From: Lentinula raphanica
Lineage: Eukaryota; Basidiomycota; Agaricomycetes; Agaricales; Omphalotaceae
Direction of reading: 5' to 3'
DNA: 64,000 nt
NCBI GenBank assembly: GCA_027919835.1
Contig: JANVFP010000015.1
Coordinates: forward strand, 744,001-808,000
This document shows positions 1 to 64,000 of this stretch, one piece after another. Under the pieces are notes generated by a model. The model searched no databases and was not told the origin of the DNA. It worked only from the letters and a program-made list of their open reading frames with translations. The position numbers and the translations under genes are program-made. How positions within the stretch are numbered: position 1 is the stretch's first letter; every line of letters begins with the position of its first letter.

Positions 1-3
1 CAA

Positions 4-1129
4 ATGTCTGCCTCTTTTGTCACTGAGCCAATTGAATTTGGCGACCCAAGCTCTGATGATTTCTGCGTCGAGTATCCTAACGGGTTGATTGACCTTTCTC
101 GTTCTATCCATCTCGAGGAATTGGTCAAGCCCGACATTGATACCATTGAAGAATACATCCCGCAAATGGATTCCACTATAACCCTCCCGAAACTCCGTCA
201 TGGCCAAATTGACGTCCCTGTGACTGGAGAGAAAACCATCCGGGTCAACACTGACAGGACTGCACTTGTAATTGTTGATATGCAGAACTTCTTCCTACAC
301 CCAGATATCAGGGAGCATCCTACCGGACTGGCTTGTGTGGCTCCCTTGATGAAGGCAGTGAAATTCTTTAGAGAGAAGAATGTCAAGATCATTTGGCTGT
401 ACGTTTTTAAGCCAGCCCAGCTTGGCTTTTTTTGTTGTGTCTTAGAATTTGCAGTAACTGGGGATTCTCCGAAGATGATCTTGCTACCATCCCTCCCTCG
501 CTTGCTCGAGGGTTCAATGCAAACCATGGTTCTCGTGGGTTTGGCTGCAAGCTTGCAGGGGATATGGGTAGAATCCTGATGATAGGCGAAAAGAATACTG
601 AACTGTATGGCCCACTGCAAGGATTATATGAAGATGGGAGGGACAAAGGGTCAGACTTCTGGATCAACAAGATCCGGTACATGGCAGTGCTTTTGATTAA
701 ACTTTTACTTACTGGGGGGAGTCTCTTTCATTTTTTGAAGAATGAGCGGTTTGTGGAACCAGACCCCGCTCGAAGCCTTTCTCCAAAAGAACGGAATCAA
801 GACGCTGCTCTTTGCAGGGGTGAACGTGGATGATGTAAAGCCTGTTCCTCATTCAAATCATTCCATTCCTACCCTTATCATCTCCCAGTGTGTTCTTGGA
901 ACTATCATCGATGCTAACCACAAAGGATATGATTGCATACTCATCGAGGACACCACTGCTACCACGTCCCCAGATGTTACTTATCAGGCTGCCCTATACA
1001 ATGCGGGGAATGTCAGTCAAGTATTCTGGTACTCCATTAAATGTTTTCTGACTTACCCGACTTGTCACTCAGACCTATGGATTTGTTACTTGCACCGACA
1101 AAGTGTTCAATTCTGACAATTCGGTTTGA
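4..1129 (+). CDS. Isochorismatase-fold cysteine hydrolase
   Basis: Four exons give one continuous isochorismatase-like protein. The first exon carries the family start strand TALVIVDMQNFF, whose Asp is the catalytic acid position. The Cys nucleophile sits at a splice junction: exon 3 ends in LLFAGVNVDD and exon 4 begins CVLGT after an intron at about 834-887. Downstream lies GYDCILIEDTTATTSPD, typical of the family, and the tail (YGFVT) comes from a last short exon at 1073-1129. The second intron appears to end in AAG (TTTGAAG). The family hydrolyses amides or vinyl ethers of small molecules; the substrate cannot be told. The ATG lies three bases from the window edge, so upstream exons cannot be excluded. 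It is convergent with the DNA ligase gene. Confidence 0.85.
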
Positions 1130-1399
1130 GTGTCATGAAAGAGTGTGTATGAAGTGGTAATACCAGTATGAGATAGTGGATGACCATTGTATGATAACAA
1201 GGAGGGAAGTTTATGGTAGCCCGTTTGACCTTTCAATGTTGTTCGATTTTGTATATGCTGAAGTGATGACGTGCCTAACATAAACCAGACAGCTCAGCAG
1301 AAATTCGATTGACCAAGTAATGAAGTCATGAACGTTTCGTTTGGACTTCGTTACTTTTATAAAAGGTTTCCCAGCCATAAATTTATTTCATATACGTCG

Positions 1400-4300
1400 T
1401 TACCAAAATCCGTCATCGTCATCTCCACCTTTCTTCTTCTTCCCATTACCTGCTGCCAATGCTTGCCGCTCATACATCTCCGCGATCTGCATTTCCAATT
1501 TCATCAAGAGCATATCCAACTGAATGGCAACATTCAACACACCTGGTCTGGTCCAGTTGCGTCATCTGCACCTTTATCATCCCGTATCCGTATGAAACGA
1601 GGGAACCTCAATGAGATGCCTCTTTCATCGATCTAGACAGCATACCCAATTGATGAGGTATTCTCATGAATAGACGTGAATCGACTGACCAAGCCTTGAG
1701 CAGCCGTATAAATCGGACTGAGACTCAGATCTGCCGTTAACACCTCCCAAACTACATGAGGTTCAAACCACACGTCAGGCTTGGCCCCACCTGCCTTGAT
1801 GTCTCCTCGCATGGTGCTTCGTTCGAGCGGCTGCAGTACTTCATAATGTGACTGGAGCATTTCTTCGGAGAATCCAGTCCCAATTTTGCAAATGGTCTGA
1901 TACTCCTCTGAGCTATCGTCGTAACAGGCTAGAAGGAAGGCGCCATAGACATTGGTGCGCTTTCCTTTGCCGTAATAACCTCCGACGACGACAAGGTCCA
2001 ATGAATCACCGACACCAGCTAGGTAGTCTTTCTTGAGCTGTGAAGGATACAACGATGAGCAAGGGAGTTTAGCGGTACCACTGAGATCGTACCTTTAGCC
2101 AGTTGACACTACGTCTACTGGGTTCGTAATAGCTTGCATCACTTTCCAGCATTTTGACCATGAGCCCTTCGCAACCATCTTTCACACTCTCCTCTAAGAA
2201 AGACTGGATCTCATCGACAGTCTCGCCGTCGGATGATTTGGCGAAGTCGAATTCGCCGGGGACCACGACGAAGTGTTCGCGCAGCAATCTGCGACGCTCG
2301 TTGAGTGTTTTGTGAAGTAGGGGCTGGAATGTTAAGGTCAATCAAGGTATAGTCGATCTAGAAAATGGGTTACTAACCTCACCGTTGAGGTATAGCAGGT
2401 CGAAAGCGAAAAGACATACTCGAACTTGTATATCCTCAACCTTGACGTCTTTTCGCTTTCGTTTACTGAGCTCCTGGAATGGCATCAACTTATTGGTCGA
2501 ACGATCGAATGCCACTGCTTCTGCATCCAAGACGAATGATTCAGTAGTTTCTTTGATGCACTTCAAAATCGTTGGGAATAATGGCAGTACACAAGGATAC
2601 TAAACGAGACTCACCTTGGGCAGCTGTTCAACGAGGTCAGGATATTTCTTACTCATATCTTCTGAGTTGCGACTGAAAACGCTGACTGAACCGTCAGGTA
2701 GTTTGTGAACCTGGAGAAACTCATGTTGTCAGAAACCAAGTATTTGTAAACGACCCTGATACTTGCTTGAGCCCGCTCCCCGTCATACTTATACTCGCAA
2801 GTGAACCGCTTTCCTTCGAATCTATCCAGTACCTCTCCGATTGCCTTGGTCGGTTTCGCCAACATAGGCTTCAGTGGAACACCAGGGGTTAGTTTGCAGT
2901 GTTCGCGAATACCATTGATACCATGTTTAAGCAATGCCGGAATGACTTCATCGTAGCTAGGTAATTCACTGTCCCGTTTTCATGCGTAAGAATACCAGGC
3001 GTAAGTGATGTACATTCCCCACGCACCTATACACTGACTTCATGTTATTTGCACCTTCTTCTAATTTTGAGGCCAGTTTTTCTGTGCTCCATTTCTTGCC
3101 GGCTGTTCGAGATTTTGAATTCGACCACAGGATGACCAATGGACTATTTCATTCCTCACCTTTGTCATGTTCTGCGAGTACTGCTGCATGTGCAAGTGCA
3201 ACAAGGACAGATCTCTCGGCATTGCCAATGCGAAGTTTGCCTTCCAAGCTACGAACTATGTATTTGGCCTCGAAATCCTGACAAGCAGCCAAAAGTTTGG
3301 TGATGATGGAAACTTTCTTGGCTTGAGACTGATAAACAGTCAATCATTGAGTGGCGAAACAGACATTCGCTTGAAAATACTCACAGAGTGTCCAGTACTC
3401 AGAGCAATGTCACGCAAATTCGAGAAGACAAATGCAACCGTAAGCGGTTTGGGTTTAAATAATGTCTTCTGGCTGTTTTTTGAATTCTGATCGGTGTAAA
3501 CCTTCGCACAAGCTTCTGGAATTCGAACACAACTCACCATCGCGACTAATCCAAGGTCACCTTCCTTCTTCAAATCTGCTTTGATCATTGCAAGACTTCG
3601 GCCAGTAGATTCGGATATAGCCTTGATAAGCAGGCTTTCGCCGATTCCTAGCTCTATTCCAACATAGTCGGGGCTCAACTAGATATACACATCGTCAGAA
3701 CTGAGTTAGCATGTTGGTGCCATAATTACGAACGCGATTGATGCACAGGTAAACCGCTTGGAGAAGGGCTGTTGAGTCTTTCTGAGAGCTTCGTTGAATG
3801 ACAAGAAGTAGAAATGATGTCAATATTGCATTTTTCTCTAACCGTTTTGTTGTTGCCTCGATCATAGAGAAGGTTTTGGTGAGAGCGGCGTAAGGTATCC
3901 TACAAATGAATGGGCAACTGAAGAGTCATCAGTCTTGGGCCGAACGTACGCTTCACCAACTTTCCAACCGCCTTTGATGTCTACATCTTTGACTTTGGAC
4001 AGAGCAGCCAGAGCGCTGTAAATCGTCATTTGTTAAGTAGGAGGAAGCAGAGGAAGGGATATCACCTCTTGGATGCAGCTGCAACATCTTTCGTTCCGAC
4101 CTCATCTTCATCCTCTATTTCTTCGTCAGGATCAATTTCGTCTTCTCCATCATCTCCTTCGCCTGAACTACTAGCCCCGGTCTCAGCAGCTTGGACATCC
4201 TCCTCCTTCAACTCTGCTTTTGCTTTGCCTCGACTTTTGAGTGGTGGAGGAATTGTTTGATGAAGAGCTTTGGTTTTTGGAGGAGATATGGATCGCGAGG

Positions 4301-4851
4301 GTCCTGATTCGCGCGGTTGTTCAGATAGGAGCAAAATTTCCCAAAGAGATGTAAGCACCTGACGAGGGCAACGTAGTATCTTCCGCTTCATCATCAGAGT
4401 CGACGATCCTTCTCTTCTTCAGTCGAGGAGGGCGAGCTATGAGTCAAGGCATTCGATGAGTTTCTCAATCAAGACGCGTCTTATTTACCTAACTCCTCAA
4501 CCTGTTTCCGTTTCGAGCTCTCAGCGTCCTGTGGTTCGTCCTGACGCGTGTGCGCGATTGAGCTTTCTGTTTCGACGTCCATTGTGATATCACTTGAAAG
4601 TTTCTCGTCCACTGAGGTCTTCTCCATAGATGACGCGTCTTTCTTTGCTGGTTTCTTCTTCTTCCACATCTCATGCAAGTTAGATTGTTGGGGAGGTGCG
4701 GGCTTGATTGACTTGGGCATTTGGAGAAATTTGCCTGGAGGAGGATGAATGGTTGTCCGTTGTGTATAGTGAGTGACTCACCAAGAGTTTGTTGCCTTCC
4801 CATATAAACGATTGTGCGCGAGGTGACGAAACGAGCCCAAGAGCGGAGCAT
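1400..4851 (-). CDS. CDC9: ATP-dependent DNA ligase I (replicative/repair ligase)
   Basis: This multi-exon gene encodes a Cdc9/LIG1-type ligase that seals nicks in Okazaki fragments and in repair. The acidic N-terminal region is followed by the ligase N-terminal DNA-binding domain, then the adenylation motif [10 protein letters not shown] (about 2770-2820), whose Lys is the AMP-accepting residue. Further motifs are [29 protein letters not shown] and, in the OB fold, [14 protein letters not shown]. The C-terminus is [17 protein letters not shown] followed by a Lys/Asp-rich tail. Three in-frame ATGs exist (4851, 4803, 4720). The first two lie before or at a 47-nt intron (4781-4735) and add a basic leader without acidic residues, like a mitochondrial presequence. 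The 4720 start gives a nuclear form beginning MPKSIK, followed by a degenerate PCNA-binding motif QSNLHEMW. No untranslated upstream exon was looked for. Confidence 0.93.
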
Positions 4852-5576
4852 GTGACCATTGTAACGTTGCTGTGCGCGCTTGTGCGCGTATCGGTCACGT
4901 CACCAGAAATAACCTCGCGACTCGCGCATCATGAGCGCTCGCCGTTTCATGCTCGCAACAGGCAGGCAACAGGCCCCTCACCAGCTGGAACTTCGTGGTG
5001 TATTGATGGCTTGTTTTTATGAAGATTTGTCAGAAGGTCATCGTTGAGTCATGTAGCGAGTTAATCTCATCACTCTTTTTGACTTTGAGCAAAGGATTCG
5101 AAGTAACAAAGACTATATTCGATTGTGGGGACTCTTTGCTTTGATTTACAGGAATCTCATACGCAAGTTCCGGGATTTGGGAACATTACCTCTGGGCCAA
5201 CCTGGACCAACCCAATCATATTATGTAGAGGACAGATAGAGAATGATGCGAAAATCTGAGAAGCCTCAGAGAAGCTGTATTCTGCTGAGCACGACGTTAG
5301 AACCCAAAACAGAGCGTAAAGCCTGTTGAGTGCTGTTATTCGTGACAATCGAGCTGATTGCAATGAAAGGTGAAGGAGCACGTTAGATAGGCTTTGAGTT
5401 GAAAGATATCGACCGAGTCAACAGACTTTTCCGCTAAAGTTAGGCGCTTGATGGGCGCCCAAAGTCACACATCACGCTATGTCACAGCTGTATAGTACTA
5501 TGATATTTTTTTCGCACACTTTCATTCCAATAACTTTCCTACTGTCGTTGTCCTAGATCTTTTCGTCGCGCGCAAG
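4852..5576. promoter_or_regulatory. Divergent promoter region between DNA ligase and RPS11
   Basis: This 725-bp region separates two genes transcribed away from each other, so it must hold both promoters. The ligase-proximal part is rich in CG-containing words (GCGCGC, TCGCGA). The last 60 bases before the RPS11 start are pyrimidine-rich, common upstream of ribosomal protein genes. Short ORFs here have no recognisable similarity. No clear TATA element was identified. Confidence 0.5.
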
Positions 5577-6329
5577 ATGGCCGAACAAGTAGGAACTTTT
5601 GACGTGCTGCAGCTGGAACCGTGCTGATTGTTACAAAAAATCCAGATTGAAAAAGCATTCCAGAAACAGCCTCTCTTCCATAACGCCAAAGCAAAAGGTC
5701 CGTGGTCAAAACGTTCATGTTACAATATTCCAAGTCTCACCTGCTGGCGATTTTGAATGCTAATATACAGCTGGAAAGAAGGTCTCGACTAGGGACAGAC
5801 GGTGGTATAAGGATGTTGGGTTAGGCTTCAAGACTCCTGCGGAGGCAATCAATGGCACTTACATCGGTGCGTGTCCTACATCTACATCTCAGGATCACCG
5901 AAACTGATCTAGCTGCAGATAAGAAATGCCCCTTCACCGGTGAAGTGTCTATCCGTGGCCGTATCCTCACTGGCAAGGTTGTGTCCACCAAAATGACTCG
6001 TACAATCATCATCCGAAGAGATTACCTCCATTACATTCCCAAATACAGTGCGTGAATCATCAACAAAATGCCCAACTAGCTAGCTAACATGCTCCTTGTA
6101 GATCGTTATGAAAAACGACACAAAAATCTGGCGGCCCATGTTTCGCCTGCTTTCCGTGTTGAGTTGGGTGATGTTGTGACAGTCGGTGCGTGGAATCAAC
6201 GTGTGGCTCCATTCTCGTATTTAATCTCTCCCCCAAGGTCAATGTCGGCCATTGTCGAAGACAGTGCGTTTCAATGTCTTGCGAGTGGCTAAAAACAAGG
6301 CTGCTGCCAAGGCTTTTGGAAAGTTCTAG
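5577..6329 (+). CDS. RPS11: 40S ribosomal protein S11 (uS17)
   Basis: Six short exons join into the complete small-subunit protein uS17. It starts [19 protein letters not shown] and continues with [40 protein letters not shown] and [18 protein letters not shown]. It then runs through [27 protein letters not shown] and the terminal AAAKAFGKF. These segments are near-identical to eukaryotic S11. The first exon is only 12 nt (ATGGCCGAACAA), a usual arrangement for ribosomal genes. The intron before GQCRPLSK seems to end in AAG (CTCCCCCAAG), because no CAG or TAG lies in phase. The protein binds 18S rRNA near the 5' domain of the small subunit. Confidence 0.96.
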
Positions 6330-6669
6330 GCGTCTTGTTAATAGTGCATGTCTTCCACCTTTCCATCGTATCTATGCTATGCATGCCAATAAAAATCATG
6401 ATTATGCGCTAGCATCAACTGCCGCAGTTTGTATTTTTGAGAGAAATTGGAAAATGAGAAAGGTTGTTGATCAAACAAGAACAAATACCAAGGCGATTAG
6501 CCCAGTGACGATTGAGCTCAACTTGAGGAGAACACTGATTGTTGCTCCATCCATCTCTTCAACTTCCTCACCGCTTCCTTGTCTTTTGTTCTTTATCTCG
6601 ATATTTGTCGTCTCTGACTTGTCGTTCACGCTGGCTCCTACAATTTTCTCATCCTTATTCGCATCGCGG
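6330..6669. other. Intergenic: RPS11 3' flank and PPZ 5' region
   Basis: The sequence after the RPS11 stop contains AATAAA (about 6389), a likely polyadenylation signal. The rest probably holds the promoter and 5' UTR of the phosphatase gene. No start codon here could be tied with confidence to the phosphatase frame, so part of this stretch may be a missed first exon. Confidence 0.35.
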
Positions 6670-8326
6670 CTGTCCAAAGGGCGACCTTCGTCCCCACAGC
6701 CAACAGCTTCTCAGTCTCAAAATGCTTCGACGTCGAGTAAGAAGTCGAGGAAAAGCACCAAGGACAAGGAGGGTGATGCATCTCCGGACAGCGTTACGCT
6801 GAATAATTCTCCAGACGATTCGTTAGAAGGTGCACCTCAACCTAGTCTATAACGTACAATATTCATATCATTTCAGCTTCAGATTCCAAGTCAGTGCCCA
6901 ATGGCACTCCCGCAATAAATGTACCAGAGCCTGCTCGCTCTTTGGCACAACCATCGAATGGTCTCCATGGTTCACCCTATCCTAACCACGCTTCAAACGA
7001 CCCATCTTCTCTACCTTCTTTATCGCCACAGCCTTCGCCCAAACCGCTACCGGCTCCGATTGATATCCCCGCTGCACAGACCATCCTATCTAATGGTGCT
7101 ACGACATTCAGTCCTGGATCCACAACTGCTAGCAGTGCGCAGGCTGACATGAAACTCAAATCCTTTGATGTTGATGACATGATACAACGCCTTTTGGACG
7201 TTGGATACACGGGCAAAGTTAGCAAATCTCTCTGTTTGAAGAACAACGAGATCACTTCGATATGTCTCGCTGCTCGGGAAGTCTTTCTCAGCCAACCAAC
7301 CTTGGTGGAGCTGTCACCACCTGTGAAGATTGTAGGGGACGTGCATGGGCAGTATTCTGATCTCATCCGACTGTTCGAAATGTGTGGTTTCCCCCCTGCT
7401 GCCAATTATCTCTTCCTCGGCGACTATGTCGACCGCGGGAAACAAAGTCTCGAGACTATCCTCCTTCTCCTCTGCTACAAGATCAAATATCCCGAGAACT
7501 TCTTTCTGCTACGTGGAAATCATGAGTGCGCCAATGTGACCCGAGGTGCGTTTTTCAGTATTCATACTGAGACAGAAATTGATAATCTCTTTTTAGTGTA
7601 CGGTTTCTACGACGAATGCAAGAGGCGGTGCAATATCAAGACATGGAAAACTTTCATCGATGTATTCAACTGCCTCCCCATCGCTGCTATAGTTGCCTCG
7701 AAGATCTTCTGTGTCCATGGTGGACTTTCCCCTTCCCTGCATTCTATGGAAGATATCAAGCGAATACAACGTCCAACAGACGTTCCTGACTATGGTCTCC
7801 TGAATGATCTACTTTGGTCTGATCCGTCAGATACAGCGTTGGACTGGGAAGAAAATGAGCGTGGAGTCAGCTTTTGCTTTGGCAAGGGCATCATCAATGA
7901 ATTCCTGGTCAGATACGATATGGATCTCATATGTCGAGCACACATGGTGGTAGAGGATGGGTATGAATTCTGGAACGATCGTACACTGGTCACAGTCTTC
8001 AGTGCACCTAATTATTGTGGAGGTGCGTATCTATATCTGGAGTCATCTTGACACGTCCTGATCGCCCCTATTCTCAGAATTCGACAATTACGGAGCATGC
8101 ATGAGGTTTGTCAATGCACTGACCGCGTTGGAAGCTTGCTCATTGCTTTCATCCAGTGTTTCCGAAGATCTGCTGTGTGCATTTGAACTGCTCAAACCTC
8201 TGGACGGAGCCGCATTGCGGAAAGAGATGACAAAGGCAAAGCGAAAAAGGTAAACTTCAACTCCATGTCCACGATGATTTATCCTCCTTACCTCCCCTTC
8301 TCAGCGCAATGAACACCGCTACATAA
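6670..8326 (+). CDS. PPZ1: PPZ-type serine/threonine protein phosphatase
   Basis: The catalytic half has all PPP-family motifs: GDVHGQY, GDYVDRG, LRGNHE, HGGLSP and SAPNYCGEFDN. It is PPZ rather than PP1 by [47 protein letters not shown] text, [12 protein letters not shown] and [17 protein letters not shown] Ser/Pro-rich N-terminal extension (from about 6670, through an intron at about 6832-6872) matches the regulatory tail that separates PPZ from PP1. In yeasts these enzymes act in cation homeostasis and cell integrity. The true start was not found: no ATG-Gly myristoylation start is visible upstream in frame, so the left limit is approximate. The end is either TAA at 8251-8253 or, if a 55-nt intron (8250-8304) is removed, TAA at 8324-8326. 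Confidence 0.85.
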
Positions 8327-8625
8327 CCCGCAATGTCAATCATATTTCTTCGGGGGTTATACGAATATAGTAACGAGTAGCTTTATGTCTTTTCAGGTGC
8401 TGAAATTGTACAGGGAACTGTTTCATGAAGCGGTTCCACGTTCTGTTCTATGGATCACCTATATTGTAGCGAATTACTTGATGCATTTCTTTCGCTCGAA
8501 CTCATTCTTTGTACTTATATGTTTTTCACATACTGGTTTCATTTCCTTCCCCTTCGTGGTTGTTATCTATTCTATGGCTGCTCTCTTTGTGTGTGCTGTA
8601 ATTCTACTTTCGCCAAAGGTTCGGA

Positions 8626-10156
8626 TTACATCTCAATCAAGTATCCAATTCTTGGGTCGCAGGTATAAGGATAGTCGCGGACGAAGAATAAGAAAGGACA
8701 ATCATCGCGAAGGCTGTCACGAAGGACCCGATGATACTCCAGGTGCTAATTGTGGCACCTAATATCCAGTCCGTCAAGAAAACAAGGACTATCGTCAGCA
8801 GGCTTGTAATGGAGGTCGTTATGGCGCCCCACGAAGCGAGAAGGATCTTTCAAAATATCAGTACTAGCCGAGTAAACTGGTCAAAAATAGTAGAATGTAC
8901 CATGGTACCAGTCATGAACATCGCACCAGATAATGCCGCGCCAAGTATAGCAAGGACAACAACTGAGTCATCCGGGAGGCTGAATTTCTCGACGCCGAGA
9001 CTCTGTAAAACAGGAAACGCAATCCAAAGAAGCGACATGGTACATAGTCCAATCATAGACGTCCAGAAGCTCGACTCCAATCCATAAGGTGGCGGATATA
9101 TCGCATCTTTGTACTCCTGAACCAGAGGCATGGATTCAGAAGTAGGCAAAGTACCCAAAATCGGCAGAGGATTGAGTGGAGGCTCTATAAATGCGTCGTA
9201 GAAGAGTTGATAAACAGCATATAATATGGATGCGAGCAACGCAAGAAGATCGCCGACTAGACGAGTATGGTGTCTTGTTGGGTGTAGACCATCGTTTCCC
9301 GAATCTATGTTTCCACCATAAACAACCAGTACGACACCCACGGTGGCGAGAACGACAGCGGCAAATTTCTTATGTTGATGTTGATGTCCAAGTATAGCCA
9401 CAGAAATCAGATAGGCAAAGAATGCATTGGTATTCCATATGACTTTGTGTCTTGTGAGTGATGGCTTTCTATAGGGCAGAGTATTTATAAAACTTGCCTG
9501 TAACATCACTTGCACTTCAGATCCCAAGGTGAGCATACAATCGACGATCTATTGAAGTTCACTCACGATGATAGTGATATTCCAATACACCACAAGAGCG
9601 TAGGTGTAGTGAAACCAGCGGTGAGAGTGAAAGCAATAAAGAGGAATCGACCGTAGGGAAACCGTATGTGATCTGAGGATGATGACCTCACACGTAGCCG
9701 TTGTGCAATCGTAATCTGTAAACCCCTGCACAAGCTGGATATAGACATCCTCGTGGTCATCGCGAGGTACAGCAGATGGAAAATGCCCGAAACGGTGAAG
9801 ACCGACTGTGTGACATATCTGAGAAAGTTGAGGATTATCGGACTACTACACTCGGTGAATAACGCGACGCTCACATCACGAAGAACGGACGATTATAGTT
9901 CATGACCGTTAGGACTTGCTATGAGCAAGGAAATGTACACATTTGTACCAGATGTGATTGAGAGAGAGCGTCTTACATGGGTGAGCTGCGTTTGGGCGAC
10001 GAAACCGCCCAATGCCAGGACCAAAGCCACGAAGGAGCTCCGACGACCGCTGGTTAGTTGATAGACCATGATAGAACCAAAAAGCAGGTCGTGTGCGATA
10101 GTTGAAGAGGCATTCTTCTTGAAGTTTATGGACAGTTCATCGTGGCCAGTAGACAA
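8626..10156 (-). CDS. EamA/DMT-superfamily membrane transporter (copy A)
   Basis: Exons on the minus strand join into a polytopic protein with about ten hydrophobic segments. It starts at ATG 10156, with the first segment near SSFVALVLALGGFVAQTQLTH. Then come NYNRPFFVM-YVTQSVFTV, FLFIAFTLTAGFTTPTLLW, IWNTNAFFAYLISV, VVLATVGVVLVVYGG and GDLLALLASILYAVYQLFYD. The tail ends IGYLIEM. The order of segments is the same as in the neighbouring copy B, so the two are tandem duplicates. The family moves nucleotide sugars or other metabolites; the substrate is not known. One intron, between DVT and VIWNTNAF, starts with GCAAGT and is needed because the unspliced text carries a stop. Confidence 0.8.
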
Positions 10157-10338
10157 GCCAACGTGCGCTCATCTCGGTTAAGTTACAACTCGGGATCCGG
10201 TACGATGCGGTGTGATTTCGGGAAGCTTCAGAAACACTAAGAGAGAGCCTGCCATTTCTGTGTACGTTTCCAGACGTTTCCTTGTACAAGTTATCATACT
10301 TTTGAGTTCATTACCATACATGTATTTCTTTATCTTAG

Positions 10339-11833
10339 TTATAACATATCGTAAGCCAGTACGCCGAACGCAACAACGATCGTCGCAGAACCCGCTACAC
10401 CCCAAATCGTCAAAGACTCGGTCGCTCCTAGCAATATGTCCGAAAAGAAGACCAGAACAATAGTCAGAAGTCCTCCGACAGACGTGATGATGGGACCCCA
10501 TAACGCGAGCGTGATCTGTTCAATGAGTTTAGGTCCAACAGCATTCAAGGTCAAGGAAATATAGCTACCATGAAACCTGCGTTAAAGATAGAACCAGACA
10601 ATGCAATGCCCGCAATAGCGCCAACTGTGAGCGAATTTGCAGGAAGAGCAAACGTCTCGATCCCAGACCAATGCAAAATGGGCAGGGGAATCCACAGAAT
10701 TGCAAAAGTACATGCCCCAATGGCCGACGTCCAGAAATTAGAATACAATCCGAAAGGAGGTGAGCAGGATGGAGATTCCTCAGGCTCATTCGAATCAGTT
10801 GAATTATTGACCACATCGTGTTCTGGATCTTCGAATGCCGATACCGGGCGATAGTCTTCAGAAAATTCCGGGTCAGAGGGCAGCGATACGCTTTTTTTGT
10901 AATAAACTTGATATCCCGCATAACCCACAGACGCTACGAACGTCAGTATATCCCCTACCAAGGGACCAGTCTTCTTTGGAAAAGGGATAGTCGCTGCTTC
11001 TACTGTATCCGAAGGCGAGCTTACAGTGCTCCCGCCATAGACAACCGCAAGAACGCCTAAAGTGGCGAGAATAACTGCGCCCAATTTGCGACCTTCCCAC
11101 TTGAGACCGAAAACCTTTACGGATATCAGATATGCGAAGAATGCGTTCGTGTTCCAGATAGCTGGAATAAGATCAGCGAAGCATTCCAGGGAGGGGAAAG
11201 CGCGCAACATGCCTGTAACATCTGTGACACTTCGAATTAGATTGAGTATGTGTGAGTAAAACACAGACAAAACTTCGGAGAAAATTGACTCACGAAGCCA
11301 TCTCGATTGCAGCGAACCAGAGTAATGCTGGCATTGTAATTGCGGCGGTCAATGTGAGCATGAGGTAGAGGAATTTCTTCGCAGGAAATCGTGTGGAGGC
11401 GGATGAAGAACATTCATCAAGTCCATTGAGATGATGTTCAATCGTTTGAACAAGGCCTTTCCAGAGACGAGGAACGGTATTACTCGTTGTGAAGGTAAGA
11501 TAGAATAGGTGACAGGGAAGGGATATGATGAATGATGAATGTACAATCCAACTGGTGTCGTTGAGTATCAGCCAAAGGTTCAGTCTCCAATAAACCGGCA
11601 TCCATTGGACTCACAACAGAAAAAATGGATGTCTATAGTTCAATTTCGTTTGAACATACTGTTTTCATTCAAAAACATGAGAAACTTGCTGTCACGAAAA
11701 GAGAAGACAAATTGAACAAACCCACTTGTGTGAGTTGGCTTTCAACGACAAAGGCGAAGAGAGTCACGGTGAAGACGAAGATGGCTAGTTTGTTATCCCT
11801 GCTGGACTGTGTCCAGATTGAAGTGCAAAGCAT
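10339..11833 (-). CDS. EamA/DMT-superfamily membrane transporter (copy B)
   Basis: This tandem paralogue of copy A has the same plan: LAIFVFTVTLFAFVVESQLTQ, YLMLTLTAAITMPALLWFAAIEMAS, IWNTNAFFAYLISVKVFG, LGAVILATLGVLAVVYGG, GDILTFVASVGYAGYQVYYK, SNFWTSAIGACTFAILW and ITLALWGPIITSVGG. A Ser/Glu-rich loop (SNEPEESPS) makes the central hydrophilic part longer than in copy A. The last exon ends ATIVVAFGVLAYDML. I chose ATG 11833 because longer starts would overlap the divergent bL36m gene. At the position matching copy A's GC-AG intron there is a 51-nt stretch beginning GCATGT and ending TTCCAG. It is a multiple of three without a stop, so it could also be retained. Substrate unknown. Confidence 0.78.
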
Positions 11834-11931
11834 TGAAAAAATAGTACGTTCTGGATTCACGGCCTTGAGGCCATCAGAGTTTGTGATAAAGAGCCGAAAG
11901 TACACTTGCCGTCTTCGGTCATCATCTCCAA

Positions 11932-12239
11932 ATGTTTCGAGCACTATTGGCCTCCAGTAGGCCTCTTCTATCTCGTATAGGGCCATACACATCTTCTCGC
12001 CAACTGCCGCACATCCATCGTCCTCATGCGGTCGTTTCAGCACCTCACCTTACTCGAGGGATGAAAGTTCGGTCGTCAGTTAAAGTTATGTGCGATGGAT
12101 GTAGTATTGTGAGGCGGAAAGGAAGAGTCTATGTCGTCTGTTCAAAAAACCCTAAACATAAGCAGGTACGAATGTCCAGCTGTGTTACAAAAAACTATAG
12201 TCCTGAGACGTGTGTATATCTTCGTAGCGGCAAGGATGA
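11932..12239 (+). CDS. Mitochondrial large-subunit ribosomal protein bL36m
   Basis: Exon 1 (11932-12165) encodes a basic, Ser/Arg-rich presequence of about 40 residues, then [20 protein letters not shown] and [16 protein letters not shown] 62-nt intron (12166-12227, GTACGA...CGTAG) is followed by a 12-nt last exon coding RQG and TGA. This yields the KHKQRQG terminus diagnostic of bL36. The zinc ligands are visible: Cys-X2-Cys, a later Cys, and His in KHKQ. Reading through the intron would add an unrelated tail, which supports splicing. The gene is divergent from transporter copy B, with only about 100 bp between their starts. Confidence 0.9.
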
Positions 12240-12388
12240 AGAAGAGATTGTTCGCTATGGATGAATGCTTCTGCTTCTGGGGAAATGGATATATCCCATA
12301 TGATACAAATATGCGACGACGGAGAGTTATACGTTGTTGTATATGAAAGATAGGGAGAGGAGAAAGGGAGAGGATATAGAGTCCAACA

Positions 12389-13074
12389 TTACGCATCGCG
12401 AACCCAAAGTTGAAATTCATACTGCACACCATTCTCCTCTTGAACATCATCTGGTACTTCAAATCCTACCCACTCATTCATCTCCTCTGGTGAGGCCTGC
12501 TTCCAACCGTTGAAATCCGGTGCTCCTATCCATTCACCAAGGAAATCCGGCATGAAAGTATTGCAGCGGTCAAACGGAGGAGCAATGATTCGAGTGAGCA
12601 AGACTCGGTCCACGAAGGCTATAGGGGAGGTTTTGGGCAACTGCAAGCATGCAGAGTACAGCATGGCTCCTCCGATGAGAAAGGTTCGATGGATGGCAGG
12701 CTCTGTCTGGCCACGGACCTGTTCCATTGCGGATGCGAGGTCTCTATGAACTTGGACTGATTCGTTACTATGAAGAGAGATTTCCGTTGAGGATGGTCGG
12801 TTCGACTGGTGAAAAAAGCCTCAAAGACTCACAAATGATAATTCTCCTTCCGACTGATGACAACGTTCAACCTATTCTTCAGAGGCCTGTTTTTCTCCGG
12901 TATACTCTCCCAAGTATTCCTTCCCATTACGACTGCGTTCTGTTGGCCTGGCGGAGCATTGCAGGTCACTCGCTGAAAGTGCCCCATCTCTTTTGGAAGG
13001 TGCCAAGGTAATTTGCCGTTTTCACCAATCCCATTCGTTCTTGTCGCAGCGACGATAAGTGTAAGCCTGGACAT
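12389..13074 (-). CDS. DFR1: Dihydrofolate reductase
   Basis: The protein reduces dihydrofolate to tetrahydrofolate with NADPH. Exon 1 starts MSRLTLIVAATRTNGIGENG and continues with KLPWHLPKEMGHFQRVT, then VVMGRNTWESIPEKNRPLKN and RLNVVISR; these are the substrate-loop and cofactor motifs. An intron from GTGAGT (about 12831) to TTCATAG (about 12767) keeps frame and joins ENYHF to NESVQVHRDLASAMEQV. Exon 2 has the second cofactor motif FLIGGAMLYSACL and ends GVQYEFQLWVRDA, the usual terminal strand. Total length about 207 residues is normal for a fungal DHFR. It is convergent with bL36m. Confidence 0.93.
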
Positions 13075-13610
13075 TCCAAAGAATACAAGATTGGTGGCAC
13101 GATTGAGGGGTCGGTAATGATCTGAAAATAGTGAAAGCTTTGAAAGTGAATGATTGCCTTTGATAACAAGTCACAAGTTCAGCCCAGTGTGTAACTTTGT
13201 TCTAGCCCCTCCTTATCGACCCAAGCCAGCGAAGCTTGAAAGCAGGCTATGACGCGTGTCTGCTTGTAAGTGAGGAGGGAAAATGATTGATAGATTGGGA
13301 GTTTATCGTTATTATCAACAACAATCCAACGGAACCGAAGCGAAAGCTTTGAAGCAGAGACGGAGGAACATTGGGTGGCAGGAACTATAGTAGGAGGGTG
13401 TCGGACGCTACGATGGACTGACTATTAATTTCATATCATCCCGAACATGGGCGATCCTATGTAAAATTCAAAAACGGGAAGGAATCTTTATTAAGAACGC
13501 GAATATTATCAGTAGTGAGGTTCATATGTATAGATCGATGCAACGATAACAAGAACGATAGTCGTTTATACACTTCAAAAATACCGTATCCCTTTCAGTT
13601 GTCCCATTCT
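13075..13610. other. Intergenic: DHFR upstream and SGT1-like 3' flank
   Basis: This 536-bp stretch lies upstream of the DHFR start and downstream of the SGT1-like stop. No ORF with recognisable similarity is present. It should contain the DHFR promoter; no specific element was identified. Confidence 0.4.
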
Positions 13611-14363
13611 TTATGACCACTTCTTCCACTCTTGACCTTCCGGAGGCTTCACTTCAACTCTGCCCTTTGAAACTTCCTCCCAATTCGTGCTCAAAGTTGT
13701 GCCTCCGCTCTCTGAGTAACTCTTCATCATCGCACGTTTCGTATCATCGTCCGCATCGGCAAAGAGTTTCTGGAAGAACGGATTGACTGCGCTATCGCCA
13801 CCCACGTTTGGATCCTCTTCCATAGATTTCTCTTTCTCGGCAGAAAGAATATCGGTAGTAAGCGCGTCCCAGTTCTTCTTTTGAGATCTAGCAGGTGTGG
13901 GTGTGGATGTGCTCGCAGAGTTTGCTAAGGCTGTTATTTTGAACGTGAAAACTTATTCAGATGTATAGGGGTAGAAAGGACGTACGATCTGGACTATCAC
14001 CAATGAGGCCTCCCCAACGTCCTTGGGCGACCTTGCTCAGACGAACCTCAACTTTGACTTTACCGACAGTGTAATCGCAAGCATCCGGATTGATTTGACC
14101 TTTGAGTGGCTCAAGGACCAGAGTTTTGTCGCCATGGGTATAGGTTACCTGTAAATCCGTATCGATGAGATGTATTTCCACAGCAACAAAAGCAATACGA
14201 GTACTTTGCGAGGCTCGAATTTGAGAGAAACTTGTTCAGGATCAGCGCCACGATCGAAGATTGAGATGGTTGTGCGCTCGTCGTTTTCATAATACTCGTG
14301 TCTAGATTGGACTGAGACGCGAAGAATGTTTGAACAAGGTTTCTGGGCTCACCGTATGGACAT
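13611..14363 (-). CDS. SGT1: SGT1-like co-chaperone (CS + SGS domains, no TPR)
   Basis: Exon 1 is a short MSIR, spliced to HEYYENDERTTISIFDRGAD and PEQVSLKFEPRK, then VTYTHGDKTLVLEPLKGQIN and VGKVKVEVRLSKVAQGRWGG. This is a complete CS (p23-like, HSP90-binding) fold. After a linker of Ser/Thr/Pro, KKNWDALT, NPFFQKLFADADDDTKRAMM, KSYSESGGTTLSTNWEEVSK and GQEWKKW form the SGS domain that binds LRR proteins and HSC70. SGT1 assists SCF and kinetochore assembly. Yeast and plant SGT1 carry N-terminal TPRs; here no minus-strand ORF for them exists upstream before the divergent GST-like gene. The roughly 190-residue product therefore looks like the TPR-less form. Confidence 0.88.
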
Positions 14364-14701
14364 GATTGCGATGGTCGTTGTGGATAAAGAGCACAGCGCT
14401 TAGTGGTCTACTTTACATATATTAAACCACATAGCGAACTTTCGAGAAACTGTCACACGGGCCTCGTGCCACCGTGTTCTGTGACGAACTTCGATGCTGG
14501 TCGATGTCTGTCGATGTTCACCGTTGGACTTCGAAAGGCTTTCCTTCGAGGATCGAATGAATCCTACACGGCGCACGCTCTAGAGTCTAAAGCACGGAAA
14601 AAGCGAGGAACAGGAACCGCATCACGTTCTTCGCTATTCCCCCTCCATCGACGTCATCAAGATTCAATGTACTCCGCCAAATTACCTTGTTTCCTACCAT
14701 C
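14364..14701. promoter_or_regulatory. Divergent promoter region, SGT1-like / GST-like
   Basis: This 338-bp region lies between two diverging genes. An AT-rich patch (ATATATTAAACC, about 14418) could serve as a TATA-like element. The remainder is of average composition and holds one plus-strand ORF with no recognisable protein similarity. Confidence 0.4.
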
Positions 14702-16160
14702 ATGTCCGATATTCCCAAAGCCGTCTTGTATTATAACAATGCCTCCATATGGTCGTTTGTCGGTCAGTGAGATCGTACAATGTTCTAGCAGAAAAGAGCT
14801 GACCACCGTCTTGTCGATAGTTCTTCTAACCTTGTAAGTTATTTAAGCGATAGCTGATGCATGGCGCGTCCTGATTGGTGATCTTAGAGTAGAAAAGGGC
14901 TATGGAGAGGATGAACTTGATATGAAGATCGTGGATCTCGGTACGCATCTACAAGGATTTAGAGAGTTGTCCAAGTGCTTACTCGTCTTCTCGTAGTCAA
15001 AGGCGAGAATTTTGGACCAAAGTTTCTTCGTCTCAACTCGAAAGGTAGCCCAGCATAGATGAAAGGTCCTATATCCTGACGGTTCCTTATCATAGCTACT
15101 GTCCCCACACTTGTCGTTCCTCTCGATAAATCGCTTTCTGTTGATGTGGAAAGTCGCTATAAAGCGATCACTGAATCGAAGGTACGCGTCCAAAGGTGTA
15201 TTGCGTGACACAATCATGATAATATCCTGCTGGTATGATCACACAGGCGATCGTAGAATTCCTTGATAAATCAAGGTATAGTTCTAGATACGTGTTATGA
15301 ATCCTGGCTGAAGCGATCTAGGTCACCTCTCTCGCATACGAACACGACATCAAATGCACCTGCTCCGATCTTGACTCCGGCAACGATAGATTTCACGGCT
15401 ACTAGTAAAGTGATCATTGAGGACCTGCTACATTCAGATGAAGCCGATCCCAACAAACTTCTTTACATGAATGCCCGCGACGAGCATGCTCTTCGTTCTC
15501 TTTCGGAGTCGCTGATTCCGCTCATGAAGGGAAAGGTCGACGCGCTCAACTACTATTTATCCGAGGCTCAAGCTGGTAACATCCGTGCATCTGAGAAGGT
15601 CATCAAATTCTGGACCTCGAAGAAAGAAGCTGCGCAAATGCTTCTGGACGTGTATGGACAGGCCAAAACTCCTGAGGCAGAACTAGATGCGAATGCCAAG
15701 GCTCATCGTGAGGAATTCTTCAAAGTTACTAAAGCCTCATGGGAAGTGGAGTTGGTCCGCGTGCTCGTGAAGTTGAATGAGTTGATAATCGCTCCGTATG
15801 CTCTTGGTGGGCTCTTTACACCGAGAGTTGAATAATCTATTCACCAAGACATTTACATTCACAGGGGAACAGTATTCCATCGCAGATCCGCATTTGACGG
15901 CGTGGTTGACGACGGTGGTACTGCTTGCAGGAGGCGATGTGAGCGATAATGGCAATGTTATAATCGAGAAACTGGAAAAGCATATCGGCAGTAACTTGGT
16001 GCTCTCGAAGGTTATTGCTGTAGAAGCCCCGAGGACGGATACAGAACGGCCCATGGCACGAACTAAGCTTGGGATGTATTGGGATACGGTAAAGGAACGA
16101 CCAAGTTGGAAGCAGATTTACGGGAACAAAGTTCATTTAGATTTGTATCAGAAACGGTAG
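14702..16160 (+). CDS. Glutathione S-transferase-fold protein
   Basis: Starting at ATG 14702 (MSDIPKAVLYYNNASIWSFV), small exons join to VVLLTLVEKGYGEDELDMKI, GENFGPKFLRLNSKATVPTL and TESKAIVEFLDKSRS. That is the thioredoxin-like N-terminal GST domain, with the cis-Pro of TVPTL and the ESKAI glutathione-binding turn. The second half is helical and contains YSIADPHLTAWL, matching the GST C-terminal domain signature (A-D-x-H). Near 15735-15830 the frame must shift. The best solution is a 67-nt intron from GTGCTC to GAGAG that joins VELVR to LNNLFTK; a 19-nt gap would also restore frame but is too short for an intron. Likely cytosolic; substrate unknown. Confidence 0.75.
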
Positions 16161-16543
16161 AGATGATCAATATGTGCGGTAGGCTAGGATATGGACAGCT
16201 GAGCTCTATGATTGTACACTTTGGACATCTCTGTAGCAAAACTAGGTTGAAGAGAGCTTCGAGTTGTGGTCTGTTGTGGCAGGGGCGAGCCCGACGCGCC
16301 AGACCCTGACCAGACGCGGCCGCGCGCCCTTTTTCGCGTTTTTTCGCGGTTCCGAAGTCGGCTTAGGTCAGCTGACAGGAGTTTTCCCGCTCGGACATCA
16401 CTGGGACATCAGAATATGATTATCAAATTTACGTAAGCACTTGGCACAGGAGACTGTTTCCAATTGAGAGAAATCTCTCCAACCAACATTTTCTTCTCGT
16501 ATCCTCTATATTCTTCCTGTAATTCTTTCCTTCTTGAGACCAG
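16161..16543. other. Intergenic upstream of the GT31 gene
   Basis: About 380 bp without a credible gene. A markedly GC-rich patch (16283-16400) contains GCGGCCGCGCGCCC followed by TTTTTCGCGTTTTTTCGCGG, a T-run alternating with CGCG. The last 100 bases are pyrimidine-rich and likely promoter/leader for the next gene. Confidence 0.35.
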
Positions 16544-18983
16544 ATGCCGCACTCCGTTGAACTTGTCGACACACGGAGTCGGCCGTCTTATGAAGGAGAC
16601 TACGACAGTTCATCTTCTTCAGAGTCAGCACCTATGTCTAGATTCCAGTCAAGGCGTTCACATTTTCTACTTCCTCCTGATGTTCCATCTGGTCATTCTT
16701 CAAATGCTTCCAGTGCTTCGTCGACACCTATTCCCTCACGCTCTGGATCTCCTCTTCCTCAATTCTTGGTAAATTCTCGCCCGGTGTTATCTACGACTTC
16801 GGACACAGACAGTGAGCCTGCGACTGCGACACTTCTCAGAAATAGAAATCCTTGGAGGCAGGAGAGACGTTCATGGTGGCACATTTCGCGTAGGAGTCGT
16901 AAACGACCTGGCAGGACATGGCGGTTTCTCAATAGATGGGCAAAACGAATTGTCCGACACCCATTGTTTCCAAGACAGCCGATAACCATCGTATGTCCTG
17001 TTTTTTTCCCTCATCTTATCGCCTATAGCACTCATCTGCTGGGTATACAGGTCCTGTCTCTGATCATTCTTTCTCTGTTTGCCATCTTCCTCACCCTTTT
17101 GCTGATGTACATCCTCAATCCCGACAAGGACCCGCTACCATGGAGAGCTTACTGTTCAATGCCTTCTATGAACTCTCCGCCAGATCCTAATAATCCTAAC
17201 TTATATTCTGATCCTTACTACGATCGTTACTTGGGCATGACGACACCGCCATTTCCACACGAGGAACTCGACGCCCTTCCTCCTGCAGGATTATTTGTTG
17301 GAGTGTTCTCAACCGATATATCTTTCGAACGCAGAGCTCTGGTACGCTCTACATGGGCATCTCATCCACGTAGTCGAGAAGGAGCTGGTGACGGCGATGA
17401 CGGCGTTGGAACTTCTAGAACTATAGTCCGTTTCATTCTCGGTCAACCCCGAAAGGATTGGGAAAGATTAATTCAATTGGAGATGGAAGGTTCGTACTCT
17501 TATATTCTCCGCCAGTCTCAATGCTCATAGCACTCGGTCGCCGCTACAGAGTACAACGACATCATCATATTACCTGTGGCCGAAAACATGAACGCCGGAA
17601 AATCCCATACGTACTTCTCCTGGGCTTCCATCAACGCTTGGGTCCCACCTGTCTACATGAAGACTCCTGTCGCTCCTCCCCTTTTCTCATACTCTAACGC
17701 ATCGCATCCTCCACCTCCATTAGCTTCTCATGATCCCAGTCAAGCATGGCAAGACATTTCCTCCCCAAATCCGCAACCCTGGGTACGACCCGATTTTGTG
17801 GTAAAAGTAGATGATGATGCGTTCGTCATGCTGGCCGAACTGGAGGCTCGGTTGAGGCTTGAAATGCATGCCAAACCTCCTCTTCATGTCTCTGCACAAC
17901 GTCCCATCCATCGCCGTTCAGATACTGCATCACGGCACACCAACGGATCGTATCGCAAGTTGCTCAACGTCATGTCCACGAACACGTATCCTACTTTCCA
18001 GGAGCAAGATCCACTCATATATTGGGGATATCTAGTCACGAATCGTTTGCACAGGTTCATGGCGGGTGAACTATATGCCCTGAGCTGGAGCTTAGTCGAT
18101 TGGGTAGCTAGAGACCCGTCAGTGAAGGAGTTAACTCGAGGTGCAGAGGATAAACAAACGGCTAAATGGATGAAAATGCACCCGCAAGCTGAAAAAGTGC
18201 GCTGGATCAGCGAGCGATGTTGGATATATGATCATCCAAGGGCTGGGACTGTGTACGTATCTCAACTCTAAAAGAAGCCACTGTAACTTACGCGTGTCTG
18301 TTTCCAGCTATGGTCATGGTTTCCTCTTTCCTTCCGAAGTTCGACGCGTCAGAAAACAGATGTCTTCGGCTCTGAAACGGCTACTCTTTTCCGGAACTTC
18401 CTCGTCATCACTTTCATCCGTATCCAGAGACTCCGAAACACAAGCAATGACATCGTTATCGCCATCGGACTCAGAACAAATAAATCCTGAAGAACTTCTC
18501 TCTCCCTATGGTCGCACGCCAGCATCCTGGGCACACTCAAGTGTATCGACCTTCCACGTTCGATACACCCCACCCGTGTCTGACCTTAGTCCTCTTGAGA
18601 GTGTCGAAGCATTAGTAGAAGGCAGCGAGATGAGTTTGATACGTCCAGAGTCACCCTCGTCATTGTCTGTCACGTCTACTCGGGATGCCGTTGCCCGCGC
18701 TTGGGCGAATCGTGAAGGCCGAAATACACGATATGAAGGAAAACGGGTGGGCGGAACGATCGTTGTGCATTTCATCAAACAAAACACTTGGTTCTTGGAA
18801 ACTGCCTTGGCGCTGTTAGAAGGAGAAGATTATACAGAGGCGGAATCTCAGGGTGACTCAGATGTTCTTGAAGATTGTGACTCAAACGAGACTCAAAATA
18901 TCTTCTCAGGACAAAGGACCATTGATTCTCTGGATTTGCCGTACGCTACTTATGCTGAGACGGTAAGATACGGGCGTCGGTAG
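16544..18983 (+). CDS. GT31-family galactosyltransferase-like type II membrane protein
   Basis: A Ser-rich and basic cytosolic tail of about 145 residues is followed by one membrane anchor (VLSLIILSLFAIFLTLLLMY), then a luminal stem and catalytic domain. Motifs typical of GT31 include GLFVGVFSTDISFERRALVR, STWASHP, RTIVRFILG, EYNDIIILPVAENMNAGKS and the metal-binding VKVDDDAFV. Later come GYLVTNRLHRFMAGELYALS and WISERCWIYDHPRAGTVYGHG. Introns are 16991-17050 (60 nt, in frame and lacking a stop), about 17489-17550 and about 18249-18306. The C-terminal third is Ser-rich with VVHFIKQNTWFLETALALLE near the end. Members add galactose or GlcNAc in the Golgi; the acceptor is unknown. Confidence 0.86.
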
Positions 18984-19433
18984 CATGTTAGATTATTCGA
19001 TCTTGTTGTTCGCAAGTTTTCTACTCTCATTTCTATCTGGATACTTATAGTTATTCCCTGCACACTGTCCCCTGCTTTCGCATCATTTCAAGTATCTTAT
19101 CCTTCGTCATCTATTACTAACAGTAACCGCCCAGCTCTGTAATACCACCTCCCACCTTCATTTCTCTGTACTTGACCATGGCTTTTGGTTTCTCGACTCT
19201 TGTGTTTTGGATTCTCGTTAACATCTTTTCACACCTCCAAAGTTGATTTTTCTCAGTTGACAATACAATCTTTTCAGGCAAACAAAACAAAGGACACTGT
19301 TTTTATGGATGCATGTTTTCTGGATCTCTACCTGAGTTTGTTGTACAGGAGTAAGACGTGCATGGGCAGGACACCTCGAAACTAGCTTACGCAATTCGAG
19401 TTCGAGATGTCACAGTAGATTTTACAGTACCTC
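18984..19433. other. Convergent intergenic region
   Basis: The 3' ends of the GT31 gene (plus) and the MFS permease gene (minus) face each other across 450 bp. Nothing resembling a gene was seen. Short AT-rich stretches fit 3' UTR and polyadenylation functions. Confidence 0.4.
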
Positions 19434-21883
19434 TCAATACATGAATCGGAATGAAGGATTCAAAGGTCCTTCACTCAGGGTTTCGGTTGGGATATCGCGA
19501 GCAGTGAGGACAACCCCCTGAGCCTTGTCGCGTCGTTTGTTCTCCCATCTCATCCAAATCCCAGTACTAGATCAGCGTGAAGCATGAGATGCAGTTAGTA
19601 GAAAGTGGATTGACAGGGTACGTACCCTGCAACCAGAATTAAGCATAGCCCTCCAAAGGCAGCTAAGATGAGTATTGTTAGAATTCACAGCGGTTCGAAC
19701 TTTGAAGGTGGTTCGTTGCTGACCAGATGTTGCCAAAGCTGGAACGTATTTCGGTTCGTCCTGTGCTCTGAACACATTGGTGGAAATTAGACCCGAAGCA
19801 TTAGCTAGGGCGACTATTCTCAAGGAGAGCAATCCATGCACTTATCAGCGACGGGTTATCAATGGCTGAACGAATGACAAACCCATCACGGCTGTAACCA
19901 CCGCCCGCCTCGATTCCTGAGGAGTATTGTTGTTGTACCAAGTCGCCACTAAGACTGATGGTGCTGATGCCTGCAGGTTCGAAAGACGAGTCAGTGTATG
20001 CATGGACATTGACAATCATCGAATGCATACTCCAGCCGTCAACAAAAAGCACGCGAAATATGCTACGCCGCGGTGGGCTATTGGATCTATGCATCCCAGG
20101 ACGACAAACCCCGAAAGAGATACCGCCAAAGGGATAGCAACATGGATAGACCGCTCGCGGAAGTAGTCAGAAGAGAATGTCAGTACCAGTAAAGCAACGG
20201 TTCCTTCGATGGACGAAAAGTCAATATCATCACATTGCTAAGGGGGGAAAAGTGGACAAACCGACGATATTTGGAGCAACAGTGAACAGATTTGTCTTGA
20301 CGGTCGAATATCCGAGACTCGCGACGATCTGGGGGAGGAAATTATTGACACTGGCGAGGGGGACACCAAGAGAGAGACTGATGAGTGCCCAGACCCAGTA
20401 TAGAGGGTTCTTGAAAGGCTTGAACGCCTCTCGAAAGCTAAACTTCTCATCAATCTCCGAAGAGGAGTCTTCCAAAATTCTTCGACGAGCTACAGCCTTC
20501 TCTTCCTCGGTCAGAATCCACCAAGTATCGCTGGACCTAGGTAGCCAGAAAAAGGCGAAGAGGGCGAAAGTGACTGTGCCGGAACCTGAATGCTTTTGGT
20601 TTAGTCCCACGAGTTATGATTAAGAGTCATGGTGGGCGTATACCTTCGATCCAGAACAGATATTGCCATGAGTGGTGGTGGGGATTGTTTATTTGGAAAA
20701 CCCCGAATGCAATCAGGCCTGGATCGGATGTAAGTTAGTTCGGGCGTTGACAAGATGAGAATGCAAGTCTGGTACCAGAAAAGGCCCCAGCAATGGCGGC
20801 GGCGGCGTAGAACAATCCTACTCTTGAAGCCAGTTCTCCACGTTTATAAAAAGTCGATAGGTAATAGACCTAAGTTATCATACCATCACTACCACGCTAG
20901 ACTCAGCAAAGGGAGAGACTGAATACGCACAACACCGGGCAACATGGCAGATTCGAAGATTCCCAAGAACCATCGTATTGCAAAAATCTCTGCATTGACG
21001 AAACAAGTAGGCATAAGTGTAGCTTTTGGCTTATAGCGATGAAGGCTTACTGACGGGAGAAGTTCTTTGCGATGCTCGTGAAGAGAGACCTTTGGAAACA
21101 AACAAACAAGTCTGTTTCAAAATACATCTAGGATATGAACATTCATAGAACTAACATTGCCCCCTATGGAAAATGCTTAAGTGCGGTTGCAAGAAGCAAG
21201 TATGGTACTCACGAAGCCTATCATCATAAGCGGGAGTACTCGTGCTGCTGAGAATTTCTTGACGAATATTGAGATAGGCGTCCCGAAACTACGAAGTGAT
21301 CAAACATGAGCCAGAGGTAAGGTTATCGATGAATAGCTTTACAGGCAGAATGGGACCTAAATCGTGCCTTCAATCAGAAGGGATACGTACTAAGTTTGGA
21401 AATGGAAGGCTCACGTAGAAGATCATGACGAGCAGATAATACTGTTTTTGAGAGGGATATCGGTACATTATCTTTCAGCTCTTTCTTGAAACAAACCTGG
21501 TCGCCTGTTAGCCCAATATCCTGAGGTTCAATATTTAGTCCAAGGCGCAGGATTATCGAACTGGTTCTACTTGCCTTATCCCACCCATCAGTCTTAGCAT
21601 TAGCAACATTACCCTTATCCAAAGCATTGCATAGATACCTGCGAGTCGACCTCTATGAGTAACATTCGAGTTTAAGGCATGCAGAATTGACCTACATCAA
21701 GGTCAATGGAGGAAGAATGAACCAATCGCATTTACGAAGGAGTGAACGTTGAACGGCTGGATCAAAAGTTATAGTGCTACCAAGCTCGTTATCTGCATCC
21801 TTCCTCCGATTGTAGGATTCTAGTCTGGGCAAAACCTCGACATCAACAGCGACGCTCGAACGCGTTGCCTCTACTTTGTCCAT
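19434..21883 (-). CDS. MFS permease, Dal5/anion:cation symporter type
   Basis: At least ten exons give a twelve-segment transporter. It starts at ATG 21883 (MDKVEATRSSVAVDVEVLPR) and enters the first helix at CDWFILPPLTLM. YLCNALDKGNVANAK plus DIGLTGDQYYLLVMIFYVSL are signature text for the allantoate/vitamin/anion permease group. After the central loop (SSSEIDEKFSFREAFKPFKN) come PLYWVWALISLSLGVPLASV, NNFLPQIVASLGYSTVKTNL and GLISTNVFRAQDEPKYVPAL. The cytosolic tail ends EGPLNPSFRFMY. The intron before DIGLTGDQ begins GCAAGT (GC-AG) and is 54 nt, in frame without a stop; family text demands its removal. Probable substrates are ureides or carboxylates, unknown here. Confidence 0.85.
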
Positions 21884-23253
21884 GACGATTGAAGGAGAGT
21901 TGAGGCAAGAAGCTCCATAGATCCGTCAGAAGCTTTATGGTTATCTAGAAAGTGTCTCGTGGTCATGATGCTCGTATGGTTGTAATGAATTGCACATTCA
22001 GTCGCGTCCATTAGGTATCCGGAGAAGGTCGACTTGCGAACAAGATATGTAGTCCAAAATCCACGCTGGCAGGAGCGCTAAACCAAAATGGAACCCCGGA
22101 TTCTGCTACCATAGCGAAATTTTGAACTTTGTTCGATGTCGACAGCTGGTTAGCCCATGCATTTGTCTGTCCACGCCCAACGTTCAAATGAGCTGGTCAG
22201 AGCCAAGTTATATCACGTATGAAGAGATCAAAAGTCGAGTGGAAGACTTTATACGGAGAGGCTTCTTGATCTCGTACCACCATCTTGTGTATTTTCCCAC
22301 GCTTTTGCAAGGGGGGAATGAAGGTCGCTGTAGTGCTGCACCCTGCTGGACCGCTACAGCAGGAGTCTTAACACTACCTCCCTGGAGGGTACTGGAATGG
22401 AGGATTCATTCTCTGGACTTTCCTTACAACGACCACACCACTCTACTCATTCTCTCACCTCTCAACCTATCCCCTTCTCCTCATCTTATCTCAACTTCAA
22501 CATCCAGGGCCTTCCTTTGTCCATAACACTTTGCAGTTGTGTCGGGAACCACACATGATTTCCATCCAGCACATTCACAATCCCTCCAACTGGTCAGAAG
22601 CTCAGGCCTTCCGCAGGGACTTTGTCCACCCCTGGCTGCCGCCCGGCCTCGCCCCCCGATAAAATGAGTTGTACGGCTCCCAGTAACAAGTTGATCACTG
22701 CACTGTGGTGGCATGTGCCTGACAACTCGCTTTGTGGAATTGGAGTAGGAAGAGGTTGAGGTTAGAGTTTTGGAGAAAGGATGGAGGGATCTGGGAAGGA
22801 GGTGGAGATGGGGACAAGTGGTGTGATTCCAGATGGGATCCCATCTGGATCCATCTTTTTGTGTCTATGTTCTATATGCCATATGCCATTTCTGTTGACA
22901 AACCTTGCGGGCGGTCAATGAGGTAAACAAGCTTCTCTCCCCAACTTCGCATTTGCGATTCCGTTTGGATTAATTATCGTTCCAGTGGAATCCACCCAGT
23001 GAGTCAACATCTTACGCTCATCCTTTGCCTCAAATTCGTAAATCTTGTTCCATGCCCTCTTGAACTGAGTTAGTTATCATCACGTTTAGTATTACAAAGT
23101 ATCTGTTGGGCTCGTAAGCTACAAGTACATGGATTTTCGGAAGGAGTCCCGTGGTGAGTTCCGAAACCTTGTGCTGGTTTCTGAGAAAGTGCTACATACA
23201 ATATATAAGCCAATTTCCGACGACCGTGCTATCAAGAGATCTTCCTCATAACC
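21884..23253. other. Long divergent intergenic region between MFS permease and RidA
   Basis: This 1.37-kb region contains the promoters of two diverging genes. A pyrimidine-rich stretch (about 22430-22510) and a GC-rich stretch (22610-22660, GGCTGCCGCCCGGCCTCGCC) stand out. GGGATCC appears around a small inverted repeat, GATGGGATCCCATC (about 22832). The ORFs here have low-complexity translations and no family text, so I call none. TATATAAG lies about 50 bp upstream of the RidA ATG. Confidence 0.4.
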
Positions 23254-23802
23254 ATGTCCGTCGAACGTATCAACTCGGACGAAAATTCCAAGTTCACTCA
23301 TATTCTCTGTACGTATCTTTCATCGATCGGTCAAGATGGACGACGATTATTCAAGAGAGACATACAGCACATGCGACGAAAGTCCCAGGTCTGATCTTTC
23401 TGAGCGGACAAACACCGGTGGACAAGAATGGGAAGCTAGTTGAAGGTGGAATCAAGGAGCATACGGTTTGTTGTCTAGTTCTTCGTCCAGAGATATTTTC
23501 ATCTGACTTGGTTGTGAAGACCCAATGCATCAAAAACCTCGAAAATGTTCTCCGTGCCGCTGGATCCGACTGGGAGAAGGTGGTCAAAGTGAATGTCTAT
23601 CTCAAGGATATGGATAATTTCGGCTTGATGAATGAAGTCTACGAAAAGGTTCGTGAATCTTTCATATGCGACTTGGGTGGTATTGCTTAACACGCCTCTA
23701 TCGCAGCTTCTTCCTAACCCGAAACCAGCTCGCACTTGCATCCAGGCCGGAAAACTCCCAAACGACGTCGATATTGAGATCGAAGCTATCGCTGCATATT
23801 GA
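23254..23802 (+). CDS. RidA/YjgF/UK114-family imine deaminase
   Basis: Exons join to MSVERINSDENSKFTHILSH and ATKVPGLIFLSGQTPVDKNG. These are followed by KLVEGGIKEHT, TQCIKNLENVLRAAGSDWEK, VVKVNVYLKDMDNFGLMNEV and YEKLLPNPKPARTCIQAGKL, ending DVDIEIEAIAAY. The conserved Arg of PARTCIQ, which binds the substrate carboxylate, and the terminal IEIEAIA strand are diagnostic. Length is about 130 residues. The enzymes hydrolyse reactive enamine/imine intermediates (such as 2-aminoacrylate) released by PLP enzymes. The next gene in the same direction, 175 bp away, is a D-serine dehydratase, exactly the kind of enzyme that releases such intermediates. Confidence 0.92.
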
Positions 23803-23976
23803 GTACATTTAAACTCGGACAGTTCTTCATCTATCCATGATCCATCGTAAAACTGTGTAGCAAAGTTTCATCACCTTGTACAATACACTGCAGTGACGGC
23901 CCGCTGATTGAGATAAGGATGAGTATTTAAGGAACGTCGATCTGACCTCCCACTTTCTCTTTCGTCCGTTTTCAAT

Positions 23977-25483
23977 ATGCACGACACACAGACTCCCTGT
24001 GACTTAACGACACTGCCTTCGAAGAGCAGCCTCGTTAGCCATTTCGTCGGTAGAGAGCTTGATGAACTGAGGACACCAGCGTTGATCATAGATCGCAAAG
24101 TATTCGCAGAAAATTGCGCTGCTATGCACTCGAAGGCAAAGCAATGGGGAACTGCATTCAGAGCGCATCTTAAAACACACAAGGTGAAATCGATTTGGTT
24201 TGTTGAGAATATACTCTTCACGTAAATCCGCTAGACAATTGAAGGGACGCGTCTGCAGATGATCTCCAGTGCAGATCGAACGAATGCCGTTGTAGTTTCG
24301 ACACTGATGGAGGCTTGGGAAGTCGCTCGTGGCGGACTATTCAAGGACGGGACCGTAAAGGACGTCAGTTGACGAGACATCCCATATGCTCATGATACAT
24401 CTGACCGGCATCGTAGCTTCTGTACGGTTTGCCCATCGCCAGGAACAAAGTGGCAGATTTGTCACATTTATGGGACGAGGTGGCCCAAGACGGTGGGATC
24501 ATCCGTCTGTTGATTGACCATCCAGACCAGATCAAATTCCTTGAAGCATGCGAGAGCAAACGCCAAAACCCTCGGAAATGGTCTGTGTTCGTGAAGATAG
24601 ATGGGGGTCAAAAGTAAGTCGCGCACTTTGAGTCAGGGTATGCATTAACATCGGATACAATTATAGGCGTGCTGGTGTTTCTCCTGGAACATCGACCTTT
24701 GACAACCTCGTCAAGGCTTTGTTAATATCTCCTGCGATATCAATCTATGGTTTTTATGCCCATGCAGGGAACGCATACGCTTCAACTTCACTCGACCAAG
24801 CATCGTCGTTCCTTTCCGCAGAAGTAGAGTCTGTGAACGCAGGTGCCGAATTGACAATGAAGATTGCTAGTGACTTGGGTGTAGATTTGGCTGGCCGGTC
24901 TTTCGTTCTGTCTGTAGGGTCTACTCCCACAGCGCATGCTGCTAGCGCTGAGACTCGAGCGAGATTGTCATCTTTGCTTCAAGGATCCTTGGAGCTTCAT
25001 GCAGGTGCGTCGACCGAATGTTTGTTTTCTCCTGTCAGATAGCTCACATTCCACGTCGAAGGCAATTACCCCATGTTGGACCTTCAGCAAGAGCACACCA
25101 ACTTGATTGATCGTTCAAAGGTAGCCCAACGTGTGCGAGTCACTGTCGTATCGTATTACCCGGGAAGAGGATCGAATGGAACAGATGAGGTGCTTGTAGA
25201 CGGAGGTGCCATTGCGTTCAGCAAAGATACTGGGCCATCTGGGAGTTTTGGTGAGGTGATAGGCACCAATTGGAAGTTGGGTCGAATATCGCAAGAACAT
25301 GGTACTCTGACCAGAGAAGGACCAGTAGGGAATGAAGTGCTGAAAGTTGGAGATGAGGTAGAGATAATTGGTCAACACGCATGCCTTATCGCTGCGGCGT
25401 ATCCGTGGTATTATGTTGTTGACAGTGATGTGAGTGGGGGCAAAGAGGTTGTAGACGTTTGGGTTCCATGGAAAGGATGGTAG
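23977..25483 (+). CDS. DSD1: D-serine dehydratase (PLP- and zinc-dependent)
   Basis: The protein has the alanine-racemase-like barrel: ELRTPALIIDRKVFAENCAA then FRAHLKTHKV, whose Lys is the expected PLP Schiff base. Further on are LLYGLPIARNKVADL, SVFVKIDGGQKRAGVSPG, SIYGFYAHAGNAY and FVLSVGSTPTAH. The C-terminal domain has VLVDGGAIAFSKDTGP, GRISQEHGTL and EIIGQHACLIAAAYPWYYVV. The His-X-Cys of that last motif is the zinc site of yeast Dsd1. The enzyme converts D-serine to pyruvate and ammonia in the cytosol. Introns lie near 24184-24245, 24366-24416, 24613-24665 and 25003-25060. The neighbour RidA fits as a scavenger of its aminoacrylate intermediate. Confidence 0.92.
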
Positions 25484-25635
25484 ATTGTTTAACGTTGATT
25501 GTCATCGTAGTGAATAATGAAGCTGAAGTTCTAACACGGAAGCGCGACGCGTTGATGGTTGAGCGGAGAAAACGTGACGCTATCCATACTCGGCTCGTTC
25601 GGCTAAGCAGCGACCACTTTATTCTTCTAACCACC

Positions 25636-26740
25636 ATGGCGGTGAACGACTGGGACGATGCCACAGAACTATTGGAAACATACGGTGCGTGTATGTGCTT
25701 CCAGCATACAGCTCAATCTCATCCTTCAATTCCAGACTTTCTCATGAAATACATTATCATTGGTTGGGGTCACTTATAGAGACCGAGTTTTACCCTAATT
25801 GACCTCCCCTTTCTTCAAGGTGAAGCTGGGACGGGCAAGTCCTGTCTGTTACACCAATTCACCCACAACTCTTGTCCGTGAACTATCCTCATGATATTCC
25901 TCCGTAGCGACTCATTCGATATCTTCAGTCAAGGATCATTCCCAACACACTATCGGAGTGGAGTTCTCCAGTCGGACGATAAAGCTGGGAGAGAAACGCA
26001 TTAAACTCCAGGTTCGCACTCTGAATCTTCCAAAGTGACTACTCCTGACGTGCAAACATATTACAGCTTTGGGATACAGCCGGCCAGGAACGATTTCGGT
26101 GTGGCGTCTATTCTTCACCCCTTCATGACCATGGACTGACGTTTTATCAGCTCTGTCACACGAAGCTACTATAGAGGCGCTGCTGGCGCAATCCTAGTAT
26201 ATGACATTACTAGGTTGGTCCTGGATTATCCCGAACATCAGCCTTCAACTTATCCTCTCAACAGCCGTGATTCATTCGCAAGGCTATCCCAGTGGCTGGC
26301 GGATGCTCGAGCTTTAGCAAGTCCTAACCTAGTCACCGTTCTTGTTGGAAACAAGTCAGACCGCGAGGAAGAACGAGAGATAGAATGGGCAGAAGCTAGT
26401 AGGTGGGCTTCTGAGAATGGTGGGTTATATCATTCTCTAGGTGATTTTATTGTCCACTGAATATCCATATGTAGATGTTCATTTCCTCGAAGCCTCGTCA
26501 TTAACGGGTGACAATGTGGAAGCTCCGTTCATGTTAGCGGCTCGCTCTATCCTGCTTTCCATAGAATCCGGTATCCTTGATCCGGAGAAAGCTGGCAGTG
26601 GTGTCAGCTACGGTGACCGGGCCCTACGTAGGGTGAATAGCTCGAGCCGATTGAGCTTTGGAAGCTTAAGTGGTAGGCCGAGAAAAGGAACTGTGAAATT
26701 GAAGATGAAAGGATGGATCCCCGGATCCAAATGCTGTTGA
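25636..26740 (+). CDS. ypt4: Rab4-type small GTPase (Ypt4)
   Basis: Seven or more small exons build a Rab protein. The P-loop is GEAGTGKSC, the switch I region HTIGVEFSS, the switch II region [20 protein letters not shown]. The guanine motifs are GNKSD and [22 protein letters not shown] and [20 protein letters not shown] are typical of the Rab4 branch. The C-terminus is SKCC, a double-cysteine geranylgeranylation signal. Rab4 proteins act in early endosome recycling. ATG 25636 opens a short exon ([16 protein letters not shown]) spliced to [10 protein letters not shown]. The last exon carries a basic tail before CC. Confidence 0.92.
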
Positions 26741-27505
26741 GGTTATTGATGGTATGTGCATCCACATAATGTGCATTCGCACTCCAACGAACCTCACCTC
26801 CAAACTCTTGTCCATCAGACTCCTGTCCTACACCATTCCGGCTACTCTTGTGCGTTCTACCACCCATACCCGATACACTGCTACTATACCATTGCATATT
26901 CACACTCCAGTGCGTGAAGAATCACTATTCCTTACACATTTCTCATACTGACCTGAGCCTCTAGCTACATAGTACATTCGTTTAGATCGTATATTTCTGC
27001 ATCCTAATTCTTGTTTCATGTAACGGATAACACTGTATGTATCAGCCAATTTACGGACACTTCTCTTTTGACTTTTCGCCACTTGCTTGCCACACTGAAT
27101 ATGATAATGAATATACAGATACAGTGCACGAGCATCCTCATCAAATAGTGCATGCGCAGGTCACTTTCCTGGCGAATTCACATGCGGCTTCCGGTTCTTT
27201 CTCAGAGCTTTCTCCTTTGACCTATCCGTTCTTATCCATATGCACAGTGCGGTTCCCGGCAAGACACCTTGTGAGACAACAGGCTACCATGTCGATGAGA
27301 ATTCGGACGTTATCAACTGACTAAATCTTTCGCCAGTAATCTTTCGAGATTTAACCGCACTCACGCAGCTTTTGACACGTATGGGCAACCTATAACCAAG
27401 ACCTTCCATACAATTCGCCATTCCTACCTCCCATCTCCTAGTTCATTCTTACTCTCTCCTTGGCTGAGTGGTCATGGTCTATCGGTCGGGTCTCTGAGAC
27501 GAAGG
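26741..27505. other. Intergenic region between Rab4 and mucin-like gene 1
   Basis: About 765 bp with no supported gene. A stretch at 27466-27531 has a tRNA-like A-box (TGGCTGAGTGG) and CTCGAACTC, but a tRNA fold could not be completed (see rejected items). Confidence 0.35.
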
Positions 27506-30103
27506 ATGGGTATAGCTGCCTCGAACTCAGGTGAGTTTGTCGTCTTAGTTTCTACACAGTATTGCCGCTCTAGCCAAGCTAGGCATATCGGTACTGTAGT
27601 GTCCTTGGGACCTGTCAGCTTCATTGGGCACTGTTATATATATAAAGGGACCTTCACTCATATATGATTGTAGGATCGATATCTGCAACTACTATCGTCC
27701 AAAACTCAACCTCTGTAAGTAACATCCACCCCTCTCTACAATCCTCGAATGTTCTGAACGACGCGATTCAGGCGATCAACTCTACGGTTGTCGGTGCTTC
27801 GTCTGTATCTCCAGTGCTGTCTTCATCTTTCGCTACTTTCACGACCACCGCCGTTGTATCAAGTAACTCCTCAGCAGTAGATCGAAACTCGTCGGTTTCA
27901 ACACTAACGTCCTTATCGCTATCCTCCATCGCGTTGTCAACATCTGCTTTTAGTCCGGTGTCAGCGAGTTTGAGCACCCTGGAATCCGTCACTACTCAAG
28001 GAACAACTATATCGGCATCCTTATTTCGGACTGAAGCTACTGTGACTGCTGCCTCCGCAAACGATACCATATCCAGTGTGCAACAATCTTCACAGGCATC
28101 TACTCAATCCATACCTACAACCGTTTCTTCACCTTCTGTGATTTCTAAAGCCAGGTACGATATCAGACCGCCTTTGAAGAATACAGGTTCCTGATGTCGT
28201 ACAGTATGCCTTCTTCCTCTTCTGCATCTTCCACAGTAGCAACCGGCAGTGCAAGCGGAGATGGCACAGTAGTCTCGACCAGTGCCTCTTCTTCGACAAC
28301 AAATACGGTCTCTTCAGAAGCTTCGAGTACTTCCACGTCCTCACCTCCTCCGAGTACGATATCTAGCTCGCAGGCTAGCTCAGACTCTTCTGCTAGTCCT
28401 CCTGCACAGACTTCAACTGAGGCTGCGAATGGTATTCTCATCCCTTCCACTGCACCCTCGAGTTCTGATAGTTCGAGCCAAGGTCAGAGTTCTTCTCCAT
28501 CTGCGTCCGCTGGTCAGCCCAAAAGCACGGCGAATGGAGGTCAAAACAGTGCCTCCACAGGAACAGGGGGGTCTACTTCAGGTACGTTGAATTGAGTACA
28601 GATAAACAGTTATCTAACATTCAACTGCTCACAGTGAAAGTTGTCACTACCGTCCCGAGCTCGACCTCGACTAGTACCTTTATCGTCACAGGTCATCCTG
28701 AATCGACACTCTCTAGTCCTATCGGAATCACTATCAGCTCTGATGGTCGTCTTTCGACGACATTTCCCGCTCTCATAACATTCGTATCTACTTCCACGAA
28801 TGCAAACGGAGCGGAAACGACGTGGACATCAATTGTGGCTAATCCGACGAATGAGGTTTCAGGAGATGTTTCGGATGCCCATTCGTAAGTGAACCTTGGC
28901 ATGCTGTAAGCGTCCTACATCTAATTCATCTCGTCTTATCGCCGTGACAGGTTCCTACACAACGAAGGAGCAGTAGCTGGGGTCTTTACTGTCGTTGGGA
29001 TTGTTTTCACTGCCGCTGTGGTTGCCCTCTTCGTGATATGTCGTCGCCGACGTCAGCGCAAGATCAGAAGACATCAATGGATCGATAATATCCAGAAGAG
29101 ACTTCCCGCACCGGAAGACCCTTTCGAAAACCCGCGTGATGCTCCGATGATGCGCTCAATGAGCCAGACTAGTCGGCATGAACATCACTATCAATTCCAG
29201 TCACCATCTCCCACAACAGCGCGACCTTTCTTTGATGAACGGACTCCGTGGGATCACGATGAAGGTGTTATTCCGCCAAACTCATTGGGGCTCACATCGA
29301 TGGACGCGACTCGAATAAGCCCCTTCGCTGACGCTCAATACTCTCGCCGAATCGAACAACCGATCGGCCTCGCAGTCACCACTAATAGTCCTCCTGCCCA
29401 TCAGTCTCGGCCTTCGCTTGCTCAATCCAGTCCTTCAATTTATCCCCCGAGTATACCTCTTCCGAATGACAATGCCAGTATATACGAGGACATTGATCTA
29501 ATGGACCAAGATGAACCAGCTTCAGCACCGACAGTGACGGTCCCTACTCCATATGTATATCCCAGTGAGGCCGTCGCTGGTCCTCCGAGCCCTATTAGCC
29601 CTAGCGATGGACCTTTCGATGATTTGTACGGTATGAAACCTCTCCGACCTACGCCCGTTGTAGCCCATTCTGGGTATCCTCCACCTCCTATTGCTTCACC
29701 CGCTCCAAGGGCTTCAACAGCGCCTCTACGGCCTGCCCGGTCGGCTCTCAGGGACACATCATCCAAAATCATCGTTGATCAGGCGCTGGTCACTCCTCCT
29801 CCTTCACTTTCTGGACACGGGCACGAGGATATGGATAGCCTAGATGATTCACCTAGTCTTAAAGCGACCAGTCATACATCCTCAGCAGATGAAGCGGTGT
29901 CTCCGCCGGTCATCTTCAACTCAGCCAATGAGAAACAGCGTCCCCATTCAGCGTCCAAGAGTATAGAAGACATTGTGATGAGACGGACGTTGCTCAATGT
30001 GAGTATTCTTTTAGTCTATTGTGCAATGAATTGACTATGACATTGCTCTTATTAGGTTCGACCGCGAAGTCGCGACAATGTACAAAATATCGGGAGAATA
30101 TGA
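27506..30103 (+). CDS. Mucin-like single-pass membrane protein 1
   Basis: A Ser/Thr-rich ectodomain of about 350 residues precedes one transmembrane helix (VAGVFTVVGIVFTAAVVALF), then a basic stop-transfer RRRRQRKIRR and a Pro/Ser-rich cytosolic tail of about 330 residues ending VQNIGRI. Introns: 27531-27673, possibly 27717-27773, about 28155-28203, about 28583-28634, about 28888-28950 and about 30001-30057. ATG 27506 with a phase-1 intron joins SNSG to SISATT in frame; ATG 27664 is an alternative, and a TATA element (27635-27646) fits neither perfectly. No classical signal peptide is seen. Such proteins are common in Agaricomycetes and may be wall-stress sensors; that role is inference. A tandem paralogue follows. 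Confidence 0.7.
27635..27646 (+). promoter_or_regulatory. TATA-like element upstream of mucin-like gene 1
   Basis: The string TATATATATAAA lies 18-29 bp before ATG 27664 and inside the proposed first intron. It may be a core promoter for a shorter transcript or just AT-rich intron sequence. Confidence 0.3.
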
Positions 30104-30662
30104 GATACGCAATTTTCGATCAACCATGTATTGTATGCTCCGTTGTAAGTACTAGTGAATAGCACGGGTTCAGTAACCCGGAGCGCTGTATTCCTGAACA
30201 ATATACATGCAGTGAAAAGAAATGGGGACGGCGTTAGAGCTTTTGCGAGTAGCAATTGACACATAGGTGTCGGCGTTGAAGCTTTGAAGCTTGACGGTTG
30301 ACGATTGATATAAATTTCTTTCGACATTGTGTTGCAATTATTAGAGACTTGTGAGAATGAGTTTGCAGATTGAAAGGTCGTAATTGGCGGCCATAGAGCA
30401 CCAATATTCTTCTTTGAAGGCCTAACAACAGATTGAAGAGTCTGGAATAATTCTGCGAAAAGTCAGGAACAATGACATCGTGGTGGCTGTGCTAGGTAGT
30501 TCCCATTTCTTGTTCAGCTGCGTGCTGGCTCATTTTTCTTCCATTCTTTCTTTCTCTTATACGGCATTCACTCTTGCTCAATATCTTGACGACATTCTCG
30601 ATATTCTTGCCTTGCGTGAACCGGCATAAAGGTCTGACCATTCTTCACAGTGCGATGAGGAT
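30104..30662. other. Intergenic region between the two mucin-like genes
   Basis: About 560 bp holding the 3' flank of gene 1 and the promoter of gene 2. No gene seen. Pyrimidine-rich text (TTCCATTCTTTCTTTCTC, about 30538) precedes gene 2. Confidence 0.35.
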
Positions 30663-33360
30663 ATGGGATTAGGTGTTCGCCAGAATCCTCCGAGTACCAG
30701 TGAGCAAATAAGGCCATCAAAAAATCATTGATTTTTAACATTTTACAAGGTTCAATTGCTTCAGGGTCGACGACTGACACAGTATCTTCAACCGCCACTC
30801 CATCCACCTCTTCCCAGATAGAGGTAGCGTCCACTACCACTACAGACTCAACTTCGGCAACCAGCTCCACGGATTTGTCTACAAGCACGGAGTCTTCTAC
30901 TTCGACGGAAACTTCAGAGTCTCTCGCGTCTACAGGAACCAGCACCTCAGAGACTCTCACCTCCGTAGTGACCAGTACATCAGACTCTTCGACCCTGACA
31001 TCGACATCGACGTCCACTTCGATGTCGAGCTCTATCACTTCGTCTGGCTCTAGCCAAGAGTCTGATTCATCTACTTCAATTTCGACTTCATCCAGTAGCA
31101 CTACTGACACTAGTACTACCACTTCAACGACTAGCTCCACGACCTCCTCCACTACCAGCTCTACCTCTTCCTCCACCACGAGCACATCCACCACATCTTC
31201 GACAACCTCCTCTACCTCTACCTCATCTACAACCTCATCTTCCACCACCACTACATCATCAGATACAAACTCTTCGACTTCTACAAGCTCTTCTTCCACC
31301 ACCTCGGCATCAAACACAACGTCGGATACCACAACAAGTTCATCGTCTTCCTCTTCTTCCGTGGAAACACCTACTAAAACATCGTCTCCTTCCCCCGTTG
31401 CAGCAGCTTCTACTACATCGCCTCCTTCGCCTACGTAAGTCCGCTTTGTCTTATCTCATTTCTCGACTTTTCCTTTCGCCTTGGAACAAGACCGGCTGTC
31501 TTTTCCCCTTATGTATTCATTTTGTTAACGGAATTCATCCACAGGACAACGTTCTCAACTACAATCTTCGTCACAACTACCGACTCCTCCGGTCACACGA
31601 CGACCTCCGCGCCATCTCAAGTTACACTTACCTCCACCTCGACTTCAGATGGAACCGTCGTCACTATCACCGCGATTGGAGCCAACCCGACACTGGGCAC
31701 TTCTTCAGATAGCGGAAGGAACTCGTAAGTGTCATGTTCTCTGAAACACCGCCTGAGAGGCTATTCCATCCCCTTTCTTTCACCAACGGCCTCCGGTCAT
31801 TTGTTGTTGATGGCTGTTCAAGTCGTTCTAGCCCATTGAGTGTGTTCATCCGCGTGGAGTTTTCTCCCGGTCTTCTGTTCCCGCGCCGCATATCATCCAT
31901 TATTCGCGCAGTGTCCAGCGGTCTTCTCTAGCCTATAATTCCCAGCAGGATTATCTCTGGCCGAGCATATGTCAACGGTTGTCAGCTTCCTCGGTCTAAC
32001 ACCTGGGAACTTGGAAGACTTTTAATGCTGCGCCTGTCTGACTTTGAAGGCTTGTTTTCATGACACTCGGCTTTTTCGTGTTTCTGCTATCTTATCAGTT
32101 CATATACTTAGCGTCGAGCGAAGACTGACTATCTTCTTCTCTTCTAGATTTTTGTCAAACACGCCTGCTGTTGCTGGTGTGTCTGTTCTGGTTGGCTTAG
32201 CTGTTCGTATATGCATCGCTTGTTCATACGCACACTAACGAAAATTTCTTCTCGTCCATTAGGCAACGTCAATTATCATCTTCCTGGTCTTCTACATACG
32301 CCGCCGGAGAAGACGAGCTCTAATCGAGCATGACACCGCAGTCAGTGCCACGTTAGCTGCTGCAGGATTCACGAGGAGAGCGTTGGACGACGATATAGAC
32401 GATGGCCCAGGCAGCACCGCTACGGGGCGTTATAGGGACTCAGATGGCGACCCGTTCGGGGCAAACCGGAGTATGAGCCATTCTGCGGGCAGCGGGGGCG
32501 TTTTGGAGATGAACCAACGATCGTCTAGCCATCTATCTGGAAGAAACTCAGCGTATTCTGCCAACTTCGCTAACAACGGTAATGGTTACAATCCATACGC
32601 AGAATTCGGCTATACGGTACCCATCGGACCCTCTACCTCTTCTCCTACTGCACATCCACCTTCATCATACGTGCCTCAGTCAGGACCTGGCTATATCCCT
32701 GTCGCTAGTGGGGAACGCGGTAGTCCTGTCCCGGGACATTCTCCTGGACCGAGCATTGGCGGTAGTGCAGCGTTAGGCGAGCGAGGCCATGGTCACAATG
32801 CCAGTGCAGGTAGCTACGAGCCGCTTCTAGGCGCCTGGTGGACGAGTCAAGGTCAGAACCAGAGTGAAAATCCGACGAAAGACGAAGCTACTGCTGCTGC
32901 CAGCGAGAATAAAGAAGAGACTAGTCATGACTCTGAGGTCGGAGCTCCTACGCCGCCCCCGCGCAATCCACGCCGATTGATCGATACGCCTGCACAACCG
33001 GAGACTCCTTCTCCACCCAGCACGAGTCATCAAAAGAAACCCAGCGAAGATCTATTGGGCTTAGGAACACTATCAGGTGGCTCATGGGGAGCGCAGGGTA
33101 AAGACAATGAGGTCAATGATGATGCCTCTGTTTATTCTAATGATAGCAACTATCAAACCAACGTTGCTAAATTGCTGCATTCCCGGGCGAGGGGAAGGAT
33201 AAGCTCCAGTAAAGCGAAAAAAGAAGGGACAGAAGACGAGAGTCTTTTCGGGGACCATGAGGACTATTCGCAGCGTGTTGGAGGTGGAGGTGTCCTTGGT
33301 GTGAGGAATGCTACTGACCTGGACCGGGAACGAAGTGTGAGGAGTAGCATGGATTCTTAG
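30663..33360 (+). CDS. Mucin-like single-pass membrane protein 2
   Basis: The ectodomain is an extreme Ser/Thr tract (about 30770-31430, mostly TCx and ACx codons), followed by TTFSTTIFVTTTDSSGHTTT and GTVVTITAIGANPTLGTSS. A membrane helix follows (AGVSVLVGLA joined to ATSIIIFLVFYI), then RRRRRRALIEHD and a cytosolic tail ending RSVRSSMDS. The layout, tail style and order of introns match mucin-like protein 1. ATG 30663 with a phase-1 intron (30673-30749) joins MGL-G to SIASGS, echoing MG...GSI of gene 1; ATG 30728 is an alternative. One intron (about 31727-32147) is near 420 nt, far above the local norm. Probably a heavily O-mannosylated surface protein; function unknown. Confidence 0.68.
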
Positions 33361-34352
33361 GTTGTGTCATTTTCCGACATTATGGAACAAAAAAATTCGC
33401 ACATGTGGTAAGGGCTTTTCTTCTCTTTCTATCAGCCCAACCATATCGTTTTGATATTCCTTTATGGGTGACAGACAATATTTTCTTCTTTCTCCTTTCA
33501 TCATCTTTCTCTCTTTCCTGTACACGCTCTCTCTGCTTTGCGCATGCTGAATCTGTTTAATGACCTTGCATTTTCCAAAGGACAATTTTTCTCCGCTTTC
33601 TTTCTGATAACCAGCATGTTCATATCCTCCTGCATCATCACCGCATACAAATGATGTCGCGCTACGTACACATCTGCATATTATATCTATGAGTATCTAC
33701 GATCGTGCAGTCTCCCTTCTTTGGGAGATTCTACTGTCCCTTTCCAAAATTCCTCCCCTAGACTCGATACTTCCAAGTTGTTCCTTCTCCATCCATATAC
33801 GACATGCAATCGGACTAGCAGGACTCTCCATCTGTATGATACGTGTATATATCGCACTCTCGTTCTCCAGTATACTCTACTTTCTCCTAATTTTATTCCA
33901 TTGCTCTGCTAACTACAGGATAAAACTCAAGAATATGGCACCAGCTACAACAAGCCACCGTCGACATCTTCTGAGCCTGGCTTAAACAGACGAACAGAGG
34001 AATGAAAAGGAGGAATACGTTACTATCGATGAGAAAAAGCATTCCATCTCAATCATGCAACGTCGAAAAGACGACCAAATCTGTTCATATTTTCATTTAG
34101 TATCGAGTTCGTCGTAAGAGTAAACGATCCTAAAGATTACTATACCGGCACCCCAGACACGGAAAGCGTGCTTGAAACACGAAACGGAAGAGAGAATTGT
34201 CCGGTCTACCTGTTAACAAGAAAAAAGAAAGAATAAGAACAACTGTCGACTATAACGAGTCGACCTTTCGACAGTGGTTTTTCCGGAAGAAGGAAGGCTT
34301 GAGAATTGACGCAACGACGCGACGTCCACCGTAGGATTTGAGGGGAAGAAAC
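33361..34352. other. Convergent intergenic region
   Basis: About 990 bp between the 3' ends of mucin-like gene 2 and the RBM39-like gene. Only short ORFs without family text occur. The sequence is AT-leaning and consistent with long 3' UTRs. Confidence 0.4.
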
Positions 34353-36571
34353 CTATTGATGAGCCTGCATAATTGCATCGGAGATGAACGCGGCTGATAC
34401 TTGTCTTCCTCCGAACCAACGCGCGTTCAAGCCCTGAACAGCTTTCTTCGCGCTGTCAACAGAGTCAAACTTGACATAGATTTCACCCTAGAAGACAGTA
34501 AGCCTTCATCGATCGTAGAATTAGAGGAAACACCGACCTGAGTCTCTTTTTCAACCTTGATCGCTTCCACCTTGCCATATTTTTCCTCACACTCGCCCTT
34601 AACATCATCAGCCAGGTCCTTGTCCCAATCTTTTTCGGTTTCCCTAGGCAAATTATGAGTATATTCGACAAAGACATGTTACGCATAACTGACTCTTCAG
34701 GATCGAACATATTCTTCAAAAGTACCGAGCGAGATTGCATAGCCTGTTGAGGAATATTCGGTTTCCTAGAGTGGATCGTACTCGTGAACGGGAAGAGTGA
34801 CAGTGAACGAGGAGGAGACTCACGTGGGCTCTGGAAGTGAAGCAGGAGTATCAATTCTAGCAAGTTTCTGCATTAGTGCTTGACGAGATGCTGCATTCAG
34901 ATTACCGCCTGAAGAAAGAGCAGTTAATTTCTCCGTTCGTCTTTGAAACTTGACTCTTGTATGAAACTGACCTCCAGATTCGTCCAGTGTGTCTTGTTGA
35001 GTGTAGCGGGTGGTTCCTTTCTCGTGAACAGTGTTGACGCGAAGCTGACGCCCAGCTAACTCAAAACCTTCCATTTGCTCAAGAGCCATTTTTGCATCTT
35101 CGGCTCGTTTATATCTGGAGTTGTCAGGTGAGTAAGATACCACTATGTGTCATGAGAACATACTGGACAAAAGCGTAACCCTTGCTGCGACCCGTCATTG
35201 GATCCCTGTGAAGGTCGACAAATTCCAGAGGCCCAAAAGGCTCGAACACCTGCTTAATGTCGGATTCCGTGAGGTTAAAATGTAAAGACCCAACGTAAAG
35301 CCTATGGAAAAAGTCGTGAGAGATGGCCGATACAGTTGAAGAACGCACGTACTGCATGGTTCCATGAGGGGCATTAACACCGGGAGGCAAGTTGAGATTG
35401 CTAGTCATTGTTTAGATCAGTATTGCTGTACAATCGAGGGACTTGCTTTGAACATACCCGTCACCAGGATGAAGCCTATTTCTCTCCGACTCTGTCAACT
35501 GAACCATGATTGGAAGACCCATGACCACAGTGCCTGTCAAAGCGATTGCTTTCTCTACAAGATCGATAGAGCGAAATTCCACGTAACCAATTCTGGATGT
35601 ATTTACTTTTTAGTCTTGACAGCGAAAAAAGAAAGTGGTCCGTACCCCTTAGAACGGCGAGAGAGTCTGTCGGTAACGATTCGTGAATCCATGACCGTAT
35701 TATCACCGAGTTTCTCTTCGAAAAAATAGCCCAGATCGCGCGCCGTCAATCGAGCGGCAAGTTGCGACACGAATACAGACCGTGCTTCTGAATCGTCTTC
35801 CTTGGGTTCATCTGGATTGTATGGTTCATCAGCGGGTGTTTCGTAAGTAGGTGATGGACGCCTACAAAGAGTCATGAGATCAATCCAAATACAAATAGCT
35901 ATAGAATATTCACCTTATGGGAGGAGAGGGAGAACGTCGAGGAGGGGGGTTATCGTCACGAGGACGGCGCCTGTCATCCCTGTACCTGTCCCGGTCCCTA
36001 CCATAACGCGGACCATCGTCAAACTCGTCTCTGGGATCGCGGGGAGGACGCCTACGGCGGTCAGAGCGAGGAGACTCGGCAGATTTTACAGAGTCCTCAT
36101 CATCGGTCCTCTTTTTCTTGGGACGTTCGTCCATGTCGTCCTCGTCCGTCCGCTTTCTTCTACGATCCTCTCGGTCTCTATCATGCTCACGATGACTACT
36201 ATGTCGGCTGTCTCCTCTTTCACGATGCCTCTCGCTCCTATGGCGGTCGTAGTCCCGGTCTCGTCGCCTATCCCTGTCTCTGTCACGGTCCCTCTCACGG
36301 TATCGGTCTCGGGAGCGGTCTCGCTCATACCGTTCTCTGTCCGGACTTGGGCGTCTACGGTCATCACGTCTACGGTCCTTGCGGTCGCCTCGTTCTCTTG
36401 ACGTGGACCTCACAGATCGACGAGTGCGTAAAGTGTCTGTTGAATGAGTCCGAGAACTAAAAGAGAGAGAAAAACTTGAGTCACTTGTTCCAAAGAGAAA
36501 GTGACGAAGACGCACGATTTATGGTTTGGAGATCTGTCAATTTCCATCTTGCCATTGGGAGAAGCAGACAT
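34353..36571 (-). CDS. rsd1: RBM39/CAPER-like RS-domain splicing factor
   Basis: The start MSASPNGKMEIDRSPNHKS is spliced to an Arg-rich RS/RD region (about 36440-35930). Three RRMs follow: RRM1 with ARSVFVSQLAARLTARDLGY and IGYVEFRSIDLVEKAI; RRM2 with LYVGSLHFNLTESDIKQVFE and SKGYAFVQYKRAEDAKMALE; and a C-terminal UHM-like RRM3 with IKVEKETQGEIYVKFDSVDS and ARWFGGRQVSAAFIS. RWFGGR matches the R-x-F motif that lets UHMs bind ULM peptides. This order is that of RBM39 and fission yeast Rsd1, which link U2AF and SF3B1 in early spliceosomes. About nine introns interrupt it. It diverges from another RS-domain gene over only 202 bp. Confidence 0.93.
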
Positions 36572-36773
36572 TTTGTGCGTATGAAAGATAGATAAAGCAA
36601 TAATGAGATGGCGATGGTGGTGGTTGAGAAAAAGGAATTCAAAAAATCAATGTCACACGTCACATATACATTTTGTGTCACACCCGTTCACTTGTTTGTT
36701 CGGGAGCCCGAGCTAGCCCGAGCCGTCTCTTCTTTCTCTTCACTGCTTCCACCACTCACTCTCTTCATTCAAT
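36572..36773. promoter_or_regulatory. Shared divergent promoter of two RS-domain genes
   Basis: Only 202 bp separate the starts of the RBM39-like gene and the SR-rich gene. The middle contains TGTCACACGTCACATATACA and TGTGTCACACCC, a repeated GTCACA word. A single region of this size probably drives both genes. Confidence 0.5.
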
Positions 36774-38013
36774 ATGCCTAAAGATAGAGGCGATAATTCT
36801 TATGGACGCTCTAGAAGTCCCAATCGCGAGTCGGAAAGAGATACTCGCAACAGATTCTCCTCAAGGCGCTCCAGATCAAGGTCTCGTTCGAGATCACCAA
36901 GGCGCTCGAACAAACATAGAGACGCGAGTGAGGAGAGAACTCATAGGGAAAGGAGAAGCCGGAGGAGTCGCAGTCGCAGTAGAAGCAGAAGCAGAAGTCC
37001 CGTCCCAAAAAGGCGTAGATATTCTACCTCACCGTCTCGTTCGCGGTCCAGGTCAAGAGATAGGTTGTTGAAGCGGAAAGGACGAGCAGACTCTGTCTCC
37101 AGTACTTCAGACTCGGAACTCGAGCGCAAAAAACGGAGGAAGAAGAAGGAAGAAAAACGAAGCAGAAGTAAAGAGAGGGAGCGAAAGGACAGAAAGGAGC
37201 GAAAACGAGAGAAGAAGGAACGCAAAGAAAAGGCAAGAGTGCTCCATCAATTGAATAACTCATTAGCTGACTTTGGCTTGTCTTGCGTAGAAGAAGAAAG
37301 GTAGCACACAACAATGGGGAAAATATGGTATCATTTCCGAGGTCGAGTATGTATCTCATTGTTCAATGTTGTCGCCCAGACTTTGCTTAATGTATATCAG
37401 TATATTCTCCAAGGCATCTGAATTCCAAACGTGGCTGGTCGAAGAGCGCAAAATCAATCCTGAAACTATATCAAAAGATCAAAATAAGAAGGAGTTTGCA
37501 AGATTCATAGAGGATTTCAACACTGGTGAGCGAATGCATTCTATCTGAAAAGAACATTATTTTGCTCATTCGGATGTAGCAACACTTCCGCACGAAAAAT
37601 ATTACAACATGGAGGCATATGAGAGGCGAATGGTTGCTCTTCGTTCGGGAGAATTCTTACCTCCGACAGATGATTATTATGATCCTTCTGCGGATATGAA
37701 GGCTCTAAGCAATGCTCACAAGAAAAAGGGTGGCACCGATAGTTCCTCATATCTCAGTAAAGAGCATTTGATGGAGCTTAGAAAAGTGCAAAATGAACGT
37801 GTAGAGGTCCGTAAACGTTTCACCAGGTTTCATGAAGAGTTACAGCGCTTTTCAAAAGTCTGCGGAAAAATCAAAAAAGAAAAAAAGAAAGGGTCTCATC
37901 GGTGCTACGTCACTCATGTCATTACACAAGCACTGTACCGTACTTTTTTTGCCTTAGAATACAATTCATCCATACCTGTCTTCTTCTTTTATGCCTCGCC
38001 GCTACTCAGATGA
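36774..38013 (+). CDS. SR-rich nuclear protein, 3' end replaced by a transposon
   Basis: The N-terminal half is Arg/Ser dipeptide-rich (RSRSRSRSRSPRRSNKHRD and similar) and then Lys/Glu-rich. The second half is an ordered, conserved-looking domain: STQQWGKYGIISEVDIFSKA, FQTWLVEERKINPETISKDQ, EFARFIEDFNTATLPHEKYY, MEAYERRMVALRSGEF and LMELRKVQNERVEVRKRF. I recognise the style of a splicing-associated protein but not a name. The intron after ERKEK may use a GC donor (GCAAGA) or GTGCTC nine bases on. At 37843 a mariner-type transposon begins inside the Leu codon region. The frame now runs into the terminal inverted repeat and stops at 38011-38013, adding about 54 foreign residues. The native ending lies beyond the element at 41140-41154. 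Confidence 0.82.
37843..37884 (+). repeat. Left terminal inverted repeat of the transposon
   Basis: These 42 bases match the complement of 41096-41137 without mismatch. The match ends where the left copy continues AAGAAAGGG and the right copy reads CACAATTG. Confidence 0.92.
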
Positions 38014-39046
38014 TCTGAAGGCCAGAGCGGTCATACTCTACTTCGATTATCAGCTCACTGTACACAAAATTTGCAAGTATCTTGGTATCAAAAAAACTCT
38101 TGTTTACAAGCTCATCAATCAATACGAGTCTGGTGTAATTCAAACCCGGCGTAAATCTTCTGGCTGTCCACGAACTCTCAACAGGATTGACGAAGCTTAT
38201 ATCTCTTCTCTCATCAAACACAAACCATGTCTTTATCTCGATGAAATCCAAGAAGCTCTGTTGCAAGCACAAGACATCCAAACATCAATTCCACTTCTTT
38301 GTCGCACTCTACGAAATCTCAAATTCACTCGCAAAGTCTGTTCCGTAAAAGCTTTAGAACGGAACGAAAATCAGCGAGCATATTTTATGCTTCACATGGC
38401 CCGACTTGCACCTCGTCTGGACATGCTTATGTTCATTGATGAAGCTGCTCGGAATCGGCGAACTTCTTACAGAAAGTATGGGCGAGCACTCCAAGGAAGC
38501 AGATGTATTCAGAGGCGGCCTTTTGTTCGAGGCCACCGGGTATCTATACTTCCTGCGCTTACGATTGATGGAATTATTGGTTACGATATCATTCCGGGCT
38601 CAGTATCTACCAAGAAATTCATGAAATTTCTTGAGCGACATGTCGTGAGTCTTTCTCAGTCATATGTTGTCTTTACTCAAATTTTTCCTCTTTAGATACC
38701 TTACACAACTCCTTATCCTGGTCCCAGAAGTGTAATTGTGATGGATAACTGTAGCATTCACCATGCTGAGGAGGTTCGTGAACTTATCGAAGATCAGGCA
38801 TGTATGTCTTTCATAATTATCGTAATTATATGTGAGATTCTGATTCGAGTGACTCTAGTATGCAAACTTGTCTTCCTTCCGCCATATTCCCCAGATCTGA
38901 ATCCAATTGAACAAGCTTTCTCTTCGATAAAGGCATTTTTACGCCGACATTCACAAGACTACTCAAATGTAATCATCGATGAAGCATGTAGAAGTATCAC
39001 TGGTTCAAAAGCTTGGGGTTATTTCAGTGCATCGGGCTACATATGA
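37991..39046 (+). CDS. Tc1/mariner-superfamily DDE transposase
   Basis: Three exons are joined by a phase-0 intron (about 38647-38695, GTGAGT...TTTAG) and a second intron (about 38802-38859). The N-terminus is a helix-turn-helix domain ([40 protein letters not shown]). The catalytic core shows [20 protein letters not shown] (first Asp), [12 protein letters not shown] (second Asp) and [20 protein letters not shown] (Glu), with 35 residues between the second Asp and the Glu. SPDLNPIE is the family hallmark. Length near 315 residues is normal. No stop or frameshift breaks the reading, so the enzyme may be functional. It would cut at the 42-bp repeats and integrate at TA. Confidence 0.92.
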
Positions 39047-39176
39047 TAAAGAACGTCTTACAAATAGAATGTACATAGTGTTCAGCTGTCGGAATGAGTA
39101 CAGAATTACTCTACATATGATAAAGAACGTGTTATGAATAGCATGTAGTGTCTAATTATCAACGGAATAAGTACAG
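39037..39176 (+). repeat. Imperfect 67-bp tandem duplication at the transposase 3' end
   Basis: Copy 1 (39037-39103) and copy 2 (39111-39176) both run from CTACATATGATAAAGAACGT to GTACAG with scattered differences. Copy 1 includes the transposase stop codon, so the duplication arose from the end of the gene. Confidence 0.75.
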
Positions 39177-39280
39177 TCCACAAAGCAGTTATAGCCTGAC
39201 ACCCAGGATTGAGCGCTCAACAGCCATGATACAGGATAATAGTGATTCAACAATGTATAGCAAAAGCAGCAGACATATCA

Positions 39281-40981
39281 TTAGGAGTCCATATCTTCAT
39301 TGAGGATAGCAGCATAACCACGAGGAACAGGCAAAAAAGAATTAGTAGCATCTGAGAAAAAGAACCAGTCACAGTCATCGTTGTCGTCGTCGAACCCATT
39401 AGTCTCACCAAGGGTACCCATGTAGCGTGCAGCACCAGAGCCATCCTTCCAACGCTTCTCAAACTGAACACGAGGTTTCTTTGACGGTCCCGGAAACGTA
39501 TCATCTGCAATGTCGAGTTTGCGTTTGGCTAGTGGACCATTCCACCAAATTGGTGCCTCCCGCTTCAATCGGATAGCATCTCCCGGTGTAAGACCTAGTG
39601 CTGTTAGAGCATCGTCACTGACGAGGTCAAGGATATCGGGACCATATCCGGCCTTTTCCAGTACAGCACGATGCAGGGTGGCGTAAGGAATGCCAAGATT
39701 CTTCTCGGCATGCTCGAGGAAACGAGGAAGTTTGGATGGACTATTCCGGATGGGGGAGCTCGAGGGTCCAGGCGCAACAGGTGTGCGAGGTTGAGAATAT
39801 GAGCGAGACTTGGAGTGAGAGTATGAGCGAGAACGAGAACGAGAGCGAGAATGAGAGCGAGAGCGCGAACGAGAATTATGAGAGCAATTTGAAGTGAAGT
39901 TGGAAATTGCAGAAAGAAACGACGTTACAGAGCCAAGCACAGAATCATCAGTTGGTGGAGATCCACTGTGATTAGCACGTCCACGATGGTCACTATGTGT
40001 GAGACGAGGAAGAGGCTTGAAAAGGACATCATTTGGAGGTGGTTTGTCAAACGTAGCGGTTTTGGCCATCTGTAAACAAGATAAGTACTAGACCAAGAAT
40101 AGAACTGACAAAAGATAACCTACAATAGCTCGTACCCATATTTCAATAGCAATATTAGAGAGTCGGACAGGTATACCAGTAGTAGAGTCCTTGTAAGTGT
40201 ATGAATTATCGGAAGTATTCTTGTAGCGCTTGTCCAATTCACGAAGAATCTTGGCTTCACGGTGTTGCTCAGGAGTCAGACCATCTTCATCATCCTGAAA
40301 ATTTATCAAAATGAGGTTCTAAAACATGGAAGTAGAGTGAACACACCTCGTCTTCCTGTGCACTGTCGGCATGGTCTGAGTTATCACTCTCCGATGATTC
40401 GTTGTCCCGATCAACCGCTGCCCCTGTACCACTCTTCGACCTCTTTTTCAATTTCTTGAGAAAAGTGAGTTGAAGATCTTGTAAAGTCACAGGAATATGA
40501 CGATACCTTTGCATGCGTATCGACTTGCATCATGTCGATGTATAGGGTGAGGTCTTTCGTTGGCTGTCCTTTGATAACTTTTGAGGCGATCTCAAGATAT
40601 TCAGTTGCATTTTCAATATCTGTAGCATCACGAGCTCTGAAAGAACATGGTAAGAGATTACTTATACTGCGGGCAAAATGGGTACACGTACTTCTGTGGT
40701 GGAACATGGATTTTCAAAGGGAAAACACGGTTCTCTGACACCCTGTAGATTCCTTCGAGCTTGAATTTCTCTAGTATACGGTTCAGGAGCAGGAGATAAT
40801 TTTCCTCGGACTCAAAAAAAGTGAATTGGATGGCCTTGTTCTTGGGTTTGTCCTTCTTCGTCACTGTCTTCTTTTTGATTCCTTTTCCAGTGACAAAAGT
40901 GGTATATGTGGTAAGTTGTAAGTTGAGAGAGGCTTCAAAAGAAGATGGTTGATTATCGTCAACAGACTCGGAGGAGGGCAT
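39281..40981 (-). CDS. Transposon-borne accessory protein with SR tract and SAM-like segment
   Basis: Five exons start at ATG 40981 (MPSSESVDDNQPSSFEASLN) and end LNEDMDS. Joined text includes FTFFESEENYLLLLNRILEK, YRVSENRVFPLKIHVPPQK, KDLTLYIDMMQVDTHAK, an acidic NESSESDNSDHADSAQEDE, and LTPEQHREAKILRELDKRYK. Then come a run of about 30 SR/SY/SH residues and ILDLVSDDALTALGLTPGDA followed by IRLKREAPIWWNGP. The last part has the helix pattern and G-x-T-x-G-D-x-x-R-L end of a SAM-like domain. Similar hypothetical proteins are, to my knowledge, common in Agaricomycete genomes, but I cannot name a function. Its place between the inverted repeats makes it cargo or a transposition helper. Confidence 0.75.
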
Positions 40982-41095
40982 ATTGTACAGTGGAAGACCA
41001 AATCAACAAAGGAATACGACGTGGCGACGCTGTACATTACAGTTCACACGCACGCATGTGATGCCGTTGACTCTGACGTATCGGCGGCAATTGTG

Positions 41096-41137
41096 TTTTT
41101 CTTTTTTGATTTTTCCGCAGACTTTTGAAAAGCGCTG
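41096..41137 (-). repeat. Right terminal inverted repeat of the transposon
   Basis: Reverse complement of 37843-37884, identical over 42 bases, followed by the TA target duplicate at 41138-41139. Confidence 0.92.
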
Positions 41138-41139
41138 TA

Positions 41140-41154
41140 ACTGATTCACTTTAG
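41140..41154 (+). other. Severed native 3' end of the SR-rich gene
   Basis: Placed directly after the left flank (ending GAG TTA at 37842), these bases read ACT GAT TCA CTT TAG, that is TDSL and a stop, in the frame of the SR-rich gene. The insertion therefore sits four codons before the native stop. The following bases up to about 41400 would be the original 3' UTR. Confidence 0.8.
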
Positions 41155-41439
41155 GCTGGAAAAATGAAGCTGCTCGGCATGGACATCAAGCAGAATATGG
41201 GTGTCAGAATGGATGGGACTGTGTTCGATGACTGAACAGATAGGTCCAGATACAGTAATACCAAGATACTGTACTCGCTGTACTATGTATATACTTTGGC
41301 TATACTTTTGAACTTCAAAATATTTGTTGTTGGAGTGACGTCAGAACGCGTTACACTGCAATGTCACTGCCTCTTCCCCTCTCTTCCCCGCCGCTGCTTC
41401 ACAACTTTTACATCGTCTTCCACGTTCCTCTGACTTACA

Positions 41440-43278
41440 ATGGTGGACTTAGTCGTTCTTGGCGCAACTGGTGTTACAGGTCGACAAGTAACGCTCTACT
41501 TGAATGCTCATCCCCAAGGCTCTCGATTCACATTCGCAATAGCCGGAAGATCCAGAAGGAAGCTTGGTACGTCTCATCATATTTCAACTTCGACAAACAA
41601 CGTGCTGGTTGTGAGTCTCATATCTTCCCTCTCGAAACAGACGACCTCGTATCGGACTTGTCTTTGCCAAAATCCATACCGGTTCACGTCGTGGACGTAA
41701 CAGATTTCGACCAGGTTGAAGCACTAGTCAAAACTTCTAAAATAGTACTCAATACCGTTGGTCCCTTCGCAAAATGGGGGCCTCCTGTTGTCCGGTAAAT
41801 TCTAAAACTATCTAACCCCGTCGAAGTTATTGAACATGAACGTTTGAACAGTGCGTGTGCTCGTAATGGTGTGCAGTCAGTATGCATTTGACCGCTTTTG
41901 AAGTTCTCATCTCACATCTATTCTTAGCTACGTAGATCTCACAGGAGAGCAGCTATTCGTTAGAGACATCATAGAGAGGTGTGTTGTCAACACATCATAT
42001 CATAAGTATGCGGTCTGACCATTAACATTCTAGATACGATTATGTCGCTACCAAGACTGGATCCATCATTGTACCTTCATGCGGACTAGACTCCCTTCCT
42101 GCCGACATTGCAGTACACCTAGCTAACAATGCTTTGAAACTACTCTCCGAAGACACCACTTCACCTTTGCAAATTGACACATCAACCTCTTCGTATGACT
42201 TGCACGGTGTCACCTCAAACGGCACGATCTCAACCATAGTCCTAACACTAGGAAGTACTCCCAAGCACAAACTCGTGGAATCACTACGAGACCATTACCT
42301 CAGTCCAGGTGTGTTGCTTTTCGTCCGTTTTGATGTGCCCCGGGTTAATGATTCACTGTTCTGGTTAGTTTCTGGGAGACCGTCACCACGTCCGCGTCTA
42401 AAATATGCTATGACGATACCTAGCACACGAGATGTGCTGGTTGGGGGCTACTTCGTCATGACCGGCTCAAATAGGTCAATTGTGCAACGTTCTTGGGGCC
42501 TCCTAGGTATTTTTCATAGCTCCAGCTATGAGGGAAGTTCAAGCTGACTAGACTTTATTCTTAGAATGGAACTTTTTGAATGGCAAATCAGCTGAAGCCA
42601 ACTCTCAGCGTTATGGACCTATCATTTATGATGAATTTTTGTGTCAGAGAAATACGTTCAGAGGCATTCTCTTAACTCTGATGCTACTTGTCGGGTTCAC
42701 CTTGATGACTTTGCCTCCGGTAACTATTATGATTCTGATGTTGCTCGCCTCACTTAATATCTTCCTGTACAGGTGAGATGGATTGCAGGGAGATTAGGCG
42801 TGAAAGAGACAAGTAAAAATCTTGACAAGTTCGTACCCGCTATCATGATTGTGTGCCGTCGCTGATCTCTGACTGGTGGCACCTGGTGGCACTCGTACAG
42901 ACAACTTCAAGACGGGAGCATGCGCGTCATCAATGTGACCTCCTCTTTACCTTCATCGTCGTTCCCAAAACCTGTGAAGGTGGAAACCGTCATTTCTGCG
43001 AAGGGTGATCCTGGATACTACCTTTCGCCAAGTACGTATTGTATATCTCCATAGATCGTTCAAGCACTGAATTTTGTCGTTCAGTCATGATGGCAGAAAG
43101 CGCTCTTGCCTTGCTGTTGAACACGGAAGAGTTACCTCCACTGGCAAAGCAGGGAGGTGTGCTTACTCCAGCCATAGCATTAGGCGATGCTGTTGTCAAA
43201 CGACTCCAGGAATATGCCAACTTCGATATAACATGCGAGGTCATTGAGGGTGATGCAGAAAGCCGCAAGTCGATATAA
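41440..43278 (+). CDS. Saccharopine dehydrogenase-like oxidoreductase (SCCPDH type)
   Basis: The start MVDLVVLGATGVTGRQVTLY contains the Rossmann nucleotide-binding G-x-x-G-x-x-G, followed by LNAHPQGSRFTFAIAGRSRR. VLNTVGPFAKWGPPVVRACA, HYVDLTGEQLFVRDIIERYD and IIVPSCGLDSLPADIAVHLA match the SCCPDH/trans-acting enoyl reductase group. A hydrophobic segment (GILLTLMLLVGFTLMTLPP) and PGYYLSPIMMAESALALLLN lie further on. A 24-nt exon (ACARNGVH) is used. Near 42850 the frame closes only with a 48-nt intron from GTGCCG to TACAG (about 42861-42908). The text before it (FVPAIMIV) departs from what I expect of the family, so this junction is uncertain. Probably on lipid droplets or membranes; substrate unknown. 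Confidence 0.82.
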
Positions 43279-43859
43279 GTAGGAGGGTATAAATGACCAG
43301 GTTCCAAACTAGTACTTAGGACAAGATGTCACTGGGTTAGCTGCCTTTGCAGCTCTTGTTTTCGTACTGGGATCGGTCTTCGAATTTGGTGAATATGTTA
43401 AATTTAAAGCTTAGCATATGGATCTTACTGCTGTGCCACAACCACGACAAGTGTTTATTGATGAGGAAAACAATGGGTACCTATGAATTCAAGACCCCAA
43501 CTTGAGCTTGAGCCCTTGTCAATAAAGGGAAGGTATGCATGATGACGAAGAGGCCCTACTGTTACCCTCAAAGAGTTACTGCCTCAACCTTCTATTCTGT
43601 CCCTCTTTATGTGTATCACATATTCACGAGCAAGGGTTCAACGTTCAGCCACCCAAAGGCAGCGCTTTCACATCTCCAGTTTAAATATACAGTATCATAC
43701 TCGCAAAAATAAATATTACACTTTCCAGTAAATGATTATCTCGGGACGAAACGAAATTAGGAAGAGCCTTCAACCTCATGCGCCGAAGAGACCGTACAAA
43801 ACGAAGTTTTCAAGCATTGACATGCGTGTATATGTCTTACGGTTCAACGAATTTGTCGA
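43279..43859. other. Intergenic region, convergent with Kex2-repeat gene 1
   Basis: About 580 bp between two 3' ends. AATAAA-type signals occur on the plus strand (about 43708). No gene seen. Confidence 0.4.
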
Positions 43860-44742
43860 TCAGAGGGCCCGCTCATAGATGATAACGCCACCTAATGATG
43901 GATGCAAAAATTTAACCGTTAGTGAGAAGATTCTAAACTCCCGCTCACCATTGGGAGCCGTTACAGGATCACTAGCTGGAATTTGCCTCTTGTCATAGGG
44001 TACAATAACGCCTTCATATAAAACACATCAACGCCCCCTTCAATGGTAAACAATCAGAGGACCGAACATCTTTCACTCACCATTCGGAGATTTAACGGGT
44101 TCTTCGACGGGAATTTGCCTCTTGTCATAGGGTACAATGACGCCTTCAAATAAAAACACATCAACGCCCCCCTTCAGCTGAAAACAATCAGAAAATGAAA
44201 CATCTTCCACTCACCATTCGGAGATTTAACGGGTTGTTCAACTGGAATTTGCCTCTTGCCGTAGGGCTCGACAACGCCTTCAATGGAAATATTCTCAGAG
44301 GCTAGTACTATCATCCCAAACTCGAGAAAACACCTACCACCTGGTGTTTGCGTACCTTGCTCTGCAGGAGTTTGTCTCTTGACATAGGGTATAATACCAC
44401 CTGCAAAATGATTCTTAGAGTTATGACTGTCAAGCACGACAAGGCAACCACCAACCGTTAGGGTTGCTGACAGGTTGCTCCACAGGAATTTGCCTTGCGA
44501 AGAGGCCGTGATTATCTGGAAATTTGGGAGAGTCCGATATACCCATTGTAAGTATTCTTTTCAGAGTTTAGAGACTGAGGGATTGCAAACCATCTTTGAC
44601 CTGCGAGAAAGAGATATGTGTTTAGGTTCACCATAATCATAGATAGCGCGCAGTCAAAGGGTCTTACAGGTACAGGAGAGGCAGTCACCACGCCAATCAG
44701 AACAAACGCCAGGAAGGCACAGACAATTGTACGAAGAGACAT
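43860..44742 (-). CDS. Secreted Kex2-processed repeat peptide precursor 1
   Basis: Eight exons encode about 147 residues. Exon 1 (44742-44668) is a signal peptide, MSLRTIVCAFLAFVLIGVV plus TASPVP. A short exon 2 (44600-44576) follows; its donor is weak and an alternative exists in the same phase. Then come repeat units: QIPVEQPVSNPNG-GIIPYVKR, QTPAEQGTQTPGG-VVEPYGKR, QIPVEQPVKSPNG-VIVPYDKR, QIPVEEPVKSPNG-VIVPYDKR and QIPASDPVTAPNG-GVIIYERAL. Each unit begins with Gln right after KR (AR for the first), the Kex2 site. Exons 4-7 (44400-44338, 44277-44215, 44143-44081, 44011-43949) are exactly 63 nt. Every intron between repeats is phase 1 inside the Gly codon. Mature products would be 19-21-mers, possibly with pyroglutamate ends after trimming. 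No known family was recognised. Confidence 0.82.
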
Positions 44743-46368
44743 CTTGGAGTTTCGACGAGCTGGGTCACAGAACGTATAACTTTGAGAATGTTATTTGGGT
44801 CTAGACAAGGATAGATCATGAGCAAACGAGCAGCGTAGTAAGTAGGTTCGCAGAGCTGAGCCCACCTAGGAAAAAAGAGGAGAAAAATTCGAGTGAAGAA
44901 AACCGACAGTGGAAACAACCTGGTTTAAAAGGGGAGACGAATGTGTACGATCTACCTGAAAAGTGTTAGTAGTTACATCGCCCCAGATGTTGAAACTCCA
45001 AACCAAGTATCCCTCCCTCATATCACCTTTTGAGAGTGAATTCAACAACGACGACTGAAGTCTGAGTCACACTACACAGGTTAAATGGTTTGCTGGAAAG
45101 ACCATACATGAAAGAGAGCAGTACTGCCCTCTGCAAATTGCGCAGATCTGATCCAGCTAGTGTCGCTGGTGGCGGATTAGCAGAAACTCAAAAGCGGGCC
45201 AGCAATAGCCAGCAATCCTGTGAGGGTGGAAACCATCGAATATTGCTTTACCTGGGGGCACAGGGCTACTTGAACAGTTTTTCTCTGTTATTCTGCTGTG
45301 AAATGCCAAAGGCTCGAACACTTGGATCCCGAGGCACCAGGTGTAAAGTTAGCGAAAGATATAAAGTCAATTAGAGTGTTATATCATCTTTCATGGCGGT
45401 TTTGGCTGTGCCCCAGAATTGATGCCGGAGTGTACTGGGCGGGTGTCGTCGGATGTGGCACTCGAGCGCTTTTGAAATACTCGTTGACTCGAGCGTCTAT
45501 ATATACCACTTTCTGTCAGTCATCGCGCGACGCGAACTCGTGAGTCGTTACTCTGGTATCAACGTACCCCGGTGGGGTCCAACACCTTGCTTCTGAGACT
45601 GCATGCATACTGATCCAAGCGACGAAAGTGTTGTACGCGATGAAAATGTTCGAAGCGACAAAAACGTTCTAAGCGACTCCAATGAAAGTGTTCCATATAT
45701 AGGTGACCAAGCAATGAACTGATCTCAAGCGAGGAGAGGTGACTGCTGGGTGATTGATACAGCCACTGCGGGTCAAGCAAAGTGAAGAAGCAGGAAGAAG
45801 CTTGAAAATTGAAGACAAAAACCTACAAAAACATAGTCTTTTAGAACTACATTGTCAATTTGGGCATGAGGAAGAGGCCCGAGGTTGAGATCAATAAGTG
45901 CCAAAGCATCCAAGCAAACGAGCACGACCAGAGTACAACCGACACATGGTTGACAACCGAGACGATTCACAAATGTCAAGCCTTGAAGCGAGAGAAGTTG
46001 CAAGCGACAAAACAAGTAGCAAGCGACGAAGTACAAGCGGCGAAATTTGCAAGTGCTAAGAAATAATCGCGTAGAGCAGAAATCATCTGAGATAGAGGCT
46101 TGAAAAGGGAGAAGAGGTGCGAAAGATGGAAAAGAAACACCAAAGAAGGGAATTTTGCACGGGCGCTTGAGGTCATGGACGGGCAATGACCATTGCAAGC
46201 AAGGTGAAGAGGATTCACACCACTTTTATTGATCCCTCAACTTCCTAGTGAAGACAACCGGTGCACGACTACGGTAAACAGAGAACGAACTAGCCGTTAT
46301 TCATGTTTTGTAGAATTGTCGAAAATGTCCTTCCAGTCATAACCTCCTTCACTATCAAAAGCAGATAA
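44743..46368. other. Intergenic region between the two Kex2-repeat genes
   Basis: About 1.6 kb containing the promoter of precursor gene 1 and the 3' flank of gene 2. A TATATATA string lies near 45499. ORFs here give no family text and no dibasic repeats. A degenerate short-repeat patch (AAGCGA words) occupies about 45617-46055. Confidence 0.4.
45617..46055. repeat. Degenerate AAGCGA-type short repeats
   Basis: Words such as AAGCGACGAAA, AAGCGACAAAA, AAGCGACTCC, AAGCGACGAAG and AAGCGGCGAAA recur in two clusters (about 45617-45680 and 45985-46045). Spacing is irregular, so this is a loose array and not a clean satellite. Its role is unknown. Confidence 0.45.
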
Positions 46369-47043
46369 CTAGTACGGAACAATGTCGCCGGGAGTGAGCG
46401 CTTTGACTGGAGATTCGACGGGGATGTTGGCCCTTCGCGCAAGCGTAGGCACCTCACGGTATTCGACGATGTTCCCGGGCGAATCAGCCTTGACTGCAAC
46501 CTCCTCGGGGATGGTACGCCTGTATGGCTCGATGGTACCTATGGTGTAACTGTATTTGAGAACGGGCAAACGATGTCAACTTCAAAGGTACTGACCATCC
46601 GGCGCCTTAACAGCTTGCTCGGTTGGTATTTGCCTCTTGCCATAAGGAACGATGGTTCCTACAATTATTGCATTAGATATACACATACTCTCAACCAAGG
46701 ACAGCACTGACCATCCGGTGACTTGACAGCATTCTCGGTAGGAATTTGTCTTGGGAGAAATTCGATACCTGTCTGATAGTCAGTAATTGCATATGGTATC
46801 TAGAGACAAGGCCAGCTAACCATTGTCTCTCACAGCAAGACTTTCACGACGGTAAACTTCGATGGTGTCAACGGGTCCAAGACCACCCCTACGACCGAAT
46901 TGGAGCTATAACAGACCCATCAGTAGAACAATCAAGCAACAGGAGATGTAGCGGGAACCTACTGGCATGGGCAGAGGGGAGGCGGTAGCCAGACCAGCCA
47001 AGAAGAAAGCCAAGAAGGCGCAGAGAATCGTACGAGCAAACAT
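46369..47043 (-). CDS. Secreted Kex2-processed repeat peptide precursor 2
   Basis: Five exons (47043-46963, 46905-46821, 46768-46712, 46658-46596, 46538-46369) encode about 151 residues. The signal peptide MFARTILCAFLAFFLAGLA plus TASPLPMP is clearly homologous to precursor 1. The rest reads in blocks: LQFGRR, GGLGPVDTIEVYRR, ESLAVRDNGIEFLPR, QIPTENAVKSPDG-TIVPYGKR, QIPTEQAVKAPDG-TIEPYRR, TIPEEVAVKADSPG-NIVEYR with EVPTLARR, and ANIPVESPVKALTPGDIVPY. Dibasic RR/KR sites separate most units. Introns 2-4 are phase 1 in the Gly codon, as in gene 1. The repeats are more diverged than in gene 1 and the last two are fused in one exon, so this looks like an older copy. It diverges from ESF1. Confidence 0.82.
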
Positions 47044-47303
47044 GTTGATTGAATGAGAAAACGTGAAGAGTGTTATGAAGAATGAGAGCTGGAAGGTTCC
47101 TGCTGCCTGGCAAGGAAAAAACGAAAGTGAACTGGAAGTAGAGAGAGAAAAGAGGAGTGAAGGGGGAAAGAGATGAAAGAGCGAGTTTAAGAAGGCTGGC
47201 GGTGTGTACGTATCATTTATACATTTGATGGTCGCCCATACAACGGACAGTTGCTTTTTTCCCACGCTTTCCATTCCCAATTTTTTCGTTCTTTACTTCC
47301 AAG
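47044..47303. promoter_or_regulatory. Divergent promoter region, Kex2-repeat gene 2 / ESF1
   Basis: This 260-bp region must serve a secreted peptide gene and a ribosome biogenesis gene. A purine-rich stretch (about 47090-47190) on the plus strand equals a pyrimidine-rich leader for the peptide gene. An upstream in-frame ATG for the peptide gene exists at 47280 but would hide the signal peptide. Confidence 0.45.
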
Positions 47304-49641
47304 ATGTCCGACCCTCGTTTTGCTAGACTCAAATCAGATCCTCGCTTTCGTCGTCCCAAGAAACATCAGTCCAAAGTAGTCGTCGATGACCGCTTCAAAT
47401 CCGTCTTTGCCCCTCCCAAAAGCAAAAAGAGCAAGGGCAAATCTGGTTGGTTGACACCTCGTATCAATTGGTTGCCTTACACTCATCTTCCCGTTATTTT
47501 TATCATCAGGCCGCGTGGATAAATACGGACGGCCTGTAAAGGATGATCAGGATCAAGAGAACTTGAAACGGTTCTATCGCCTTGAGAACGAGGAAGAGTC
47601 TGCTGAAAATCAGCCCGCAGTGCTGGACTATGCTCGTGGTGAAGTTTTACTCGAATCCTCCGATGAAGAGGAGGAACATGATGACAGTGATGAAGGCGAC
47701 AACTTTGTGACTGTTGGACAAGATCCATCACGTCCTATATCTATCAGGAATGATGAACCGGAAATAGACCTTGACGAAAACAATTTCCAAGATTTGGACG
47801 CACAGGTTGACGCATACAATGCCTCCCATCCGGAACCTGACGCTGTCCCGGAGGCTACAAGGACCAATCGGTTGGCCATAGTGAACCTTGATTGGGATCA
47901 CGTCCGTGCAATTCATCTGTACAAAATCTGCTCATCATTAGTGTCACCCACCGCTTCGGCAGTCTCTTCTTCATCCAAGGCAACCTCCGAGTCAGACAAA
48001 CGACAGCGGCTTCTGAAGAAGGACGCTACTAGTGTCGTCCGTGGCCGTGTTCTCAGCGTCAAAATCTTCATGAGCCAGTTTGGAAAGGAGAGAATCAGTC
48101 GCGAGGAAAAAGAGGGACCTCCACCGGAGATTTTCAAGAGGAAGCAGGCAGATGACGACGAGGAAGTGAACGAGCGCACTATAATCCAAGTTGGTGACGA
48201 GAACGAATTCGATCAGGATGCGCTAAGAAAGTATCAACTGGAAAGATTACGGTATGCTAGGTTTCCTCGCGCTACAACGTTGGTGTTTCATGTACTTGAC
48301 AGATACTACTACGCTATCCTTGAATGTGACACTGTCGATGCCGCTTCGCATATCTACGATGAACTGGAAGGAACAGAGTTAGAACGTTCCGCCAACGTCT
48401 TCGACATGAGTTTCGTACCCAACGATATGACCTTTGAGGATGAACCGAGGTGTGCAATCTGTGTTCCACTGCGTATATAGCCTGACATCGAACAGAGACG
48501 AAGCTTCCGAAGACGAAGGTGCTACATACAAGGGAGTCGAATTCGTGACTGATGTAAGCTTTCTGGCCATTTCATAATTCATCTCCATTCTGAATCTCAG
48601 CTTACATTAGGCGTTGCGCCACTCTAAAGTCAAGCTGACTTGGGACGACGACGACCCAAACAGGAATCAAATCACCCGTCGCAAGATCACGCGTAAGGAG
48701 ATAGATGAAGCAGATTTCAAGGCATACCTCGCCTCTTCGTCTTCAGAGTCCGAGTCCGATGACGGTGCTAAACAAAAGCCAGCTTCGCGGGACAAGCTGC
48801 GTTCTTTACTGCTCGGTGGCGGCAATGAGCTACCGGAAGGCTGGAACAATGGAGATGAAGATGGCGACGGCGATGAAGGGGATGTTGACATGGAGGTCAC
48901 TTTTGCGCCTGGCTTATCGACAACAAAGGAAGACGAGGATGAGACTACGCTTGAAAAGTACCAGCGCAAGATGAAGGAGAAGAGAAAGAAGAAGAAGGAG
49001 CAAAGGCCTACGCGGGCTGATGAGGACGAAGAAGAACACGTCGTGGAAGCGGATGACTTCTTCGCTGCTGCCAGTGAAGACGAAGGAACACCAGAACCTT
49101 CTGGTAAGAGAAAGAAGAAAGAGCAGAAGAACAAGGAGCAAGAGCAGAGGAACAAATTGAAGGTGAAGGAAGTTGCCTCTGAGAATGATTTAGCTCTGCT
49201 CGTGGGTTCGAGCGTTACCGGACCCCAGCATTTCAATCTCAAGTCGGTAATGAAGGCTGAGAAACTGAAGGGGAAAAAGTTGAAGAAGAGGAAACAAAAC
49301 AAAAATGACGAGGCGGAGTTGCAGGAAGATTTCGCTATAGACGTTCACGATGACCGTTTCAAGGCGGTTCATGAAAGTCACGACTTTGCCATCGATCCTT
49401 CAAATCCTCAGTAAGTCGAGAACATTCAGATCAAATTTCCGAACTCAATCTCTCTCTCTCTCTCTCCAGTTTCAAAAAGACGAAGGCCATGAAGAGTCTG
49501 CTCGACGCTCGCTCAAAAACCAGAGATACCCGGCCACAGCACCAAAACTCTGGCGACAGTTTACAAAGCCTCGTAGAGAGCGTAAAAAGGAAAAGCACAT
49601 CTTCTGGTGCACCAACCATTGGAAAGCGCCGCAAGCTTTAG
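47304..49641 (+). CDS. ESF1: ESF1-like pre-rRNA processing protein
   Basis: The start MSDPRFARLKSDPRFRRPKK is characteristic of ESF1, a nucleolar U3-associated protein needed for 18S rRNA maturation. Next come VDDRFKSVF, GRVDKYGRPVKDDQDQENLK and RFYRLENEEESAE, then TNRLAIVNLDWDHVRAIHLY and VLSVKIFMSQFGKERISREE. The domain closes with LRKYQLERLRYARFPRATTL, HIYDELEGTELERSANVFDM and FVPNDMTF. A Lys/Glu-rich region follows, then HDDRFKAVHESHDFAIDPSN, HFKKTKAMKSLLDARSKTRD and a terminal KRRKL. Introns: about 47448-47513, 48450-48494, 48550-48610 and 49411-49469. The length of about 720 residues fits the family. Confidence 0.93.
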
Positions 49642-49742
49642 AAGTACTTGATTACTTTGTATCCATCATTATCATTTGCATGACATTAGAAGAATACATT
49701 GCCTGTGGAAATCATACACAAATATTGTCCCCTGATAGATCT

Positions 49743-50653
49743 TCATGATATTTTGGCGTTGGAAAAATCGAGCTCAGGATGTGCCTCCTGGAACTTCTTG
49801 AGTGCCTATGAAGCAGGTGAGCTAGAGATTACATGGTAGCTCTTGATCGTGAAAGCTCTGACCTCCATCTTCTTGAGCTCGTCAGATGTCGGCTTTCCCA
49901 TTTGCTACGATATGGTCAGATCAACATTCAATTCGATGCAAAAATAACATACCCTCTGCTGATTATCAAACTGTTCGTGTAGAGAATCAGAGTACTTGTC
50001 ACACGTTATCCAGTAGCGGGACTGCTTACCATCATTTTTTCGACCATACCTCTGCCAGTTGATAATTTCAGTGAACTCGGATAGATCAAAGACATTGAGA
50101 CGAACCTGGTCTCCCCGTCCAAGTCACTCAACTTGCCATCGGGAGGCTCGATCTTCCGCGTATCGATCTTGGGATGATGGGTTAGAACGTTCTCCCACCA
50201 TTGCTCTTTATTCAATTTTTCGAGGTGGACAAGAACCACGTCGTCCTCTGTTAGTAGAAGTCGCTATGGTCAACGAATGGATGAGCTAGAAAGCAAGACC
50301 GACCCAGCGTCCATGTACTGTCCTCCACTTTGATCTCTTTGCAAAGTTCGCCGTCGAGAATCTTGTCTGCAGCACCCTTCAAGCCTACGCTAAGCCTCTT
50401 TTTCTTAATGTCAACGATTAAATTTTTCCCTCTTGTACCCTTCGGTACAGGAACGTGAACATCGACTTCTCCCAGCAATTGTGTCCATTTGTAAGGTAAG
50501 GCTGGTACACAGTCCTTTAACTGATCACGGGTAAACCAATGGAAGTCGAGCCCTACCAGCTTGTTCAGCGGCTTCTCTTTCCCTATCGGCCTTGTCTTTG
50601 GCCTTCCTCTCTTCCCCTGGCATGTTGTCGTACTCTTCCGGTGATGTAGACAT
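49743..50653 (-). CDS. nudC: Nuclear movement protein NudC (CS domain)
   Basis: The start MSTSPEEYDNMPGEERKAKD leads to a charged helix, then PYKWTQLLGEVDVHVPVPKG, NLIVDIKKKRLSVGLKG, ILDGELCKEIKVEDSTWTLE and VVLVHLEKLNKEQWWENVLT. This is the NudC CS domain with the WW motif. The tail has KIEPPDGKLSDLDGETRGMV, EKMMFDNQQRQMGKPTSDEL and EAHPELDFSNAKIS, which are diagnostic of the family. NudC works with the dynein-LIS1 pathway in nuclear migration and as an HSP90-linked chaperone. It is convergent with ESF1, about 100 bp away. Length about 190 residues. Confidence 0.93.
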
Positions 50654-50770
50654 TGGAGATGGACACGAGATGAACGTTCGAGATAAAAAGTATTGAACCC
50701 TAACCTTATCGATTGAAGAGTGTCATTAAGATTGTGTCAGCTACATATATACGGGCGTTGTCCATGCCTG

Positions 50771-53700
50771 TCATGGGTTCGAATGTACATCGTCAAGCAG
50801 AATATACCGTCCATTCTCTGTTCGTACATCAATCGCAACCCCAGGAGAAACGGCGCCAACTCTCCACAGAGGGGTTATCCCAAACCATGCCCCTAGCTTA
50901 GACAAGACTTTCTTCCTCCGCCAACGATGATGCTGAATCGTATCCGTCAGCACACCTTCCCATTTGTACTCCGGGCGTACAATGATTGAGGAATCGTCAT
51001 GATCTGTGCCCCCGCCAGTGCCCAGCATGGATGATAAGCCTTCCATCTGTATTTCAACATCAATGCCTTCCATATCATGCTCTGATTTATCATCCCCAAG
51101 ATGGAAGAGAATAACCTAGATGCAAATTGAATCAATGCGTTGGAAAACGTAGGCCGACGACGCTCACTTTGCTTGATCCACGAAATGCTGTTTGGTTCAG
51201 ACGCAGGTACAGTTTATTCAGGAATCCACTGTAAAGGAAGTCAGTGCGTTTCAAGGGTGTGGACATCAAGCCACGTTGTATTAGGAACGATTCCAAGATA
51301 GGTCGAGGTAAAGGAGTGTATGCAATCGACGTAGGATAGTAGGGATTGAAATCCACCTCATGCAAACGGAGGTTAGATATTGTATCATGGTTTCTTCGCC
51401 ACAGGTCATCCTACAACACGTTCAGTATACACGATATCACGACAAATGACTGTCGATTACCCAAAATATGTACCACCAAGTAGCTGTCTCCGTCGTAGAA
51501 ACAGCAGATAAGCGTGCATACGCCTGCTCAAAAATCTCATCGCTGCCAACAAGGAGCTGCCGCACCCTAAGATCGTGTTCATGATCGAAAGCACCTCTTG
51601 CTAATTTGGCTGCAGGATGGGGATGATCGTATACATTCGACAGAAACTGGTAGCTCATAACTTCAGCTTTACGCCGAGATTCCTGCAAGTGATGTTGTTG
51701 GTAAGCAGAGATAACTGCTTCGAGATTTCCTAATCTTGAGAAAATTAGATCCTCGTTCACGGCAAGGAATCGAGCGAGAGGTGGAGTTAGCTCGAAGTCT
51801 TCAGTTAAGCCAATCAGGTCGCCATCTTGGATGACCTTCTTGTCGTAGTATAATTGTACTTGGAATCCACTCCCCAGTTGGACATTATCCCATATCAGAT
51901 GACCGTTGTGTTTGATCTTGAAAACACAAGTTTCATAGTGCACAGGCGTGGTGGCGTTGTATTTTTGTCTGAAACAGCAACAGAAGAATTGAGCCCCAAC
52001 AGGCTACGGTTATCGAGATTTCAGCCAGAAATCTTGGGGCAATAAGTGTCACTCACCAGGATATGCGTATAAGGCCATCGAACCGTCTGGCCTTCGAGGG
52101 CTCTCAAAGCCATGCGAATTTCACGTTTCCGTTGTATTCTGCGAGAGGAATTTTGAGCGACGTATTCTTCTAACTCTCGGAGAGTCTGAAGAACAACGAG
52201 TTTCCCGTTGTCATAGCGCATAACCTGAGATCAAGATATGTGAGTAACTACATAGGATTGGGTAATGAACATGAATCTTACCACAGTTGGTGGAAACGGA
52301 ATGAACCACGCATTCCCGAAAGAGCCTGCCTTTCCAGGGACTACCGTATCAGAAGGGTTCTTCCAGTAAGAATCAGGCCCGACGAAATGATTCTGAATAT
52401 CCGTTTCGACGCGTTTGTATCGTTCTGAGTCAGGACCTAAGAGCAGAGAGACAGCTTTGCGGTATTCCAATGAGCCTATTTCACGAAGGATCTGATTTAC
52501 GTTGATCAACAAGTGAACTCGACACAAGAAATGATCATTGCCCTACTTTCAGGTTCTCTACATGTCTCTCGCCGGGTGAACCAGCAAAATCCAACAAATA
52601 CGGTGGGAATTCAAAGTCAAGTGCCTGAGCAAACGTCATGGTCTGTTCTGGAGGAATCTTGCATTCTGGACTCGTGAGGATCAAAGCTGTGATGGATTCT
52701 TGCCAGATCCGTCGTTTAACGTGCGGTGACAAATACGATATAGCCAGGCTAAAGGAAATGCATGTTAGAGTCCTCTCGCATAACAAGATTAGGAGGTGTA
52801 GATACCGAGGAGAGAAAACATCTATGCCTGTAGATAACGTTAGTTTGAAGGTTGCAGGAAACACGAAAGTATGGACTCACTGAAATCTATGCGTTTCGTA
52901 AGTCCTATGTGAGAAAGAGTTGCAGAAGTGATCAAGATGAATATACGATAATTAACATACGTTTGACTAGACGCCGCACAGGGGATAGGTTTATCGCAGT
53001 AAAATCTGATTGAATAGTCAGGAAAATTGACAGCAAGAGCAAGGGTATGTTTACAAAAGCTTAGACCATAAGTTATTATATAGATACTAGAGATTTTGTC
53101 GATGAGTTAACGTGAGCACGAAGATAGAAGACATTTACTCACGCGTACAACACATAGCTATTGAGGATATCAGCGCCGGGAATGTCGAGCGCAACCAATA
53201 ACGCGACGATGGAGGTCGACACGTAATTCAAGCGCGATACCCATTCGCTAGCGTTGTTGACAGGATCCAAGAAAGGTCCCAGGATGCATTGGGCGAGGAA
53301 AAATCCGAAGGTACAAACAAGTAATAGTATTTGGCGTACGATGGGTGTCACAGTACGAGAGGCGGAACGAAACAGACAGTTATTGGGATCAATCACTGCC
53401 ACTATCACTAGCGTGCTCAGTTTCGCAAATAGGTACGTGGACTCGTAAGTCCCCCAACCCCTTCGAAAGCCTGGAAATGTGTTCAATATGGGACAAGCAA
53501 AAACAGTTGCTGATGACACTGACCTGAATATAAGAACACGAAAGGGTTCTGATCACGGGCCAAGACGCGATGATATTCAATGTCCATGTCGGCCTTGGTT
53601 CTTGGGCGACCCAATTCCGTGAACTTGTCCACACGCGGAACAGAACGCTGGATGACGCGTCGTAACATGATTGGAAAGGCTATTGACAGCTGTAAAATGA

Positions 53701-55198
53701 AGTGAGGACAAAACGACAGTGAGAAGATTGCAAGGATCAAGGATCGACTGACCATGCCAACAACCATAGCTGAGAGGATGATGAGCACAGGAGCATAATT
53801 GACTTCGTCTTTCTTCATCGTGGTGGTCCAGCAGAAATCCAAGGGGTCCCGATATTCGCTTGCGGGTCCCAGAGGTGCGACAACAGGTGGAAAAGATGTG
53901 GCATTGACATATGGATTTGGGACTACCCAGAGATCGTCCGTCCAAACTAGAACATGTATCGCCATGATACTCATGGGCAAGTAGATCACCGTGAGGAGGA
54001 AAGTGACGAGGACGATCTTCCAATGTGTTCCCTTACTTCGCTTCTGTAGACCTTCCAGTCGGTTGTAGCGGTCACAGTGGCGTGCGCGACGTCGGAAGTA
54101 GTAAAGCAGCCCGGAAGCGATTAACATGAAGATGACCAGGAATATTAGCGATTGTGTCAAGGTAGACGCAAAATTCAGAGCAAGAACATTGGGTCTGCGA
54201 ATATGTCAACAACTTGCTAAGAAGAGAGGCTCTTGGAAGGACATGCATACATTGTACCAAGGAAAAGTGTTCTCCACTCATTTGCTAATTTATCTCCCGT
54301 CACAGGCACGAAAGTACTCAATATCAGAGCAAATACTTGAACAGTGTTGACAACGCCCTGAAGACTGTAGTAGGTAGCAATAGCACTGGATCCCTGAGTA
54401 ATCAAAATGGAAGTGAGAACTTCCGCAAGCATTGCAAAGGGCCCGAGAGAATACAACTCACAGTCAAACCCAGCACAAGACTAACCGCGGAACCAAGCAA
54501 GGTCTTCCTATTGCGCCAAAAGGGTGGTATTTGTGAGTTCATCTCCATATCTTCCAAAGACTTGTCCGATTTGGCCAATCTTTCCATCGGGGGAACATGC
54601 GCGGCTTTGATGACGTCTTTTCCCCTAAGAACGGAGGCTTCGGTAGCGACGCAAGGTAGACATCGAGTTTAGGAAGATACAAGGGAGGGGCATTCCTAGC
54701 GAATACTTTGGTAGCCGGTACAGGGTTGTGAGAAGGGTGTTCCACGAGAGTGGAGGCAGAAGAAATAGAGGGTTTCGGACTAAGAGAATGGAATCGTGCC
54801 GATTTGGAGTCGCGGAGAGATATTTGGTTCGGTGACTGTAGCAAGCTCTGAAGTTCCATCTCATCATCTCCAAAATCAATATTCTCTTTGCCTTCGTCGG
54901 CGGTTGAAGTATCACTGCGGGGTATACAATCCGTTATATCGAGAGTCGTTAAGTCATGATTGTTCGTTATTGTCGTAGAAGTGTGCGTATTTGAAGAAAG
55001 AGGACCAGAAGATAGAGATAGATGGGTATCATGATACGTGCTACGTGGAGGGTGTCGAATGAATCTTGCAGGAGATGGAGCAGGAGGGGGAGTAGGGTGT
55101 AGGGCAGAAGGAGCGAAAGGAGACGAACCACGTTGACGGGACGAGGAGCTCGAAGGAGAGGGTGTAACGTCTTCACGAGTCATGTTCCTTTGGCGCAT
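50771..55198 (-). CDS. Large multipass membrane protein of unknown function (likely frameshifted)
   Basis: Many exons give about 1100 residues. The N-terminal 200 residues are Ser/Pro-rich (SSSSSRQRGSSPFAPSALHP). Hydrophobic segments follow: TLLGSAVSLVLGLTVSCILS, FALILSTFVPV, SLIFLVIFMLIASGLLYYF, IVLVTFLLTVIYLPMSIMAI, VLIILSAMVVGMVSRSLILA, LVIVAVIDPNN and ILLLVCTFGFFLAQCILGPF. A cytosolic C-terminal half of about 550 residues is soluble, with NGKLVVLQTLRELEEYVAQN, TPPLARFLAVNEDLIFSRLG and GRYILLDDVHSNP at the end. At about 54588-54592 the frame changes inside a run of five C: upstream reads KPRMFPRW, downstream PPMERLAKS. Adding one C would restore MFPPMERL. No family name is known to me. Confidence 0.7.
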
Positions 55199-55316
55199 AC
55201 ATCCAGACTCCAGTCCACGCAGTTGACTGTTGAACAGTTCTTCAAGTCTGGAGAACTACTTTAGTTAATTATGTAATCATGTTCCTGGGCGCCTATTTCA
55301 CTCCTTGAGCTGACTG

Positions 55317-55460
55317 TCTTTGTACTGCTACTGTGAAGCTTAAATGGGGAGTGTTGCAATGCACAGGTAGGTAGCTCAGTTTAGTTAGCAGGTCATTGGG
55401 CAAAAGGCCGTAAGGCCTTTCGGGTCCCAGTGCGGTAAAGTATCCACGGTCAGCTGCGAT
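55317..55460 (+). repeat. 144-bp SINE-like repeat R1, copy 1
   Basis: Runs from TCTTTGTACTGCTACTGTGA to CAGCTGCGAT and matches 60953-61096 with a single base change. GGTAGGTAGCTCAGTTTAGT resembles a tRNA D-arm (Pol III A-box TAGCTCAGT). A perfect hairpin arm pair AAAGGCC/GGCCTTT follows. No good B-box was found, so the SINE label is tentative. Confidence 0.6.
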
Positions 55461-55649
55461 TGGGTGGGAGGGACCCAAATGCAGTCTGACCGTTGGACCA
55501 CACTCGGACTGCATGTTCTTAGCATATGCGAGATGAAATATACTGTATACAAGCTTGATACCCGTGACTTCATCACGACAGTGCGCATATGCTATATCTC
55601 AGTTACCTTTGCTTTCAACTATCAGTTTGAAGTGAATTTATGTATACAA

Positions 55650-55765
55650 TACCTCAACTCCCAGTTTTTTGACCTCCCCGCTCTCTCCCAATTCCTTGAC
55701 CTTCCCGCTCTCAATTCCTTGACCTCCCTGAGGCTGCTCCCAATTTCTCAATCTCCTGAGTCCTG
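55650..55765 (+). repeat. Degenerate CAATTCCTTGACCTCC tandem repeats
   Basis: TTTTGACCTCCCCGCTCTCT, CAATTCCTTGACCTTCCCGC and CAATTCCTTGACCTCCCTGA follow one another. The period is about 30 bp with decay. No coding potential is evident. Confidence 0.45.
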
Positions 55766-56619
55766 ACTTTCCAAATCCTAAAAACTTCTCAATTCTCCTA
55801 TGTCTTGAACCCTCATTTTTCAATCTTTGATTCTGCAATTTGCTAATGTTTTCATCAGGAAATCACGGAAAGTACGATATAGCATTATACCAATCGTGAG
55901 ATTCAACAATAAATCAAGGAGAATACCATTGAATAGGATTTGGAGCCACAGCGATGCCATATGTCAAGGGATTGTGAGGTCAAAATATGGATTGTAGAAT
56001 GTTATGACCTTCGTGTAATCATTCGAACAGATGCCAGATGCCTTCAATTCTTCCAGTGTCCTTCATGCTCTTGTATTCCCACTGAAATTGTGGTTTCGCC
56101 TAACCATCATCTGTCAGAATTCTGATAGGGTGAGCACAATTTCCAATCTCTACTTGCAACCTCCAAAATGTTATATAGCACTCATACTCGCAAGACAGTG
56201 TCAGTCCAAGGAACTACCATATTCCTATAATCTCATCACCATACTAGTGCTCAGCTAGGAGTGACCGCCTGGTGACCAGCAATACCCAGTACCATCACAT
56301 TGCTCGAGACCGCCATCTCATCCAAAACGTGCATCAAATCCCCAACTCTGCTCCCCTCTTCGACTTGCAAGTTGCATTACAGTGGCGGTTCCTAACGTTT
56401 CCCGCCCAGTGTTCAACTTCGCCTTGGCCCTTCACCATCTTTCACCATTTACTGCAATTGACTTAGAGTCAACGTTTAAATCCCTTTCAATTGTATGGCC
56501 CACGGAGCTCTTCCACCCTGCAAGTTGGCACTAAATCAACGTTGACCGTTGAACCAAAATCACCGCCCATAAACTGGGCGCTCGCCGCTGATTGAGTCCG
56601 AAGCGGTGCGAAGAGAGTT

Positions 56620-56774
56620 TGAGAAGGTATAAAAACTGGCATTCCCACTATCACTCGACTTATTCTCCTTCTCTTCCAGACCACATCCTCAAATTGCCTG
56701 CAAGCTTTCGTTCCAAGAGCCATGGCTCGCGCCTTAGCACAACTGTTATTTCTATTGGATTCTATACTACTATA
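56620..56774 (+). promoter_or_regulatory. Orphan promoter-like segment with truncated ORF
   Basis: GGTATAAAAACT (about 56626) is a good TATA box. It is followed by a pyrimidine-rich leader (TTATTCTCCTTCTCTTCC) and ATG at 56721, opening only MARALAQLLFLLDSILL before a stop. This looks like the 5' end of a lost gene, or of one whose exons I cannot recognise. Confidence 0.3.
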
Positions 56775-57079
56775 GAATGTCGGGTGTACCGGTCGAATTA
56801 CATGGTGCGAGCTCACAATCTCTTTCGTCACACTCATTTTACTGAGCACACTTTTCATTTTATCCAGACTTGCATCGGATTCACACTTCCTCCATGATCG
56901 CCCACTGCTGACTCGGGAGTCGGAAACACCCATTACGGTACATTGCTTCCTCCTTTCAATTTTTGAAGAGAACGACTGAACGAGTGCCAACTCCTCAATC
57001 ATTTTTGTTCTAGCCTGTTGGACAACTTTTCTTCCTTGGACCTTCGCAATTAGCCCATTTACAGAGGTACGTTGCATTC

Positions 57080-58980
57080 TCCAGTTTCATTTTAATGACC
57101 AGCTCATATCTTCAAGTTACTACCAGATCTCAACCGCTGTGACGTGAGTGTGGTCGAATCATTGATCTTTTGTATGTCTACCTATTTCTACTAGTAGTGT
57201 ATATTATTACTCTTTGCTCTGTATGTGATGTTTATTGCAATGATCAATCATTATGAAATATTTCCACTAAACTGTCTGAAAATCATTGAGGGAATTGACA
57301 TTTCGCTAAAATTTGTTAAACAACCAACAAAGAGCAATCATACCTATCAGACAATATGATGTTTGAGAAATATTCCAACACATTGGTGAATTGGAATCAC
57401 ACATCCCTCGAGTTCTAACCAGGTGTCATTGATCCTCAGAATATACAGGTGGTGCAATGATTGTTGCGAATGAAAATGTGGTACAATCATTACATCAGGG
57501 GTGTAACATTATAATCCATCATAGGCAGTTATAATATCAGCGGAATTATTCCATCATATCATACCAATTGCACCTACATTACAAGCATGTCTCCAAATGA
57601 CAACTGCTTATGAACATCTCCTGGATTTTGTGATGTTTGTCTTTCTGAAGTTTTGAAAAACTTGATGTCAAAAGTACAAAAGTAGTTCTTGATTTTTAAC
57701 TCCCAATTTCTTGACTGAGTTAACTCCATAATCCATTGCACTTCATTTTGTTTGAAGGTCAAATGGCTCCTTTCCTTGATGAAGTAGACCAAATTTTGCA
57801 CCCTATCTAGAACCCATTTATCCCTCTTTTCTACAATGACACTTCTATAGCTATTTTTCTTAATGATATAAGTATATTTGAGCTCCAAATTAGCAATTGG
57901 GTTTTTTTTCATATTTTTTTCATTTGATTTTGATTTTGACTTCCAGCATCATTGTCTCCAATGATTGCCCCTTCATTATTGAGATCTCAATATATTCATT
58001 GAAATTCAAGAGAGATTGAAAATATCCTATCAGCAAAGTTGGAAGTTGGATTTACCTAGAATTCTTGCACCCATATCTCTAGAATACTCACATTGAGTGA
58101 AGATAGCTTTGCAGTCCTTTATTCCTATCTCTTTGAGCAGTCAAGAGTTGTAGGGTAATAAACATAATTTATTGAAATTTTATAAACAGACCTTGTTAGT
58201 GAAATAACAACCCAAATAATCAAAACAAATACCTTTTTAAACTTACCTCAGTGTTTTCATAGAAATTGACTGGTGGAGCAGCCTATTATGGTATTTTTGG
58301 GTTAAAATATATCAATCAGCCAGCTAATAAGGTCTAATCCAGAAACCAAATGAACATAGTGTTTGAACAAATAAGAAAATTGTGTTCAAAATTAGAGAGT
58401 TGATTGTTGAAGTACCACAAACTAAAAACAGAAGGAGCAGTCAGATTATAAATTATAAATCAAGTGTTATAATATCAAGAAGGGATTGAAAGCCCAAGAA
58501 ATGAGCGCTGACCTGAGAGAAAAAGCGCTCGAAATGATTTGTAATCATCTTCGTTATTAAGTAAGCATCGGGGACTGAGCAGTTTTATAATATAGGATAC
58601 ACAAGCTTTTTAACCCGTGCCTACGTCACGGTGAATGGAACACCTTCAAAAAAGTTGGGCAAATTCATAAATATTCAGGAAATAAATCTAGCTTGTCAAG
58701 GAGTGTTGAAACTTGGTGAAGCTCTTGTGCCTCCAGTGCTAAACATTCTGTGCACTTCTCTCATTGGTCATTGAACATTTGGTTTCTGTAACTCTGTTGA
58801 GACTTTGTGCATCTGCACTTCCAGCACCTCATTGAGGTTTACTTGCAATTTCCCCTTTGTTCTACCTTGATGTGAGACACCTGTATGTGACAATTTTTTA
58901 CCCAGGCCGAGTGTACTGTGTGATGAGGCATCCATATCATCTTGACATCCATCCTCATCTATACCTATGATCCTGGACCA
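57080..58980. other. AT-rich stretch without genes
   Basis: Base composition shifts to clearly AT-rich relative to the gene-dense parts. A minus-strand ORF (57912-57574, 112 residues) has no recognisable features. Likely decayed mobile-element sequence. Confidence 0.4.
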
Positions 58981-58989
58981 TCCCCTCAT

Positions 58990-59180
58990 TTAGGGTTGGG
59001 AGGATCATGTTGGGTCAGCCTAGAGACCGTAGGGTTGGGTCGGGCCCATCAAGGGGGTCAGGGTCAAGGAAAATCCTAACCCTGACTCCAAAGCTGGGGT
59101 CAGGTTGGGTTGGGTTGGGTCAAGACTCAACCCCCTTGGGGTCAGGTTAGGTCAAGGGTCAGTGACCCAGCCCTCCCCAA
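58990..59180 (+). repeat. GGGTCAGG/GGGTTGG-rich low-complexity patch
   Basis: Repeated words GGGTTGGG, GGGGTCAGG and GGGTCAAGG alternate with their complements (AACCCTGAC). TTGGGTTGGGTTGGGTCAAG occurs once. The pattern allows long self-complementary pairing. Confidence 0.45.
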
Positions 59181-59572
59181 CACTACCCTCATTAGAAAAA
59201 CCTGATTCCAGGCTATCTGATGACACCCTGAACATCCAAAATCATCATATCAGCAAAACAGGGTCTTGCTGTCCAGCACTGTCCACTGTTCCAGCATCCC
59301 CAGTACTCCCAGCAAGGGTGCTGCTGAATAGTGAGTGCTGTCCAGCACCCATTCAGTGCTGGATAGCGCCGCAGCACAATTCAGTTTTTGTGTGGCACTA
59401 CTCAGCACCACTTGGCAACCGCTCGAATATTCTCACAACGTGACAATTATATGAGACAAATTTCATCAGGAATAAGTATCTTATCCCTAGAGCATTTAAA
59501 GATACCCCCCAAATTTTAGGAAGTTTTAAAGTAATCTATGGAGGCTTAGGTTTTTGAGGTTCTTTGAGGTTG

Positions 59573-59661
59573 CCTAGGTGTCTTTGGGGATCTTTCAGGA
59601 TCTTTCAGGATCTTTCAGGAGCTTTAGGCACTTTGAAGCTGGTTAGGCACTTTGAAGCTGC
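59573..59661 (+). repeat. Short tandem repeats ATCTTTCAGG and GTTAGGCACTTTGAAGCTG
   Basis: ATCTTTCAGG occurs three times head to tail, then TTAGGCACTTTGAAGCTG twice. Simple local duplications within noncoding sequence. Confidence 0.55.
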
Positions 59662-59731
59662 TCAAAGGGCCTAAGAAATGAGGGGTATCTTTGAATGCCC
59701 TAAGCCTAAAACAGTTTTCCTGATGTTATTG

Positions 59732-59904
59732 TGTAGCGGATCGGGCCGCTACGGTTTCCATCCCGGCCGAACTAGGGTAACAAGGACCTAGAAGTGGGGG
59801 ATTGGGCTGTATACTGTGACAGATGGTTGATAAAATGGGACAGGTAGTCCAACGGTTCGCTGCGTGCAATTCCAGCGTGTTCCATTTTAGTCAGCATCGT
59901 TACA
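59732..59904 (+). repeat. TRIM left LTR
   Basis: Left 173-bp terminal repeat, TG...CA ends, preceded by target duplicate TATTG. Confidence 0.85.
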
Positions 59905-59991
59905 TTTGGTGGAACACTTGAGGTCTTGTGTTCGAACCCTGTTGGTACCGATTACCTTCAGATACCCCAGGCCTCGAACAGGAGGGGGGTA

Positions 59992-60164
59992 TGTAGCGGA
60001 TCGGGCCGCTACGGTTTCCATCCCGGCCGAACTAGGGTAACAAGGACCTAGAAGTGGGGGATTGGGCTGTATACTGTGACAGATGGTTGATAAAATGGGA
60101 CAGGTAGTCCAACGGTTCGCTGCGTGCAATTCCAGCGTGTTCCATTTTAGTCAGCATCGTTACA
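59992..60164 (+). repeat. TRIM right LTR
   Basis: Right 173-bp terminal repeat, preceded by the polypurine tract and followed by target duplicate TATTG. Confidence 0.85.
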
Positions 60165-60794
60165 TATTGGGTGCTGTCCAGCATCTATTCAAGGACAGCA
60201 CTGTCCAGCGCAATACAGTGCTGGAGGGGCTGGGAGGCAAAATCCCATGTTTTGCTGATGATCTTCAGGATCTCAAGATATAACCTTCCCCATCACCCTG
60301 TAGGCTGTATTCACACCTCAGTTGTTTCCTATTTTGTGTGAATTGGTAAGGTGTATATCCACATCAACCATAAAACTACTTATTTAAGTGGAATTTGTAC
60401 ATATCCCATTGAATAATCTATACTTCAGCAAAAGGGTCCAATTTCCAAAGTACCATCAAGGGAGTACCAATTTTGTTATTCATTTTTTAAATCTGAAGTT
60501 TGAGAGAGACAGGGCAAGTCCATAACCATTGACTTCATGTATCAAAGTATTTGAAAATACCAAAATCCTGATACTAAAGTGGTCAGAGTCAAATAGAGAG
60601 CACACTAAGTACACACAGAATGAGGTATTGGAGATGAAAGAGCGCCCAAAAAGCGCCAGTGTGCGAAGAAAAAGGCTGGCAAGGCGCTTAGAGGGCGCTG
60701 ACTAAGAATTACATAATAAGCGGACTTGGAATTTGGGCGTCTCGAGATAATTTATAGTATAGGATGAGCATATTTATTGGGTGGGTGGGTGTGG

Positions 60795-60952
60795 AAATAA
60801 AAGAAAGCAGAGTTGATGTGGAGAGGCTTCGACGCGAGCCTTTTCGACCACCCAGGCATGCATGGTGGTTCGAAGCAAGAGCGGCGGGCATCATGTGCCG
60901 CGTTCAAAGACTCAAGTTTGCCAGCGCTCATTTTGAGCTAGTCAAACTGCCA
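60795..60952 (+). repeat. Repeat R2, copy A
   Basis: Begins AAATAAAAGAAAGCAGAG and ends AACTGCCA; matches 62287-62438 with a 7-nt insertion (near TTGATGT) and a few changes. It contains an inner inverted pair CCACC...GGTGG around GCATGCAT and GCCGCGTTCAAAGACTC, weakly B-box-like. It directly abuts R1 copy 2. Confidence 0.65.
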
Positions 60953-61096
60953 TCTTTGTACTGCTACTGTGAAGCTTAAATGGGGAGTGTTGCAATGCAC
61001 AGGTAGGTAGCTCAGTTTAGTTAGCAGGTCATTGGGCGAAAGGCCGTAAGGCCTTTCGGGTCCCAGTGCGGTAAAGTATCCACGGTCAGCTGCGAT
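60953..61096 (+). repeat. 144-bp SINE-like repeat R1, copy 2
   Basis: Same unit as 55317-55460, differing at one base (CGAAAGG versus CAAAAGG). It starts exactly where R2 copy A ends, so the two may be parts of one larger element. Confidence 0.6.
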
Positions 61097-61312
61097 ACCC
61101 AAATGGTAGGAGTGCACGACGCATCCAGTGACCATGGATACCCAGATAGTAGGAGTAGCACTCAGCTTAGCAAAGATTGCACAGGAAGTATACCTGACCA
61201 AATGATTAAGTAAATGACATGTTCTTGTTGACTAGCATATAAGCACTGCTGCACCAGTGACAGAAATAAGTGGCAAAGGCCTTGCACCAAGCAAAGGAGA
61301 AGCAGATTCAAG

Positions 61313-62010
61313 CAGGAGCATTAGCAGGAGTTAGCATTAGCATTAGCAGGAGCCTTAACTTTAGCAGGAGCTTTAGCATTAGCATTAGCAGGAGCTTTAA
61401 CTTTAGCAGGAGCAGGAGCAGGAGCAGGAGCATGAGTATGAGCATCAGCATCAGCATCAGCAGGAGCAGCAGCAGTATTAGCATGAGCAATAGCATTAGC
61501 ATTAACATGAGCATAAAACATGAGCATTAGCATGAAAATGAGCAGTAGCATCATCATCAGCAGTAGCAGTGGCAGCAGCAGCAGCAGTGGCAACAGTAGC
61601 AGTAGCAGTAGCAGCAGTAGCAGTAGCAGTAGCAGCAATAGCATTGGCCTTTGCCTTAGCAGTAGCAGTAGCAGCCCATGCAGCAGGACGTATCCTGACT
61701 ACATGCTCGGAGGCCGAAGCCAACCGAGAGTAAGGCCGAAGCCAGACAGGCAGTAGCAGTAGCGCAGTAGCGTAGCGTAGCAGTAGCAGTAGCAGTAGCG
61801 TAGCGTAGCAGTAGCAGTAGCGTAGCGTAGCGGAGTGGTAGCGTTAGCGTTAGCGGTGACGTTGAAGTCATGGCGCATTCGCATTCGCAGTAGCGGTGAT
61901 GGCGTGATGGCGAGCGTGGTAGCGAGGGTCGACGGCGGTAGTGAGGGTCAATGGCAGTATTGAGAGTGGTGGCAGTAGCGGCAAGGGGAAGAGGTGGCAG
62001 TAGCGTGAGC
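61313..62010. repeat. AGC-rich microsatellite tract
   Basis: Three phases are visible: AGCATTAGCAGG hexamer mixtures (61313-61520), AGCAGTAGC trimers (61550-61680) and GTAGCGTAGC/GTAGCAG mixtures (61750-62000). Long open frames on both strands here (poly-Ser, poly-Ala, poly-Leu) are products of the repeat. Confidence 0.85.
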
Positions 62011-62286
62011 AGTTGTTGTCTCATGCCAGCAGCAAAGGCAGTAGGAGGGATGTGTTGGGAGGGACATTTGTAGCGAGGAGATGAGCGTATAATCAATGTT
62101 GAGAGAGCATAGACGGACCTTCACATATAGAAAACCTCTATCTATCTTCTGAGAGGCATAGAATGTAGCCAGAATGTAGCAGTAGCAAGTGGAGGATGGT
62201 TATTGAGGTTGATATGTTCACAGGTTTGAGATGGTGGCAGCCAGAAGTTGAAGTTTCTGAGGTAAGATTGAGGAAGGTAGAGGAGA

Positions 62287-62438
62287 AAATAAAAGAAAGC
62301 AGAGTGGAGAGGCTTCGACGCGAGCCTTTTCGACCACCCAGGCATGCATGGTGGTTCGAAGCAAGAGCGGCGGGCATCACGTGCCGCGTTCAAAGACTCA
62401 AGTTTGCCGGCGCTCATTTTGAGCTAGTCAAACTGCCA
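62287..62438 (+). repeat. Repeat R2, copy B
   Basis: Second copy of the unit at 60795-60952. Here it is not followed by R1, which argues that R1 and R2 can exist separately. Confidence 0.65.
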
Positions 62439-62910
62439 CAAACGTTGAGCTGAGAGTGTTAACCGTCTCAGGCCACCATCCTGGACGCTGCAACCAAGAG
62501 CGGGGGCAAGCCAAGGACAACCATCATGCATGGATAGCAACACGGAGGCGGTGTTCGTTAACTGGAATAGGTAGGTTGGAAATTGGCCATTGTCTTCTTT
62601 GACTAATACTCAAATCAAACCAGTTTTCATGAACACGTGGAGCGGAGGTCTGTCTCTCAAACGCTCACTATCGAAATTTGTATCGCCCGCTCCCAGTCAA
62701 GTTGGTCCAGGTCATCCTATCATTACCCAGATTTTAACTTGTCCACCCTGCGCACATTTCTCGTTTCGTTTCCTTGGCCTGATTCTTCTCGTTTATCCCC
62801 CACCCGCGAGTGGCTACGATCAGCCCGACACCTCGTAGCGATATCATTCTCGCTGCGCCTTCGCACCCTAGCTGATTCATTTTTCGTCCAAAACTGCAAT
62901 CTCCATCGAA

Positions 62911-64000
62911 AATGCGACAAGAGTCCTTTGAAGATGAGCTTATGCTTGTCGGCATCGGTTCATTTGTGTTCTGCGGCGCTCATGGCTGCGAATTCTGCAA
63001 CGAGTGCTTCTCTGATCATCGATTGACAAATAATATCCAGATCATGAGCAAGCTTCATGTCGCTTTCCCGGCCTTTAGTGAAGCACAATTCATGGTACGA
63101 CTCATTGAACTTGTTCATTGTGCTCTCTTCATCATCTAATAATACACAATGTAGGATCGACCACCTATTTCGTATGTTTTCGAAAAAATAGTGGAACGCA
63201 CACCGCGAAAATCCAAGGGATTGCTTGTATACGAATGCCAGGAACATCATACACTGGATTGTTCGACCTGTTTCGACTGGGCAGCAATTGCTGTGAAAAA
63301 TATCAAGCTCCAAGCCAAATCGAAAAATTCGACGGTTATTCCTATCGACATTTCCAGGGAGGAGAAAATAGAACTTTTGCGTAATATGGGCGTGGATCTA
63401 TCCCCTTCTACTCGTCTTCCACAAGATGCTTTGGAGAAGAAATTCCGCAGTGCGATAGATGCCTCTCAATCTTTCTCCACTCTCATACCGAAACCTCCGT
63501 TCGATCCCTTGACTGTTTCTCCTTGGTCTAAGAAGACATGCAAGAGGCCTTTGTTGGATCTCGTTCGTCGAGGAAGTATGAGAGAAATGTACGCTCAGTT
63601 ACAAGCAAATATGCAAGGAAAAGAGAGCGCCTGGGATCTTTATGAAAACCCTTTTATGGATATTCGACAAACGATGATGACAATTGCGGATAATCTCGAC
63701 CAAGGCTATAAGACGAACCTTGTCCAGGATAAAGAGTCCAAGTCCGCTATCTGCATTCGTGTACGCTTCTTCCTCCATCTCTCTGCGTTCTTCATCTGTT
63801 CTTACATCATCTCAAGGTTGTCGAAGTCCGGATGATCAATGATGATACTCCGGTAATGATGGTCTTGTACCGCCGTGGAACCCGCGATTCACCTTCATTC
63901 GAGATCGTCAAATGGGTACAGCAAGTTATGGGAGCTCCGCTACGACAAATTGTGGCCACCGCAGAAGAACAAAAATTACTTCTTGCGATCCTCAACGCGA
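62911..64000 (+). CDS. Unrecognised protein with Cys-rich N-terminus (3' partial)
   Basis: ATG 62911 opens MRQESFEDELMLVGIGSFVF then CGAHGCEFCNECFSDHRL, whose Cys-X4-Cys-X2-Cys-X2-Cys spacing could bind zinc. An intron (about 63094-63153) joins FSEAQFM to DRPPISYVFEKIVERTPRKS. Next come LLVYECQEHHTLDCSTCFDW (more Cys/His), ELLRNMGVDLSPSTRLPQDA, WSKKTCKRPLLDLVRRGSMR and MTIADNLDQGYKT. A further intron near 63762-63814 leads to RMINDDTPVMMVLYRRGTRD and the window edge. No catalytic family is recognised. The style fits lineage-specific Agaricomycete proteins; this is an impression. Confidence 0.55.

Follow-up and report, generated by a model that had tools for sequence, protein, structure and literature searches.

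Gene A, on the minus strand at 44742..43860 of the 64,000-nucleotide stretch of Lentinula raphanica DNA analysed here (the window), is a gene for a KEX2-processed repeat protein (KEP) of a known family, that of Coprinopsis cinerea KEP 497993, to which it adds a new member rather than a new family. We consider it very probable that gene A, as a KEP of this agaricomycete 497993 type, makes linear peptides and that its exon plan arose by tandem duplication of exon plus intron. Together with a tandem paralogue, gene B, it brings a Lentinula locus into a family of mushroom peptides for which products have already been measured, and its gene model predicts exact peptides. The exon plan also illustrates one way for a peptide array to expand, by duplication of equal-phase exon-plus-intron units, in contrast to two other KEP arrays of the same genome, which have no introns between their repeats.

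Eight exons of gene A form one frame of 429 nt, encoding 142 residues and a stop codon. Their predicted splicing was compared with P0001, an annotated L. raphanica protein (EV361DRAFT_1037336, 141 aa) that is 97% identical to the gene A product. The exons, the two introns that figure in the argument below and the paralogue are as follows.

44668..44742, minus strand: gene A exon 1, 75 nt, with the start codon and the region of the signal peptide, MSLRTIVCAFLAFVLIGVVTASPVP; fits P0001
44591..44600, minus strand: gene A exon 2, 10 nt; P0001 implies the same join
44456..44515, minus strand: gene A exon 3, 60 nt, pro-segment plus N-terminal half of peptide 1
44338..44400, minus strand: gene A exon 4, 63 or 60 nt, C-terminal half of peptide 1, KR and N-terminal half of peptide 2
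44215..44277, minus strand: gene A exon 5, 63 nt, C-terminal half of peptide 2, KR and N-terminal half of peptide 3
44144..44214, minus strand: gene A intron 5, 71 nt
44081..44143, minus strand: gene A exon 6, 63 nt, C-terminal half of peptide 3, KR and N-terminal half of peptide 4
44012..44080, minus strand: gene A intron 6, 69 nt, a copy of intron 5
43949..44011, minus strand: gene A exon 7, 63 nt, C-terminal half of peptide 4, KR and N-terminal half of peptide 5
43860..43891, minus strand: gene A exon 8, 32 nt, C-terminal half of peptide 5 (GVIIYERAL), then the stop codon
46369..47043, minus strand: gene B, tandem paralogue of gene A, five exons, 151 aa

The coordinates and exon plan of the first-pass annotation were essentially right, as P0001 fits the joins of gene A, including that of the 10-nt exon 2, which is followed by the weak donor GTTTGC of intron 2, with the exception of one Gly. 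P0001 differs from the gene A product by three substitutions and this missing Gly, and reads QTPGVVEPY where the gene A model has QTPGGVVEPY. Exon 4 has two donors 3 nt apart, of which the upstream one gives a 60-nt exon matching the shorter form. Exons 4-7 were originally described as exactly 63 nt each, which holds for the present model, but judging from the P0001 protein exon 4 may be 60 nt instead. The five introns between repeat halves (introns 3-7) are all phase 1 and lie in the Gly codon after PN or PG, just as had been claimed.

A repeat of about 21 residues occurs five times in the product, as QIPVEQPVSNPNGGIIPYVKR, QTPAEQGTQTPGGVVEPYGKR, QIPVEQPVKSPNGVIVPYDKR, QIPVEEPVKSPNGVIVPYDKR and QIPASDPVTAPNGGVIIYERAL-stop, at 21-residue spacing, with KR in all four gaps between them. 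The initial description had every copy ending in KR; five copies are indeed present, but only copies 1-4 end in PYxKR, and the last ends in YERAL. The N-terminus has a hydrophobic core (mean Kyte-Doolittle value 3.0 over 12 residues) and, by inspection and hydropathy, a predicted signal peptide. These features support the proposal of a secreted Kex2-type repeat precursor. Pfam detected no domain in the gene A or gene B products. The introns cut inside each peptide, after NG, so that a 63-nt exon carries the back half of one peptide, the KR and the front half of the next. Equating each repeat with one 63-nt exon was thus correct as to length and incorrect as to content, since the exon spans two half peptides around the KR.

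The repeat structure is not a product of chance: copies in repeat families D1-D3 are 71-93% identical to their reference copies. The coding repeats are also under constraint, with pN below pS in all six pairs among exons 4-7. Between exons 5 and 6, 6.0 of 14.8 synonymous and 4.0 of 48.2 nonsynonymous sites differ. Three of these six pairs were also compared by Fisher tests, using rounded counts, which gave p 0.009 for exons 5/6, p 0.015 for exons 6/7 and p 0.076, which is not significant, for exons 5/7.

Gene B, overlooked in the first-pass annotation, lies some 1.6 kb upstream of gene A on the same strand, and all 151 residues of its product match those of P0006, an annotated L. raphanica protein (100% identity). 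Its exon 4 is 63 nt long, and the introns after exons 2, 3 and 4 are all phase 1 in Gly. Exon 5 (46538-46369) holds two repeats with no intron between them; the last repeats of gene B have lost their introns or never had them. In protein searches of the 49-Mb genome with A and B, only these two loci appeared among the 6 and 7 candidates listed, in which small exons elsewhere could be missed; one further match, on C11, had an E value of 4.24. A side observation concerns P0009, the gene B homologue of Lentinula lateritia, which has a 17-residue insertion at about residues 74-90, within two residues of the position of gene B intron 3, as if an intron had been read through or spliced differently.

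One alternative is that gene A, a duplicate of gene B, is in decay and makes little or no peptide. The weak donor of intron 2 and the last copy without KR would fit such decay, as would the differences between P0001 and gene A, given that P0006 is identical to B. In protein searches, moreover, the only Lentinula match to A is from L. raphanica, versus close matches to B in four Lentinula entries; however, small multi-exon genes are easily left unannotated, so the absence of gene A elsewhere is weak evidence. All eight exons of gene A are open, the excess of synonymous change extends to 6/6 exon pairs, and P0001 represents an intact allele or copy. We therefore regard decay as unlikely.

The first-pass annotation knew of no described family with this repeat, which was wrong, as the family is in print (PMC9769878) and homologues were found in the database. 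A protein search with gene A recovered homologues across the Agaricales, including Termitomyces P0002 (E 1.1e-33), Hymenopellis P0003 (6.6e-31), Desarmillaria P0004 (7.4e-21) and Mycena P0005 (4.4e-16), and a profile search added Amanita, Agrocybe and others. The total is 17 distinct proteins (P0001-P0017): five from Lentinula, one each from Termitomyces and Hymenopellis, two from Desarmillaria, four from Mycena, one each from Amanita and Agrocybe, and P0010 and P0012. The last of the series, P0017, is marginal (E 8.7e-4), and a loose repeat pattern counts zero repeats in it. By the same loose pattern, 21-residue spacing is kept throughout in 5 of the 17 (P0002, P0005, P0010, P0012 and P0016), and spacing in the remainder ranges from 16 to 97 residues. 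Separately, the annotated forms of P0002, P0010 and P0012 begin upstream of their likely true starts, and GPDAF is common to the three extensions; this stretch may come from erroneous translation of a conserved 5' leader or promoter element.

Gene A carries the QIPxE...NGxIxPYxK repeat of the KEP 497993 type, and like KEP 497993 it combines a signal peptide with repeats separated by dibasic sites (PMC9769878). Termitomyces P0002 contains QIPAEVPTKSINGKIEPYDKR, which is close to QIPAELPTKSINGNIEPYK, a measured C. cinerea peptide with N-terminal (pyro)Gln that spans the point where the gene A introns fall. The link between gene A and KEP 497993 is thus made through the printed peptides and P0002, not through a full-length alignment. 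In C. cinerea, pyro-QIPAELPTKSINGNIEPY and a K-extended form were measured by mass spectrometry, mainly in premature caps (Vogt et al. 2022, PMC9769878), and pyro-QVPVDEPA was measured in mycelium and culture fluid; all three measured peptides were gone in the KEP 497993 knockout (PMC9769878). The earlier expectation of peptides of about 19-21 residues with N-terminal Gln agrees with these measurements for the homologue. The same paper calls the C. cinerea KEP peptides linear, with minimal modification, reports at least 13 homologues of KEP 497993 in other species, including Lentinula edodes, and reports no visible phenotype for kep knockouts, that of KEP 497993 included, and no inhibition of the five bacterial strains against which synthetic KEP peptides were tested (PMC9769878).

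By analogy with the C. cinerea work for the processing steps, we propose that the gene A precursor would enter the secretory pathway via its signal peptide, that Kex2 would cut after KR and Kex1 would trim the basic ends, and that the N-terminal Gln would cyclise to pyroglutamate. The predicted products are up to five linear peptides, with 19 residues each for copies 1-4, for example pyroQ-IPVEQPVKSPNGVIVPYD, and these may serve as secreted signals or as effectors towards other organisms. Two stretches of this genome match the Kex2 P domain, and the frame of one of them is interrupted by a stop codon.

Introns 5 and 6 are 84% identical (58 of 69 aligned bases), whereas 100 shuffles averaged 47% and reached 61% at most, and repeat family D4 (116 nt, 83%) supports this intron copy. 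Exons 5 and 6 are likewise 84% identical (53 of 63), which indicates that a unit of about 133 bp, exon plus intron, was copied as a whole. The other nine pairs among introns 3-7 are 38-62% identical, the shuffle control having been run for introns 5/6 only, so just one duplication is clearly visible. A shared exon-plus-intron duplication nevertheless means that the 63-nt exons are not all independent coincidences. We hypothesize that the array grew by tandem duplication of this unit and that equal intron phase would have kept the duplications in frame. Repeat-sized exons most likely reflect gene growth, not regulation.

This plan is local and is not kept throughout the family, as exon 5 of gene B, a Hymenopellis junction and the AADW-type KEP loci of this genome all differ from it. 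In Hymenopellis P0003, a shifted reading frame contains a 20-residue run compatible with a repeat crossing NG-NI (maximum 8 in 200 shuffles). The misread frame of this annotated protein suggests that one junction, not the whole gene, is uninterrupted there. The AADW-type loci, found with one pattern and not by a census, are G000:C9:1277500-1277880, with ten repeats, and G000:C29:302872-303099, with six, one of them degenerate. They too have repeats separated by dibasic sites, and resemble the printed repeat of Lentinula edodes KEP 2599, but unlike gene A they are single open stretches with no introns between repeats.

A second alternative is that the 63-nt exons are alternatively spliced cassettes, the pairing of front and back halves being tuned by tissue or stage. 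The units are frame-neutral, as the first-pass annotation recognised: any of the 16 ways of keeping or omitting exons 4-7, counting the full form, leaves the frame intact. Because the exon boundaries lie inside the peptide, skipping would create hybrid peptides; 12 distinct peptides are possible, seven of them hybrids absent from the full form. Introns 4 and 7 can moreover be retained with the frame kept and no stop in the intron, making intron retention a possible form of variation too. The cassette reading gains from the tissue specificity of the KEP 497993 peptides in C. cinerea (PMC9769878) and from a junction count in Schizophyllum commune, where 1,527 exon-skipping events fall in coding regions, alongside 7,851 alternative sites (PMC5034255). 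By transcript, however, exon skipping makes up 1% of coding-region events in S. commune (PMC5034255), a contrast that keeps rarity alone from being decisive. The plan is also missing at one Hymenopellis junction and in the last repeats of gene B. The earlier suggestion that alternative splicing tunes the peptide mix is unsupported here; the plan is not kept across the family, and skipping would yield hybrids. We regard tuned cassettes as very unlikely, and would put the same low expectation on exon choice at the RNA level that generates up to 12 combinatorial hybrid peptides per gene.

A dikaritin-like RiPP, in which a UstYa oxidase would cyclise the conserved Tyr near KR, is barely credible: copies 1-4 have the PYxKR ending and the genome has 13 stretches matching UstYa (DUF3328), but these lie on C12, C17 and C19 and none on C15, the window's contig, which makes such cyclisation unlikely, and the C. 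cinerea KEP peptides are the linear, minimally modified ones noted above. An alpha-pheromone-like KEP was also rejected, as gene A has no repeated XA/XP dipeptides (STE13 sites) and its cores begin with QIP or QTP directly after KR.

Returning to the placement of gene A among KEPs, Umemura (2020) describes KEP type #7 (G-1/P-2) as the most widespread type, with 64 KEPs in 49 genera, Tyr-rich and with DUF3328 nearby in 0/64 (PMC7329392). Its genera include Coprinopsis, Termitomyces and Pleurotus, and Lentinula is absent from the genus list (PMC7329392). Our guess, going by the description of the type without its sequence logo, is that the gene A family corresponds to type #7.

Among the literature matches listed, supplements aside, we recognised no fungal KEP or RiPP with an exon-per-repeat gene, and the plan of gene A was not found described for fungal KEPs. 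Neither "exon" nor "splic" occurs in the main text of PMC9769878, PMC7329392 or PMC6339444; "intron" occurs once in the main text of PMC9769878 and is, like exon and splicing, without mention in that of PMC7329392. The nearest parallel is the honeybee apidaecin precursor genes, which also encode a multipeptide precursor in several exons each encoding a peptide (PMC3415428). Apidaecin is, however, an unrelated insect antibacterial, and each of its exons encodes one distinct peptide, whereas the introns here halve the peptides.

Genes built in this way call for caution, as searches and gene callers blind to short exons may miss or misjoin them. A degenerate repeat pattern searched against the genome gave one match, on C13, and missed gene A because an intron interrupts the motif; the C13 place is absent from the candidates listed in the protein searches with A and B.

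Two neighbouring features of the window may be recorded. An ESF1-like gene with RRM_ESF1 and NUC153 domains occupies about 47300-49500 on the plus strand, its start close to and divergent from gene B. An ORF at 37958-38695 on the plus strand, adjoining an Arg-Ser-rich ORF, scores above the Pfam cut-off for HTH_Tnp_1 and just below it for DDE_3, and we take it to be a Tc1/mariner-like transposase fragment.
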